Shown here piece by piece: positions 1 through 44,683 of a stretch of DNA of 44,683 nt. Both the position numbers and the translations under genes were made by a program. The notes under the pieces were generated by a model. The model was given only the letters and a program-made list of their open reading frames with translations, was not told the DNA's origin and ran no database searches. The stretch's first letter is position 1. Each line of letters begins with the position of its first letter. Source of the stretch: an uncultured Lachnospiraceae bacterium (GTDB lineage Bacteria; Bacillota; Clostridia; Lachnospirales; Lachnospiraceae); NCBI GenBank assembly GCA_902789665.1, contig CADAOY010000009.1, forward strand, positions 1-44,683, written 5' to 3'.

Positions 1-111
1 CGTATTGATCTTATGGCTACCGATGAGGGGTATCCAATTTATAAAAAATTAGGATTTGAAGATAAAGTGCAGAAATACAAGGATATGAGATTAGTAGTGA
101 TTAATCAATGA
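1..111 (+). CDS. GNAT-family acetyltransferase, C-terminal fragment (cut by window edge)
   Basis: An open frame runs from the first base to a TGA at 109-111 and encodes 36 residues. It contains a Tyr-Pro-Ile-Tyr-Lys-Lys-Leu-Gly-Phe segment, the typical last helix and strand of GNAT N-acetyltransferases (the YxxxGF motif). The acetyl-CoA binding core lies outside the window, so the substrate cannot be judged. The gene appears complete at its 3' end and is followed by degenerate sequence, not by a co-transcribed partner. Confidence 0.7.
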   Translation, partial: RIDLMATDEGYPIYKKLGFEDKVQKYKDMRLVVINQ

Positions 112-318
112 AACCACAGTCGAGACCTGTTGTTTGCTCGAACGACTTCGAAATGCAAAGGATCATGTTACGTTTACGATTGATAATGACGGAGAAGCTG
201 AGAATGGCGCTGAACGTAATGTTTCATATATCCGGGTTATGTTATTCAAAACTGGATGAGGAACCGAAGTACAGTTTCTTTTATAGGTCTTTGGGAGCTT
301 TTACACAACACCAAATTT

Positions 319-485
319 AATTGCTTCGAATTCGAGGCAATTAAAAAGGAAGCAGGGGATAACGGTTTTGTAATGACCACTAATGGTCTTATACGCGGCT
401 GGGACGGATCACAGATTTGACAGAGTCTGAGTTAACAGACCTGCTTTCAAACGGAAACATAACAATCACATTATCGATGGAATGA
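319..485 (+). pseudogene. Decayed coding remnant in a 580-bp gene-poor stretch
   Basis: Between the GNAT stop (111) and the MarR promoter (625) there is no credible intact gene. A protein-like frame at 319-420 (containing the string GDNGFVMTTNGLIRGWDG) stops at a TGA. An overlapping frame at 416-485 (LTESELTDLLSNGNITIT) continues with protein-like composition, as expected after a frameshift. An earlier protein-like stretch near 165-245 lies in yet another frame. I do not recognise the ancestral family. A 70-codon open frame at 108-320 has no ribosome binding site and unnatural composition, and is not called. Confidence 0.35.
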
Positions 486-582
486 TAAGAAAGCATGGTG
501 AAAATGAAAAAGATAGCATCTGTTCTTAATGAAATCTCACATATTGGGGATTGAGCGATAAATTTTAGAATAATGTACGTTT

Positions 583-615
583 AAGCTTCGGTGAAAATGC
601 CGGAGCTTTTTCTTT
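583..615 (+). terminator. Intrinsic terminator upstream of the MarR promoter
   Basis: AGCTTCGG (584-591) pairs with CCGGAGCT (600-607), including one G-T pair, around an 8-nt loop. A run of T residues follows (607-615). It closes the upstream transcript and insulates the MarR/flavodoxin promoter. Confidence 0.75.
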
Positions 616-624
616 GAAATAGTG

Positions 625-653
625 TTGACAAAAAGTATGTAATATATTACATT
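625..653 (+). promoter_or_regulatory. Sigma-A type promoter of the MarR/flavodoxin operon
   Basis: A perfect TTGACA -35 box at 625-630 is followed after 17 bp by TACATT at 648-653 as the -10 box. The AGGAGG ribosome binding site of the MarR gene lies downstream at about 683-688. Confidence 0.75.
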
Positions 654-680
654 GTTTTATATAGGTAATATGTTACATAC
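635..680 (+). promoter_or_regulatory. Paired palindromic MarR-type operators
   Basis: A perfect 16-bp palindrome, ATGTAATATATTACAT (637-652), covers the spacer and -10 box. A related inverted element at 661-680 (reverse complement GTATGTAACATATTACCTAT) lies near the expected transcription start. Both share the half-site GTATGTAA. Their position over the promoter of a MarR-family gene implies autorepression. That the protein binds them is inference from position and symmetry. Confidence 0.65.
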
Positions 681-694
681 TAAAGGAGGATCAT

Positions 695-1174
695 ATGAAT
701 TACGATGAAGCGATGAATATCGAAAAGGTAACGTTTGGAGATATGCCTCCACAGCCTTTTTTACTTGGACTACTTAGCGCATTTGATAACAGATATCAGG
801 CTGCGGCCGATGCATATTTCAAGGAAATTACCTGGAAACAGTTTTTTGCCATAATCTGTATTAACCTGTACAAGGAGCCTCCGACACTGAATGAACTGTC
901 AGATATAATGGGCAGTTCACATCAAAATGTAAAGCAGATACTGCTGAAGCTTGAGAAAAAGGGCTTTGTGATGGCTGCTCCTGATGAGAAAGACAAGCGA
1001 AAGCAGCGCATCTTTGTTACGGAAAAATGCAGGACTTTTTTGGAACAGAATGACAATAACGGTCAACAGAGCCAGTACGTAATCAGCCGTATTTTTGACG
1101 GAATCGATGAAAAGAGCTTGCAAACCACCATACAAACTATCATGAAAATGGAAAGGAATTTAAGCGAACTATGA
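695..1174 (+). CDS. MarR-family transcriptional regulator
   Basis: A 159-residue cytoplasmic DNA-binding repressor candidate of normal MarR length. Residues 46-90 carry the winged-helix core, with the helix-turn-helix at about 64-88 (LNELSDIMGSSHQNVKQIL) and the wing at 97-106 rich in Asp, Lys and Arg, as in MarR proteins. The start is supported by AAAGGAGG 7 nt upstream. The stop codon overlaps the next gene by ATGA, so the two are translationally coupled. Two palindromes in the promoter suggest autoregulation. The ligand is unknown; phenolic compounds or oxidants are common for the family. Sure of family, unsure of regulon, which may or may not include the acyltransferase cluster downstream. 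Confidence 0.92.
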   Translation: MNYDEAMNIEKVTFGDMPPQPFLLGLLSAFDNRYQAAADAYFKEITWKQFFAIICINLYKEPPTLNELSDIMGSSHQNVKQILLKLEKKGFVMAAPDEKDKRKQRIFVTEKCRTFLEQNDNNGQQSQYVISRIFDGIDEKSLQTTIQTIMKMERNLSEL

Positions 1175-1722
1175 AAACACTAATAATATACACATCACAG
1201 ACCGGATTTACCAAAAGATATGCCGAGTGGCTTGCGGAGAAAATGAGCGGAGATCTGCTTGATCTCAAAGATGCTCAGAAAAAGAATATGGATTACTTTG
1301 AGAACTACGATGCAATCTGCTACGGAGGTTGGGCAATGGCAGGAAGTCTTGTTAAGGCAAAGTGGTTCCTTGAAAAGGCTACTAACTGGAAAAATAAGCG
1401 CCTGGCTATGTTTTGTGTAGGTGGCAGCCCTAACGATAACCCGGATGTAGATGTCTTTCTTCAGAATGCAATTACAGAAGAGCAGAGGAAATACATAAAG
1501 GTATTCTACTGCCAGGGCGGGTTTAACTATGAAAATATGAAGACGCCATCTCGTATTGCTATGAAGATGTTTGTGTCAGCCTTAAAAAACAAGAAGGATC
1601 CCACTGAGAAAGAGAAGGTAATGGCTGAGAAGATAGCTTCATCCTATGACATCTCTGATATCAAATACATAGAGCCTATCGTTATGTATCTTGGGGAAAA
1701 AGACAATGAAAAAGCTGTTTAA
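1171..1722 (+). CDS. Flavodoxin-domain protein
   Basis: A 183-residue protein with an N-terminal FMN-phosphate binding loop, TSQTGFTK (8-15), as in flavodoxins and HemG-like flavodoxin-domain proteins. A YGGW segment near residue 51 and a CVGGSP segment near 82 fit the second and third flavin loops. The likely role is FMN-dependent electron transfer in the cytoplasm; the partner is unknown. It overlaps the MarR gene by 4 nt and is probably controlled by it, an arrangement often seen for redox or xenobiotic response pairs. No terminator follows, and an 82-nt gap leads to the acyltransferase genes, so read-through into the cluster is possible. Confidence 0.85.
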   Translation: MKTLIIYTSQTGFTKRYAEWLAEKMSGDLLDLKDAQKKNMDYFENYDAICYGGWAMAGSLVKAKWFLEKATNWKNKRLAMFCVGGSPNDNPDVDVFLQNAITEEQRKYIKVFYCQGGFNYENMKTPSRIAMKMFVSALKNKKDPTEKEKVMAEKIASSYDISDIKYIEPIVMYLGEKDNEKAV

Positions 1723-1804
1723 GACATTTCCGCGGTCAGGGATGCGTTAAGATCAGACCATTAATCTTTTCAGTAAAAACGATTATAAGGAGAAAGAGAG
1801 ATTT

Positions 1805-3031
1805 ATGCCAGGTAGGAAATACTTATATACGGAAAGGGCGCACTATATGTCCCCGAATATGCACTTCGGTATCATGGCGGAAATCGGCTCGGATTTCGAT
1901 GCGGACGGTATCATCGAGAGCATTGGTGTTCTTAGATTGGCTCATCCGCTTATGAGAAGTCTGATAGCCGAGGAGGAGGGAAGTTCAATGATATATTATG
2001 AGGAGCATCCTGAACTTGAGATTCCGATAACGATAAAAGAGGCAGACGATAGCTGGCAGACTGATTATGAGGCGGTATCTTCAGCTGGATGGAATGTTCA
2101 GAAGGAAGCGCTGCTCAAGGTCTATGCTTATCCATCCGAGAGCGGAACGAGAGTCCTTTTTATAACGCATCATCTTCTTTGCGACGGGAGAGGGCTTCTA
2201 CAGTTGGTGCAGGAGTTTGCGGATTATTATACCAGCGGTGCCAGGCCGCACCTGGTTGATGAGAAACTGATGGAAAGCCTTGATGATCTTCCGAATGGCA
2301 GTGACCTTAGGTTTATCAGCAGGGCGCTGATCAGAGATGCCAATAAGAAGTGGCGTAAAGAAGGGCATAGGGTCAGCTACGACGAGTATCTTGAGTTTGA
2401 ACGTGATCATGATTGCAAACAGGATATAAAGCGTGAGATAAAGAGAGTTGACGGAGAAGAACTTGATACGCTCCTGGGTTTATGCAGAGAAAACGGGGTA
2501 TCGCTCAATGACTATCTTGTTGCTAAGATGATGATTGATGAGAAAACAAATAAGGTGGTAATTGCTTCTGACATAAGGAATAAGATTAAAAATTATAAGG
2601 AAGGCTCGCTTGGAAACTATGCTACAGCATTCAGCGTGGTGGTTAAGAAGAAAACCTCTGAGATCATGGAACTAGCCAGGGCTGTAGATCATGAAGTAAA
2701 GAGCATAATAAGTAAGCCGGATAGGGAGATGCTCGTTCTCTCGTGTTATTTCAATATGGATCCGGAACTCCTCGATGCCATAGCTATATCGACTCTTGGA
2801 AGTTTTGAGAGCAAGGCCGGCAGATTTGTCGGCAGCAAGATGTTCGGTTATGAAAAGCGCGACGGCCATTGTATCACGAACCTTGGAAGAGCAGAGAGCA
2901 ACACTATAAGAGAGGGTGTATTCATTCCGCCGGCATCTCCCGCAAACAGGAAGGCGTGGGGCGTTCTGACGATAAACAATAAGATGAGGATTTGTTCAAT
3001 TCTAAATGTGCAGAAAGCGCAAACTCGATAA
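1805..3031 (+). CDS. Condensation-domain-like acyltransferase, stand-alone
   Basis: A 408-residue protein with the fold signature of the CoA-dependent acyltransferase superfamily (NRPS condensation domains, PapA5-like and alcohol acetyltransferases). The catalytic motif HHxxxDG is intact as HHLLCDGRG at 122-130. It should transfer an acyl group from CoA or a carrier to a hydroxyl or amine. No adenylation or carrier domain is attached or nearby. The start has GGAGAAAGAGAG upstream. The C-terminus is odd: after KMRIC the frame ends in 10 residues, while another frame stays open to 3144 with protein-like sequence, suggesting a frameshift (see findings). It is followed by a related CAT-like gene. 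Substrate unknown. Confidence 0.8.
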   Translation: MPGRKYLYTERAHYMSPNMHFGIMAEIGSDFDADGIIESIGVLRLAHPLMRSLIAEEEGSSMIYYEEHPELEIPITIKEADDSWQTDYEAVSSAGWNVQKEALLKVYAYPSESGTRVLFITHHLLCDGRGLLQLVQEFADYYTSGARPHLVDEKLMESLDDLPNGSDLRFISRALIRDANKKWRKEGHRVSYDEYLEFERDHDCKQDIKREIKRVDGEELDTLLGLCRENGVSLNDYLVAKMMIDEKTNKVVIASDIRNKIKNYKEGSLGNYATAFSVVVKKKTSEIMELARAVDHEVKSIISKPDREMLVLSCYFNMDPELLDAIAISTLGSFESKAGRFVGSKMFGYEKRDGHCITNLGRAESNTIREGVFIPPASPANRKAWGVLTINNKMRICSILNVQKAQTR

Positions 3032-3165
3032 AAAAGTGCAGAAAGTACCTTGAAAGTCGCTTGAAAAAGTGCAATATTGTGTTGAAGGAAACACAAAAGT
3101 TTAGACGGAAAATAAACGAAGAAATTCAACATCTGTTGAGCTGATAATGGAAGAGGATTAATCGT

Positions 3166-3822
3166 ATGAATATGATTTACAGGGTTATAGACAAAGAAAA
3201 GTATTATAGAAGCGGAGTATTCCGCCATTTTACGGAGGACTGTAAGTGTTCTACTTCTATGACTGCGAGAATAGATGTCACTGATTTGGTGGAGCATTCC
3301 AAGAAGACAGGAACCAGGTTCTATATCAATTTTTTGTATCTGCTGTCAAAGGTGCTTAATTCAAGAGATGACTATAAGATGGGTTATCTCTGGCAGTCGG
3401 AAGAACTGATCTGTTATGACAGCATCAATCCGATTCAGTATGTTTTTCATGAGGATACGGAAACCTGCACTCCGGTCTATACGACATATTATGAAGATTA
3501 TGAAGAGTTTTACCGGAATGCTGTTAATGATGTGGAGAATGCAAAGAAAACACATGAGTATGGGCTGGATATGATGAATCATCCGAACTGGTTTGATGCA
3601 TCGTATATATCATGGCTGTCATACGATTCATTGAATATTGAGTTGCCGGACGGATATCTGCATTTTGCTCCGATCATTAACTGGGGTAAATATCGGGAGG
3701 AAAACGGAAGACTGATGATGCCGGTGAGTGTCCGCATGAATCATGCAATTGCAGACGGATTCCTGGTGGCAAATGTTTACAGGCTGCTGGAAAAAGAAAT
3801 GGCTGTGTTCATCAGAAGTTAG
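3166..3822 (+). CDS. Chloramphenicol-acetyltransferase-like (CAT, type A fold) enzyme
   Basis: A 218-residue protein matching the length and layout of trimeric CATs. It has an FHEDTETC segment near 94-101, a SWLSYDSLN segment near 149-157 (compare PWFSFTSFN in CATs) and the catalytic block NHAIADGF at 192-199. His193 is the expected catalytic base, with Asp197 and Gly198 following. The first His of the usual HH pair is Asn. The family acetylates chloramphenicol, but in an operon with three other acyltransferase-fold domains a biosynthetic acyl transfer is just as likely; resistance is not proven by sequence. The ribosome binding site GGAAGAGG precedes the ATG. Confidence 0.85.
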   Translation: MNMIYRVIDKEKYYRSGVFRHFTEDCKCSTSMTARIDVTDLVEHSKKTGTRFYINFLYLLSKVLNSRDDYKMGYLWQSEELICYDSINPIQYVFHEDTETCTPVYTTYYEDYEEFYRNAVNDVENAKKTHEYGLDMMNHPNWFDASYISWLSYDSLNIELPDGYLHFAPIINWGKYREENGRLMMPVSVRMNHAIADGFLVANVYRLLEKEMAVFIRS

Positions 3823-3843
3823 AAAGGATTGTTCATCAGGAAT

Positions 3844-4356
3844 ATGATCAAAATTGAATTATTATCAGAAACTAATTTTAGTTTGGAATCATTGGATTCA
3901 TATAACAGAAAACAGGATGTAAATAAGGTATATCGCAGAATAGACGGAGAATATGCATTGGTAGAATGCAAATATACCGAAGATTGGGATCTGAACAAAA
4001 AGCGTTCTGTAGCCAAGAAAATATGCAGTGATGAATATATCACATACATTGCATTGGACAATGATAAAGTGGTCGGCTTTATAGGACTGTTAAAGAAACT
4101 TCGTGGTCCGTACATGATTCTTGATATGATGCAGGTATCTTCTGAATGCAGAGGACAGGGGATTGGCAGACAATTATTTGAAGCGGGAAAAGCAGAAGCC
4201 AGAAAAGCCGGCGCGCAGGCTTTGTATATATCTGCCTGTTCTTCTGAAGAGACGATTGCATTTTACAGAGCCATGGGAAGTGACCTGGCAAGTAATACTA
4301 TAAAAGAAATTGCGGAAGAAGAACCGTTTGACCTTCAGATGATTTGTCCTGTGTAA
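3844..4356 (+). CDS. GNAT-family N-acetyltransferase
   Basis: A 170-residue protein when started at the ATG at 3844; a TTG at 3829 is in frame but overlaps the AGAAAGG Shine-Dalgarno-like sequence (3821-3827), so the ATG is preferred. The acetyl-CoA pyrophosphate loop is seen as CRGQGIGRQLF, followed by a YISACSSEETIAFYRAMG segment that forms the last GNAT helix. It transfers acetyl from acetyl-CoA to an amine of unknown identity. It lies 21 nt after the CAT-like gene and is probably in the same transcript. GNATs appear three times in this cluster, which hints at tailoring or self-protection. Confidence 0.85.
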   Translation: MIKIELLSETNFSLESLDSYNRKQDVNKVYRRIDGEYALVECKYTEDWDLNKKRSVAKKICSDEYITYIALDNDKVVGFIGLLKKLRGPYMILDMMQVSSECRGQGIGRQLFEAGKAEARKAGAQALYISACSSEETIAFYRAMGSDLASNTIKEIAEEEPFDLQMICPV

Positions 4357-4410
4357 GATTAAAGTTGTACTATAAGTGATAAAAACTAAGAGGTGAGGAG
4401 TGTTTTAGAA

Positions 4411-4467
4411 ATGCCGATTTACAGGATAATGAACATAGATGATGATGAAAAGAAGAGGGTAAAATAA
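4411..4467 (+). other. Possible 18-codon leader peptide or gene remnant
   Basis: A small open frame, MPIYRIMNIDDDEKKRVK, sits 14 nt after GAGGTGAGGAG, a strong ribosome binding site, in the 220-bp gap between the GNAT and the large fusion gene. It could be a leader peptide or the start of a gene that lost its remainder. Only the good Shine-Dalgarno sequence supports translation. The rest of the gap holds the promoter described next. Confidence 0.2.
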
Positions 4468-4499
4468 CCGCCTAAAGATTCGAAAACCGAAGCGTAAGG

Positions 4500-4528
4500 T
4501 TAAAAAGTCGCAAGGGAAAGTGTATAAT
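4500..4528 (+). promoter_or_regulatory. Internal promoter for the glycosyltransferase-condensation fusion gene
   Basis: TTAAAA (4500-4505, four matches to TTGACA), a 17-bp spacer and a perfect TATAAT (4523-4528) lie about 50 bp upstream of the next start codon. Confidence 0.5.
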
Positions 4529-4576
4529 AGGTTATAGAAGGCACATTTATTATAGAAAAAAAGAAGGTGTGGACGG

Positions 4577-7240
4577 ATGTTTAAAATTGAAGCATTAAGA
4601 GCAGAGGAAGAAGCAAAAACTCTTAACCTTTCGGAAAATCTTTTTCACGAGGCACTAAAATTTAAGCCGGAGAGTAAAGACCGTTTTCATGTAAAAAATG
4701 ACAGGGGCGGGGATTTTGATATTGTTTATTGGGATAATGATGAGGACATCGAGCCGAATGATACATATCCTCCATACATCAAGCGTCCTTATATGGCGAA
4801 ATATCATGTATATGATGAAAATGATAAGTCCACCCTTTATCTGGACTTTTTTAACGGGCTAAAAAAAATGGTATTCGAGGAACTGAACGAATATACGATA
4901 GCCATCAGCAGGGTGATTCTTAGGTTCACGGAGATGGAAATATGGTGTGCTGATGAGAGAATACTATGGTTCGTTGACGAGAATCTGAGACTTCATATAG
5001 TGGAGGAATTATCTGATGATATCTATGATGACGACTGTTTCTACATACAGGAGCAGTTCAGAATCGGTATGGAGGATAATAACTTCAACAGACTTAACAG
5101 TACATATGCCTTCCATAATATTTTTTTCCTGCAATGGATACTGAACGGGAAGGCTTTTTCACAATATAAGTATGTGACGCTTCCAATTGATGCTACCGGA
5201 GGAATCGGAGCGATTCTTTCAGGCTATAAGCGCTTTGAACTGGCATTTGGACATTTCGGGCTAAAATACGTGGCTTCAGATAAGGACCATTTCGGCAAAT
5301 ATCCGAGGGAACTGATGGAGCGCTATTTTGCGGCTAATCTGTGGGATGAGAATGCGAACGATGATAATACCCTGTGGGTGCCGAGTATATTTTTGCTGGT
5401 TAAGACCAAATTTTATCAGATGCTGCCGGGTCTGATTGACAAATCAGTTATTGCTCCTTCTTTCCTTGCTCAAATGGATGAGTATTATGAGGCGGTTATG
5501 GGCCAAAGGAAAACACTGGGCGTGCTGATTCGCGGCAGTGACTATGTTTCAAATGGTCTTGCAGGTACCAGAAAAATGGCAAGTGTTGAACAGATGACGC
5601 CACTTATCCGCAAGTGGATGAAGGATTACGGATATGAGAAGATATTTCTCGCAACGGAAGATGCAGATATCCTTGCGCAGATGAGAAAAGAATTCGGAAA
5701 GTCGATGGTAGCTTTGTCACAGCAAAGGATATCGGTAAGAGACTTAAAACAAGGACAGATTATAGCTGATTACGAGAAGGAGAATGCAAACGGCGATTAT
5801 GCAAAGAAGCTTGAAGATACCACGGTCAACTATTTTTATGCCCTGTATCTTCTCTCAAGGTGTGATGCTTTCATATGTTCAGGACAGTGTAATGGATGGG
5901 ATACGGTAATATCTTTAAACGAAAACAGATTTGAGAGAAACTATAAGTTTGCAGTCGGTATAAATGGTGATCCAAGGACAGAGGACTGGAAGGAAATACG
6001 CCCTGTTACTGCAGGTATGTTTGCAAGAGGAGCATATCCGACAGATAAGGCGTTCTATATGACGTATAGGTTCGACTTAAAAGAGGACATCAATCCGGAG
6101 GCACTTGTTAAAGCCTGGGAGAAGGTGGAAAAAGTCTATCCTTACGCAACTTACGCGACGGTCATCCGCAGAGGTCAGCTGATGCTTGCAGAGAATCCGC
6201 TGCCCTTTGTAATTAAGGAAACAGGTGAGGTGATTGAACCTTCGACTCCGGCCGCTAATTTCCATACCGTGACGCTTTGTTATCTTGGCAATGTTCTGTG
6301 GATTTATGCAGATCACGTGCCTTATGACGGCACCGGTTTTATGTATGTGCTTGAGACATTTTTCTATCACTATTACTGTATTGTGGATTCAATCGAATAT
6401 CCTGTTCCGGATGGAGTTCATGCTGAAAAAGACGGCCCTGTTCCAGGGCAGGACACAGATGCGTATCTTTTAGTTAATCCGCAGGATCCGAAAGCAGCCA
6501 TGGGTTCATTACTTGGAAAAGAGGCTTTTGAAATAAAGGAAAGCCGTAAAGACTGTATATTTGTGCCGAAAGCAGACTGCAGGGGATTTAGTATAAGCGT
6601 ACCTTCAGCTGAATTCATGAAATATGCTAAATCGGTCAAGGGTTCACCATTGTCTGTTTTATATGTCTGCTTTGCCAGGGCAATGCAGAAGGTACATCCG
6701 GATAATAAGCTTCCATTTAATTTTATGGTGCCTGTAAGTATCCGTAAGGTTATGGGAAATACCGAGTCACTTTTGCATCAGGTTGTGCATTTTAATTACA
6801 GCTTTGAAGCAGTGGAACTGTCGGAAAAAGCGGATGAGCAGCTTAATACACAGTTTCGCGCTGCACTATCCGGATTTGCCGCGGAAGATACAATTAAGAA
6901 AATGGCGGGTATTTATCGTGCGATTTGTGAGGGCTATTCGAAGGCATTTCTTTACGGCGCACTCAATAAGATTGTTATGGATCAGCGCAAAAATCTGAAA
7001 GCCGGAGCGGAGGTCAGTTACCTTGGAACGCTGCGCACGGCAGAGTACGGAAATCGTATCCGCATGACTGCCTTCCATGTAATGCAGGAGAAGGGCATTA
7101 TGCTTCAGGTAACCGAAGTCGGTGATTATTTCTATATTGACTGGTATCAGGGCTTTAGTGGAGAAGAATATGTTCTTGCAATGCGTGATGTTCTTGCAGA
7201 AAAAGGAATAAGCGGAATAAAGGTTGAAAGAATTGAATAA
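4577..7240 (+). CDS. Fusion of fucosyltransferase-like domain and condensation-like acyltransferase domain
   Basis: An 887-residue two-domain enzyme. Residues about 180-465 resemble GT-B fucosyltransferases of the NodZ/FUT8/O-fucosyltransferase group: a PIDATGGIGA loop at 203-212, a donor-binding LIRGSDY at 317-323 (compare HxRRGD), a FLATEDADI segment at 357-365 and CSGQCNGWDT at 434-443. Residues about 480-887 form a condensation/acyltransferase-like domain with HVPYDGTG at 580-587, the HxxxDG active-site motif with a single His. The protein could glycosylate and acylate one acceptor. Residues 1-170 are not recognised. It has its own likely promoter and begins the main operon. The GT assignment rests on motif resemblance only; the C-terminal domain is clearer. 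Confidence 0.65.
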   Translation: MFKIEALRAEEEAKTLNLSENLFHEALKFKPESKDRFHVKNDRGGDFDIVYWDNDEDIEPNDTYPPYIKRPYMAKYHVYDENDKSTLYLDFFNGLKKMVFEELNEYTIAISRVILRFTEMEIWCADERILWFVDENLRLHIVEELSDDIYDDDCFYIQEQFRIGMEDNNFNRLNSTYAFHNIFFLQWILNGKAFSQYKYVTLPIDATGGIGAILSGYKRFELAFGHFGLKYVASDKDHFGKYPRELMERYFAANLWDENANDDNTLWVPSIFLLVKTKFYQMLPGLIDKSVIAPSFLAQMDEYYEAVMGQRKTLGVLIRGSDYVSNGLAGTRKMASVEQMTPLIRKWMKDYGYEKIFLATEDADILAQMRKEFGKSMVALSQQRISVRDLKQGQIIADYEKENANGDYAKKLEDTTVNYFYALYLLSRCDAFICSGQCNGWDTVISLNENRFERNYKFAVGINGDPRTEDWKEIRPVTAGMFARGAYPTDKAFYMTYRFDLKEDINPEALVKAWEKVEKVYPYATYATVIRRGQLMLAENPLPFVIKETGEVIEPSTPAANFHTVTLCYLGNVLWIYADHVPYDGTGFMYVLETFFYHYYCIVDSIEYPVPDGVHAEKDGPVPGQDTDAYLLVNPQDPKAAMGSLLGKEAFEIKESRKDCIFVPKADCRGFSISVPSAEFMKYAKSVKGSPLSVLYVCFARAMQKVHPDNKLPFNFMVPVSIRKVMGNTESLLHQVVHFNYSFEAVELSEKADEQLNTQFRAALSGFAAEDTIKKMAGIYRAICEGYSKAFLYGALNKIVMDQRKNLKAGAEVSYLGTLRTAEYGNRIRMTAFHVMQEKGIMLQVTEVGDYFYIDWYQGFSGEEYVLAMRDVLAEKGISGIKVERIE

Positions 7241-7318
7241 AGGTGAAAAAATAGAATAAGGGAATAAAAGGGGATCGGAATTTTTAATCTTGTAGGCAGA
7301 AAAACTGCAGGAGGAGAA

Positions 7319-7957
7319 ATGATGAATGTGTATGATTTTGATGGAACAATCTTTTATTCTGATTGCTCAATAGGATTTGCCTTCTGGTGTATGAAAAGGC
7401 ATCCGAAATTATGGTTTACGTTTTTTCCAGGACTGCTAAAGGCACTGATTCGTTACAAAAAGGGACAAATTCCCAATTATCAGATGCAGCGAAAAATGTT
7501 TAGTTACTTAACGATGGTTGATGATTTTGATGTGCAGATTGAAAAATACTGGGATAAATATGAGCGCAAAATCTCCGCATGGTATCTTGCACAGAAAAGG
7601 CCGGACGATCTTATTATCAGTGCATCACCGTCCTGTATAATCGGACCGATAGCAAAAAGGCTCGGAGTGAATTATATGGCAACGGAATTTGACCGGGAAT
7701 ACGGGGTTTTTACGAATAATCTTATGTACGCAAAGGAAAAGGCTAAGTACATTATTGATCATGGCTTTCCGGTAATTGACAATTTCTATTCGGATTCCTT
7801 AGCCGATACACCACTGGCTTTATGTGCAGAAAGAGCGCATCTGGTAACTAATAAAGCAACGACAGTGGTTGACTGGCCGGAACTGGACTCAGAAATGATG
7901 AAAAAAGTGAAAGGGAGAATTGATACGGGATGGAATATTCATATTAAAGAGGATTAA
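7319..7957 (+). CDS. HAD-superfamily (subfamily IB, SerB-like) phosphatase
   Basis: A 212-residue protein with HAD motif I as DFDGT (6-10; nucleophile Asp6, acid Asp8), motif II around SASPS near residue 101 and motif IV as YSDSLAD near residue 160. The layout matches HAD-IB hydrolases related to phosphoserine phosphatase. It removes phosphate from a small metabolite. GGAGGAG precedes tandem ATG codons (7319, 7322); either may start. Its 3-nt gap to a sugar kinase gene suggests that the two act on the same phosphorylated intermediate. Confidence 0.85.
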   Translation: MMNVYDFDGTIFYSDCSIGFAFWCMKRHPKLWFTFFPGLLKALIRYKKGQIPNYQMQRKMFSYLTMVDDFDVQIEKYWDKYERKISAWYLAQKRPDDLIISASPSCIIGPIAKRLGVNYMATEFDREYGVFTNNLMYAKEKAKYIIDHGFPVIDNFYSDSLADTPLALCAERAHLVTNKATTVVDWPELDSEMMKKVKGRIDTGWNIHIKED

Positions 7958-7960
7958 TAA

Positions 7961-9553
7961 ATGTATATTATCATTTATGATTTTGGAACCAGCAGTGTAA
8001 AAACCTGCTTGTTTGAAATAGACTCGGATATACGTCTTGTAACAAGTTCAATAGAAAAATATGGCCTTTATATATCTGATGATGGCGGTGCCGAACAGGA
8101 TACGGAGGAATGGTGGAAGGCCATATGTTTAACTACTCATAATTTATTTAAACAATCGAATATAAAACCGGAAAATATTGAAGGAATGGCTTTTTGTTCA
8201 CAGATGCAGGGAACTGTTTTTGTGGATGAAAATGGAACTGCGCTTAGGCGCCCTATGAATTATCTGGATCAAAAAGGATTCAGAGAATACAAAGAATGTA
8301 TGGGCAAGGGAATTATTAAGGTTTCCGGATGCAGCCTGTATAAACTTATAAGGAATCTGAGAGTTAATTATGCCGCTTCAACCAGTGCCAAAGATCCGGT
8401 CTGGAAATATAAGTGGGTGGAAAATAATGAGCCTGAAGTATTTGATAAAATCTACAAATGGCTGGATATTAATGACTACCTTGTGGCAAGGTGTACGGGA
8501 AGAATCATCCGTACAGCAGATTCGGCATTTGCCACATTTCTTTATGATACCAGAAAAGGGAAAGAGGGCTGGAATAAAGGCCTTCTAAAAATGTATAAGG
8601 TGAAACCGGAGCATATGCCGGACATTATTGAATGTACGGATCTGGTAGGCGGATTAACCCAAAAAGCAGCTGAAGAACTTGGACTAAAAGAGGGAACCCC
8701 GGTTTATGCCGGAGGAGGAGATACTACCTTCGTAAATATCGGTGCCGGCTGTACGAAAAGGGGAGATACGCATATTTATGTTGGAACATCCGGCTGGGTA
8801 TCTACATTCCTTGATTATCAGACTGTTGATATCAATTCCATGATTACAGGCGTTTTGTGCGCCAAAAAAGGTTATTTTAATTATTATGCCGAGCTCGAAA
8901 CTGCCGGCAAGTGTTTTGAATGGGTTGCAAATCATCTTGCCCTGGACGAAATCGGTGTATATATGAATCAGAATAAGGTATCTGGTGACTATGAAAATGT
9001 GGTTACAAGTCTTTATGATTACCTGTCTGAAGAAGTAAGCAAAGTTCCTCCGGGAGCAAATGGGGTAATTTTTACGCCGTGGCTGCATGGCAACCGCTGT
9101 CCGTTTGAGGATTCCAACGCAGGAGGAATATTCTTCAATATCCGTGTTGGGAACGGAAAAAGGGATATGATTCGTGCCACTTTGGAGGGAATCTGCTACC
9201 ATCTTCGCTGGCTTTTGGAAAGTGTAGAGGCAAAGGTAAAAACTTCCAATCCGATTCGTTTTGTCGGAGGCGGGGCTTTGTCCCCAGTCACCTGTCAGAT
9301 GCTCTCGGATATTACAGGGCGCACGATAGAGACGGTGAATAATACACAGGAAGTTGGTGCAATCGGAACCGCACTGGTTGCTGCAGCAGGAATTAAGGGT
9401 GTGGATGTTCTGGAACTTTCAAGACAAATGATTAAGGTAAATCATACATATTATCCGAATCCGGAGAATAAAGAAGTTTATGATCGCACCTATAAGGTAT
9501 TTAAGAAATTATATAAGTCCAACGCCGCGAATTTTAAGGAGCTTAATTGTTAA
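7961..9553 (+). CDS. FGGY-family carbohydrate kinase (xylulokinase-like)
   Basis: A 530-residue protein of normal FGGY length. The N-terminal phosphate loop is DFGTSSVK (7-14), then comes a central YAGGGDTTFVNIGAGC with the catalytic Asp region, then a VGTSGW segment, and a C-terminal FVGGGALSPVTCQML that binds adenine. It phosphorylates a sugar or polyol with ATP in the cytoplasm. Family members act on xylulose, ribulose, glycerol and others, and the substrate is not decided by sequence. It lies between a phosphatase and an acetyltransferase, and its stop overlaps the next start as TAATG, so coupling is tight. An FGGY kinase inside an acyltransferase cluster implies that a sugar or polyol is a building block. 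Confidence 0.88.
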   Translation: MYIIIYDFGTSSVKTCLFEIDSDIRLVTSSIEKYGLYISDDGGAEQDTEEWWKAICLTTHNLFKQSNIKPENIEGMAFCSQMQGTVFVDENGTALRRPMNYLDQKGFREYKECMGKGIIKVSGCSLYKLIRNLRVNYAASTSAKDPVWKYKWVENNEPEVFDKIYKWLDINDYLVARCTGRIIRTADSAFATFLYDTRKGKEGWNKGLLKMYKVKPEHMPDIIECTDLVGGLTQKAAEELGLKEGTPVYAGGGDTTFVNIGAGCTKRGDTHIYVGTSGWVSTFLDYQTVDINSMITGVLCAKKGYFNYYAELETAGKCFEWVANHLALDEIGVYMNQNKVSGDYENVVTSLYDYLSEEVSKVPPGANGVIFTPWLHGNRCPFEDSNAGGIFFNIRVGNGKRDMIRATLEGICYHLRWLLESVEAKVKTSNPIRFVGGGALSPVTCQMLSDITGRTIETVNNTQEVGAIGTALVAAAGIKGVDVLELSRQMIKVNHTYYPNPENKEVYDRTYKVFKKLYKSNAANFKELNC

Positions 9554-10191
9554 TGAATAAGGTTGAGTATAAGCGTTATGACAAATCTTATGAAGACGAG
9601 GTATTAAAGGTTTTCACAGAAGCGTTTGTTAATTATCCTCTATTTTGGGGCGTTTTCGAAGACAGGTTTAAGTCAGAGGAAAAACTGCGCAGTTTCTATG
9701 ACTGCCTGATGACGGGAATATTCAGAGCTACTGTCCGTAAGGATGACTGCTATATGGGTATTGTGGACGGAAAGGTTGCAGATATTGTAATCGTGGAGAA
9801 GCCATCAGACAAGCCGGTTGGTTTTTGGGATTATGCTGTAAGCGGAATGGCAGGCATTATAGCGAGAGTAGGGCTTAAAACCACCTTTAATTTTATGGAT
9901 ATGTCAGATAAAACGGAAATTGTGGTAAAAAGCATCACCGAGCCACGCTGGCATTTGTATTTTCTCGCAGTTGATCCAAAATATCAAAAGCAGGGCTTAG
10001 GGTCTGCTGCAATACAGGATTTGGTTATCCCTTTGGTAAAATCAAATGGCGGAAATTTGCTTACCGTTACAACCAATGCTGAGAAAAATGTGGCATTTTA
10101 TACCAGTAACGGGTTTAAACTTATAAAAGAAGAAACGCTTGAATGCAATGGAAAAACTGTTGGAAACTGGACGTTCAGAATGGATTTATAA
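9553..10191 (+). CDS. GNAT-family N-acetyltransferase
   Basis: A 212-residue protein when started at the ATG at 9553 that shares its A with the kinase stop codon (TAATG); an upstream TTG is less likely. The acetyl-CoA loop is YQKQGLGSAAIQDL, and the motif B/C region VAFYTSNGFKL is present. An N-terminal extension of about 110 residues before the core contains a hydrophobic stretch. Substrate unknown. The coupled start places it firmly in the kinase/phosphatase operon. Confidence 0.85.
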   Translation: MNKVEYKRYDKSYEDEVLKVFTEAFVNYPLFWGVFEDRFKSEEKLRSFYDCLMTGIFRATVRKDDCYMGIVDGKVADIVIVEKPSDKPVGFWDYAVSGMAGIIARVGLKTTFNFMDMSDKTEIVVKSITEPRWHLYFLAVDPKYQKQGLGSAAIQDLVIPLVKSNGGNLLTVTTNAEKNVAFYTSNGFKLIKEETLECNGKTVGNWTFRMDL

Positions 10192-10210
10192 AAAAGGGGA
10201 AGATTAAAAA

Positions 10211-11491
10211 ATGAAATACAGCGTTGATACATACAGGCTATATCAGGATGAGAAATATTTTTCACATGTTGTCCGCATTCATGTAAGAATGAAGGATGAA
10301 GTTGATATAAATGTACTCGATAAAGCGGTTAATACAGCGATTAAGAGATATCCTTACTTTGCCGTCAAAGTAATAGTTGATGAGGATGGCGGATATGTTC
10401 TGGTTCCAAATGACAAGAAGATTGTGGTAATTCCTACGGCTGATAAAATGCCAATGATTGGAAGCAGCAGCATAAATGATCATCTGCTTTTTGTGGATTG
10501 TTCCGGAAAGGACATATTTTTTAATATAAGCCATACCATGTGCGGAGGAAGAGGTTTTCAGCCGTGGGTTATGACAAATGTATATGAGTATGTAAAAGAA
10601 AAATATAATGTTGAACCTGTGGCGCCGGAAGTCAGGAAACCGGACAGTGATTTGCTGCCAGGCGAGACTGCGGAACCAACTATGGATATGCTGACAACGG
10701 AGGAGCCAATCCATAAAAGAAAAACTCAAAAAGCCCCGGTGCTTGGCATGGATTACCTTAGGAGTGTATTTATTCCTATAAGCAGAGATCCGAATTATAT
10801 GGTCGTTACTGTTAATCAGCAGGACCTTCTGAAAGTCTCGAAGGCGAATGATTCCAGCGTGCTTTCTTTATTCTTCATTATGTTTGCAAGGACATTAGAC
10901 AGGGTATTTCCTGAGAAAGACAGGGTTATCGTGGGAGAGGCAGCTCATAATCTAAGAGAGAGTGTCGGACTTCCAAATACACATTGTGATTTTTTAAGTC
11001 ATGTGTATGTGGATTATGACAGGGACAGTTTAAAAGGGGATTTGGAAAAACTGGGAACAAGAACCAGAGGGCAGATTATTCTTCAGACAGACCCGTCTGT
11101 CAGTCATGCACAGGTAAGAAAACTGTTTGAACAGTATGAAGAAATCGATAAAGTGCATGGTCTTAAGGCCAAAAGGAAGTATATGGCAAAACACAGCCTT
11201 TCTACCGGTAAGGATGCTCAACACGGAAGTTTTATTGCCAACTATACAGGACTGATGGACTGGGGTGAACTGGCAGATTACGTTGAGTTTTTTGTTTTTG
11301 TTATCGAAGGTCATTTTACAATAGAGATTACTGCAATGGCAGATAAAATTTATGTCGGCTTTATGCAACTTATAAATACAGATAAGTATGTTAAGCTCTT
11401 CAGGGAAGAACTTGAGAAGGTTGGCATCCCAAGCAAACTTGATGGACCGTTCCCGAAGAGACTGCCAAAGCATGACATACCTAGAAAATAA
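10211..11491 (+). CDS. Condensation-like acyltransferase homologue with degenerate catalytic motif
   Basis: A 426-residue protein with the N-terminal architecture of condensation/acyltransferase proteins. It has a VRIHVRMKDEVD strand and DKAVNTAIKRYPYF helix, and the active-site region reads SHTMCGGRG at 107-115. This aligns with HHLLCDGRG in the protein at 1805: the first His is Ser and the Asp is Gly. His108 is kept. Either it uses His alone or it is a non-catalytic partner or binding subunit. The GNAT gene lies 19 nt upstream, with AAAAGGGGAAG as ribosome binding site. A 135-nt structured gap follows. Confidence 0.7.
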   Translation: MKYSVDTYRLYQDEKYFSHVVRIHVRMKDEVDINVLDKAVNTAIKRYPYFAVKVIVDEDGGYVLVPNDKKIVVIPTADKMPMIGSSSINDHLLFVDCSGKDIFFNISHTMCGGRGFQPWVMTNVYEYVKEKYNVEPVAPEVRKPDSDLLPGETAEPTMDMLTTEEPIHKRKTQKAPVLGMDYLRSVFIPISRDPNYMVVTVNQQDLLKVSKANDSSVLSLFFIMFARTLDRVFPEKDRVIVGEAAHNLRESVGLPNTHCDFLSHVYVDYDRDSLKGDLEKLGTRTRGQIILQTDPSVSHAQVRKLFEQYEEIDKVHGLKAKRKYMAKHSLSTGKDAQHGSFIANYTGLMDWGELADYVEFFVFVIEGHFTIEITAMADKIYVGFMQLINTDKYVKLFREELEKVGIPSKLDGPFPKRLPKHDIPRK

Positions 11492-11521
11492 AGAAAGATT
11501 GAAAAGCCTTTATTTATGGGC

Positions 11522-11585
11522 ATGATACGAAACGTATCATCTGACAAGACAGCCTTATGCAGGCATCATTTGTCTGGCTGTTCTG
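11522..11585 (+). promoter_or_regulatory. Two adjacent inverted repeats in a 135-bp operon gap
   Basis: ATGATACG (11522-11529) and CGTATCAT (11533-11540) form a perfect 8-bp inverted repeat around AAA, resembling an operator. Immediately after, CAAGACAGCC (11545-11554) can pair with GGCTGTTCTG (11576-11585) with one mismatch and one G-U. No T-run follows, so it is not a standard terminator. It may be an operator or an mRNA processing structure before the exporter genes. Confidence 0.35.
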
Positions 11586-11626
11586 GTCGTGAAGGGATTG
11601 CTGATTGCAAAAGGGAGAAGTTTATT

Positions 11627-12259
11627 ATGAACAATACAAACAAATATATAATTAGAATCGAAAGAAAAGAGGATTACAGGATTGTTGAGAATCTTGTGAG
11701 AGAATCATTCTGGAATGTTTATCGTCCGGGATGCAGTGAGCATTATGTGATTCATGTTCTCAGGGATGATCCGGCATTTGTGAAAGAACTGGATTTTGTT
11801 ATGGAACAGGATGGACAAATAATTGGGCAGAATATGTTTATGAGAACGATTATTGAAGCAGATGACGGAAGAACAATTCCTGTGCTTACCATGGGACCGA
11901 TTGGAATTATCCCTGAACTTAAACGACAGGGATACGGAAAAGCCATACTGGATTATTCTTTGGAGAAAGCAACAGAAATGGGCTTTGGAGCGGTTCTTTT
12001 TGAAGGAAATATTGATTTTTACGGCAAAAGTGGTTTTGCTTATGCTAAAGAATTTGACATCCGTTATCATGACCTTCCGGAAGATGCAGATTCATCTTTC
12101 TTTTTATGCAAGGAACTGATTCCGGGATATCTGGATGATGTAACCGGAGTATATCAGACTCCAAAAGGCTACTATGTGAAAGATGAGGATGTGGATGAAT
12201 TTGATAAAGAGTTTCCACCTAAAGAGAAACTCAAACTACCGGGACAGATATTTGGATAG
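11627..12259 (+). CDS. GNAT-family N-acetyltransferase
   Basis: A 210-residue protein when started at the ATG at 11627, which follows AGGGAGAAG. The longer open frame from 11516 would translate the inverted repeats and has no ribosome binding site. The acetyl-CoA loop is ELKRQGYGKAIL, preceded by TMGPIGIIP, and the segment NIDFYGKSGFAYAKEF matches the final GNAT motif. The gene resembles predicted acetyltransferases of the COG3153 type, by pattern only. It precedes the ABC exporter genes and may modify the exported product or protect the producer. Confidence 0.85.
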   Translation: MNNTNKYIIRIERKEDYRIVENLVRESFWNVYRPGCSEHYVIHVLRDDPAFVKELDFVMEQDGQIIGQNMFMRTIIEADDGRTIPVLTMGPIGIIPELKRQGYGKAILDYSLEKATEMGFGAVLFEGNIDFYGKSGFAYAKEFDIRYHDLPEDADSSFFLCKELIPGYLDDVTGVYQTPKGYYVKDEDVDEFDKEFPPKEKLKLPGQIFG

Positions 12260-12288
12260 TGGTTAAAAGGAAGTCTTGGGGAATACGA

Positions 12289-13080
12289 ATGATTAAGTAT
12301 TTGTATATCGTAAAAACTCAGATTATTAAGAGTCTGACATATGAATTTAACGTTTACGGAAATATACTTATGCAGACGATAATTATGATTACATCGGCTT
12401 ACTTTTGGAAGGCTCTTTATAGAAATCAGTCTGTGGTGGCCGGAGTCGACGAGCAGAGTATGCTGACTTATATCATTATCTCGTCTGCACTTTCTGTAGT
12501 AATGTTCACGAACGTGGAAAGACGAATCGAGCAAAGTGTTATTAAAGGCACTGTTGCAACAGATATGATGAAGCCGGTGAATCTTTTCGGTGTATATTTA
12601 GCGGAAGATATCGGAAGTATTATTGCGCTTATTTTTCAAAATATGATTCCAATTCTGCTCATAGGTGGCATCTTCATTAAAATCCCGAAAATGGCAGATA
12701 TCCGTGACCTGCCACTCTTTATTTTTTCGGTTCTTATCTCATTTCTAATCAACTGGCTGATTGCCGCCCTTTTTGGAATGCTTTCCTTTACGGCAGTCAA
12801 TATCGATGCGCTGATTCAGGTTAAAAAGCATCTCTTAAGGCTTCTTTCCGGAAGCATTATTCCTATATGGTTTTTTCCGGAAATCGTGGCCAATGTGCTT
12901 AGAGCACTGCCGTTTGTATATATATATCAGCTTCCTATTTCTATTTATATAGGTAAAGGCGACCGTCTGGAGCAGATAGCCCAGATGAAGATTCAGTTTC
13001 TGTGGCTTATCGTGCTGTTTGCACTTTTCTTTGCGGCTCAGCACCGTATCACGAGAAAAGTACTGGTGCAGGGAGGTTAG
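12289..13080 (+). CDS. ABC-2 family exporter permease (COG4587-like)
   Basis: A 263-residue integral membrane protein with about six hydrophobic segments. The N-terminal cytoplasmic helix MIKYLYIVKTQI is followed by membrane spans starting near residue 28. The central VERRIEQSVIKGTVATDMMKP segment is characteristic of the ABC-2 permease family next to COG4586 ATPases. Start at the ATG at 12289, six bases after GGGGA; an in-frame GTG at 12259 overlaps the previous stop codon. It pairs with the next permease to form a heterodimeric export channel. Substrate inferred to be the cluster product. Confidence 0.85.
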   Translation: MIKYLYIVKTQIIKSLTYEFNVYGNILMQTIIMITSAYFWKALYRNQSVVAGVDEQSMLTYIIISSALSVVMFTNVERRIEQSVIKGTVATDMMKPVNLFGVYLAEDIGSIIALIFQNMIPILLIGGIFIKIPKMADIRDLPLFIFSVLISFLINWLIAALFGMLSFTAVNIDALIQVKKHLLRLLSGSIIPIWFFPEIVANVLRALPFVYIYQLPISIYIGKGDRLEQIAQMKIQFLWLIVLFALFFAAQHRITRKVLVQGG

Positions 13081-13082
13081 AG

Positions 13083-13907
13083 ATGATAAAAGCATTTAAA
13101 GAACTCGGCCATTACCTGGATGTAACCTGTCACGTTATCAAAATGGCCGCCATGACAATTATTGAATACCCTGCCAATATCGCCGGATGGATGATATCCA
13201 ATCCCCTGCAGTTTATCATGGGCTTTGCCATTATCAAGTTTGTTGTGGAAGCCTTTGGGGAAGTTGGCGGCTGGAATTACGGACAACTGGCATTTCTGTA
13301 CGGGCTCTCTGTAATCTCCCATGCTCTTTCAATGATATTTTTTGTACAGGGCTGGTTTATGGGTTATTTCGTAATAGAAGGGGATTTTGACAGGTATCTC
13401 ACAAGGCCCCTCGGGGTTTTGTATCAGTTCTTTTTTACAAATATCAACATATTTGGAGTTACGGATCTGATTCCGGGAATTCTGGTTTTTGTTTATGGCT
13501 GCATCAAGTGCAGTATACATATTACGCCGCTTTTTATTCTTCAGATAATTGTGACATTAATAGGTGCGACGCTGATTCGAGGCGGGATATATATTCTCCT
13601 TGGAAGTACATCATTTCATACCAGAAGTGCGACGGACTTTGGGCAGTATACTCAGGAAATTATGGATAAGACTACGATGTATCCAATCTCCATGTATCCT
13701 GAAAGTCTGCAGTTTATTCTGACTTACCTGATTCCAATTGGATGGGTATCTTTTTATCCTGTATCAAGCATGCTCGGAATCGAAAACAATATGTATAATG
13801 GAATGCTTCTGCCGCTTGTGACACTGCTTGTTGGAATTTTGGTGATGTGCCTGGCGGGCGGGTATTTTACACTTGGACTTGCCAAATATGAAAGTGCTGG
13901 AAATTAA
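13083..13907 (+). CDS. ABC-2 family exporter permease (COG3694-like)
   Basis: A 274-residue membrane protein with about six spans. The segment GYFVIEGDFDRYLTRPLG is the conserved cytoplasmic loop of the second permease type of this transporter group (FxxGxFDxxLxRP). The ATG at 13083 lies 2 nt after the previous stop; a longer frame would run inside the first permease gene. The next gene, the ATPase, begins 2 nt after its stop. The permease-permease-ATPase order is typical of drug, lantibiotic and lipid exporters. Confidence 0.87.
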   Translation: MIKAFKELGHYLDVTCHVIKMAAMTIIEYPANIAGWMISNPLQFIMGFAIIKFVVEAFGEVGGWNYGQLAFLYGLSVISHALSMIFFVQGWFMGYFVIEGDFDRYLTRPLGVLYQFFFTNINIFGVTDLIPGILVFVYGCIKCSIHITPLFILQIIVTLIGATLIRGGIYILLGSTSFHTRSATDFGQYTQEIMDKTTMYPISMYPESLQFILTYLIPIGWVSFYPVSSMLGIENNMYNGMLLPLVTLLVGILVMCLAGGYFTLGLAKYESAGN

Positions 13908-13909
13908 AA

Positions 13910-14878
13910 ATGATTGAAGTAAAAAATTTAAGTAAAGATTATAAATTAAAACATAAGGAACCGGGTCTTAAAGGCGCTGTAAAGGGGCTTTTTAAACCGG
14001 GTTTTGAAACCGTTCATGCCGTAAAAGACTTGTCTTTTGAAATAGGTGAAGGCGAGATTGTCGGATTCATTGGGCCGAATGGTGCGGGAAAAAGTACAAC
14101 CATCAAAATGATGTCCGGGATTCTTACGCCTGATAAAGGAAGCGTTCTGATTAACGGGGAGGATATTACAAAGCACAGGAAAACTGTGGTTAGAAATATC
14201 GGCGTGGTATTCGGCCAGAGGACTCAGCTTAACTGGGACCTTCGCCTGGGAGAGAGTTTTGAACTTTTAAAACATATCTATCAGATTAAGCAGGATGAGT
14301 ATGATAAAACGCTGGATGAGCTCGATGCCATATTAGGAATTAAGGAACTTTTAAATAAGCCTGTCCGTCAGATGTCATTAGGACAGAGAGTTAAAGGAGA
14401 CCTGGTGGCTTCGATGCTGCATTCACCGAAGGTGCTTTTCTTGGATGAGCCGACAATAGGTCTGGACGTTTCATCCAAATATGCGCTTCGTAAGTTTATT
14501 AAAGAGATTAACGCTCTTCGAAAGACCACAGTCATTCTTACCACACATGACCTTGGGGATATTCAGGAATTATGCGAGAGAATTATTATTATCAATCACG
14601 GTGAGATGATGGAAGATGGAAATCTTTCTGAGATTGTGGACAGAATAGCGCCATACAAAACGCTGGTAGTGGAATTCTATGATGAAGAGGCTCCGGAAAT
14701 TGAAAAATGTGAAATGACAGAACATACCGGAAATATCGCAAAATATAAATTTATGAAAAATGAGACCACTGCGGCAGAAATCATTGCGCATCTGTCTAAG
14801 GTAAAAACAATAAAGGATGTTTCTATTGAAGAAACAGGAATTGATGATATTATAAGGGTTGCCTATACTTTAATGTAA
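13910..14878 (+). CDS. ABC transporter ATPase of the exporter (COG4586-like)
   Basis: A 322-residue ATP-binding protein. The Walker A motif GPNGAGKST is at 55-63, and the signature region reads MSLGQRVKGDL, with LGQR in place of LSGGQ, as in the COG4586 group. Walker B is VLFLDEPTIGLD and the switch His lies in LTTHD. It powers the two permeases encoded just upstream and ends the cluster operon. The C-terminal 90 residues are the regulatory extension usual for exporters. It could export the cluster product or an antimicrobial, and self-resistance is an alternative. Confidence 0.93.
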   Translation: MIEVKNLSKDYKLKHKEPGLKGAVKGLFKPGFETVHAVKDLSFEIGEGEIVGFIGPNGAGKSTTIKMMSGILTPDKGSVLINGEDITKHRKTVVRNIGVVFGQRTQLNWDLRLGESFELLKHIYQIKQDEYDKTLDELDAILGIKELLNKPVRQMSLGQRVKGDLVASMLHSPKVLFLDEPTIGLDVSSKYALRKFIKEINALRKTTVILTTHDLGDIQELCERIIIINHGEMMEDGNLSEIVDRIAPYKTLVVEFYDEEAPEIEKCEMTEHTGNIAKYKFMKNETTAAEIIAHLSKVKTIKDVSIEETGIDDIIRVAYTLM

Positions 14879-14887
14879 AAAATCTGT

Positions 14888-14919
14888 TATAATATATTAG
14901 TAATGGATTTTTTTAATCC
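14888..14919 (+). promoter_or_regulatory. -10 box and small hairpin upstream of the hybrid kinase
   Basis: TATAAT at 14888-14893 follows the exporter stop codon by 9 bp; no convincing -35 box is seen at the right distance. TGGATT and AATCCA (about 14903-14919) form a weak 6-bp hairpin with T residues in its loop. It is too AT-rich to count as a firm terminator. Confidence 0.35.
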
Positions 14920-14949
14920 AAAGTGCCGGTGTATGTGGGAGAATAGAGC

Positions 14950-17481
14950 ATGAAAAAGACTTTAGTTATCATTTTCAACGTAGTCATTATGGTTGTCATG
15001 TTGATGTTCGTTGTTTTCTATTCCAGATTCGAAATAAAAGATTCCTACCAAAGACAAATTGAAAACTTCGAAGACACCACTGTCACCATGGAGAGAGTAA
15101 CAGAGAACTATCTTGAAGGTGAGCAGAGAATCTGTGATGTCTGGGCCCAATATATCAACAGCCAGAATATGACTATTGAGGAGGCTGCAGAATTTATTCG
15201 CTCATCTCACGTGCTTGGAAATACATCGGGACACCTGATATTTGAAGATACTCTTTCAGGTCTTTCAACCCGTCCAAAACTTGGAACAACCACCGATTAT
15301 GAGGTTTCATATGAACGCCTCGATTTCCTTGATGATGTGGCATGGATTGGCGAGATCGGTGAATCAAATAATATAACAAGAGCTTATACCAATCCGATGA
15401 ATGGCGAGCAGTCCATGGCCTTTTGCAATATTATTACGCTCTATGACAGCGAGAGCGGCAAGGCCAAACCTGCGATTTTACTCAGAGTTATTCCAATTTC
15501 TGACCTTGAGCAGAAGTGGGTTTTCCCACAGTCAGAATTTATGAATGCCGAGCTGTCCATGATAGACTTAAGCGGCGATTACATTCTTAAGGGCCCAAGT
15601 TTCAAAAACTCAAGTTTCTTTGAATTCTATAAATCCTACAATCCAACCGACCCTGAAACTTCAAGGGAATTATCTGACCAAATAACTTCATCCACGGGTT
15701 CTGTTTCAATGCTCAACTCCCATGGTGAAGAGTGCATACTTGCCTTCACGCCTGTGTCCTCACAGGAAGGCTGGACAATGCTTGGCCTGATTCCGGCCAA
15801 AGACCTTGATGTCAAGAGCAGCAACTGGATGCTGGTTGGCGTTGTATCGATAGGACTTCTGGTACTCTTTATCGGCGACCTTCTTTACATGCTTCACCTT
15901 AACCAGCGCCTTATTGCCACCGCAAGAAAGGCCGAGTCAGCCAACAGAGCCAAAACAGATTTCTTATCCACCATGTCCCACGACATCCGCACTCCTATGA
16001 ACGCCATCATAGGCCTTACCACTCTGGCAGAGAAGAATGTTGCAGACGTGGATTCCACCAAAGAATCCTTACGCAAAATCAGCCTCGCCTCCAACCATCT
16101 TCTTACCTTAATCAACGACATCCTGGACATATCAAAGGTGGAAAGCGGAAAACTGAAATTAAGCCCGCTTACATTTTCCATTGTTGAGACGGTTGAGAAT
16201 CTGGTTAATATTTCACAGCCTATGATTAAGGAAAAGAATATCGATTTTTCTTTCCATATTAATCAGATGGAAAAAGAATATTTATATACGGATCAGCTTC
16301 GCTTAAATCAGATATATATCAATATACTTTCAAATGCCATTAAATATACGGAGCCGGGAGGAAAGGTAACCGTAAGCCTTACAGAGAATCCAAGCGATAT
16401 ACCGGGCTGTATCAGACTTACCTATGTTGTATCCGATACAGGTATCGGAATGAGTCCTGAGTTTATGGAGAATATGTATAATCCATTTTCAAGACAGGTA
16501 GACAGCCGTGTTAACAGTATTCAGGGAACCGGTCTTGGTCTTACAATTACAAAGCAGATGGTTGAATTAATTGGCGGTATCATTAACTGCGAAAGTGAGC
16601 AGGGCAAGGGAACAACATTTACTGTCATACTGGATATTCCGATAGCGGACAGACAGCGTGAGGATATGAAGTTTGAACCTTTGGATGTTCTGGTTGTTGA
16701 TGATGACGAAACCATGCTTCAGACTGCAACAGACATGCTTGAGTCTCTTGGTGCAACAGTGGAACAGGCATCCAGCGGACTCGCAGCCGTCGGCATGATA
16801 GAGCACAGACATCTTTCCGGAAAGAATTATAATGTTGTTCTGATTGACTGGAAGATGCCGGAAGTGGACGGACTTGAAACAATTAAAAAGATTCGTTCAG
16901 AAATTAATTCACAGGTTCCAATTCTTCTTATATCTGCATATGACTGGTCAGATATTGAGGATAAGGCAAGAAATGCAGGAGCCAACGGCTTTATTACCAA
17001 GCCGCTGTTTCGTTCTACTTTATATGACAGGATTAATGACCTTATGGGCAAGAATTCCAGTGTCAGCGAGCCCGAGGATGACTACTCAGATTTACAGGGA
17101 CTTAACATTCTTGTGGCTGAAGATAATGACATTAACTGGGAGATTATTTCCGCCATGCTTTCCATGTTTGGAATAACAAGTGAAAGAGCAGAAAACGGAA
17201 AAGTCTGTGTAGATATGATGAGTGAGGCTACAGAAGGCAGATATAAACTTATTTTCATGGATGTACAGATGCCTGAGATGAATGGACTTGATGCCACAAG
17301 GGCAATTAGAAAACTTGAGAATTCATGGGCTGCATCCATTCCGATTGTTGCAATGACGGCAGATGCTTTCTCTGAAAATATCACGGAATGCCTGGATGCC
17401 GGAATGAATGGACATATTGCAAAACCAATAGATGTTAAATTAGTTATAAAAGAAATCAGAAGAATTAAGGAGGGAAGATGA
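14950..17481 (+). CDS. Hybrid sensor histidine kinase with two receiver domains
   Basis: An 843-residue membrane sensor. Transmembrane segment 1 is at about 5-24, an extracytoplasmic sensor region (probably Cache-like) spans 25-292, and segment 2 is at about 294-316. HisKA follows, with the phosphoaccepting H344 in SHDIRTPMN. The ATPase domain has NILSNAIKYTEPGG, DTGIGMS and GTGLGLTI. Two C-terminal receivers have phosphoacceptor Asp in LIDWKMPEVDG and FMDVQMPEMNG. There is no output domain, so phosphate must pass to a separate regulator. The TGA overlaps the next start (ATGA), tying it to the binding-protein gene, which may be a ligand-delivery partner for the sensor. RBS GGGAG. Confidence 0.93.
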   Translation: MKKTLVIIFNVVIMVVMLMFVVFYSRFEIKDSYQRQIENFEDTTVTMERVTENYLEGEQRICDVWAQYINSQNMTIEEAAEFIRSSHVLGNTSGHLIFEDTLSGLSTRPKLGTTTDYEVSYERLDFLDDVAWIGEIGESNNITRAYTNPMNGEQSMAFCNIITLYDSESGKAKPAILLRVIPISDLEQKWVFPQSEFMNAELSMIDLSGDYILKGPSFKNSSFFEFYKSYNPTDPETSRELSDQITSSTGSVSMLNSHGEECILAFTPVSSQEGWTMLGLIPAKDLDVKSSNWMLVGVVSIGLLVLFIGDLLYMLHLNQRLIATARKAESANRAKTDFLSTMSHDIRTPMNAIIGLTTLAEKNVADVDSTKESLRKISLASNHLLTLINDILDISKVESGKLKLSPLTFSIVETVENLVNISQPMIKEKNIDFSFHINQMEKEYLYTDQLRLNQIYINILSNAIKYTEPGGKVTVSLTENPSDIPGCIRLTYVVSDTGIGMSPEFMENMYNPFSRQVDSRVNSIQGTGLGLTITKQMVELIGGIINCESEQGKGTTFTVILDIPIADRQREDMKFEPLDVLVVDDDETMLQTATDMLESLGATVEQASSGLAAVGMIEHRHLSGKNYNVVLIDWKMPEVDGLETIKKIRSEINSQVPILLISAYDWSDIEDKARNAGANGFITKPLFRSTLYDRINDLMGKNSSVSEPEDDYSDLQGLNILVAEDNDINWEIISAMLSMFGITSERAENGKVCVDMMSEATEGRYKLIFMDVQMPEMNGLDATRAIRKLENSWAASIPIVAMTADAFSENITECLDAGMNGHIAKPIDVKLVIKEIRRIKEGR

Positions 17482-18785
17482 GGAAAATGAAGATGAAGAA
17501 AACTCTGAGTATTATTTTGTCGGCTGTAATGGTGCTTGGCCTGGCTTCATGTAATGGAGCAAATCAGGAACAGGTTGTGGAAGAGGCTTATGCACCGGCG
17601 CTTGACAGTGAAACAAGCTGCAATATCACAATTGCCGGCGGTTATGACAATTTTGAGGCGCTTGAAGCTGAATTCGACAGATTCAATGAGTATTACCCAA
17701 ATGTGGAACTGGTATATACCAAGATTGATGATTATAATAACATGATTGGTACAGTTTTAAACGGTAATGATGCTCCTGATATCTATGTTAATTATTACTG
17801 GATGTATGGACGTGACCAGTACAGCGCTTCAATTGATCACGCTGAGAATCTGAAAGATGCGGACCTTAAGCTTAACTTAAATGTTATTCGTGACAATATC
17901 CTCTTAAATACAGAGGATGGAAGCCTTCCAATGGTTCCGGTTTTCTCCAATACCTATGGAATGCTTGTTAATAATGACATTTTTGAAAAAGAAGGACTTA
18001 GCGTTCCTACAACGTATGAGGAACTTGTGAAAACATGCAGCGATCTTGAAGCAAAAGGTTATGATAATCCTCTGATGGGCTTCTCACTTTCAGAGACCAC
18101 ATCAGTATTTACACTTGCAACTTATCCGGTATTTTGCGAATCAATAGCAGATGACCAAGAGGCTATAGACAAACTCAACTCACTCGACCCATCAGCAGGC
18201 GAGTATTTAAGACCAACTCTTGAACAGATAGATAAGTTTATGAATGATGGCCTGGTGGACGTGGCTGCATGTGATGAAATTGAAAATAATTATGACGCCG
18301 TAATTATGAGATTCTTTGAAGGTGATGTGCCTATGATGGCATGTTCAGGTGATACAGTATCAGGAACCAAGAAAAGAGAAAGCCGTTCCGAGGCTTTCAT
18401 CGCAAGCCCATTTTCATATACTTTCGTTCCTATTCCTATGTCTGATGATGGCGCAGTTTTCCTTGATATGTCCAATCTTCAGTTCTCTGTTAATAAGGAC
18501 AGCGCAAATCTTGAGATGGCAAACGAATTCATGCGTTTCTTAATTTCATCTTCAGAACTTAATGAAATGGCTCAGAATAAGGGACTCATGTCTCCAACCA
18601 AAGACCTGTCATTTAACAGTATGTATGCTGCATTCGGAGATGTTTCTGCAGACCAGACATTCTCACCTGAAGAAATGGGATTAACTGATGACGCAGTTTA
18701 TCAGTTCAGACAGGCAGTCTATAATGTGGCAAGAGGCACCATGACAGTAGATGAAGCAATTGCCAATTACGGAAGTTATGAATAA
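17478..18785 (+). CDS. Extracellular solute-binding lipoprotein (family 1, sugar-type)
   Basis: A 435-residue lipoprotein. A basic N-terminus and hydrophobic stretch end in the lipobox VLGLASC, with the lipidated Cys near residue 25. The mature part begins with an NITIAGGYDNFEALEAEFDRF segment like that of family 1 ABC solute-binding proteins. Start at 17478, overlapping the kinase stop codon; an ATG at 17487 is also possible. No permease or ATPase gene follows: a strong terminator does. It may therefore present ligand to the kinase encoded just upstream instead of feeding a transporter. Ligand unknown, probably a carbohydrate by family. Confidence 0.9.
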   Translation: MRKMKMKKTLSIILSAVMVLGLASCNGANQEQVVEEAYAPALDSETSCNITIAGGYDNFEALEAEFDRFNEYYPNVELVYTKIDDYNNMIGTVLNGNDAPDIYVNYYWMYGRDQYSASIDHAENLKDADLKLNLNVIRDNILLNTEDGSLPMVPVFSNTYGMLVNNDIFEKEGLSVPTTYEELVKTCSDLEAKGYDNPLMGFSLSETTSVFTLATYPVFCESIADDQEAIDKLNSLDPSAGEYLRPTLEQIDKFMNDGLVDVAACDEIENNYDAVIMRFFEGDVPMMACSGDTVSGTKKRESRSEAFIASPFSYTFVPIPMSDDGAVFLDMSNLQFSVNKDSANLEMANEFMRFLISSSELNEMAQNKGLMSPTKDLSFNSMYAAFGDVSADQTFSPEEMGLTDDAVYQFRQAVYNVARGTMTVDEAIANYGSYE

Positions 18786-18808
18786 TTAAATTATTAAATA
18801 ATTAAAAT

Positions 18809-18864
18809 AACCACCCGGATTCTGGGAACAACAGCATTCCCATCTAACCGGGTGGTTTTTTATT
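18809..18864 (+). terminator. Strong intrinsic terminator, possibly bidirectional
   Basis: AACCACCCGG (18809-18818) pairs with CCGGGTGGTT (18848-18857), followed by TTTTTTATTT. An inner TGGGAA/TTCCCA stem extends it. It lies between convergent genes and could serve both strands, since the reverse-strand flank is also T-rich. Confidence 0.9.
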
Positions 18865-18880
18865 TGACGTATCTTATAAA

Positions 18881-20221
18881 TTACTCAGAGAAAGTAAATG
18901 TACGCTTTCCATTTGTCTTTGACATATACATTGCCTTATCTGATTTTTCAAATAACTCTTCTGTATCTGTGGCATTCCTGCCGCTTACAACACCGGCGCT
19001 GAGTGATACAGGCGGAAGACCATCTGAAGTATCCTCAAGGAATTTAATAATCTGATTAATCTTAAATTCTATAAGGCTGTGGCTGATTTCGCCTGAGTGC
19101 TTTAAGAAAACCACGAACTCATCACCGCCAATTCGGCATATGGAATCGTCGTCTCTGAATACTTTCTTAAAAGTATTAACTATCTTAATCAGCACCTTAT
19201 CTCCAACTTCATGACCGTAATTATCATTGATACCCTTGAAATCATCGGCGTCAAAAAGCAGCATATAAGTACTGTTCATATCCAGGGTTGAAAGAATATA
19301 TTCGTAACCGGCCCTGTTGTAAGCTCCCGTCAGTTCGTCATGTGATGCCTTGTAATTAAGGGTCTCAATGCTGGATTTATTCTTCTCATATATCTTATTG
19401 TAGGCTCTTGCAAGATAACGAAGTTCCTTGGAACCACGCTCTTCAATAGGAAGACCTGCCTTAATTTCATCAATTGCCTTATGCACAGGATTAATTGCAA
19501 GCATGGATGTTAATCCCATAATTGCAAAAATCAGCGCCGCTTGCATAATAATTGATAAGCATGCAATGACCAGATTCTTCTTAAGAGTCTTAAGCTCTCT
19601 GGCGGTATAAGCATCTGAAAGGCTGTCTATATCGGCAAGACAGTTCTCAATCTCGCCCCTGATCTGGTCTTTCTGTTCATAATAAGAATTACCAAGTACA
19701 AGCTCGGAAGCCAGTCTCATTTTATCTTCAGAAGAGAGAGCCGCATCTTCGGCGCTTAACTCAACATTCTGAAGAACTTCAGGATAATCAGTATATCCTT
19801 TGGCTTCAATCACCAGACGCATTGCATAATATTCCTGATCCATAAGATGAACGGAGACATCCATTGCAGCCAATAGATTATCAAGTGCTTCCTGGGTATC
19901 GTCGTTTGCAGACATCTTGGAAATGGCATCTTCTCTTCGTTTGGATTCCAGGGCCTCGATAAAATAATTGTCCATATACTTTCTGTCACCATCTAAGGTG
20001 AAACGCTGAACCTGCTCTGTAAGATAGTCAGATGCGCTCATAAGCTGATGGGCTGCATTATGAAGTTCAGTAAACTGTTCGGAGGCCTCAGTTACACGCA
20101 AAAAAGCACGCGTTATATGTAACGTGTTAATAATCACAGCTGCCGAAAACATAATAACTACCAGCGTAAGCCAAAGGTGAAGTCTTCTATGGGATATTCC
20201 TTTTTTTATGGTCTCTTCCAT
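18881..20221 (-). CDS. Membrane diguanylate cyclase (GGDEF domain)
   Basis: A 446-residue membrane protein. Transmembrane helices lie at about 15-36 and 211-236 and flank an extracytoplasmic helical region. A C-terminal GGDEF domain (about 285-446) makes c-di-GMP from two GTP. The catalytic motif is intact as RIGGDEFVVF, and an inhibitory I-site RDDD lies five residues before it, so product feedback is likely. Segments DADDFKGINDNYGHEVGD are typical of active enzymes. It is divergent from the DMT transporter gene and convergent with the kinase/lipoprotein operon. The ribosome binding site TAGGAGA lies upstream on the reverse strand. No EAL domain. Confidence 0.93.
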   Translation of the reverse strand: MEETIKKGISHRRLHLWLTLVVIMFSAAVIINTLHITRAFLRVTEASEQFTELHNAAHQLMSASDYLTEQVQRFTLDGDRKYMDNYFIEALESKRREDAISKMSANDDTQEALDNLLAAMDVSVHLMDQEYYAMRLVIEAKGYTDYPEVLQNVELSAEDAALSSEDKMRLASELVLGNSYYEQKDQIRGEIENCLADIDSLSDAYTARELKTLKKNLVIACLSIIMQAALIFAIMGLTSMLAINPVHKAIDEIKAGLPIEERGSKELRYLARAYNKIYEKNKSSIETLNYKASHDELTGAYNRAGYEYILSTLDMNSTYMLLFDADDFKGINDNYGHEVGDKVLIKIVNTFKKVFRDDDSICRIGGDEFVVFLKHSGEISHSLIEFKINQIIKFLEDTSDGLPPVSLSAGVVSGRNATDTEELFEKSDKAMYMSKTNGKRTFTFSE

Positions 20222-20316
20222 AAAATATATTTCTCCTAAAAAATCGCTTCTATTATAACATAATTAATATACATATGAATAAAAAACTTTATAAAATTAA
20301 AACGATATAAATGTGA

Positions 20317-20322
20317 TATAAT
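20317..20322 (+). promoter_or_regulatory. -10 box immediately before the DMT transporter gene
   Basis: A perfect TATAAT ends only 7 bp before the ATG at 20330. No ribosome binding site fits between them, so either the transcript is leaderless or translation begins at the ATG at 20357. No good -35 box is visible. Confidence 0.5.
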
Positions 20323-20329
20323 ATGCTTT

Positions 20330-21271
20330 ATGAGTAACAATGGTAATGAAAACGGAATGAATGTATTTCAGGCAAATATCTGCCTTTTATGCGTAACCCT
20401 TTGCTGGTCTACAGAAGTAATAATATTCGGCTGTATCCCTGAGGGGGTACCTTCTTATGCCACCACATGTATTACGTCTTTAGTGGGTGGCCTGATTTTG
20501 CTTGCCTGCTTCTTTAAAAGAATCGTCGCAGCCATTAAAAAAGAAAAATGGACCATGTTAATCTGGGTAGTAGGACTTTCCCTGATGAATATGGTTTATA
20601 ATCTTTTTTATATGGCAGGGCTTAAATATTTTGATGTTTCAACAGGGGCTTTTACCCTGTCCATGACGGTGGTAGTGCTGCCGGTTATCCTCCTTACCTT
20701 CAGGGAAAAAATGGAGAGAAAAACCTGGTACTCCGCTGCCATTGTTTTTGTTGGAATACTTACAGTGGTTGTAAATAATGCTTCCGTTGGACAGTTTATG
20801 GGCATTGTATTTATGGCGCTTGGCTGTGTAATAAGAGCTGTTTATATTGTTATTCTTAATAAGGCAGCAGGCAAATATGATACTCTGGCCCTTTCCTCAA
20901 CCATTTCCATTTCTGCAGGACTTCTTTCCTTTATTCCGTGGTTGATGTCTGATCCGCGCCTGTTCGCATCCATTAACTGGGACAAAGAAACCATATCCTG
21001 TCTTGCAATCTACTCATATTTCGTGGTTGCCCTGGCTCAGACACTGAACATCTTTGCTCAGAAGAAATCCACTCCGGCAAATGCAACAGTCATATATTCA
21101 ATGGAAATTGTTTTTTCCGTAATCTGGGGAACCCTGCTTCCGGCAAGTCTGGTGACTCCGACAAAAATTACTCCATATGTAATTATTGGTGTATTATTGG
21201 TAGTCTTTGGAAATATTATAGAGATTGTGCCATTTGATGATTTGACAAAGAAGAGGAGGAAAAGCGTATGA
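20330..21271 (+). CDS. DMT-superfamily transporter (EamA domains)
   Basis: A 313-residue membrane protein with about ten hydrophobic helices in two repeats, the EamA/drug-metabolite transporter layout. Typical features include the WSTEVIIFG start of helix 1, a conserved segment ending helix 4 (FDVSTGAFTLSMTVVVLPV) and a second repeat beginning near residue 150. It exports or imports a small metabolite of unknown identity. The first ATG has almost no leader behind the TATAAT; Met10 (20357) is an alternative start. The last 4 nt overlap the next membrane protein gene, implying co-translation. Confidence 0.85.
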   Translation: MSNNGNENGMNVFQANICLLCVTLCWSTEVIIFGCIPEGVPSYATTCITSLVGGLILLACFFKRIVAAIKKEKWTMLIWVVGLSLMNMVYNLFYMAGLKYFDVSTGAFTLSMTVVVLPVILLTFREKMERKTWYSAAIVFVGILTVVVNNASVGQFMGIVFMALGCVIRAVYIVILNKAAGKYDTLALSSTISISAGLLSFIPWLMSDPRLFASINWDKETISCLAIYSYFVVALAQTLNIFAQKKSTPANATVIYSMEIVFSVIWGTLLPASLVTPTKITPYVIIGVLLVVFGNIIEIVPFDDLTKKRRKSV

Positions 21272-21828
21272 AAAAGAAACTCCTGACCTCCTTAATTCTT
21301 ATAATATTTTATCTGATGGTGGCAATTCCATTTAAGGTTATGGTAGTAATTCCGGGCTTTACTGATATCAGACCTGTCACTATCCTGGGGCCAATCTTCG
21401 GATTGTACTTTGGAATTCCGGGCTGTATTATCTTTGCTTTTATGAATCTGGTAATGGACATTGTGGGCGACAGCCTTCGCTGGTCATCAATTGCAGGCCT
21501 TGTGGCTAACTTCGCAGGACCATTCTTTATCCTTATGTTCTGGAAAAAACTGAAGGCTAAGGGAGTGGAACTTACTCTCAAAACCCCGGGAAATGTAGGC
21601 CTCTTTAGTCTTTCATTAATTCTGGCAGCTTTACTTGAAGCCGTAATTATAACCCCTGCAGTTGCTCTTACATATCCGGATGTCAACGCCCTGACCTTTG
21701 CCATTTCGGTCATTGCCAACACATCAATCTTCCCAATCTGTTTCGGAATCCCGATTATTATAATTATAAAAGAAGAAATAAAATGGAAGACCTGTATTGA
21801 TAAAATGAAATCCGATGTGATAAAATGA
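21268..21828 (+). CDS. Small membrane protein resembling an ECF transporter S component
   Basis: A 186-residue very hydrophobic protein with about five or six spans. Features in common with ECF substrate-binding (S) components are length, an early VIPGFTDIRPVTILGPIFG segment followed by a small-residue-rich helix, and an FMNLVMDIVGD loop. Such proteins bind vitamins or related compounds and use shared ATPase/T units encoded elsewhere. It overlaps the DMT transporter gene by 4 nt. The assignment is by overall pattern; it could also be an unnamed membrane family. Ligand not predictable. Confidence 0.5.
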   Translation: MKKKLLTSLILIIFYLMVAIPFKVMVVIPGFTDIRPVTILGPIFGLYFGIPGCIIFAFMNLVMDIVGDSLRWSSIAGLVANFAGPFFILMFWKKLKAKGVELTLKTPGNVGLFSLSLILAALLEAVIITPAVALTYPDVNALTFAISVIANTSIFPICFGIPIIIIIKEEIKWKTCIDKMKSDVIK

Positions 21829-21860
21829 AATTCAAGTAAAATCACTGACGGGAATTAATT

Positions 21861-22784
21861 ATGGCTGATAATAATAAGAAAACTGAAAAGAAAGATTCGA
21901 ATTACAAGCAGCTTTATGCTCCGGATGCCACAAAGCTTTCAATGCTTCTGGATATGGCAAAGGGACCGGACAGAACTATGGCTGAATTCGTTGAGGCCTG
22001 CAAGGGTAAGGGAAATGTTCCAAGTGTCAGCACTCCTACGTTTTCAAGAATTAAGAGAGGGGTTTTAACACGCCCTGTATCCGATGAGCTTCTTAAGATA
22101 ATTGCAGAACATTCAGATAATCCAAAGGTTGCCAATTATGATTCCCTTATGCGTGCCAACGGTAAGGTTCCAAAGGAAGAATATAATCAGAATCTTACCA
22201 TGTATGAGATGGGATTCGGAAAGAGCCGCAGCAGCTACGCAGCAATTAAGGAACTGGTAGAAGGCATAATTACATATGATCTGATTCAGAAAGGCCAGAC
22301 TGTTGGTAAGTTAAATGATGAACTGGTTAAGGAACTGGCACCGGACTGCTACGAAGAGATACTTGATGACAGCGACTTCATATACAGAATAATGGGAATG
22401 GACCCTTTGTTTTACAATTATATTCTGGCAGATGCCTATATTACATGGATGAGTGTCAAGGACTTAAACTCCACCCTTGGGAATGTGTCTCTTAAAGACA
22501 GAAGGAACGTCAGCTTCTATTCAAATGAAAATATGAATCTGGTGAAAAGTGCAGGGGATAACTTCAGCATCAAATTCTTTATGAGCGATCATTATCCTTT
22601 ATTTATAAGGGATGCCTGGAAGCCGGAGGTTATGAAAAAGAGCAAAACCAGTTTCGTATTTGTATCTCCACTGGCGTATGACAAGGCAAAAGAGTTCCTT
22701 AAGAGTGCAAAGCTTAATTCAATGTTTTCCCTGATTTTAGTGGATTTAATTGAAAGAAAAGTGGTTAAGGAAGAAAATTTATAA
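21861..22784 (+). CDS. Unknown protein with N-terminal HTH-like region
   Basis: A 307-residue soluble protein. Residues about 28-85 look like a Cro/C1-type helix-turn-helix: an MAEFVEACKGKGNVPSVSTP stretch, then FSRIKRG and RPVSDELLKIIAEH. The remaining 200 residues carry no motif I recognise; they are mixed alpha/beta by composition and include SSYAAIKELVEGIITYD and a C-terminal VFVSPLAYDKAKEFLKSAK. It may be a DNA-binding protein with a sensing or nuclease-like tail, but no catalytic signature is visible. It lies 32 nt after the S-component-like gene and ends at a strong terminator, so the three genes probably form one transcript. Confidence 0.6.
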   Translation: MADNNKKTEKKDSNYKQLYAPDATKLSMLLDMAKGPDRTMAEFVEACKGKGNVPSVSTPTFSRIKRGVLTRPVSDELLKIIAEHSDNPKVANYDSLMRANGKVPKEEYNQNLTMYEMGFGKSRSSYAAIKELVEGIITYDLIQKGQTVGKLNDELVKELAPDCYEEILDDSDFIYRIMGMDPLFYNYILADAYITWMSVKDLNSTLGNVSLKDRRNVSFYSNENMNLVKSAGDNFSIKFFMSDHYPLFIRDAWKPEVMKKSKTSFVFVSPLAYDKAKEFLKSAKLNSMFSLILVDLIERKVVKEENL

Positions 22785-22819
22785 AAAAAATTATTCAGTT
22801 TGGTCGAAAAATTGTTTAC

Positions 22820-22875
22820 AAAGAAGATTGTTTGGTGTAATATCATATTTACCAAAACAAATCTTCTTTTTTTTT
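22820..22875 (+). terminator. Long intrinsic terminator
   Basis: AAAGAAGATTGTTTGGT (22820-22836) pairs with ACCAAAACAAATCTTCTTT (22851-22869), with small bulges, and is followed by T residues. Downstream, 22876-23035 contains only AT-rich leader sequence and the AAAGGAGAG ribosome binding site of the next gene; no clear promoter boxes were identified. Confidence 0.9.
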
Positions 22876-23035
22876 ACACATATAATTTCAAGAAGATGAA
22901 ATCGTACCTTGAAAACTGAAAATTAATTCACAGAAAATGAAACTCTGCATTTAAAACTCTGTATCTCTGTTTCTGAAGGCCCCTTTTATGTCGCTGTTGT
23001 TGTTTATTCTTAATTAAGTAAAGGAGAGAACTGCC

Positions 23036-25891
23036 ATGAGATATTGTAAATTTAATTTTAATGCTGATATGGAATCACTTGAAGCGCTTATTAAAGAGAA
23101 GCGTTTTGAAAATTACTATGATGGCCCTGTGCCAACAATCAATAATTACATCATCAGAAATATAAAGAATGACATTGCATTTTTTATCTACAGAGTAGAA
23201 GAAGGGGTTTTATACGCAGCCTTTGCATACAATGAGAGAAAAGACTCCTATTCAGATGTCTGGGATATTATAACCGGACCTTTGAAGAATGTGTTTCAGA
23301 TCAAGAAGATTCAGGATAATACTGAAGAAATCACCATGTATCAGTATACTGAATTCTACAATGAGGGCAAAAGACGCGACCATATTGTTCGCTGTATGAG
23401 CATCAAAGACGCCTCAAAACTCTGGATTTATGAGTATTACAACACTGAAAGCTGGAAGGAATTAAGATTTGATTTTGATGAGAAAATCATATCCGGCAAG
23501 AAGTCCGGCCTTCATGGAATCTACAGTAAATCCCTGACTGATGAGCTTGAAAGTATTGAAGAGCACAAGGGATCAGAAGAATTAACAGGCAATGTGTTCC
23601 ATTATGTTATTTCTTCAAGAAGCCTTGAGGCAGCTGAAGATATTACGGGCAGCCTTATGAATTCCTTAATTGATGCAGGCCGCATCAGCTCAAGACGTAT
23701 GGAAATTGTCAGAAATATTAGCAGTGATCTGTACAGAAAGAGCCATAATCATCTTGAAGATATTATTGAAAATAACTTCGGAGGTGTTGTTGTCATTGAC
23801 TTAACCGAAAAGGCAGGGGAGAGATCTAGTGACTATGTTTATACCTGCGAATATCTTGAAAAACTCGTTAAGAAGTACAGGAATAACTGTCTTTTTGCCT
23901 TCACATATAACATCAATAATCCGGGATTTTCATACCTTCTTCTTCCAAAGCTCAGTGAATATGTAATTCCTGTAGCTATTAAGGAAGGCAGTGGTGACAG
24001 AAAGATGGCAGTTTCATATCTCAAGGAACTTCTTAAGAATTCTGAGTATGAGAAGTATGCCGGTCAGGCTGAAGAGTATATGAAGTTATATCCGGGCGAA
24101 GATTTTGCCCAGACTGATGTCTTAAATGCCTTTGAGAAATTTGGCCCTTGGTGCATGTGCAAAAATGTGCTGAACATTGCTTATGAAGATTATGAAGATT
24201 TCCTTTTGGACAGGGATGAGAACGAGGAGTCTGCCTATGAGAAACTCAAGGGGCTCATCGGCCTTGAGCTTGTGAAGAAAGAAATTGATGAAGTCATCAC
24301 CAGCAATCTTGTGGAGAAAGAGCGCAAGAAGCTCATGGGCAAGTCCTATAAAACAGGCTGCATGCACATGGTCTTTTCAGGTAACCCGGGTACGGCCAAA
24401 ACCACCGTCGCCGAACTCTTTGCCCGCATCGCCAAGGAAACCGGCGTGCTTAGAAGTGGCGCCTTCGTGGTACGAGGCGGCATGGATCTTTGTGGCTTGC
24501 TGTGTGTTGATGCCATCAGATCAGCCTTTGTTGCTGCCAAGGGTGGTGTGCTTTTCATTGATGAAGCTTATTCAATGAAGGGGGATATGCCTATCACTGT
24601 GCTTATCCAGGAAATGGAGAATCACAGGGAAGATGTTATCGTCGTCCTTGCCGGTTATGAAGAGAGAATGAAAAACTTCATGGAACAGAATGAAGGTCTT
24701 AAGAGCCGTGTGCCTTACTGGATTGATTTCCCTGATTACTCAGAAGATGAGCTGACGGAAATCTTTAAGTACATGATTAAGGAACGTGGATTTTCTGCCA
24801 CTGAAGACGCCATTGACAAGGCTAAGTTTATCTTTTCAAAGTGCCGTTACATGGATAATTTCGGTAACGGAAGATTCGCCAGAAACCTTATGGAAAATGC
24901 CATTAAGAAGCAGTCAGTGAGACTTCTTTCTGATGGAGAAGAAGCTGAGAATGTGCCTCAGGATCAGCTTTTCTTACTGACTGAAGAAGATATAGAAGGT
25001 CTTGAAGAAGGCAGAATCAAGGAAAGAGAGCCGGGCACTGCGGCTAAGGAACTTGAAGAAATGATAGGACTTTCCGCAGCCAAGGAAGTAATTCACAAGG
25101 CTGTTGCCAGCTTCAAGGTTAACAAGCAGCTTAAGAAGCGTGGCATCTCCAGGGAGAAGGCAGCTTACCATATGGTATTTACCGGAAATCCCGGTACAGC
25201 CAAGACAACTGTTGCCAGACTCCTGGCTGAAATCCTTAAGGATGAGAAAGTCCTTCCATCCGGTAAAATGGTTGAGGTTGGCAGATCTGACTTAGTCGGT
25301 ATTGTAGTCGGTTCCACAGCCAAGATTGTTAAAGAGAAATTCAGACAGGCCAGAGGTGGTATCCTCTTTATTGACGAAGCTTATTCACTTTGTGATGGTC
25401 ATGAAAAGAGCTTTGGAGATGAGGCTATCAATACCATAGTTCAGGAAATGGAAAACCACAGGGATGACACCATAGTCATTTTTGCAGGTTATCCTGAACC
25501 AATGAAGGAGTTCCTTGAAAGAAACCCTGGAATGTCATCAAGAATTGCATTCCACGTGGATTTTGAAGATTATTCCATTGAGGAACTTACTGATATTACC
25601 AAGCTTATCTTAAAGAAAAGACAGCTTTCCATAACTGATGAAGCCATGAATAAACTGGTTAATCTTTATAAGCTGGTTTATAAGAATTCAGATTTTGGCA
25701 ACGGACGTTTCGTTCGTAAGGCTATTGAAGAATCAGAAATGAACCTTGCCATCAGACTTGAAGACTGTGATATTCTCTCGGAATCCACAGATGTCCTCAC
25801 AACAATCGAGGCCTGCGACATTCCTCCAAGAGAACTTCTTATCGATGAGAAATCAGGTAAGAAAACAGCTCCTATCGGTTTTGCATACTAA
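23036..25891 (+). CDS. Double AAA+ ATPase (CbbX/SpoVK-like) with novel N-terminal region
   Basis: A 951-residue protein. Two AAA+ modules of the CbbX/SpoVK/EccA group follow an unrecognised N-terminal 400 residues. Module 1 has Walker A GNPGTAKT (449-456) and Walker B VLFIDEAYS (505-513). Module 2 has Walker A GNPGTAKT at 717-724 and a matching ILFIDEAYS. Both have sensor-1-like AGY segments. The pore region differs: module 2 keeps GRSDLVGIVVGSTA, while module 1 reads RGGMDLCGLLCVDA, so its pore loop is altered. The family remodels protein substrates as hexamers. The N-terminal part contains a degenerate-looking FGGVVVIDL strand at 248-256. The gene stands alone between terminators. Confidence 0.88.
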   Translation: MRYCKFNFNADMESLEALIKEKRFENYYDGPVPTINNYIIRNIKNDIAFFIYRVEEGVLYAAFAYNERKDSYSDVWDIITGPLKNVFQIKKIQDNTEEITMYQYTEFYNEGKRRDHIVRCMSIKDASKLWIYEYYNTESWKELRFDFDEKIISGKKSGLHGIYSKSLTDELESIEEHKGSEELTGNVFHYVISSRSLEAAEDITGSLMNSLIDAGRISSRRMEIVRNISSDLYRKSHNHLEDIIENNFGGVVVIDLTEKAGERSSDYVYTCEYLEKLVKKYRNNCLFAFTYNINNPGFSYLLLPKLSEYVIPVAIKEGSGDRKMAVSYLKELLKNSEYEKYAGQAEEYMKLYPGEDFAQTDVLNAFEKFGPWCMCKNVLNIAYEDYEDFLLDRDENEESAYEKLKGLIGLELVKKEIDEVITSNLVEKERKKLMGKSYKTGCMHMVFSGNPGTAKTTVAELFARIAKETGVLRSGAFVVRGGMDLCGLLCVDAIRSAFVAAKGGVLFIDEAYSMKGDMPITVLIQEMENHREDVIVVLAGYEERMKNFMEQNEGLKSRVPYWIDFPDYSEDELTEIFKYMIKERGFSATEDAIDKAKFIFSKCRYMDNFGNGRFARNLMENAIKKQSVRLLSDGEEAENVPQDQLFLLTEEDIEGLEEGRIKEREPGTAAKELEEMIGLSAAKEVIHKAVASFKVNKQLKKRGISREKAAYHMVFTGNPGTAKTTVARLLAEILKDEKVLPSGKMVEVGRSDLVGIVVGSTAKIVKEKFRQARGGILFIDEAYSLCDGHEKSFGDEAINTIVQEMENHRDDTIVIFAGYPEPMKEFLERNPGMSSRIAFHVDFEDYSIEELTDITKLILKKRQLSITDEAMNKLVNLYKLVYKNSDFGNGRFVRKAIEESEMNLAIRLEDCDILSESTDVLTTIEACDIPPRELLIDEKSGKKTAPIGFAY

Positions 25892-25935
25892 TTACAAAAT
25901 TATCAGTTCTATTCATATTATCTCTTAAAGTAAGT

Positions 25936-25972
25936 AACGCCCGGCGTATTTATCCTGCCGGGCGTTATTTCT
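25936..25972. terminator. Intrinsic terminator between convergent genes
   Basis: AACGCCCGGC (25936-25945) and GCCGGGCGTT (25957-25966) form a 10-bp GC-rich stem followed by ATTTCT on the plus strand. It ends the AAA+ gene and may also serve the reverse-strand membrane protein gene. Confidence 0.85.
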
Positions 25973-26003
25973 GCAATGTATGTTTTTTTCTCACGGGATG
26001 ATT

Positions 26004-26591
26004 TTACTCGCCCCTGGTTGTATACTTGCCAACAATGGCAAGGCCGATGGTGCCGTCCAAAAGAAGCCTGCTTAAAATGAATACTACCTGATAGAAGTTT
26101 AATGTTTCAAGAGACTGGAACAGGGTTCCATATACTAAATCAATTACAAAGATAATGCTAAAGAGTGTCCATGTTCTGCCACGGCCCAAGTCCTTGCCGA
26201 AGGCCATGATGAGCAGGGAGATGAACTTAATTACCATTATGGTGATACTTGCTATGAACATAATTGGAATTATGTCATAAGTATCCAGACTTTCCCTGGA
26301 TATATATAATACGATGAGATTTGCGATTAAAAGCAGGTTTGAGGCTGCAGTAAGGAGAAGAAATGCCTTATACAGTATGGTGGCAGGCTTGGAATAATTT
26401 TTTTGAAGATAAATAAAACCTGCAAGCAGTGCAAAGATATTCAGGGCGGAAATGGAAATAACAAGAATGTCCCCAACAAATGTGTCATGGGTTGCTATTC
26501 TAAGAACAATCATAGAAGCATTCATAAAAATGGCGATGGTAAGAAGCGCCAGATGGCATACTCTTAAGCCAAAATTATTCTTATCTTTCAC
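26004..26591 (-). CDS. Six-helix membrane protein of unknown function
   Basis: A 195-residue membrane protein with about six hydrophobic segments (for example ALLTIAIFMNASMIVL and ISALNIFALLAGFIYL). The start is a GTG at 26591, seven bases after GGGAGG on the reverse strand. A TTG six codons further upstream overlaps that ribosome binding site and is rejected. No catalytic motif is recognised; length and span number resemble small uncharacterised membrane proteins. It lies 72 bp downstream of the acyltransferase fusion on the same strand, and no clear terminator separates them, so they may be co-transcribed. Confidence 0.7.
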   Translation of the reverse strand: MKDKNNFGLRVCHLALLTIAIFMNASMIVLRIATHDTFVGDILVISISALNIFALLAGFIYLQKNYSKPATILYKAFLLLTAASNLLLIANLIVLYISRESLDTYDIIPIMFIASITIMVIKFISLLIMAFGKDLGRGRTWTLFSIIFVIDLVYGTLFQSLETLNFYQVVFILSRLLLDGTIGLAIVGKYTTRGE

Positions 26592-26662
26592 TCTGTTTCC
26601 TCCCGGCAAATTATCAGATAATTTCCTAAATTATACTTTAAGGATTAAAAAATTACAATTAT

Positions 26663-28543
26663 TTATGGTTCAAGCTTAACCCAGATAACAGGTCTGATGG
26701 CACCGTCCGGTCTGTTAACTTCTTTCTCAGCGATGATACCATTAACATTTACAAAAGGAGCCATGTCACTTTCCTTATTGTCAGCACGGCGCAGCCACCA
26801 CCAGGTTGTGCGGTATTCGATTTCACCATTCTGGCTTGCTCTCCAGATAAGGCTCTCATTAACACCATTGAAAGAAGCGGACTGACAGAGCTGCAGAAGT
26901 CTGTCCTCATCTGTTTCAAAGATTTCCCTGGCTTCCTCATCCGTAAGGATAGTGAAGACATCATCATTTCTAACATCCAGGTTAAATTTCTCATATTTGT
27001 TAAATGAATTTAATGTAACTTCCGTATTGAGAAGCCCTCTTAAATCACAGGTTTCCCAGTTGACCTCATCATGAGACTGATTAAAACTGCTTCCCGCAAT
27101 TCCATATTTGCATAAGAGGCAGACCGAGTTGTCCTCTTTTTTAATGACAATCCACGGAACTCTCTCCTGGCCGATTATATGATAATTAAGATCGTAGTGA
27201 CCATAATAAACCTCATCTCCAATCTGGGCATTGGCAAGGGCTTTCATCTCGCTGTTATATTCAAACTGTGCGAAAACCTCTCTTCTAAAGAATCCAAGTA
27301 ACACAAAAAGAATGGAAAGTACAAAAACTGAGATGAGTGAAATCGTGTAAATCTGAACTTTCTTCTTATGCTGAATGGCGAGGATTTTGCCCTCGACAGT
27401 ATCATTAAACTGCTTCGGAGTGGTAACCAGCTTAACAAACTTTCTGGTAATGAAATGTGTTGCCAGTGCCAGAATTGCCGTAAATACTATGCTCCATAAG
27501 AGCACAAGACAAAATCTGAAGAAGTCGTTGATTTTTAAATTCCCAAAAATCTGATGGATAAAATACCCGTGCACCAGAAACAGTTCCATACTGATTGAAC
27601 TTAAATAGCGAAGTACTTTGTTATCGATGGTAAAACGCATATTAAGAAGAAGGATGAAAGTAACAAAGATAATACATCCTATTGACTGAACTGCAAGGGT
27701 AATAAGAATATTCTGTCTGTAACTTGTATTGATGCTCTCTCCATAATATCCATATCTGATAGTCGCAAACCTGCAGACATAGGCCATTCCCACAGCAAGG
27801 AATGTGAATAATGGAAGAATAAAATAATAAATACTTGCAAAGAAACTGTCGAACTGCTTCTTAAATCTTCCATATATCAAACCGTATGCAAAAGTAATTG
27901 TGGAATTATACCACCACTCGCCCCTGAACCAGTGAACCTTTTCGCCAAGGTCGTGTCCCTGATGTGAACTGAAGGAAATAACCACAAGAACAGCTAATAT
28001 CATAAGAACAAGAGCCACGTCTTTTTTCTTGATAAACTTAAAAAGTATGAAGAAAATTATGTAAAAAATAGTAATTTCGATAATGAACCAGCCGTTGGAA
28101 TTAATCAGATTAAGTCCCAAAACAGCAAATAAATTCTCAAGTGGGGAATTAACAGGTCCATATAAAAAGATATTCAGAATCACACCGATGATGTTGACAA
28201 TCCAAAATGGAATCAAAACGGTAGGGAGTCTCTTAAGCAGAAACTTATCAAGATAATCCGGCTTTGTCTCAAGACTTATCATAAGACCATAACCTGAAAC
28301 AAAGAAGAAAATCGCCGTAAAGAAAATACCTGTATCATTTAATATGGTAATAGGTCCTTTATTGATAACGCCATATCCGGAAACCTGCTGAACCAGGTGA
28401 TGGAGAATGACAAAGATACAGGCAATGCCCTGAATATTCTTGGTCTGCTGCAGGGTGAAAAAATCCGGGGATGTGCTGCGGCCATAGGCCTTAACACCCC
28501 AGAAGGTGATTATCAGAAGAATAATTGGAAAAATATTTATCAT
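26663..28543 (-). CDS. Acyltransferase-3 membrane enzyme fused to DUF6273-like domain
   Basis: A 626-residue protein. Residues 1 to about 400 hold ten or so membrane spans of the acyltransferase-3 (OafA/NodX-like) family, with the early conserved His pair in FVILHHLVQQ. These O-acylate sugars or peptidoglycan-linked glycans at the membrane. After a last span near 400-425, residues about 435-626 form an extracytoplasmic domain of the DUF6273 type: PWIVIKKEDNSVCLL, the WETCDLRGLLN block, a TWWWLRRADN block and a final IRPVIWVKLEP. Its role may be binding surface polysaccharide. The fusion is unusual. AAGGGG serves as ribosome binding site. It is divergent from the LUD gene. Confidence 0.82.
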   Translation of the reverse strand: MINIFPIILLIITFWGVKAYGRSTSPDFFTLQQTKNIQGIACIFVILHHLVQQVSGYGVINKGPITILNDTGIFFTAIFFFVSGYGLMISLETKPDYLDKFLLKRLPTVLIPFWIVNIIGVILNIFLYGPVNSPLENLFAVLGLNLINSNGWFIIEITIFYIIFFILFKFIKKKDVALVLMILAVLVVISFSSHQGHDLGEKVHWFRGEWWYNSTITFAYGLIYGRFKKQFDSFFASIYYFILPLFTFLAVGMAYVCRFATIRYGYYGESINTSYRQNILITLAVQSIGCIIFVTFILLLNMRFTIDNKVLRYLSSISMELFLVHGYFIHQIFGNLKINDFFRFCLVLLWSIVFTAILALATHFITRKFVKLVTTPKQFNDTVEGKILAIQHKKKVQIYTISLISVFVLSILFVLLGFFRREVFAQFEYNSEMKALANAQIGDEVYYGHYDLNYHIIGQERVPWIVIKKEDNSVCLLCKYGIAGSSFNQSHDEVNWETCDLRGLLNTEVTLNSFNKYEKFNLDVRNDDVFTILTDEEAREIFETDEDRLLQLCQSASFNGVNESLIWRASQNGEIEYRTTWWWLRRADNKESDMAPFVNVNGIIAEKEVNRPDGAIRPVIWVKLEP

Positions 28544-28602
28544 AAATTAAGATTCCCCTTAATTGCTTAATTCAATATCTACATTTTATTATACAAATAT
28601 TA

Positions 28603-28608
28603 TATAAT
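28603..28608 (+). promoter_or_regulatory. -10 box for the LUD-domain gene
   Basis: TATAAT at 28603-28608 lies in an AT-rich divergent gap, 35 bp before the ATG at 28644. The -35 region is not clear. GGAGG follows 7 bases before the start codon. Confidence 0.45.
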
Positions 28609-28643
28609 AAATAAAGGAAATTTTTGTATATGGAGGTAGTCTT

Positions 28644-29273
28644 ATGAACGAAGCTATGGTTATCAGAAATGATTTACTGGCGAAGACAGTTATAAAAGGT
28701 CTTGAGTCAAGAAATATGAGTGGATATTATGTGCATACCAAGGAAGAGGCCCTTGCCAAGGCTCTGGAACTCATTCCAAAGGGCAGCAGCATTACAATGG
28801 GTGGCTGCACAAGTGCAAGGGAAATCGGTCTGGTGGATGCTCTTCAAAGTGAAGATTATAATTTTATAGACCGTGATAAATACGAGGACAAAAGAGCCGC
28901 CATGCTTGCAGCTTACGACGCGGATATTTTTCTGACCAGCGCCAATGCCATGACAAGTGACGGAATCATGGTTAATATTGATGGCAATTCAAACAGGGTT
29001 TCAGCCATCTGCCAGGGTCCGAAGAAAGTTATTGTAATAGTTGGCATGAACAAAATCTGCGACGACGTGGACGGTGCCATGAAGAGAGCACGTAACATTG
29101 CAGCTCCTGTTAATGCGCAGCGTTTTGGTCTTAATACACCATGCTCCAAGACAGGTACCTGCATGAACTGCAAGTCTCCTGATACTATCTGCTGTCAGTT
29201 CCTGATTACAAGATTTTCAAGACATAAAGACAGAATCCATGTAATTTTGGTAAATGATAATCTGGGATTCTAA
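28644..29273 (+). CDS. LUD-domain protein (LutC/YkgG-like)
   Basis: A 209-residue cytoplasmic protein with the LUD (DUF162) fold. It has SSITMGGCTSAREIGLVDAL near residues 48-67, the nucleotide-binding-like ADIFLTSANAMTSDGIMVNI near 90-110, and a VIVIVGMNKI segment. Family members such as LutB/LutC act in lactate oxidation, but the stand-alone short form with a Cys-rich end (C in TGTCMNCKSPDTICC) is widespread in Clostridia and has no firm function. The Cys group could bind metal or an Fe-S cluster. No lutA or lutB lies nearby. GGAGG ribosome binding site. The AlkD-like gene begins 15 nt after its stop. Confidence 0.85.
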   Translation: MNEAMVIRNDLLAKTVIKGLESRNMSGYYVHTKEEALAKALELIPKGSSITMGGCTSAREIGLVDALQSEDYNFIDRDKYEDKRAAMLAAYDADIFLTSANAMTSDGIMVNIDGNSNRVSAICQGPKKVIVIVGMNKICDDVDGAMKRARNIAAPVNAQRFGLNTPCSKTGTCMNCKSPDTICCQFLITRFSRHKDRIHVILVNDNLGF

Positions 29274-29287
29274 TAAGGATATAATCT

Positions 29288-29974
29288 ATGATAATTGAAG
29301 AAATAAGAGATGCTCTTCTTAATGAGAAGGATGTAAAGTATAAAGATTTTCAGGGCAGTTTGATTCCGGGTGTGGATGCTGAATATTTTATTGGTGTCAG
29401 AACTCCAAGGCTTAGAGCCATGGCTAAGGAATATGCCAAAAATAAGGATATTCAGGAATTCCTTGATGACCTTCCGCATAAATATTTTGATGAGAATCAG
29501 CTTCATGCCTTTATTATTTCGGGCATGAAGGATTATGACAAATGCGTGGAGGAACTTGAGAAGTTCCTGCCGTATGTGGATAACTGGGCGACCTGCGATC
29601 AGATGAGCCCGGGGATTTTTAAAAAGCATAAGAAGGAAATCCTTCCTTTAATTGATAAATGGATGAAGTCGGGGGAGACTTACAGCATCAGGTTTGGAAT
29701 AAAAATGCTGATGGAACATTTCCTTGATGATGACTTCGACATTAAATATGCAAAGAAGGTAAGCAAGGTAAAATCTGAGGAATATTATGTAAGAATGATG
29801 GTTGCCTGGTATATGGCGACGGCCCTTGCCAAGCAGTATGATGCGGTTCTTCCGATAATGGAAGATAAGAAGATGGAGGCCTGGACTCACAATAAGGCAA
29901 TTCAAAAAGCAGTGGAGAGTTACAGGGTTACGGATGAGCATAAAAATTACCTTAAAACCCTTAAGATAAAATAA
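29288..29974 (+). CDS. DNA alkylation repair protein (AlkD-like)
   Basis: A 228-residue all-helical protein with the HEAT-like repeat pattern of AlkD DNA glycosylases. It has GVRTPRLRAMAKEYAKN near 37-53, a conserved DNWATCDQMSP region near 97-107 with the catalytic-type Trp and Asp, and YVRMMVAWYMATAL near 162-175. AlkD removes positively charged alkyl-base lesions without base flipping. It is probably transcribed with the LUD gene. No terminator is seen between its stop and the promoter of the next operon. Confidence 0.85.
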   Translation: MIIEEIRDALLNEKDVKYKDFQGSLIPGVDAEYFIGVRTPRLRAMAKEYAKNKDIQEFLDDLPHKYFDENQLHAFIISGMKDYDKCVEELEKFLPYVDNWATCDQMSPGIFKKHKKEILPLIDKWMKSGETYSIRFGIKMLMEHFLDDDFDIKYAKKVSKVKSEEYYVRMMVAWYMATALAKQYDAVLPIMEDKKMEAWTHNKAIQKAVESYRVTDEHKNYLKTLKIK

Positions 29975-29996
29975 GTGTAAATAAAGGGAGTTTTGC

Positions 29997-30025
29997 TTGT
30001 TTTGTTCATATTAAAATGTTATAGT
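29997..30025 (+). promoter_or_regulatory. Promoter of the nitrogenase-like/hyp operon
   Basis: TTGTTT (29997-30002), a 17-bp spacer and TATAGT (30020-30025) precede the structured leader. The expected transcription start is near 30031, next to the first leader stem. Confidence 0.55.
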
Positions 30026-30028
30026 ATA

Positions 30029-30173
30029 TGTACTTTAATCCAAAGCAAAAGGGAAACCTGATGCTGAGGATAAGAGTACATTTTTTATTAGCTGACACCG
30101 AATCGGCGGATAAGGTGGAAGGACGAACATATATAGGGATTACTATGCCACTTCCGCCGGAAGTGGCTTTTTT
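30029..30173 (+). promoter_or_regulatory. Structured leader with terminator/antiterminator choice, unassigned riboswitch-like element
   Basis: GTACT and ATCC (30029-30040) can pair with GGAT and AGTAC (30067-30078) across an internal loop of UUA against AAG. They enclose AGC/GCT pairs and a GG-GAAA-CC tetraloop hairpin. Further on, GGCGG and GGTGG (30105-30118) can pair with CCACTTCCGCC (30148-30158), the 5' arm and loop of the terminator, so the two folds exclude each other. A CCG-AAT-CGG hairpin (30098-30106) overlaps the antiterminator arm. This is the layout of an attenuator or riboswitch. It matches no class I can name; function is inferred from structure only. Confidence 0.5.
30147..30173 (+). 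terminator. Leader attenuator terminator
   Basis: GCCACTTCC (30147-30155) and GGAAGTGGC (30159-30167) form a perfect 9-bp stem with a 3-nt loop, followed by six T residues. It sits inside the leader, 36 bp before the NifH-like start codon and downstream of the operon promoter, so it must be bypassed for expression. Confidence 0.85.
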
Positions 30174-30208
30174 AATAGGATTTTCAAGGAAAAGATTAGG
30201 AGTAATTT

Positions 30209-30973
30209 ATGATTAAAGTTGCAATATATGGAAAAGGCGGTATCGGCAAGTCCACTGTTACAAGTAATCTGGCGGCGGCTTTTGCCACTTTGGGTAAGAA
30301 AGTAGTTCAGATTGGCTGTGACCCGAAGGCTGATTCCACAATCAATCTTCTGGGCGGGGAGCCCCTCCTTCCGGTTATGAATTACATGAGGGAGAATGAC
30401 GCAGATCCAGAGTCCATAGATGAGATTGCGAAAACCGGATTTGGCGGCGTTGTATGTATAGAAACCGGCGGCCCTACACCGGGACTTGGCTGCGCTGGAA
30501 GAGGAATTATCGCCACCTTTTCACTTCTTGAGGATTTGAAATTATTCGAAACAGTAAAGCCGGATGTGGTACTTTATGATGTTTTGGGAGATGTGGTGTG
30601 CGGTGGTTTTGCAGCACCGATCAGAGAAGGATATGCCAAGAATGTGCTGATTGTAACCAGTGGCGAGAAGATGGCTTTATATGCTGCCAACAATATAAAT
30701 ACGGCGGTGAAGAACTTCGAGGACAGAGGCTATGCCACGGTATTTGGCGTGGTGCTCAACAGAAGAGCCGTGGAAAATGAGTACGAAAAGGTTAAGGATT
30801 TTACCGACAAAAACGGACTGAAAATCGTTGCCGACATTCCAAGAAGTAACGAGATTATCCACTATGAGGATATGGGTAAGACCGTGGTTGAAGGTGATAA
30901 GGACCTTGAGGTATCACAGAAATTCATTGACCTTGCGAAGGCTTTGATTGAGGCAGATTCCAAGGAAGATTAG
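30209..30973 (+). CDS. NifH/BchL-like [4Fe-4S] reductase ATPase
   Basis: A 254-residue homodimeric ATPase of the nitrogenase iron protein superfamily. The P-loop is GKGGIGKST (8-16), switch I contains CDPKADST (37-44), and the two cluster ligands are Cys95 in PGLGCAGRG and Cys131 in DVVCGGFA, spaced as in NifH and BchL. It delivers single electrons to a NifDK-like partner with ATP hydrolysis. The length is slightly short of NifH. It is the first gene of the operon and the only reductase, so it probably serves both NifDK-like pairs. No nifB, nifE, nifN, bch or cfb marker gene accompanies it, so neither N2 fixation nor tetrapyrrole reduction follows from context. Confidence 0.93.
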
Positions 30974-30981
30974 GAGATAGT

Positions 30982-32277
30982 ATGGCTAAAAAAGCTGTTT
31001 CATACAGTATCGAAGAACTTAATAAATTAGGCAAGGACGGGATCCCAAAGGCGCTTGTTTCGGGAGAGCATCTTATTTATAACTCTCCGGCGTCACTAAT
31101 GTTTAACTCACCTGGCGCAGAAGGCTTTGGCGTTAAGAGGGCAGGCCTCGCAGTGCCTGACTCCGTCATGCTTATTGTGTCACCTGGGTGCTGTGCAAGA
31201 AATACATCACTTATCAGCTCCATGCCTGAATATGAGAACAGATTCTTCTATCTTTTAATGGATGAAACCGACCTCGTCACAGGAAGACACCTGAAAAAAA
31301 TCCCCGACGCCATCGAAGAAATCATTAATTTTCTTCCTAAGAAGCCGTCGGCTGTAATGATATGTATTACCTGCGTGGACGCTCTTCTTGGAACAGATAT
31401 GGACAGAATCGTAAGGAAGGCTGAGGAAAAATGCAATGTTCACGTGCGCCCTTGTTATATGTATGCGCTTACAAGAGAAGGACGTAAGCCTCCTATGGTG
31501 CATGTAAGACAGAGTATTTATACACTTCTTGAAAAGCGTAAAAAGAATCCGAAGAGTGTTAATCTGCTGGGATTCTTTGCAGGACTTAAGGATGATTCGG
31601 AAGTTTATGATTTGCTTAAGAGTGTGGGAATTCAGAATATCAGAGAGATTGGCAAGTGTAAGACATATGAGGATTTCATGGATATGGGAGAGGCGAATTT
31701 TAACCTTTGTCTGTATCATGAAGCAAGATTTGCGGCAAATGATATCCAGGAAAGACTGGGAATTCCTTATATTGATATAACAAGATTTTACGATATCGAG
31801 AGAATTCGTAAGCAGTATGCGGCTTTGGGACAGGCTATCGGAGTAAGCTTTAAGGACGAGAAATATTATGAGGAAGCGAAGGCTGCGATAGAGAGAGTTA
31901 AGAAAGAGTTCGGTGAACTCACCTTTACAATTGGCGAGAGCATAAATGCCAATTCTTACGAGCTTGCGCTGGCGCTCATTAGATATGGCTTTAAGGTATC
32001 CGAGATTTACTGCGATCCGACGCCGGAGCAGTATGTATATATAAGAAAACTTTCGGAATTAAGCCCGGAGACACTTATTTTTTCCAACTTAGAGCCAACC
32101 ATGCTTTATTATGATGTTTCTAAAAAGAAATGCGATATTTCTTTGGGTAAGGATGCATCTTACTATCAGCCTGAGAGCCCGAATGTCAGATTTAATTCGG
32201 ACATTCAGCCTTATGGATACAGGGGCGTTACTGCTTTAATGAATGAGATATATGATTCGCTTAAGGAGGTGAGATAA
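30982..32277 (+). CDS. NifD-like subunit, pair 1 (nitrogenase component 1 family)
   Basis: A 431-residue oxidoreductase/nitrogenase component 1 protein. Cluster-type cysteines are Cys70 and Cys71 in SPGCCARN (compare the NifD GC motif) and Cys128 and Cys131 in ICITCVDALLGTD, which matches the NifD segment CPxGLIGDD. The first N-terminal Cys of NifD is missing. The FeMo-cofactor Cys and His ligands of NifD are not recognisable at their usual places, although NLCLYHEARF near 242-251 is a candidate region. A TAATG overlap couples it to the NifK-like gene. It should receive electrons from the NifH-like protein. Substrate unknown; it is paralogous to the protein at 38393. Confidence 0.88.
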   Translation: MAKKAVSYSIEELNKLGKDGIPKALVSGEHLIYNSPASLMFNSPGAEGFGVKRAGLAVPDSVMLIVSPGCCARNTSLISSMPEYENRFFYLLMDETDLVTGRHLKKIPDAIEEIINFLPKKPSAVMICITCVDALLGTDMDRIVRKAEEKCNVHVRPCYMYALTREGRKPPMVHVRQSIYTLLEKRKKNPKSVNLLGFFAGLKDDSEVYDLLKSVGIQNIREIGKCKTYEDFMDMGEANFNLCLYHEARFAANDIQERLGIPYIDITRFYDIERIRKQYAALGQAIGVSFKDEKYYEEAKAAIERVKKEFGELTFTIGESINANSYELALALIRYGFKVSEIYCDPTPEQYVYIRKLSELSPETLIFSNLEPTMLYYDVSKKKCDISLGKDASYYQPESPNVRFNSDIQPYGYRGVTALMNEIYDSLKEVR

Positions 32278-33326
32278 TGAAGGGACTTAGACTGGTACTC
32301 ACTCCGTTTGCGCCTGATCAGTCAGGTGCGACAGGCGTTTTATATGATATGGGAGGCATTATCATCATCTGCGATGCAGGTGGCTGCGCCGGCAATATCT
32401 GTGGCTTCGATGAGCCAAGATGGTCCAATCACAGAAGCGCTATTTTTAGTGCAGGTCTTCGTGACATGGATGCAATCCTGGGAAGAGACGACCGCCTTGT
32501 GGAGAAACTTTCCATGGCGGCAAAAGATATAGAAGCGAATTTCGTTGCAGTTATCGGAACTCCGGTGCCTGCAGTTATCGCTACTGATTATAAGGCCTTA
32601 GAGCGTATGGCAGAAAAGAAGACAGGCCTTCCTGTTATTACTGTTGAGGCCAACGGAATGCGCACATATGACAGGGGCGAAGAGGAAGCTTGTCTTGCAT
32701 TATTTAAAAAGTTTAAGCAGGATAAGGATTCCATTAAGGTTAATGAAAAAAGAGTCGGCGTTCTTGGGGCAGTTCCGATGGAACTTGGGAGCGTGGCTGA
32801 AAAGGATATGATTGTTAATAACCTTAAGGCTGAAGGCTATAAAGAGGTTACAACTTATGGCTTTGGGGCAACCTTCGATGATGTTTTAAGAGCGGGAGAT
32901 GCTTCATTAAATGTTGCAGTATCACCTGCAGGAATAAAGGCAGCCAAGTATCTTAAGGATACATATGGTACTCCTTATGAGATTAGAATGCCACTTGGGC
33001 GTAGTATTGCTGATGGTATTGATGTTAAAAATAAGAAGGTGCTGGTGGTTCATCAGCAGGTTTATGCCAATGCAGTAAGGGATAAATTATTGGAAAAAGG
33101 TGCCTTAAGCGTTGATGTAGGTTCTTATTTCATGATGGATAAGGAATTATCTGCTGAGGCTGATGTGAGACTGGAAGAAGAGGATGATTTTGTGGTTTTA
33201 ACCACGAAAGGAAAATATGACATAATTATGGCGGATGGGATTTTGAAGCCGCTAATTAAGGATTTTGGCGGTGATTATATCAATCTTCCACACTTTGCTC
33301 TTTCAGGTAAGCAGGAGGTGGTTTAA
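32277..33326 (+). CDS. NifK-like subunit, pair 1
   Basis: A 349-residue component 1 family protein, short compared with NifK. Its N-terminal block DAGGCAGNICGFDEPRW places Cys37 where NifK and NifE-type proteins have their HGxxGC cluster ligand; Cys32 and Cys42 flank it. A GTPVPAVIATD segment near 93-103 corresponds to the TTCxxEVIGDD region but lacks its Cys. It should pair with the NifD-like protein and share a cluster at the interface. Its stop overlaps the hypF start as TAATG, so the nitrogenase-like and Hyp parts are translationally coupled. Closely related to the protein at 39747. Confidence 0.85.
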   Translation: MKGLRLVLTPFAPDQSGATGVLYDMGGIIIICDAGGCAGNICGFDEPRWSNHRSAIFSAGLRDMDAILGRDDRLVEKLSMAAKDIEANFVAVIGTPVPAVIATDYKALERMAEKKTGLPVITVEANGMRTYDRGEEEACLALFKKFKQDKDSIKVNEKRVGVLGAVPMELGSVAEKDMIVNNLKAEGYKEVTTYGFGATFDDVLRAGDASLNVAVSPAGIKAAKYLKDTYGTPYEIRMPLGRSIADGIDVKNKKVLVVHQQVYANAVRDKLLEKGALSVDVGSYFMMDKELSAEADVRLEEEDDFVVLTTKGKYDIIMADGILKPLIKDFGGDYINLPHFALSGKQEVV

Positions 33327-35674
33327 TGCTTACTAAAAGGATAAGAGTATATGGCATTGTCCAGGGTGTAGGCTTCAGACCGACGGTTGCGCGCCACGCT
33401 CTTGAGTGTCAGGTTAAAGGAACGGTTTGTAACTTTGGCCCGTATGTGGAGATTTTGGTGCAGGGTTTCAGGGAGGACATAGATGCTTTTTTGAAACTGC
33501 TTAAAGAAGAGCCTCCGAAGAGAGCATCCATAATTAAGATGGATGTGGATGAGATTTATGATGAGAAAAGATATGATGCTTTTGAAATCATAGAAAGTTC
33601 CAAGACAAAAGGTGATATTTTTATTTCTCCTGACATAGCCATCTGTGATGAATGTACCAGGGAGATTTTTGATAAAAAAGACAGAAGATATCTTCATCCA
33701 TTTATCAACTGTACCTGCTGTGGCCCAAGGCTCACCATACTCGATAATCTTCCTTATGACAGGGAAAGAACTTCCATGAGTGAGTTCCCGATGTGTGACA
33801 AGTGCGCCGAGGAATATAACAGCCCTCTCTCAAGGCGATATGATGCCCAGCCTGTTTGCTGTAATGAGTGCGGACCTGAGGTTTATATTTTAGGGGGCTC
33901 GAAGGGAATTAAAGGTAGCGCCGGTGAGGTGTCTTTGGGCATTGATGGCAGCGACATTCGAGGGAAAGATGCCATAACACTTGCCAGAAAAACAGTAATA
34001 GATGGTGGCGTTATCGCAATAAAGGGAATCGGCGGTTTCCATCTTTGCTGCGATGCTACGAATGATGAGGCTGTAAAGAGACTCAGGGTACTTAAGAACA
34101 GACCCGGCAAGCCTTTTGCAGTAATGATGAAGAATATGGAAACTCTTGAAAGAGAGTGTATTGTTCCTGATAAGACCAGGGAAATAATTACAGGACATCA
34201 GAAGCCGATACTTCTTCTTACAAGAAAAGAGGGCGGACTTCTTCCTGAAAGTATAGCGCCGGATAATCCTACTGTTGGAGTTATGCTTCCATATGCGCCG
34301 GTGCAGCTTCTTTTGTTTGATTATGATGACGGTCTGACAATGCCGGACTGCCTGGTTATGACAAGCGGAAATATATCCGGTGCTCCGATCGCAAGAACGG
34401 ATGAGGATGTACTTAGTCAGATAGCAACCTACTGTGATGTGGTTTTATCCCACAACAGGCAGATTAGAACCAGGGCTGATGACTCGGTTATGGACTGGTA
34501 TGAAGATGAGCCATATATGATAAGGCGCTCTCGCGGATATGCGCCTCTTCCGGTAATGGTTGACGGCGTTATGGGCAAAAGAGTGCTTGCCATGGGAGGC
34601 GAACTTAAGAATACCTTCTGTGTAGGTTCGGGAGACCTGTTCTACCCATCTTCTTATATAGGAGACCTGGCGGATTTAAGATCTGTGGAAGCCTTAAAAG
34701 AAACGGTAGATAGATTTCTTAAGATGCTTGAGATAAAGCCGGATGTAATAGTCTGCGATAAACATCCTAAATATAATTCTACTTTGGTTGCCGAAGAATT
34801 ATCGGCTAAGATGAATGTATCGCTTATTCAGGTGCAGCATCATTATGCGCATATTCTTTCGGTTATGGCTGAGAATAATATTTTAGACAGATGCATAGGA
34901 TTAAGTTTTGATGGCACAGGATATGGAGATGACGGCACCATCTGGGGTGGCGAGATTCTTCTAAGTGATATAGACGGATATGAAAGGGCAGGATATATTG
35001 AGCCTTTCATTCAGGCAGGCGGAGACCTTTCATCCAGGGAAGGCTGGAGAATTGCAGTATCCTTATTAGGAGATATTTATGGCGAAGATGCTATGTCAGT
35101 AATTACTTCACTGGGTGTGGCAACTGAAGTTCAGGCCAGGGCAGTACTTAAAATGGTGGAACTTAAGGCCAACAGCGTGGTATCAACAAGTATGGGCAGG
35201 CTTTTTGACGGTGTCAGTGCCCTTCTTGGAATAAGGCTTAAGTCCACATTTGAAGGTGAGGCGGCCACCATCCTGCAGTTTAAGGCAGAGAAGTCGGTCG
35301 ATTATGATAAATATGATTTAGAGCATTTTGCGCCTTACAGATTAGAGGATGGAAAGGTGATTCTTAATACCAGGGAAATGGTAAGATTTATTGCTGACAG
35401 GCGCCTTAAGGGTGACAGTGCTGAAGACCTTGCAATGTATTTCCATATGGAATTAGCCCATATGGCAGTGGAAGCCTGTAAGTATCTGGAGATTATGACC
35501 AAGGTTAAGAAAGTGGCCTTAAGCGGTGGGTGTTTCCAGAATAAATTACTGTTAGGGCTTACGGAAAAAGGGTTGAAGGACGAAGGCTTTACGGTATATA
35601 AACATAAACTGATACCGCCAAATGATGGTGGTTTGTGTTTGGGACAGGCTGTGTATGGAGCAGGGTTGGCTTGA
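33326..35674 (+). CDS. hypF: Carbamoyltransferase HypF
   Basis: A 782-residue protein with the full HypF order. An acylphosphatase domain with VQGVGFRP (12-19) comes first, then two zinc-finger units (Cys107, 110, 129, 132 and Cys157, 160, 179, 182, both CX2CX18CX2C). A YrdC-like domain spans about 205-385, and a Kae1-like carbamoyltransferase domain carries VQHHYAHIL near 500. HypF turns carbamoyl phosphate and ATP into a carbamoyl adenylate and loads it on the HypE C-terminal Cys, the source of cyanide for Fe(CN)2CO. It starts inside the stop codon of the NifK-like gene. Normally it sits with hydrogenase genes; here it is embedded between NifDK-like pairs. Confidence 0.96.
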   Translation: MLTKRIRVYGIVQGVGFRPTVARHALECQVKGTVCNFGPYVEILVQGFREDIDAFLKLLKEEPPKRASIIKMDVDEIYDEKRYDAFEIIESSKTKGDIFISPDIAICDECTREIFDKKDRRYLHPFINCTCCGPRLTILDNLPYDRERTSMSEFPMCDKCAEEYNSPLSRRYDAQPVCCNECGPEVYILGGSKGIKGSAGEVSLGIDGSDIRGKDAITLARKTVIDGGVIAIKGIGGFHLCCDATNDEAVKRLRVLKNRPGKPFAVMMKNMETLERECIVPDKTREIITGHQKPILLLTRKEGGLLPESIAPDNPTVGVMLPYAPVQLLLFDYDDGLTMPDCLVMTSGNISGAPIARTDEDVLSQIATYCDVVLSHNRQIRTRADDSVMDWYEDEPYMIRRSRGYAPLPVMVDGVMGKRVLAMGGELKNTFCVGSGDLFYPSSYIGDLADLRSVEALKETVDRFLKMLEIKPDVIVCDKHPKYNSTLVAEELSAKMNVSLIQVQHHYAHILSVMAENNILDRCIGLSFDGTGYGDDGTIWGGEILLSDIDGYERAGYIEPFIQAGGDLSSREGWRIAVSLLGDIYGEDAMSVITSLGVATEVQARAVLKMVELKANSVVSTSMGRLFDGVSALLGIRLKSTFEGEAATILQFKAEKSVDYDKYDLEHFAPYRLEDGKVILNTREMVRFIADRRLKGDSAEDLAMYFHMELAHMAVEACKYLEIMTKVKKVALSGGCFQNKLLLGLTEKGLKDEGFTVYKHKLIPPNDGGLCLGQAVYGAGLA

Positions 35675-35698
35675 TATATGATAATGGAGCGCATTTTC

Positions 35699-35791
35699 TT
35701 TAGCGCCGCGTCCAAAACTACTCTCCCAAAAGCTCATTGAAGCAAGCTTCAGGGGTTCGCTTTTGTGAGAGCATTTTGTCCTTGCGCTAAA
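35699..35791 (+). repeat. Structured intergenic RNA element, copy 1 (hypF-hypC gap)
   Basis: This copy folds into one long hairpin. TTTAGCGC (35699-35706) pairs with GCGCTAAA (35784-35791); inside lie CAAAA/TTTTG, CTCTC/GAGAG, a C-U mismatch, CAAAAGC/GCTTTTG and an apical TGAAG-CAAG-CTTCA stem-loop. Copies 2 and 3 keep the fold with altered pairs. After it, 35800-35840 contains a smaller TTCGT-TGG-ACGAA hairpin before the hypC ribosome binding site (TAGGAGG). No T-run follows, so it is not a simple terminator. Confidence 0.8.
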
Positions 35792-35855
35792 AGGGAAAAG
35801 TTGTCGCGGATTCGTTGGACGAAGCGCGTTAGGTATAAATTAGGAGGATATAAAA

Positions 35856-36068
35856 ATGTGCGTTGGAATTGCAGGTAAAGTAGTTAAAGTGCAGGATGGT
35901 ATGGCTGTAATTGATGCAGGTGGAGCAAAAAGAGAAGTGTCAGCGGCTCTTCTTGAAGAACTTGAGCCTGGTGATTATGTTATGGTTCATGCCGGAGCAG
36001 CCATTGCCAAAATTTCTTCAGATGATGACGAGGAAGTTAATCAGGTTATGGAGGATCTTAAAGCATGA
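35856..36068 (+). CDS. hypC: Hydrogenase maturation chaperone HypC
   Basis: A 70-residue protein beginning MCVGIAGKVV, the invariant HypC/HybG N-terminus, with Cys2 as the iron ligand. HypC carries Fe and works with HypD to assemble Fe(CN)2CO before passing it to the target apoprotein. It is of normal length and has the usual beta-barrel segments. Its end overlaps hypD by 4 nt (ATGA). Because HypC normally binds the hydrogenase large subunit, its target here is an open question: none is encoded in the window. Confidence 0.96.
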   Translation: MCVGIAGKVVKVQDGMAVIDAGGAKREVSAALLEELEPGDYVMVHAGAAIAKISSDDDEEVNQVMEDLKA

Positions 36069-37114
36069 TAGATGATGCAATCAAAATCGTAAAAGAATAT
36101 AAGGGTAAGAAACTTCGAATTATGGAAGTTTGCGGAACCCATACCCATGAGATTTTCAAGCAGGGTGTAAGGCAGCTTCTCAGCGAAGATATCGATTTAA
36201 TCTCAGGCCCTGGCTGCCCTGTATGTGTAACTCAGGTGGATTATATAGATGAGGCAGTTATGCTTGCCTTAGAAAAAAATGTAACCATCTGCTCATTCGG
36301 AGATCTTCTTAAGGTACCAGGCACAAAGTACAGTTTATCAGCAGCAAGGGGACAGGGTGCAAAAGTGCAGGTAGTATATGCGCCACTTGATGCGGTTAAA
36401 TATGCCAAAGAGCATCCTGATGAGGAAGTGGTTTTCTTATCTGTTGGTTTTGAAACCACAGTACCATCTTCATGTATTGCCCTTCAGCTTGCCATTAAAG
36501 AAGGAGTTAAGAATTTTTCACTTCTTACAGCCAATAAGACAATGCCTGTAGCATACCGCGCCATGAAGAATGCCTGTGACTGTTATCTTTATCCGGGACA
36601 TGTGCATGCCATAATCGGTACAGGACTTTGCGAGGAATTAAGAGACAATGAAGGAATCAGCGGCGTGGTGGCGGGTTTTACACCAAAGGAACTGGTAACT
36701 GCCATTGCTGTTGCAGTAACAAAACTTCAGGAAGAGAAGCCTTTCTTTGTTAACTGCTATCCAAGAGTGGTTAAGCCTGAGGGAAGTCCTGCAGCTGTTA
36801 AGCTTATATATGAGTATATGGAAAGCTCAGACGAGGAGTGGAGAGGACTTGGAACCATGCCGGGTTCAGGTCTTAAACTTAAAGATAAATACAGCGAATA
36901 TGATGCGAGAATCAAATTTGCGATTCCGCCAATGCACGGTCATGGCAATCCTGCCTGCAGATGTGCAAGCGTACTTAAGGGAGAGATTAAGCCATATGAG
37001 TGCCCATGTTTCGGCAAGATTTGTACTCCGGAGCACGCAGTTGGTGCCTGCATGGTATCTGATGAAGGAGCCTGCTCAGCGTGGTATCTGTATGGTGGAC
37101 TTGATTTGAAATAA
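36065..37114 (+). CDS. hypD: Hydrogenase maturation protein HypD
   Basis: A 349-residue protein with all HypD landmarks: CGTHTHEIF (Cys23), SGPGCPVCVTQ (Cys51 and Cys54, redox pair), a GFETTVP segment near 125-131, and the C-terminal [4Fe-4S] region with cysteines in YECPCFGKIC and HAVGACMV. HypD holds the iron while cyanide groups are added. It overlaps hypC by 4 nt. No active-site residue appears lost, so the Fe(CN)2CO pathway looks functional and not relic. Confidence 0.96.
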   Translation: MIDDAIKIVKEYKGKKLRIMEVCGTHTHEIFKQGVRQLLSEDIDLISGPGCPVCVTQVDYIDEAVMLALEKNVTICSFGDLLKVPGTKYSLSAARGQGAKVQVVYAPLDAVKYAKEHPDEEVVFLSVGFETTVPSSCIALQLAIKEGVKNFSLLTANKTMPVAYRAMKNACDCYLYPGHVHAIIGTGLCEELRDNEGISGVVAGFTPKELVTAIAVAVTKLQEEKPFFVNCYPRVVKPEGSPAAVKLIYEYMESSDEEWRGLGTMPGSGLKLKDKYSEYDARIKFAIPPMHGHGNPACRCASVLKGEIKPYECPCFGKICTPEHAVGACMVSDEGACSAWYLYGGLDLK

Positions 37115-37137
37115 AATAAGCGCTAGGACATTACTTC

Positions 37138-37222
37138 GCACTGCGTCGAAAACTACTCTCCCCAAAGCTCATTACAGCAAGCTGTACAGGTTCGCTTTGT
37201 GGAGAGCATTTTCTCCTTGTGC
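37138..37222 (+). repeat. Structured intergenic RNA element, copy 2 (hypD-hypE gap)
   Basis: Same fold as copy 1 with compensatory changes: outer GCAC (37138-37141) with GTGC (37219-37222); GAAAA with TTTTC, where copies 1 and 3 have CAAAA/TTTTG; CTCTCC with GGAGAG; CAAAGC with GCTTTG; and apical TACAG-CAAG-CTGTA in place of TGAAG-CAAG-CTTCA. The unpaired TCAT, GGTTC and CAAG loops are unchanged. The rest of the 152-bp gap shows only AT-rich sequence and a GAGGAAAG ribosome binding site. Confidence 0.8.
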
Positions 37223-37266
37223 TACATTCACTATTTGGTTAGATCTAGAGAAAAGAGGAAAGATAA

Positions 37267-38271
37267 ATGAATGATGTAATTACAATGGCTCACGGAGCCG
37301 GTGGAAAACAGACAAATGAATTAATAGATAAGGTATTTAAGGAATATTTTTCCAATCCTTTATTTACGGGTGATGACGCTGCAGTCATGGAAGCTCCAAA
37401 GGGACGAATTGCCATGTCTACTGACGGTTTTATTGTATCTCCAAGATTTTTCCCTGGCGGAAATATTGGCAAACTCTCCATCTGCGGAACAGTTAATGAC
37501 TTATCATGTATGGGTGCCAAGCCATTATATTTAACCTGCGCATTCGTTATCGAGGAAGGTCTTGAGATTGAAGAACTTCGCCGAATTGCTGAAGCCATGA
37601 AGAAAACTGCAGATGAGGTTGGAGTCAGAATCGTGGCAGGTGATACCAAGGTTGCCGGAAAGGGACAGGTTGACGGAGTCTTCATTACTACCACAGGTGT
37701 TGGTGAAATAATGGAGGGCGTTAATACATCCGGCACTTTAGCTAAAGACGGAGATGTGGTTATAACCACGGGAGATATTGGTCGTCACGGCTGCACTATT
37801 TTGCTCCAGAGAGATGATTATGGAATTGATGCAGAAGTTGAAAGTGACTGCGCTCCACTTTGGAATCTTGTTAAGGAATCACTTGATGCAGTTCCTGAAA
37901 TTCATGTAATAAGAGATGCCACAAGAGGCGGCGTGGGAACAGTGCTTTATGAAATCGCAGGCCAGAGTAATGTTGGTGTTGAGATTAATTATGATGATAT
38001 TCCTGTTAAGGAAGAAGTTAAGGGTGTCTGCGGTCTTCTTGGCCTCGAGCCATTATATCTTGCCAATGAAGGCACACTTGTTATGATAGTTCCAGAAGAG
38101 AAGAAGGACATTCTTCTTGATACTCTTCATAAGAATAAATATGGCAAAGGCGCAGCAGTAATTGGAAGAATTACTTCTGATCATCAGGGATACGTTGTAT
38201 CCAATACCCAGCTTGGAGTTAAGACAATACTGCCACAGCCGGGTAATGAGTTATTGCCGAGGATCTGTTAG
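37267..38271 (+). CDS. hypE: Hydrogenase maturation protein HypE
   Basis: A 334-residue PurM-like ATPase. It starts with MAHGAGGKQTNELI and has FTGDDAAVM near 37-46. It ends in the exact PRIC tail, whose final Cys334 is carbamoylated by HypF and dehydrated to thiocyanate, the cyanide donor. The intact tail shows that this is a working HypE and not merely a relative. It lies between RNA element copies 2 and 3. HypA, HypB and the maturation endopeptidase, needed for nickel insertion and processing of [NiFe]-hydrogenases, are absent here. Confidence 0.96.
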   Translation: MNDVITMAHGAGGKQTNELIDKVFKEYFSNPLFTGDDAAVMEAPKGRIAMSTDGFIVSPRFFPGGNIGKLSICGTVNDLSCMGAKPLYLTCAFVIEEGLEIEELRRIAEAMKKTADEVGVRIVAGDTKVAGKGQVDGVFITTTGVGEIMEGVNTSGTLAKDGDVVITTGDIGRHGCTILLQRDDYGIDAEVESDCAPLWNLVKESLDAVPEIHVIRDATRGGVGTVLYEIAGQSNVGVEINYDDIPVKEEVKGVCGLLGLEPLYLANEGTLVMIVPEEKKDILLDTLHKNKYGKGAAVIGRITSDHQGYVVSNTQLGVKTILPQPGNELLPRIC

Positions 38272-38278
38272 TAGTTTT

Positions 38279-38376
38279 ATGCCGCCACGCTGCGTCCAAA
38301 ACTACTCTACCAAAAGCTCATTGAAGCAAGCTTCAGGGGTTCGCTTTTGTTAGAGCATTTTGTCCTTGCGTGGCAT
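38279..38376 (+). repeat. Structured intergenic RNA element, copy 3 (hypE-NifD-like gap)
   Basis: Same fold again. The outer stem is CCACGC (38285-38290) with GCGTGG (38368-38373), extended by ATG/CAT. Then come CAAAA/TTTTG, CTCTA with TAGAG (C-G changed to A-T relative to copy 1), CAAAAGC/GCTTTTG and apical TGAAG-CAAG-CTTCA. It fills the gap and ends next to the GAGAGG ribosome binding site of the following gene. Confidence 0.8.
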
Positions 38377-38392
38377 GAGAGGTATTAAACCA

Positions 38393-39724
38393 ATGTTACA
38401 AAGAGTTAATCCAAGTGAATCAAATAATTCCATGGTGCCTGTGGGAAAGGCGGATTTTCCACTTCCTTTTAAACAGGCATTGGAATATTGTGCGCCTGTA
38501 AGGGAAGCCTGGAATATTGTGCATATTGGTATGCTGCTTCCTGAGGCCCATCAGATTTATGTCTGCGCAGATAACTGTATGCGTGGTGTAACCATGACGG
38601 CAGCAGAGATGGGTGAGGCAGACAGATTTCATTGTGTAATCATTAATGAAAGAGATATGCTTTATACAAATCTTGATGAAATCACCATCGAAGGCGTAAC
38701 TGACGTACTTAATAAACTGGATGAACTGCCTCCGGCAGTCCTTCTGTTTACTGTATGCGTTCACCATTTTTTATCAAGCGACATTGAGCATATCTACAGG
38801 GAACTTGAGTCGAGATTTCCGGGCATCAACTTCATCAGATGCTGGATGGACCCGGTTATGCAGAAGAATCACCTCTTCCCAGATGTGGTTGAGAGAAATG
38901 CAATGCTTGATAAGGTGCCATTAAGGGATGTGAATCCAAAACAGGTCAATGTATTCGGCGCTGATATTCCTCTTGATAAGGACAGTGAGCTTGAGAAGAT
39001 GATTGAGAATGCAGGCTGCATTGTCCATGAGTTTCCAAGATTTGAGACTTACGAGGACTATCTTAAAATAGGCGAAGGAAGGATTAATATCACAACCTAT
39101 CCGGCCTTCAAGTATGGCGCAGATAATTATTCAGAGCGCACCGGTCGCACAAATCTTTATATGCCTTCGCCTTTTTATTATGAAGAAATAGATGAGCAAC
39201 TTAAGACTTTAAGTGAAGTGCTTGGTGTGAAGATGCCGGATGTGGATGAACTTAAAGTTAAGTGCGAAGACAGACTGAGTGAACTTAAAAAAGAACTTGG
39301 GGATACCCCGGTTTTCCTTGATTATATGGCGCACACAAGACCTCTTGGCCTTGCAAGAATGCTTTTAAATTATGGCATAAATGTAAAAAGAGTTTACTTG
39401 GATGCTGTTATGGGTGAAGAGGAAAATGATTTTAAATTCCTTAAGGAAAATTATCCTAACCTCGAGCTTTGCGCTACAGTAAGACCTGTTATGAGAGTAG
39501 CCGACAGGAAACAGGATGGTAAGGTTCTTGCGATAGGACCGAAGGCGGCGTTTTTTGCCAATACGGAATTCTTCGTAGATCAGATAGAATGTGGCGGTCT
39601 GTGGGGATATACAGGAATTATAAAACTTTGTGATAAGATTTCTGAAGCCTTTGGCACCCCTAAGGATGTGAAAAAAGCAGTAAGTATCAAGGGCGCAGGA
39701 AACAGATGCCTGCCCTTTGAATGA
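38393..39724 (+). CDS. NifD-like subunit, pair 2
   Basis: A 443-residue component 1 family protein. Start at the ATG at 38393, ten bases after GAGAGG; in-frame TTG (38360) and ATG (38375) codons lie within the structured RNA element and lack ribosome binding sites. From this start, cysteines Cys33 (EYCAPVREAW), Cys58/Cys62 (YVCADNCMRG) and Cys122 (FTVCVHHFLSSD) match the three NifD positions that hold the P-cluster or its [4Fe-4S] counterpart. Nif cofactor ligands are not evident. A block FETYEDYLKIGEG aligns with CKTYEDFMDMGEA in the pair 1 protein, and both end with a GY-G segment, so the two are paralogues. Function unknown. Confidence 0.85.
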   Translation: MLQRVNPSESNNSMVPVGKADFPLPFKQALEYCAPVREAWNIVHIGMLLPEAHQIYVCADNCMRGVTMTAAEMGEADRFHCVIINERDMLYTNLDEITIEGVTDVLNKLDELPPAVLLFTVCVHHFLSSDIEHIYRELESRFPGINFIRCWMDPVMQKNHLFPDVVERNAMLDKVPLRDVNPKQVNVFGADIPLDKDSELEKMIENAGCIVHEFPRFETYEDYLKIGEGRINITTYPAFKYGADNYSERTGRTNLYMPSPFYYEEIDEQLKTLSEVLGVKMPDVDELKVKCEDRLSELKKELGDTPVFLDYMAHTRPLGLARMLLNYGINVKRVYLDAVMGEEENDFKFLKENYPNLELCATVRPVMRVADRKQDGKVLAIGPKAAFFANTEFFVDQIECGGLWGYTGIIKLCDKISEAFGTPKDVKKAVSIKGAGNRCLPFE

Positions 39725-39746
39725 TTAGGGCCATCGGAGGAAAGAA

Positions 39747-40976
39747 ATGAGAGAAACTTACAAAATAGTGCCTGTTTATTCAGGGGATGTGTCCGGTGCC
39801 TGCTCTGCGCTTTATGAGCTTGAGGGTATGGTGGTTATGCATGATCCGTCAGGCTGCAATTCCACATATAATACCTTTGATGAGAACAGGTGGTATGAGA
39901 AGGAGAGCCTGATTTTTCTCTCCGGTCTTACGGACACAGATGCCATTATGGGCAATGACAAAAAGTTAATAGATGATATTTTAGAGGCGGCAAAAGAACT
40001 TAAGCCTAAATTCGTGGCGATAACCAATTCGCCGATTCCGTATCTTAACGGCACGGATTTTGACGGTATTTGCAGGAAGATTGAGAATGAGCTGGGGATA
40101 CCGGCTTTCTATATTCCGTCAAATGGAATGCATGATTATACAATCGGAGCCGGCAAGGCGCTTATGATAGCAGCGAAGAAACTTATGAAGGATAAGGCAC
40201 AGCCGGCAGCAGACGCTCAGGAAATCGGCGTTCAATCTACAGGCGACATGGCAGCGGACGATCAGCCGTCCGATAGTCAGACCACACGCAGCGAAGCCGA
40301 GGCCGATATCATCGAAATCGAAGAAATCAAAGTAAATCTTGTAGGAATCACTCCCCTTGATTATTCCAAGGAAAACGCGGTTTCCGACATAAAGGAATGG
40401 CTTAAGTCATCAGGCTTTACTTTTAATTCGTCACTTTCTTTGGATACATCTTATGATGAATTTGTTAATGCGCCGGATGCTGATGTGAATCTGGTATTGT
40501 CATCAGTTGGTATGGAATGCGCCATCTATATGAATGAAAAATATGGAATTCCTTATGTGGTTGGCTCACCAATCGGCGACATGGCGAAGTTCATTGCTGA
40601 AGATATCAGGGAAAGTCATGAGAATAAGAAGAATATTAATTCATATAAGAGGGTTGCTTATGGTAGCGGAGAAGGCCTTGTTAAGTTAATAGGCGAGCCG
40701 GTTTTCATGGGCTCCATGGCAGCCTCAATTCACATACTTACCGGAAGGACAGCTCAGGTCATCGTGCCGACAGAATATAAGACAGATCTTCTTGGTTCAG
40801 GGGACATCGCAGTAACAGGCGAAGAAGAAATCGAGAAAGCCCTTAATGCCGATAAGGACAGAACTCTTGAAATAATAGGTGATGGAATGTATACTAGGAT
40901 TGCACCTGAGGGTGTAAGATTTATTAACGTTCCTCACCTGGCTTTGTCAGGAAGAATGTATCAAAATAATAAGTGA
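39747..40976 (+). CDS. NifK-like subunit, pair 2, with inserted linker
   Basis: A 409-residue paralogue of the protein at 32277. HDPSGCNSTYNTFDENRW gives Cys37 at the cluster position, with Cys19 upstream, and an ITNSPIPYLNGTDFDG segment parallels GTPVPAVIATD. Between about residues 151 and 190 it has a charged, low-complexity insert (ADAQEIGVQSTGDMAADDQ and following) absent from pair 1. The DNA of this insert is visibly more GC-rich than its flanks. The ribosome binding site is GGAGGAAAG. It should form the pair 2 complex with the protein at 38393. The final segment VPHLALSGRM parallels LPHFALSGKQ in pair 1. Confidence 0.85.
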   Translation: MRETYKIVPVYSGDVSGACSALYELEGMVVMHDPSGCNSTYNTFDENRWYEKESLIFLSGLTDTDAIMGNDKKLIDDILEAAKELKPKFVAITNSPIPYLNGTDFDGICRKIENELGIPAFYIPSNGMHDYTIGAGKALMIAAKKLMKDKAQPAADAQEIGVQSTGDMAADDQPSDSQTTRSEAEADIIEIEEIKVNLVGITPLDYSKENAVSDIKEWLKSSGFTFNSSLSLDTSYDEFVNAPDADVNLVLSSVGMECAIYMNEKYGIPYVVGSPIGDMAKFIAEDIRESHENKKNINSYKRVAYGSGEGLVKLIGEPVFMGSMAASIHILTGRTAQVIVPTEYKTDLLGSGDIAVTGEEEIEKALNADKDRTLEIIGDGMYTRIAPEGVRFINVPHLALSGRMYQNNK

Positions 40977-40997
40977 AAAGAATAAAGGAGATTTATT

Positions 40998-41642
40998 ATG
41001 GACTCAAATCAGACAAACATTGAAGCACCTGTTAAGACAGGACCTACAGGTTTAAGTATTACATCATTGGTTTTTGCATTTCTTTGCCCACCGGTTGGTT
41101 TTATATTAAGTATTATTGACCTTATTAGAAAGCATGGAAGAAAGAAATTCTTATCAGTTATCGCACTTATTGTTTCCTGTGTAATTGGATTAGTTGCCAT
41201 TGTTGTTGCTGCCATATTATTTGGAGTAATGGCGCCGCAGGTTGCCAAGTATACTGAAAAATCCAATGTTTCTTCAGATATGCAGCTTTGCGAAAGCGTT
41301 AAAACTGCAATAACAACCAGTATGCTGGACCCGGCTGTTATAAATTCCGATAATGCGGGAATTCCTGCTGAGAATCAGTGGATATATGTTGAAGATATTG
41401 ATACAAGCACTGATTTTGGCCGTAGCTTTGAAGAAATGATGGGTGCCAAGCCTTATGAAATTGAGCAAATGATGATTAAGTCATCATATATGGGTACTAA
41501 AGCCAGTGGAATGAGATTTATGATTTCAGGTGCTAATACGGTTATAGTTGAAATAGAACATTCAGACAGTACGGGAAATAAGGGCAGGGATTATAGCAAC
41601 TCGCCGATATCAACATATTCTTATTCTTATTATTCTTACTAA
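40998..41642 (+). CDS. DUF4190-like membrane protein with pilin-like C-terminal region
   Basis: A 214-residue protein. Residues 15-45 and 50-80 are two hydrophobic helices with the pattern of DUF4190 (LSITSLVFAFLCPPVGFILS). The second helix leads into a segment (AKYTEKSNVSSDMQLCESV) that resembles the alpha-1 helix and following region of type IV pilin-like proteins (compare yxeKSxxxxDxqxxxxixtAi). The C-terminus is a Ser/Tyr-rich tail. No prepilin peptidase site is apparent. It starts 22 nt after the nitrogenase-like operon without a terminator between, so it may be its last gene by read-through; functional linkage is doubtful. AAAGGAGA ribosome binding site. Confidence 0.6.
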   Translation: MDSNQTNIEAPVKTGPTGLSITSLVFAFLCPPVGFILSIIDLIRKHGRKKFLSVIALIVSCVIGLVAIVVAAILFGVMAPQVAKYTEKSNVSSDMQLCESVKTAITTSMLDPAVINSDNAGIPAENQWIYVEDIDTSTDFGRSFEEMMGAKPYEIEQMMIKSSYMGTKASGMRFMISGANTVIVEIEHSDSTGNKGRDYSNSPISTYSYSYYSY

Positions 41643-41662
41643 AATTTTGAATTAATCAGTTA

Positions 41663-41697
41663 GCCGGGCAGTATAAAAATGCTGCCCGGTTTTTGTT
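41663..41697 (+). terminator. Intrinsic terminator ending the large operon
   Basis: CCGGGCAG (41664-41671) pairs with CTGCCCGG (41682-41689), followed by TTTTTGTTTT. It is the first terminator after the NifH-like gene and marks the probable end of an 11.5-kb transcript. Confidence 0.92.
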
Positions 41698-41718
41698 TTA
41701 TATGGTGTTTATATGTGA

Positions 41719-41724
41719 TACAAT
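41719..41724 (+). promoter_or_regulatory. -10 box for the AlkZ-related gene
   Basis: GATACAAT provides a TACAAT hexamer at 41719-41724, 29 bp before the ATG at 41753, with TAGGAGA as ribosome binding site. The -35 box is weak. Confidence 0.4.
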
Positions 41725-41752
41725 TATACAGATGATTTAGGAGATAAGGCTT

Positions 41753-42445
41753 ATGACTTTTAGCGATAACTGGCTGATTGATACAAAAGAAGATCTGATT
41801 AATGTGATTGATGAACTTGGATTTGTGCCATTTTTTGCTAATGATATTGAAGGCTTTTCCATAGAAGAACATATCGCTTCCGGGCGCTGGTATGACGACT
41901 GCGAGGAAGGATTCTGGCCTGCGTGGGAATGGAAAGGGCCTGTCATAAAGGAAATGAAATGTGCCTATGGTAAGTTTCTTCGAAACAAAGCCATGTATGT
42001 CAGTGCAAAGTGGTTCGCGGATTTTGCCAACTATCGAAGAGATGGCTATGATTTTGACGCAAGGTATGATGATGGGAAGGCTTCTTTTTATGATAAGGAA
42101 CTCTTTGAACTGATTGATGCCAATGCGCCGATTCTTTCCAAAAATCTTAAGGACATTGGGGATTATAACAAGGGTGGAAAGAAGGGTTTTGATACAATGA
42201 TAACCCGTCTTCAGAAGCAGTGTTATGTGATAACCGGGGATTTTACGTATCTTAAGGATAAGCATGGAAATGAGTACGGATGGGGCGTGGCTGTTTATAC
42301 AACGCCGGAGAAATTCCTGGGGAAGAAGTTCACGAATTCGGTATATAAGCGCGAGCCGGAAGAGTCTTATGAACGGGTGGTTAAGCAGTTTGAGAAGATT
42401 TTGCCGGGGGCGGATTTAAAGCAGATAGAGAAAATATTGAAGTAG
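41753..42445 (+). CDS. AlkZ-related protein
   Basis: A 230-residue soluble protein. The order of features, an N-terminal LINVIDELGFVPFFAN helix-strand, an FWPAWEWKGPVIKEMKCAYG block and an LQKQCYVITGDF segment, resembles the short AlkZ-related (winged-helix, YcaQ-like) proteins of Firmicutes. These lack the full length of YcaQ/AlkZ DNA glycosylases, and their activity is not established. The catalytic QxQ-type motif of AlkZ is not evident, so a DNA repair role is only suggested. It is followed after 18 nt by a flavodoxin gene and probably shares its transcript. Confidence 0.6.
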   Translation: MTFSDNWLIDTKEDLINVIDELGFVPFFANDIEGFSIEEHIASGRWYDDCEEGFWPAWEWKGPVIKEMKCAYGKFLRNKAMYVSAKWFADFANYRRDGYDFDARYDDGKASFYDKELFELIDANAPILSKNLKDIGDYNKGGKKGFDTMITRLQKQCYVITGDFTYLKDKHGNEYGWGVAVYTTPEKFLGKKFTNSVYKREPEESYERVVKQFEKILPGADLKQIEKILK

Positions 42446-42463
42446 TTTGAAAGGAAGTCGGCT

Positions 42464-42937
42464 ATGAAAAGACTGGTTGTATATTATTCATTATCAGGTA
42501 ATACAAGGGAGGCGGCTGAGACCATTGCCAAGGCACTTGAAGCTGACCTGATGGAACTTGAAACGGAAAAATCAATGCCTAAGAATTTTGCCGCGCAGAT
42601 TATCGTTGGCGGCGGACAGGTTGCATTTAATCACATCCCAAAGCTTAAACCACTTACAAAGGATGTGGCTTCATATGATGAGATTATTCTTGGCTCACCT
42701 ATATGGAACAGCAAGGGAGTTCCTGCAGTTAATGCATTTTTGAAGGATGAGGAAACTGCAAAAAAGGTAACATCTCTTTTCTTCTTAAGCGGTGGTGGAG
42801 AAGTGGAAAAAGGCCTTAATGCCATCACAAAACTCCTTCCAAATCTTAAGAATACCGTATCCCTTCTTGATAAGAAACATGCGGATTCCAAGAATAATGA
42901 TGAGAAGATAAAAGAATTTATTGGTCAGATTGGGTAA
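42464..42937 (+). CDS. Flavodoxin
   Basis: A 157-residue flavodoxin. The FMN phosphate loop is YSLSGNTREAA (8-18), and the second loop GSPIWNSKGVPAVNAF near 77-92 has the aromatic Trp expected next to the isoalloxazine ring. A FFLSGGGEVEKG segment follows. It carries electrons in the cytoplasm. It could be the electron donor for redox enzymes such as the NifH-like protein, but it lies beyond a terminator, so a link is only speculative. Its 3' end overlaps the convergent gene by 20 nt. Confidence 0.9.
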   Translation: MKRLVVYYSLSGNTREAAETIAKALEADLMELETEKSMPKNFAAQIIVGGGQVAFNHIPKLKPLTKDVASYDEIILGSPIWNSKGVPAVNAFLKDEETAKKVTSLFFLSGGGEVEKGLNAITKLLPNLKNTVSLLDKKHADSKNNDEKIKEFIGQIG

Positions 42938-43415
42938 GTATTTCAAGAATCTTCATAATTCTTTCATCCTTAACATGCCAGACTCTCGTAAGTGGCCACG
43001 GGAGGCCGGTAAGGTATTCGCGGTCTTTTTGAGATAGGCTCTCTAACTTTTTTTCAAAACCGGCCTTATCTTTATATATCATTTTGCCAAAGTCGCAGGC
43101 CACATATTCTTTATCGATTGTTTCGCTAATCACGACCTGTCTGTAACTTGTACGGCCGTAGTCGTCGGTTACTTTTTCATAGGTGACCCTGCTTTTGACC
43201 TGGCCTTTTACAGGCTCTTCAAGGGTGATAACACCGGTGTCTATATAATGTTTCCAGACGATTTCGCGGATTCTGTCCCTTGATGTTGGGAAGTCAAGTT
43301 TATCATGTATTTCTTCAACGGTATATCCCTTGTCGGCCATGGCTTTTATGGCGCCGCCGGAAGCAAAATCTACCGTAAAATCCCTAAGCGCTTTTTTAAA
43401 ATATTCCTCACTCAT
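42918..43415 (-). CDS. Unknown conserved-looking protein, 165 aa
   Basis: A 165-residue soluble protein that I do not recognise. The N-terminal half (to about residue 70) is helical and includes GYTVEEIHDKLDFPTSRDRI, which could be a degenerate helix-turn-helix. The middle carries beta-type sequence (SRVTYEKVTDDYGRTSYRQV). The C-terminus has a conserved-looking LPWPLTRVWHVKDERIMKIL. It has good coding character, is convergent with the flavodoxin gene and overlaps it by 20 nt. A GGGG segment upstream could act as a weak ribosome binding site. Confidence 0.65.
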   Translation of the reverse strand: MSEEYFKKALRDFTVDFASGGAIKAMADKGYTVEEIHDKLDFPTSRDRIREIVWKHYIDTGVITLEEPVKGQVKSRVTYEKVTDDYGRTSYRQVVISETIDKEYVACDFGKMIYKDKAGFEKKLESLSQKDREYLTGLPWPLTRVWHVKDERIMKILEILTQSDQ

Positions 43416-43440
43416 TTAGTAACCCCAGTCCTGTGAAGTA

Positions 43441-43470
43441 TTGCAGTACGTTCTTCATTTACATTATAAT
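43441..43470 (+). promoter_or_regulatory. Promoter of the HAD phosphatase gene
   Basis: TTGCAG (43441-43446), an 18-bp spacer and a perfect TATAAT (43465-43470) precede the ATG at 43502, which has AGAAGGATGG as ribosome binding site. Confidence 0.6.
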
Positions 43471-43501
43471 ACAGGAGAGTAAAGATAAGAAGGATGGACA
43501 T

Positions 43502-44149
43502 ATGAAATATAAATATTTAATCTTTGATATGGATGGAACAATTCTTGATACTTTGGATGACCTGGCTGACAGCGTTAACAGAGCCCTGGAACTTCATAAT
43601 TTTCATAAAAGAACAAGAGAAGAGATTCGGTCATTTTTGGGAAATGGTATGGTGAAGCTTATTCACTTAAGCGTTCCTGAGGGTACATCCAAAGAAGAGG
43701 AAGCAGAGATTCTTGATGAGCATAAGAATTATTATGCATCCCATAGCACGGTTAAAACCCGCGCCTATGAAGGAATTCCTGAACTTCTTTCCACGCTAAA
43801 GGCCCATGGCTTTAAGACAGCGGTAGTATCCAATAAGAGTGATTCAAATGTTAAAAATCTTGTGGATAAATATTTTAATGGACTTTTTGATGTAAGCATT
43901 GGTGCAAGAGACGGTGTTCCAAGAAAACCTGAGCGTGACCTTGTGGATATAGCCATGAAGGAACTTGGCGCAACAAAAGAAGACAGCGTCTATATCGGAG
44001 ATTCAGATGTGGATGTGGCAACTGCCAGAAATTCTGAACTTCCAATGATTACAGTGCTCTGGGGCTTCAGAGACAAAGATGTGCTTATCAGCCACGGCGC
44101 TGAGAATATGGTAAATAATGTAAAAGAACTGGAAGAGATGCTTTTGTAA
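43502..44149 (+). CDS. HAD-superfamily phosphatase, phosphoglycolate phosphatase (Gph/PGP)-like
   Basis: A 215-residue protein when started at 43502; a longer frame from 43433 crosses the promoter and is rejected. Motif I is DMDGTILDT (8-16), followed by a helical cap domain. Motif II is AVVSNKSD near 108, motif III is the Lys in RKPERDL, and motif IV is YIGDSDVDVATA near 169-180. This is the HAD-IA layout of phosphoglycolate phosphatase, pyrophosphatase PpaX and beta-phosphoglucomutase relatives. The substrate is not certain. It is monocistronic by appearance. Confidence 0.9.
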   Translation: MKYKYLIFDMDGTILDTLDDLADSVNRALELHNFHKRTREEIRSFLGNGMVKLIHLSVPEGTSKEEEAEILDEHKNYYASHSTVKTRAYEGIPELLSTLKAHGFKTAVVSNKSDSNVKNLVDKYFNGLFDVSIGARDGVPRKPERDLVDIAMKELGATKEDSVYIGDSDVDVATARNSELPMITVLWGFRDKDVLISHGAENMVNNVKELEEMLL

Positions 44150-44157
44150 TTCGGTAA

Positions 44158-44499
44158 TTACGCCCTGGCAAGTTTTTCTTCTACAGCTTCTTCGACAAAA
44201 CTGTTTAAACTTTGGTTATGATTGATTGCATAAATAGCTGCGCGGCGGTGATTTTCCTTGTTTTTAAAACGTACATTGAAACTTCCTTTATAGGGCACCT
44301 CAGGTTTTGTTCCATCTTCTTTGCAAAGAGCGAGGTAATCATCTATTGTTCCATGAAAATCGTCCAGCAGTTCCCTGGCATTGGTTCCTTCGTATGAAAG
44401 AAGAGAGCGAATTCCCAGTACTCGACCAAAAAACTTTCCGTCTTCTTCTGAAAATTCTATACTTCCCCAATATCCTTTGTATTCTATAGTATTATTCAT
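44158..44499 (-). CDS. HicB-family antitoxin-like protein, orphan
   Basis: A 113-residue protein when started at the ATG at 44499 with GGAGGG seven bases upstream on the reverse strand; a longer frame from 44553 is not supported. The N-terminal half has the HicB partial RNase-H fold pattern (YKGYWGSIEFSEEDGKFFG, then LLDDFHGTIDDYLALC). The C-terminus is a ribbon-helix-helix (FNVRFKNKENHRRAAIYA with LNSFVEEAVEEKLA). HicB neutralises HicA mRNA interferase, but no HicA frame lies upstream within the window or directly downstream, so it seems to be an orphan regulator. Confidence 0.85.
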   Translation of the reverse strand: MNNTIEYKGYWGSIEFSEEDGKFFGRVLGIRSLLSYEGTNARELLDDFHGTIDDYLALCKEDGTKPEVPYKGSFNVRFKNKENHRRAAIYAINHNQSLNSFVEEAVEEKLARA

Positions 44500-44683
44500 A
44501 TCAATCCCTCCTGCTCCAATAAATAGTATAAGATTATTATAATAAATATGCAACTGTTTTTAGTTGCAAATCTTTAGACAACAAATGGTATTAATTTGTT
44601 GCAAGAGTATTTTTTAAAAGCAAGATATATGATATATTGAAGGTGATGCAGCCGGGAGGCTGGGAAAAGAAATATAACGAAAG
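44500..44683 (+). other. Non-coding end of window
   Basis: AT-rich sequence with no open frame of note. A possible -10 (TATATT, about 44632-44637) precedes a short AGCC-GGGA-GGCT hairpin near 44651-44662. It may be the start of a leader or a small RNA that continues beyond the window; too little is visible to name it. Confidence 0.3.

Follow-up and report, generated by a model that had tools for sequence, protein, structure and literature searches.

What does a set of HypCDEF proteins build when its genes stand between two nitrogenase-like pairs? In the window (the whole stretch of DNA analysed here, 44,683 nucleotides from an uncultured Lachnospiraceae bacterium), positions 30209..40976 hold nine genes in the order H, D1, K1, hypF, hypC, hypD, hypE, D2, K2, all on the + strand, exactly as the initial annotation had described them. 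The first three encode an ATP-dependent, NifH-like Fe protein that belongs to the D1K1 clade and keeps the P-loop and both [4Fe-4S] cysteines (H, 30209..30973), a nitrogenase component 1-like alpha protein (D1, 30982..32277; C70, C71, C131 and C226 invariant in cluster D1) and its short component 1-like partner (K1, 32277..33326; C37 and C42 invariant in cluster K1). The Hyp proteins are the carbamoyltransferase HypF (33326..35674), with acylphosphatase, two zinc-finger, YrdC and Kae1-like motifs, the scaffold chaperone HypC (35856..36068), the [4Fe-4S] scaffold HypD (36065..37114), with a C-terminal cysteine pattern, and the cyanide-forming dehydratase HypE (37267..38271). The array closes with a divergent component 1-like protein (D2, 38360..39724; C69, C73 and C133 invariant in cluster D2, and a cysteine near the C-terminus) and its partner (K2, 39747..40976; C37 invariant in cluster K2). 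The true start of D2 is probably the ATG at 38393 and not the mechanical TTG at 38360, since the alignment of its relatives begins there. As had also been claimed, genes overlap: D1|K1 and K1|hypF are joined by TAATG and hypC|hypD by ATGA. Counted from predicted starts, 8 bases separate H from D1 and 22 separate D2 from K2, and the remaining gaps measure 181 (hypF|hypC), 152 (hypD|hypE) and 88 bases (hypE|D2). Hydrogenase subunits, hypA, hypB, a maturation protease, nifB and any tetrapyrrole or CfbCD-type context are absent from the window, again in line with the initial annotation; an Rfam search of positions 30000-41500 gave no match, and a one-protein query against the genome contigs returned one near-identical locus (L001). 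The order is far beyond chance because six families include genomes with H-D1-K1-hyp, a conserved linkage revealed by the survey of other genomes that the initial annotation had suggested.

The nitrogenase-like proteins miss the cut-offs of the curated nitrogenase and tetrapyrrole-reductase models. H scores 301 bits with the nifH model TIGR01287 (cut-off 394) and matches PF00142 at E 3.9e-85; D1, K1, D2 and K2 match PF00148 at E 6.7e-38, 4.7e-22, 1.9e-14 and 4.9e-30, respectively. The NCBIfam nifE equivalog gives 76, 63 and 72 bits for D1, K1 and K2 against a cut-off of 505, and the NCBIfam tetrapyrrole-reductase equivalogs are not reached either (CfbC 290/402, BchL 201/345 and BchX 189/331 bits); as all the equivalog cut-offs were missed, identity as a nitrogen-fixing or tetrapyrrole reductase was dropped. 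The P-loop and the two [4Fe-4S] cysteines of H are nevertheless kept in 50, 50 and 51 of 51 H rows. In trees obtained by quick searches and carrying SH-aLRT support only, the H proteins partnered with D1K1 form one branch (24 rows, support 100), and the K tree places 23 K1 rows on one branch and 32 K2 rows, from both genome types described below, on another (support 100 for each). At the position that we take to be that of the FeMo-co cysteine ligand in the NifD alpha protein, the alignment has no cysteine in D1 and a serine in K2; D2 could not be aligned confidently with NifD at this place. One close parallel is NifH-NifEN, the FeMo-cofactor scaffold system, which likewise combines an ATP-dependent reductase with an alpha-beta scaffold; among proteins of solved structure, NifE and NifD belong to the best matches of D1 and K2. 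Nevertheless, the window proteins lie far under the NifE, NifD and NifH cut-offs, and D1 and K2 lack the NifD cofactor cysteine. The group IV systems MarHDK (methylthio-alkane reductase) and isethionate nflHDK are also nitrogenase-like H, D, K sets acting on other substrates; their titles and the beginnings of their abstracts do not mention hyp or hyd genes, and it is by these descriptions only that we set them apart (PMC12552129, PMC11423573).

Two draws were surveyed, 295 genomes of the order and 391 of the class, and D2K2 pairs of this kind were found in 31 genomes (16 in the order draw and 15 more in the class draw), among them G269 and G411, each listed with one contig. Twenty-five carry D1, with hyp genes seen in 24; five, all from the class draw, have an ABC importer instead; and one, G151, has D2, K2 and the importer's substrate-binding protein only, with no hyp genes seen (it is labelled T1 in the K tree and the motif count, and T2 in the HydE tree). 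In the importer-type genomes, a FecCD/BtuC-like importer, resembling those for iron complexes and B12, occupies the place of H-D1K1-HypCDEF; an example of its substrate-binding protein is at L165:10784-11971. A K2 profile finds one gene in each of these five genomes and at least two matches in each of ten hyp-type genomes of the class draw; K1 is therefore missing genome-wide from the importer type at E <= 1e-25. The arrays also contain [FeFe]-hydrogenase maturation genes: hydE and/or hydF share the array with D2K2 in 19/31 genomes, spread over six families, and were not seen beside D2K2 in the other 12, the window's included, where some contigs end. Compared by eye, the arrays share no gene beyond those named. 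Related plain H-D-K sets (type 3) occur in the same order and class, and have a similar SBP-permease-ATPase adjoining (BLAST match in L049 and L050). Unlike the present set, they fall outside the K1 and K2 branches, have no hyp, hydE or hydF adjoining and have no D2 cysteine tail in any of the six D rows displayed. Some type-3 genomes have HydG over its cut-off (G026, G467, G437, G364 and G552) and others do not (G185, G264, G161, G067, G279, G166, G156 and G430), whereas it is absent from all D2K2 genomes; with no association between type 3 and HydG absence, we rejected a role of plain H-D-K sets as substitutes for the whole of HydEFG.

The link of the set with hydE/hydF and with the absence of HydG is well supported. 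The window genome encodes HydE (contig C5), HydF (C6) and an [FeFe]-hydrogenase HydA with H-cluster motifs (C7), and its best HydG match (E 2e-20) is under the cut-off. Among the 31 D2K2 genomes, HydE is over its cut-off in all, PF02906 is matched in all (30 at E <= 1e-45) and HydG is over its cut-off in none. Searches with the HydF and PF00374 models cover the order draw, where HydG is present in 134/295 genomes and in 0/16 with D2K2; among its HydF-positive genomes, HydG occurs in 129/138 without D2K2 vs 0/15 with it (Fisher p 6e-15, the genomes not being independent; the total of 153 consists of 147 rows over cut-off plus six split hits added, the automatic tally being 151). In the class draw, where the HydG and HydE searches covered 23/391 genomes, the D2K2 genomes have HydE in 15/15 and HydG in 0/15, and six of the eight genomes without D2K2 have HydE, the same six having HydG (p 2e-5 against the D2K2 genomes). 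In the trees, HydE and HydF from D2K2 genomes are scattered among their counterparts from HydG-positive genomes and thus look like normal H-cluster maturases; a separate HydE clade for D2K2 genomes was looked for on the HydE tree, which holds only 8 HydG-positive rows, and none was found. The HydF tree (40 HydG-positive genomes, 25/31 D2K2 genomes and 8/9 exceptions) allows three independent comparisons across well supported branches: HydG absence tracks the set in 2.8/3 on average and none goes the opposite way (p 0.25). The exceptions comprise five genomes with HydE and HydF over cut-off and PF02906 but neither HydG nor D2K2 (G017, G252, G260 and G268, all from the same genus, plus G156 with its plain H-D-K set) and four that are HydF-positive without HydG, D2K2 or HydE over cut-off (G008, G053, G129 and G174). 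Moreover, PF02906 is matched at E <= 1e-45 in 56 of 65 tested genomes lacking both HydF and HydG (65 of 137, namely six type-3 genomes and 59 others, nearly all of at least 95% completeness). HydA without HydF and HydG being common in the order, there may be further routes to HydA, whether working or idle, and the lack of HydG alone was dropped as a diagnostic.

We consider it likely that the array is a HydG-independent branch of H-cluster biosynthesis, in which HydE receives an Fe-CN-CO synthon from HypCDEF and the nitrogenase-like reductases. The supposed role is that of HydG, filled by an unrelated set of proteins: the radical-SAM maturase HydG is a tyrosine lyase, whereas here ATP-driven Hyp and nitrogenase-like proteins would do the work. 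The H-cluster is described as taking its CO and CN from HydG (for example PMC13360658, 2026). HydE is reported to bind and adenosylate a synthetic analogue of the HydG product, and with a synthetic [2Fe] complex neither HydG nor HydE is needed (PMC11736057). We infer the following chemistry for each protein. HypF and HypE would convert carbamoyl phosphate to cyanide, and HypC-HypD would assemble an Fe-CN-CO unit. HypCD is described as a carrier of Fe(CN)2CO (PMC11565642); as it is known for this unit and not for Fe(CN)(CO)2, an extra step must be assumed. H with D1K1 would perform an ATP-driven low-potential step, most likely CO formation or the swap of a CN for a CO, and the Fe protein NifH is reported to reduce CO2 to CO (PMC9571451). 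Such a swap would turn Fe(CN)2CO into a synthon of the Fe(CN)(CO)2 type, which HydG otherwise derives from tyrosine. D2K2, served either by an H of its own or by the shared one, may reduce or store the synthon or pass it to HydE, perhaps via the D2K2 C-terminal cysteine tail, and HydE and HydF would complete the [2Fe] cluster and insert it into the hydrogenase in the usual way.

Could the Hyp proteins simply serve a [NiFe]- or Ech-hydrogenase, their place among nif-like genes being incidental? They are genuine by curated models (HypF 734 bits, cut-off 466; HypC 63, 48; HypD 374, 193; HypE 425, 252) and match the [NiFe]-hydrogenase set in each of the four proteins and in the catalytic motifs (the Met-Cys start of HypC, GPGCPVC of HypD, the C-terminal PRIC of HypE and the HypF domain motifs), and an Ech-like PF00374 match does occur in 8/16 D2K2 genomes of the order. 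The other 8/16 have none, including G269 and G173, both listed as 100% complete; 7/15 hyp-type genomes of the order lack this target, against PF00374 in 15/15 tested controls (out of 40 HypD-positive genomes without the set). The search for a [NiFe] large subunit that the initial annotation had proposed found no PF00374 match across the window genome, which is 91.5% complete. The 22 cluster HypD rows group on one branch with support 100, separate from 19 [NiFe]-/Ech-linked HypD (11 Ech and 8 NiFe, assigned by neighbours, else by PF00374 match). G238 carries a HypD of either kind, one beside Ech and the other with the set's hypC and hypF; although this genome has the set in two parts on separate contigs, none of D1K1, hypC-F, D2 and K2 is lost. 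The order H-D1-K1-hypF-C-D-E is repeated across families, and the Hyp genes stand with two nitrogenase-like pairs, to which they appear to be dedicated. The role of Ech helper, dropped on the PF00374 distribution, the HypD tree and the G238 neighbours, is largely refuted and highly improbable.

The initial annotation had inferred a new nitrogenase-like enzyme that builds or uses an Fe-CN/CO cofactor. Much of this stands, namely the tie between the Hyp set and the nitrogenase-like genes, the lack of a [NiFe] large subunit in the genome and an Fe-CN/CO unit as the likely object; the client probably does not, given HydE, HydF and HydA elsewhere in the genome and HydG under its cut-off. One DK pair would in that scheme be the scaffold and the other the catalyst, matching the pattern of NifEN and NifDK, with HydE/HydF recruited to make its cofactor and HydA matured otherwise or idle, and the HydA-bearing genomes without HydF and HydG do indicate that HydA need not depend on these maturases. 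We find it unlikely, because HydE and HydF form no clade of their own, HydG is missing from every D2K2 genome, the arrays compared by eye share no additional gene and neither D1 nor K2 has the FeMo-co cysteine. We infer that neither DK pair is the terminal enzyme. The likely product is an H-cluster precursor, since HydE, HydF and HydA are present without HydG and the D2K2 of relatives share an array with HydE and HydF. The set might also replace HydG by supplying CO and CN in free form, or just CN, which HydE or HydF would collect without a preassembled iron synthon. HydF expressed with HydE but without HydG indeed reportedly gives ~1% activation, a figure that the addition of CO or CN doubles (PMC9431212). 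Both the iron scaffold, HypC and HypD being retained in 25/25 hyp loci examined whose contig does not end before them, and the iron-complex and B12 resemblance of the importer make this quite improbable.

Under the HydG-independent route, the importer found in place of H-D1K1-HypCDEF in five genomes suggests that this module yields a diffusible iron complex or something similar to one. It is conceivable, if doubtful, that the module makes a diffusible iron-cyanide-carbonyl complex which D2K2 converts to the HydE substrate, and that importer-type bacteria take the same complex from their neighbours via the FecCD/BtuC-like importer. If true, an organometallic precursor would be shared between cells, and the H-cluster would have a second biosynthetic origin. 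We found no published report of a HydG-independent route to the iron-cyanide-carbonyl heart. The route bears on the origin of CO in anaerobic HypCD chemistry, described as an open question (PMC12134894), and could offer a further means of producing active [FeFe]-hydrogenase in laboratory hosts. If the route is true, HypCDEF would have a new client and nitrogenase-like proteins would gain a role in organometallic synthesis, and a HydG-free route would bring [FeFe]-hydrogenase together with the maturation machinery of [NiFe]-hydrogenase and with nitrogenase-like reductases.

The gene cluster runs on the + strand from 30209 to 40976 of the window in the order H, D1, K1, hypF, hypC, hypD, hypE, D2, K2, as the initial annotation had described it, and the TAATG or ATGA overlaps that it reported were found at three junctions. 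All four Hyp proteins (HypF, HypC, HypD, HypE) score above the curated NCBIfam cut-offs; H (NifH-like) and D1, K1, D2 and K2 (two nitrogenase component 1-like pairs) match the nitrogenase families PF00142/PF00148 and remain under all the nif, bch and cfb cut-offs listed. The window lies on contig C9 of a 2.25 Mb genome in 10 contigs (91.5% complete), and the sole named relative found is Lachnospiraceae bacterium UBA4338 (locus L001; 97% identity for D1, 100% for H). Three copies, 72-75% alike, of a palindromic element about 124 nt long lie at 35666-35789, 37101-37224 and 38250-38373, each within or spanning one of the gaps in the hyp block. The stems vary by paired changes, Rfam gave no hit and, even with 3 mismatches allowed, the core has no other site in the window; L001, in which hypD and hypE adjoin, contains the exact core once. 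The element looks like a mobile element of the REP/MITE type.

K2 served as the query against 295 genomes of the order and, once the neighbourhoods had been retrieved, 16 genomes, that of the window among them, proved to have K2 of the cluster kind. D1 accompanies K2 in 15 of them (hyp-type sets), and the proposed survey of co-occurrence showed hyp genes in 14 of these 15; in G293 (70% complete) the contig stops after D1 and HypD was not found. The set of G238 is split over two contigs and retains H, a fused D1K1, hypC-F, D2 and K2. In the sixteenth genome, G151, D2 and K2 sit where a contig ends, with a gene for a substrate-binding protein after them, and HypD was not found. A second draw covered 391 genomes of the class, among which K2 profile A1 picked out 15 further D2K2 genomes from outside the order: ten hyp-type (G411, G598, G496, G351, G487, G575, G592, G425, G447 and G633), all ten with hyp genes, and five importer-type (G655, G361, G513, G431 and G647). 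In the latter five, D2K2 comes with a substrate-binding protein, a BtuC/FecCD-like permease and an ATPase, and the fetched stretch contains no hyp gene. Each of these five genomes gives only one match to the K2 profile, so K1 is missing genome-wide at the profile threshold. The 31 D2K2 genomes are thus 25 hyp-type, five importer-type and G151, and a second H gene adjoins D2 in many of the hyp-type sets. The claim that no system of this makeup had been described met no counterexample: open-access PubMed Central to August 2026 yielded no report of nitrogenase-like proteins together with hypCDEF.

In the K tree, K1 (23 rows) and K2 of both types (32 rows) each form one branch with support 100, and K proteins from plain H-D-K sets fall outside both; among H proteins, the H partnering D1K1 is likewise one branch. 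Invariant cysteines in the cluster rows (D1 C70, C71, C131, C226; K1 C37, C42; D2 C69, C73, C133; K2 C37), compared with the ligand places of NifE, would be suited to ligating a [4Fe-4S] cluster at the subunit interface, like that of NifEN or DPOR. Where NifD carries its cofactor cysteine, K2 has serine and D1 lacks cysteine, making a FeMo-co-like cluster unlikely. The D2 tail of both types bears cysteine, mostly as KG-x-GC, with at least one in the last 16 residues in 28/28 D2 rows versus 0/6 of the plain-set D rows shown; the PRIC tail of HypE is the obvious comparison. The plain sets (L049-L056, L171, L172, L175, L176, L213) are found both in genomes that have HydG and in genomes that lack it. 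The majority adjoin genes sized like a substrate-binding protein, permease and ATPase, BLAST-matched in L049 and L050 and for the binding protein only in L213; no such neighbours were seen in L175.

Several observations bear on whether HypCDEF are dedicated to the set. The 22 cluster rows of the HypD tree form one branch (support 100), apart from 11 HypD linked to Ech and 8 linked to [NiFe]-hydrogenases; of the two HypD in G238, one lies beside Ech, the other with the set's hypC and hypF. The [NiFe]-hydrogenase large subunit (PF00374) is absent from 8/16 D2K2 genomes of the order (7/15 hyp-type), whereas all 15 tested of the 40 HypD-bearing genomes without the set have it (p 0.006). Judged by sequence, the Hyp proteins retain their motifs for making cyanide and for scaffolding iron: with near-copies (the window and L001) among the rows, HypC starts Met-Cys in 25/25, HypD has GPGCPVC in 25/25 and HypE ends in PRIC in 23/23; a stricter C-terminal cysteine pattern of HypD matched only 15/25.

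In the D2K2 genomes one of the H-cluster maturases was not found. HydG (TIGR03955), the known CO and CN source, exceeds its cut-off in 134/295 genomes of the order, with best E values ranging from 1.8e-72 (a split hit) to 5e-290. It does so in 0/16 with D2K2, whose best matches (E 2e-15 to 8e-56) are taken to be relatives of HydE and ThiH. Of the genomes that bear HydF (153 by our count, 151 by the tool tally), HydG is present in 129/138 without D2K2 versus 0/15 with it, the counts being drawn from related genomes. In the class draw, where HydG and HydE were checked in 23 of 391 genomes, the 15 with D2K2 have HydG in 0/15 and HydE in 15/15, and six of the other eight have HydE, the same six having HydG. 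An assembly gap is unlikely to explain the absence in G269 and G411, since each is listed with one contig. HydE exceeds its cut-off in 16/16 D2K2 genomes of the order (partial, at contig ends, in G281 and G290) and HydF in 15/16, the exception being G281; HydF was also seen by BLAST in 10 of the 15 D2K2 genomes of the class draw, all ten in which it was sought. A hydrogenase (HydA, PF02906) match occurs in all 31, 30 of them at E <= 1e-45, the sole match of G287 (71% complete) being weak (1.7e-24). HydA of the window genome has the three H-cluster motifs (ITSCSPGW, MPCTAKKFE and EVMACPGGCINGGG); the pattern for the first was unmatched in G084, G135 and G151. Its motif L1 (L087, C7:41072-41929) reads TSCSPGW versus TSCCPGW/TSCCPAW in other rows, and TSCSPGW also occurs in several further genomes, including the HydG-bearing G041.

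The maturase genes are often linked to D2K2. One or both of HydF and HydE share an array with D2K2 in 19/31 genomes from six families (G293, G251, G160, G075, G136, G287, G120, G290, G281, G496, G351, G487, G575, G592, G425, G447, G655, G361 and G513; for G281 and G290 as judged by where the matches fall on a single contig). The two genes preceding H2-D2-K2 (H2 being the second H) in a family of this order are HydF and HydE, and three such loci score 501-557 bits with TIGR03918 (cut-off 326) and 534-562 with TIGR03956 (cut-off 255). HydE, HydF and HydA of the window genome lie on contigs C5, C6 and C7. G361 (L162, L217) and G447 (L177, L219) have two HydE genes, one beside D2K2 in each.

Several findings count against a HydG-replacing role of the set. 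HydA is common without HydF and HydG in the order (56/65 such genomes tested have PF02906 at E <= 1e-45, many near 1e-90), and a 2011 study (PMC3226654) mentions a small number of species that carry [FeFe]-hydrogenase genes but lack all three maturases, so HydA, whether or not it is matured, can occur in other contexts. HydE, HydF and a PF02906 match are found together, with HydG and the set both missing, in five genomes: G156 and the single genus of G017, G252, G260 and G268, which perhaps has a further source of CO and CN; hydE and hydF are side by side at its loci L065, L066, L067 and L084. The genomes are related: the best HydF tree has ten changes of the label, and its well supported branches leave only three independent comparisons, with an average agreement of 2.8/3 (p 0.25). 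HydE and HydF of D2K2 genomes are of the ordinary kind, scattered on the trees among their counterparts from HydG genomes, an argument that their substrate is the usual one, and the conserved newcomers beside them are H-D1K1-HypCDEF and H-D2K2.

HydG converts tyrosine to an Fe(Cys)(CO)2(CN) synthon passed to HydE, and HydG, even HydE, can be bypassed by synthetic complexes (PMC11736057, PMC13360658). HypEF produce cyanide, HypCD build an Fe(CN)2CO unit (PMC12130793, PMC11565642), the CO source of anaerobic HypCD is described as unresolved (PMC12134894), and the Fe protein NifH reduces CO2 to CO (PMC9571451). Activation without HydG by stray CO and CN has been discussed for Clostridium (PMC9431212). 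From these roles we propose that HypEF would make cyanide and HypCD would assemble the Fe(CN)2CO unit, that H-D1K1 may supply CO or swap CN for CO on that unit, and that D2K2 may be a reductase or carrier feeding HydE. An importer of the iron-complex/B12 kind in place of D1K1-HypCDEF suggests that the product of this module can be imported instead of made, and such uptake in the importer-type genomes is the boldest part of the proposal. No title or abstract opening found in open-access PubMed Central to August 2026 reports hyp or nif-like genes in H-cluster assembly; the parts are all members of known families, but together they seem to make up a pathway of no kind that we could find. The initial idea of a cofactor containing Fe-CN/CO is supported and its target is corrected: from gene content and linkage, the target of the cluster is probably the H-cluster, for which these genes would provide a HydG-independent route.
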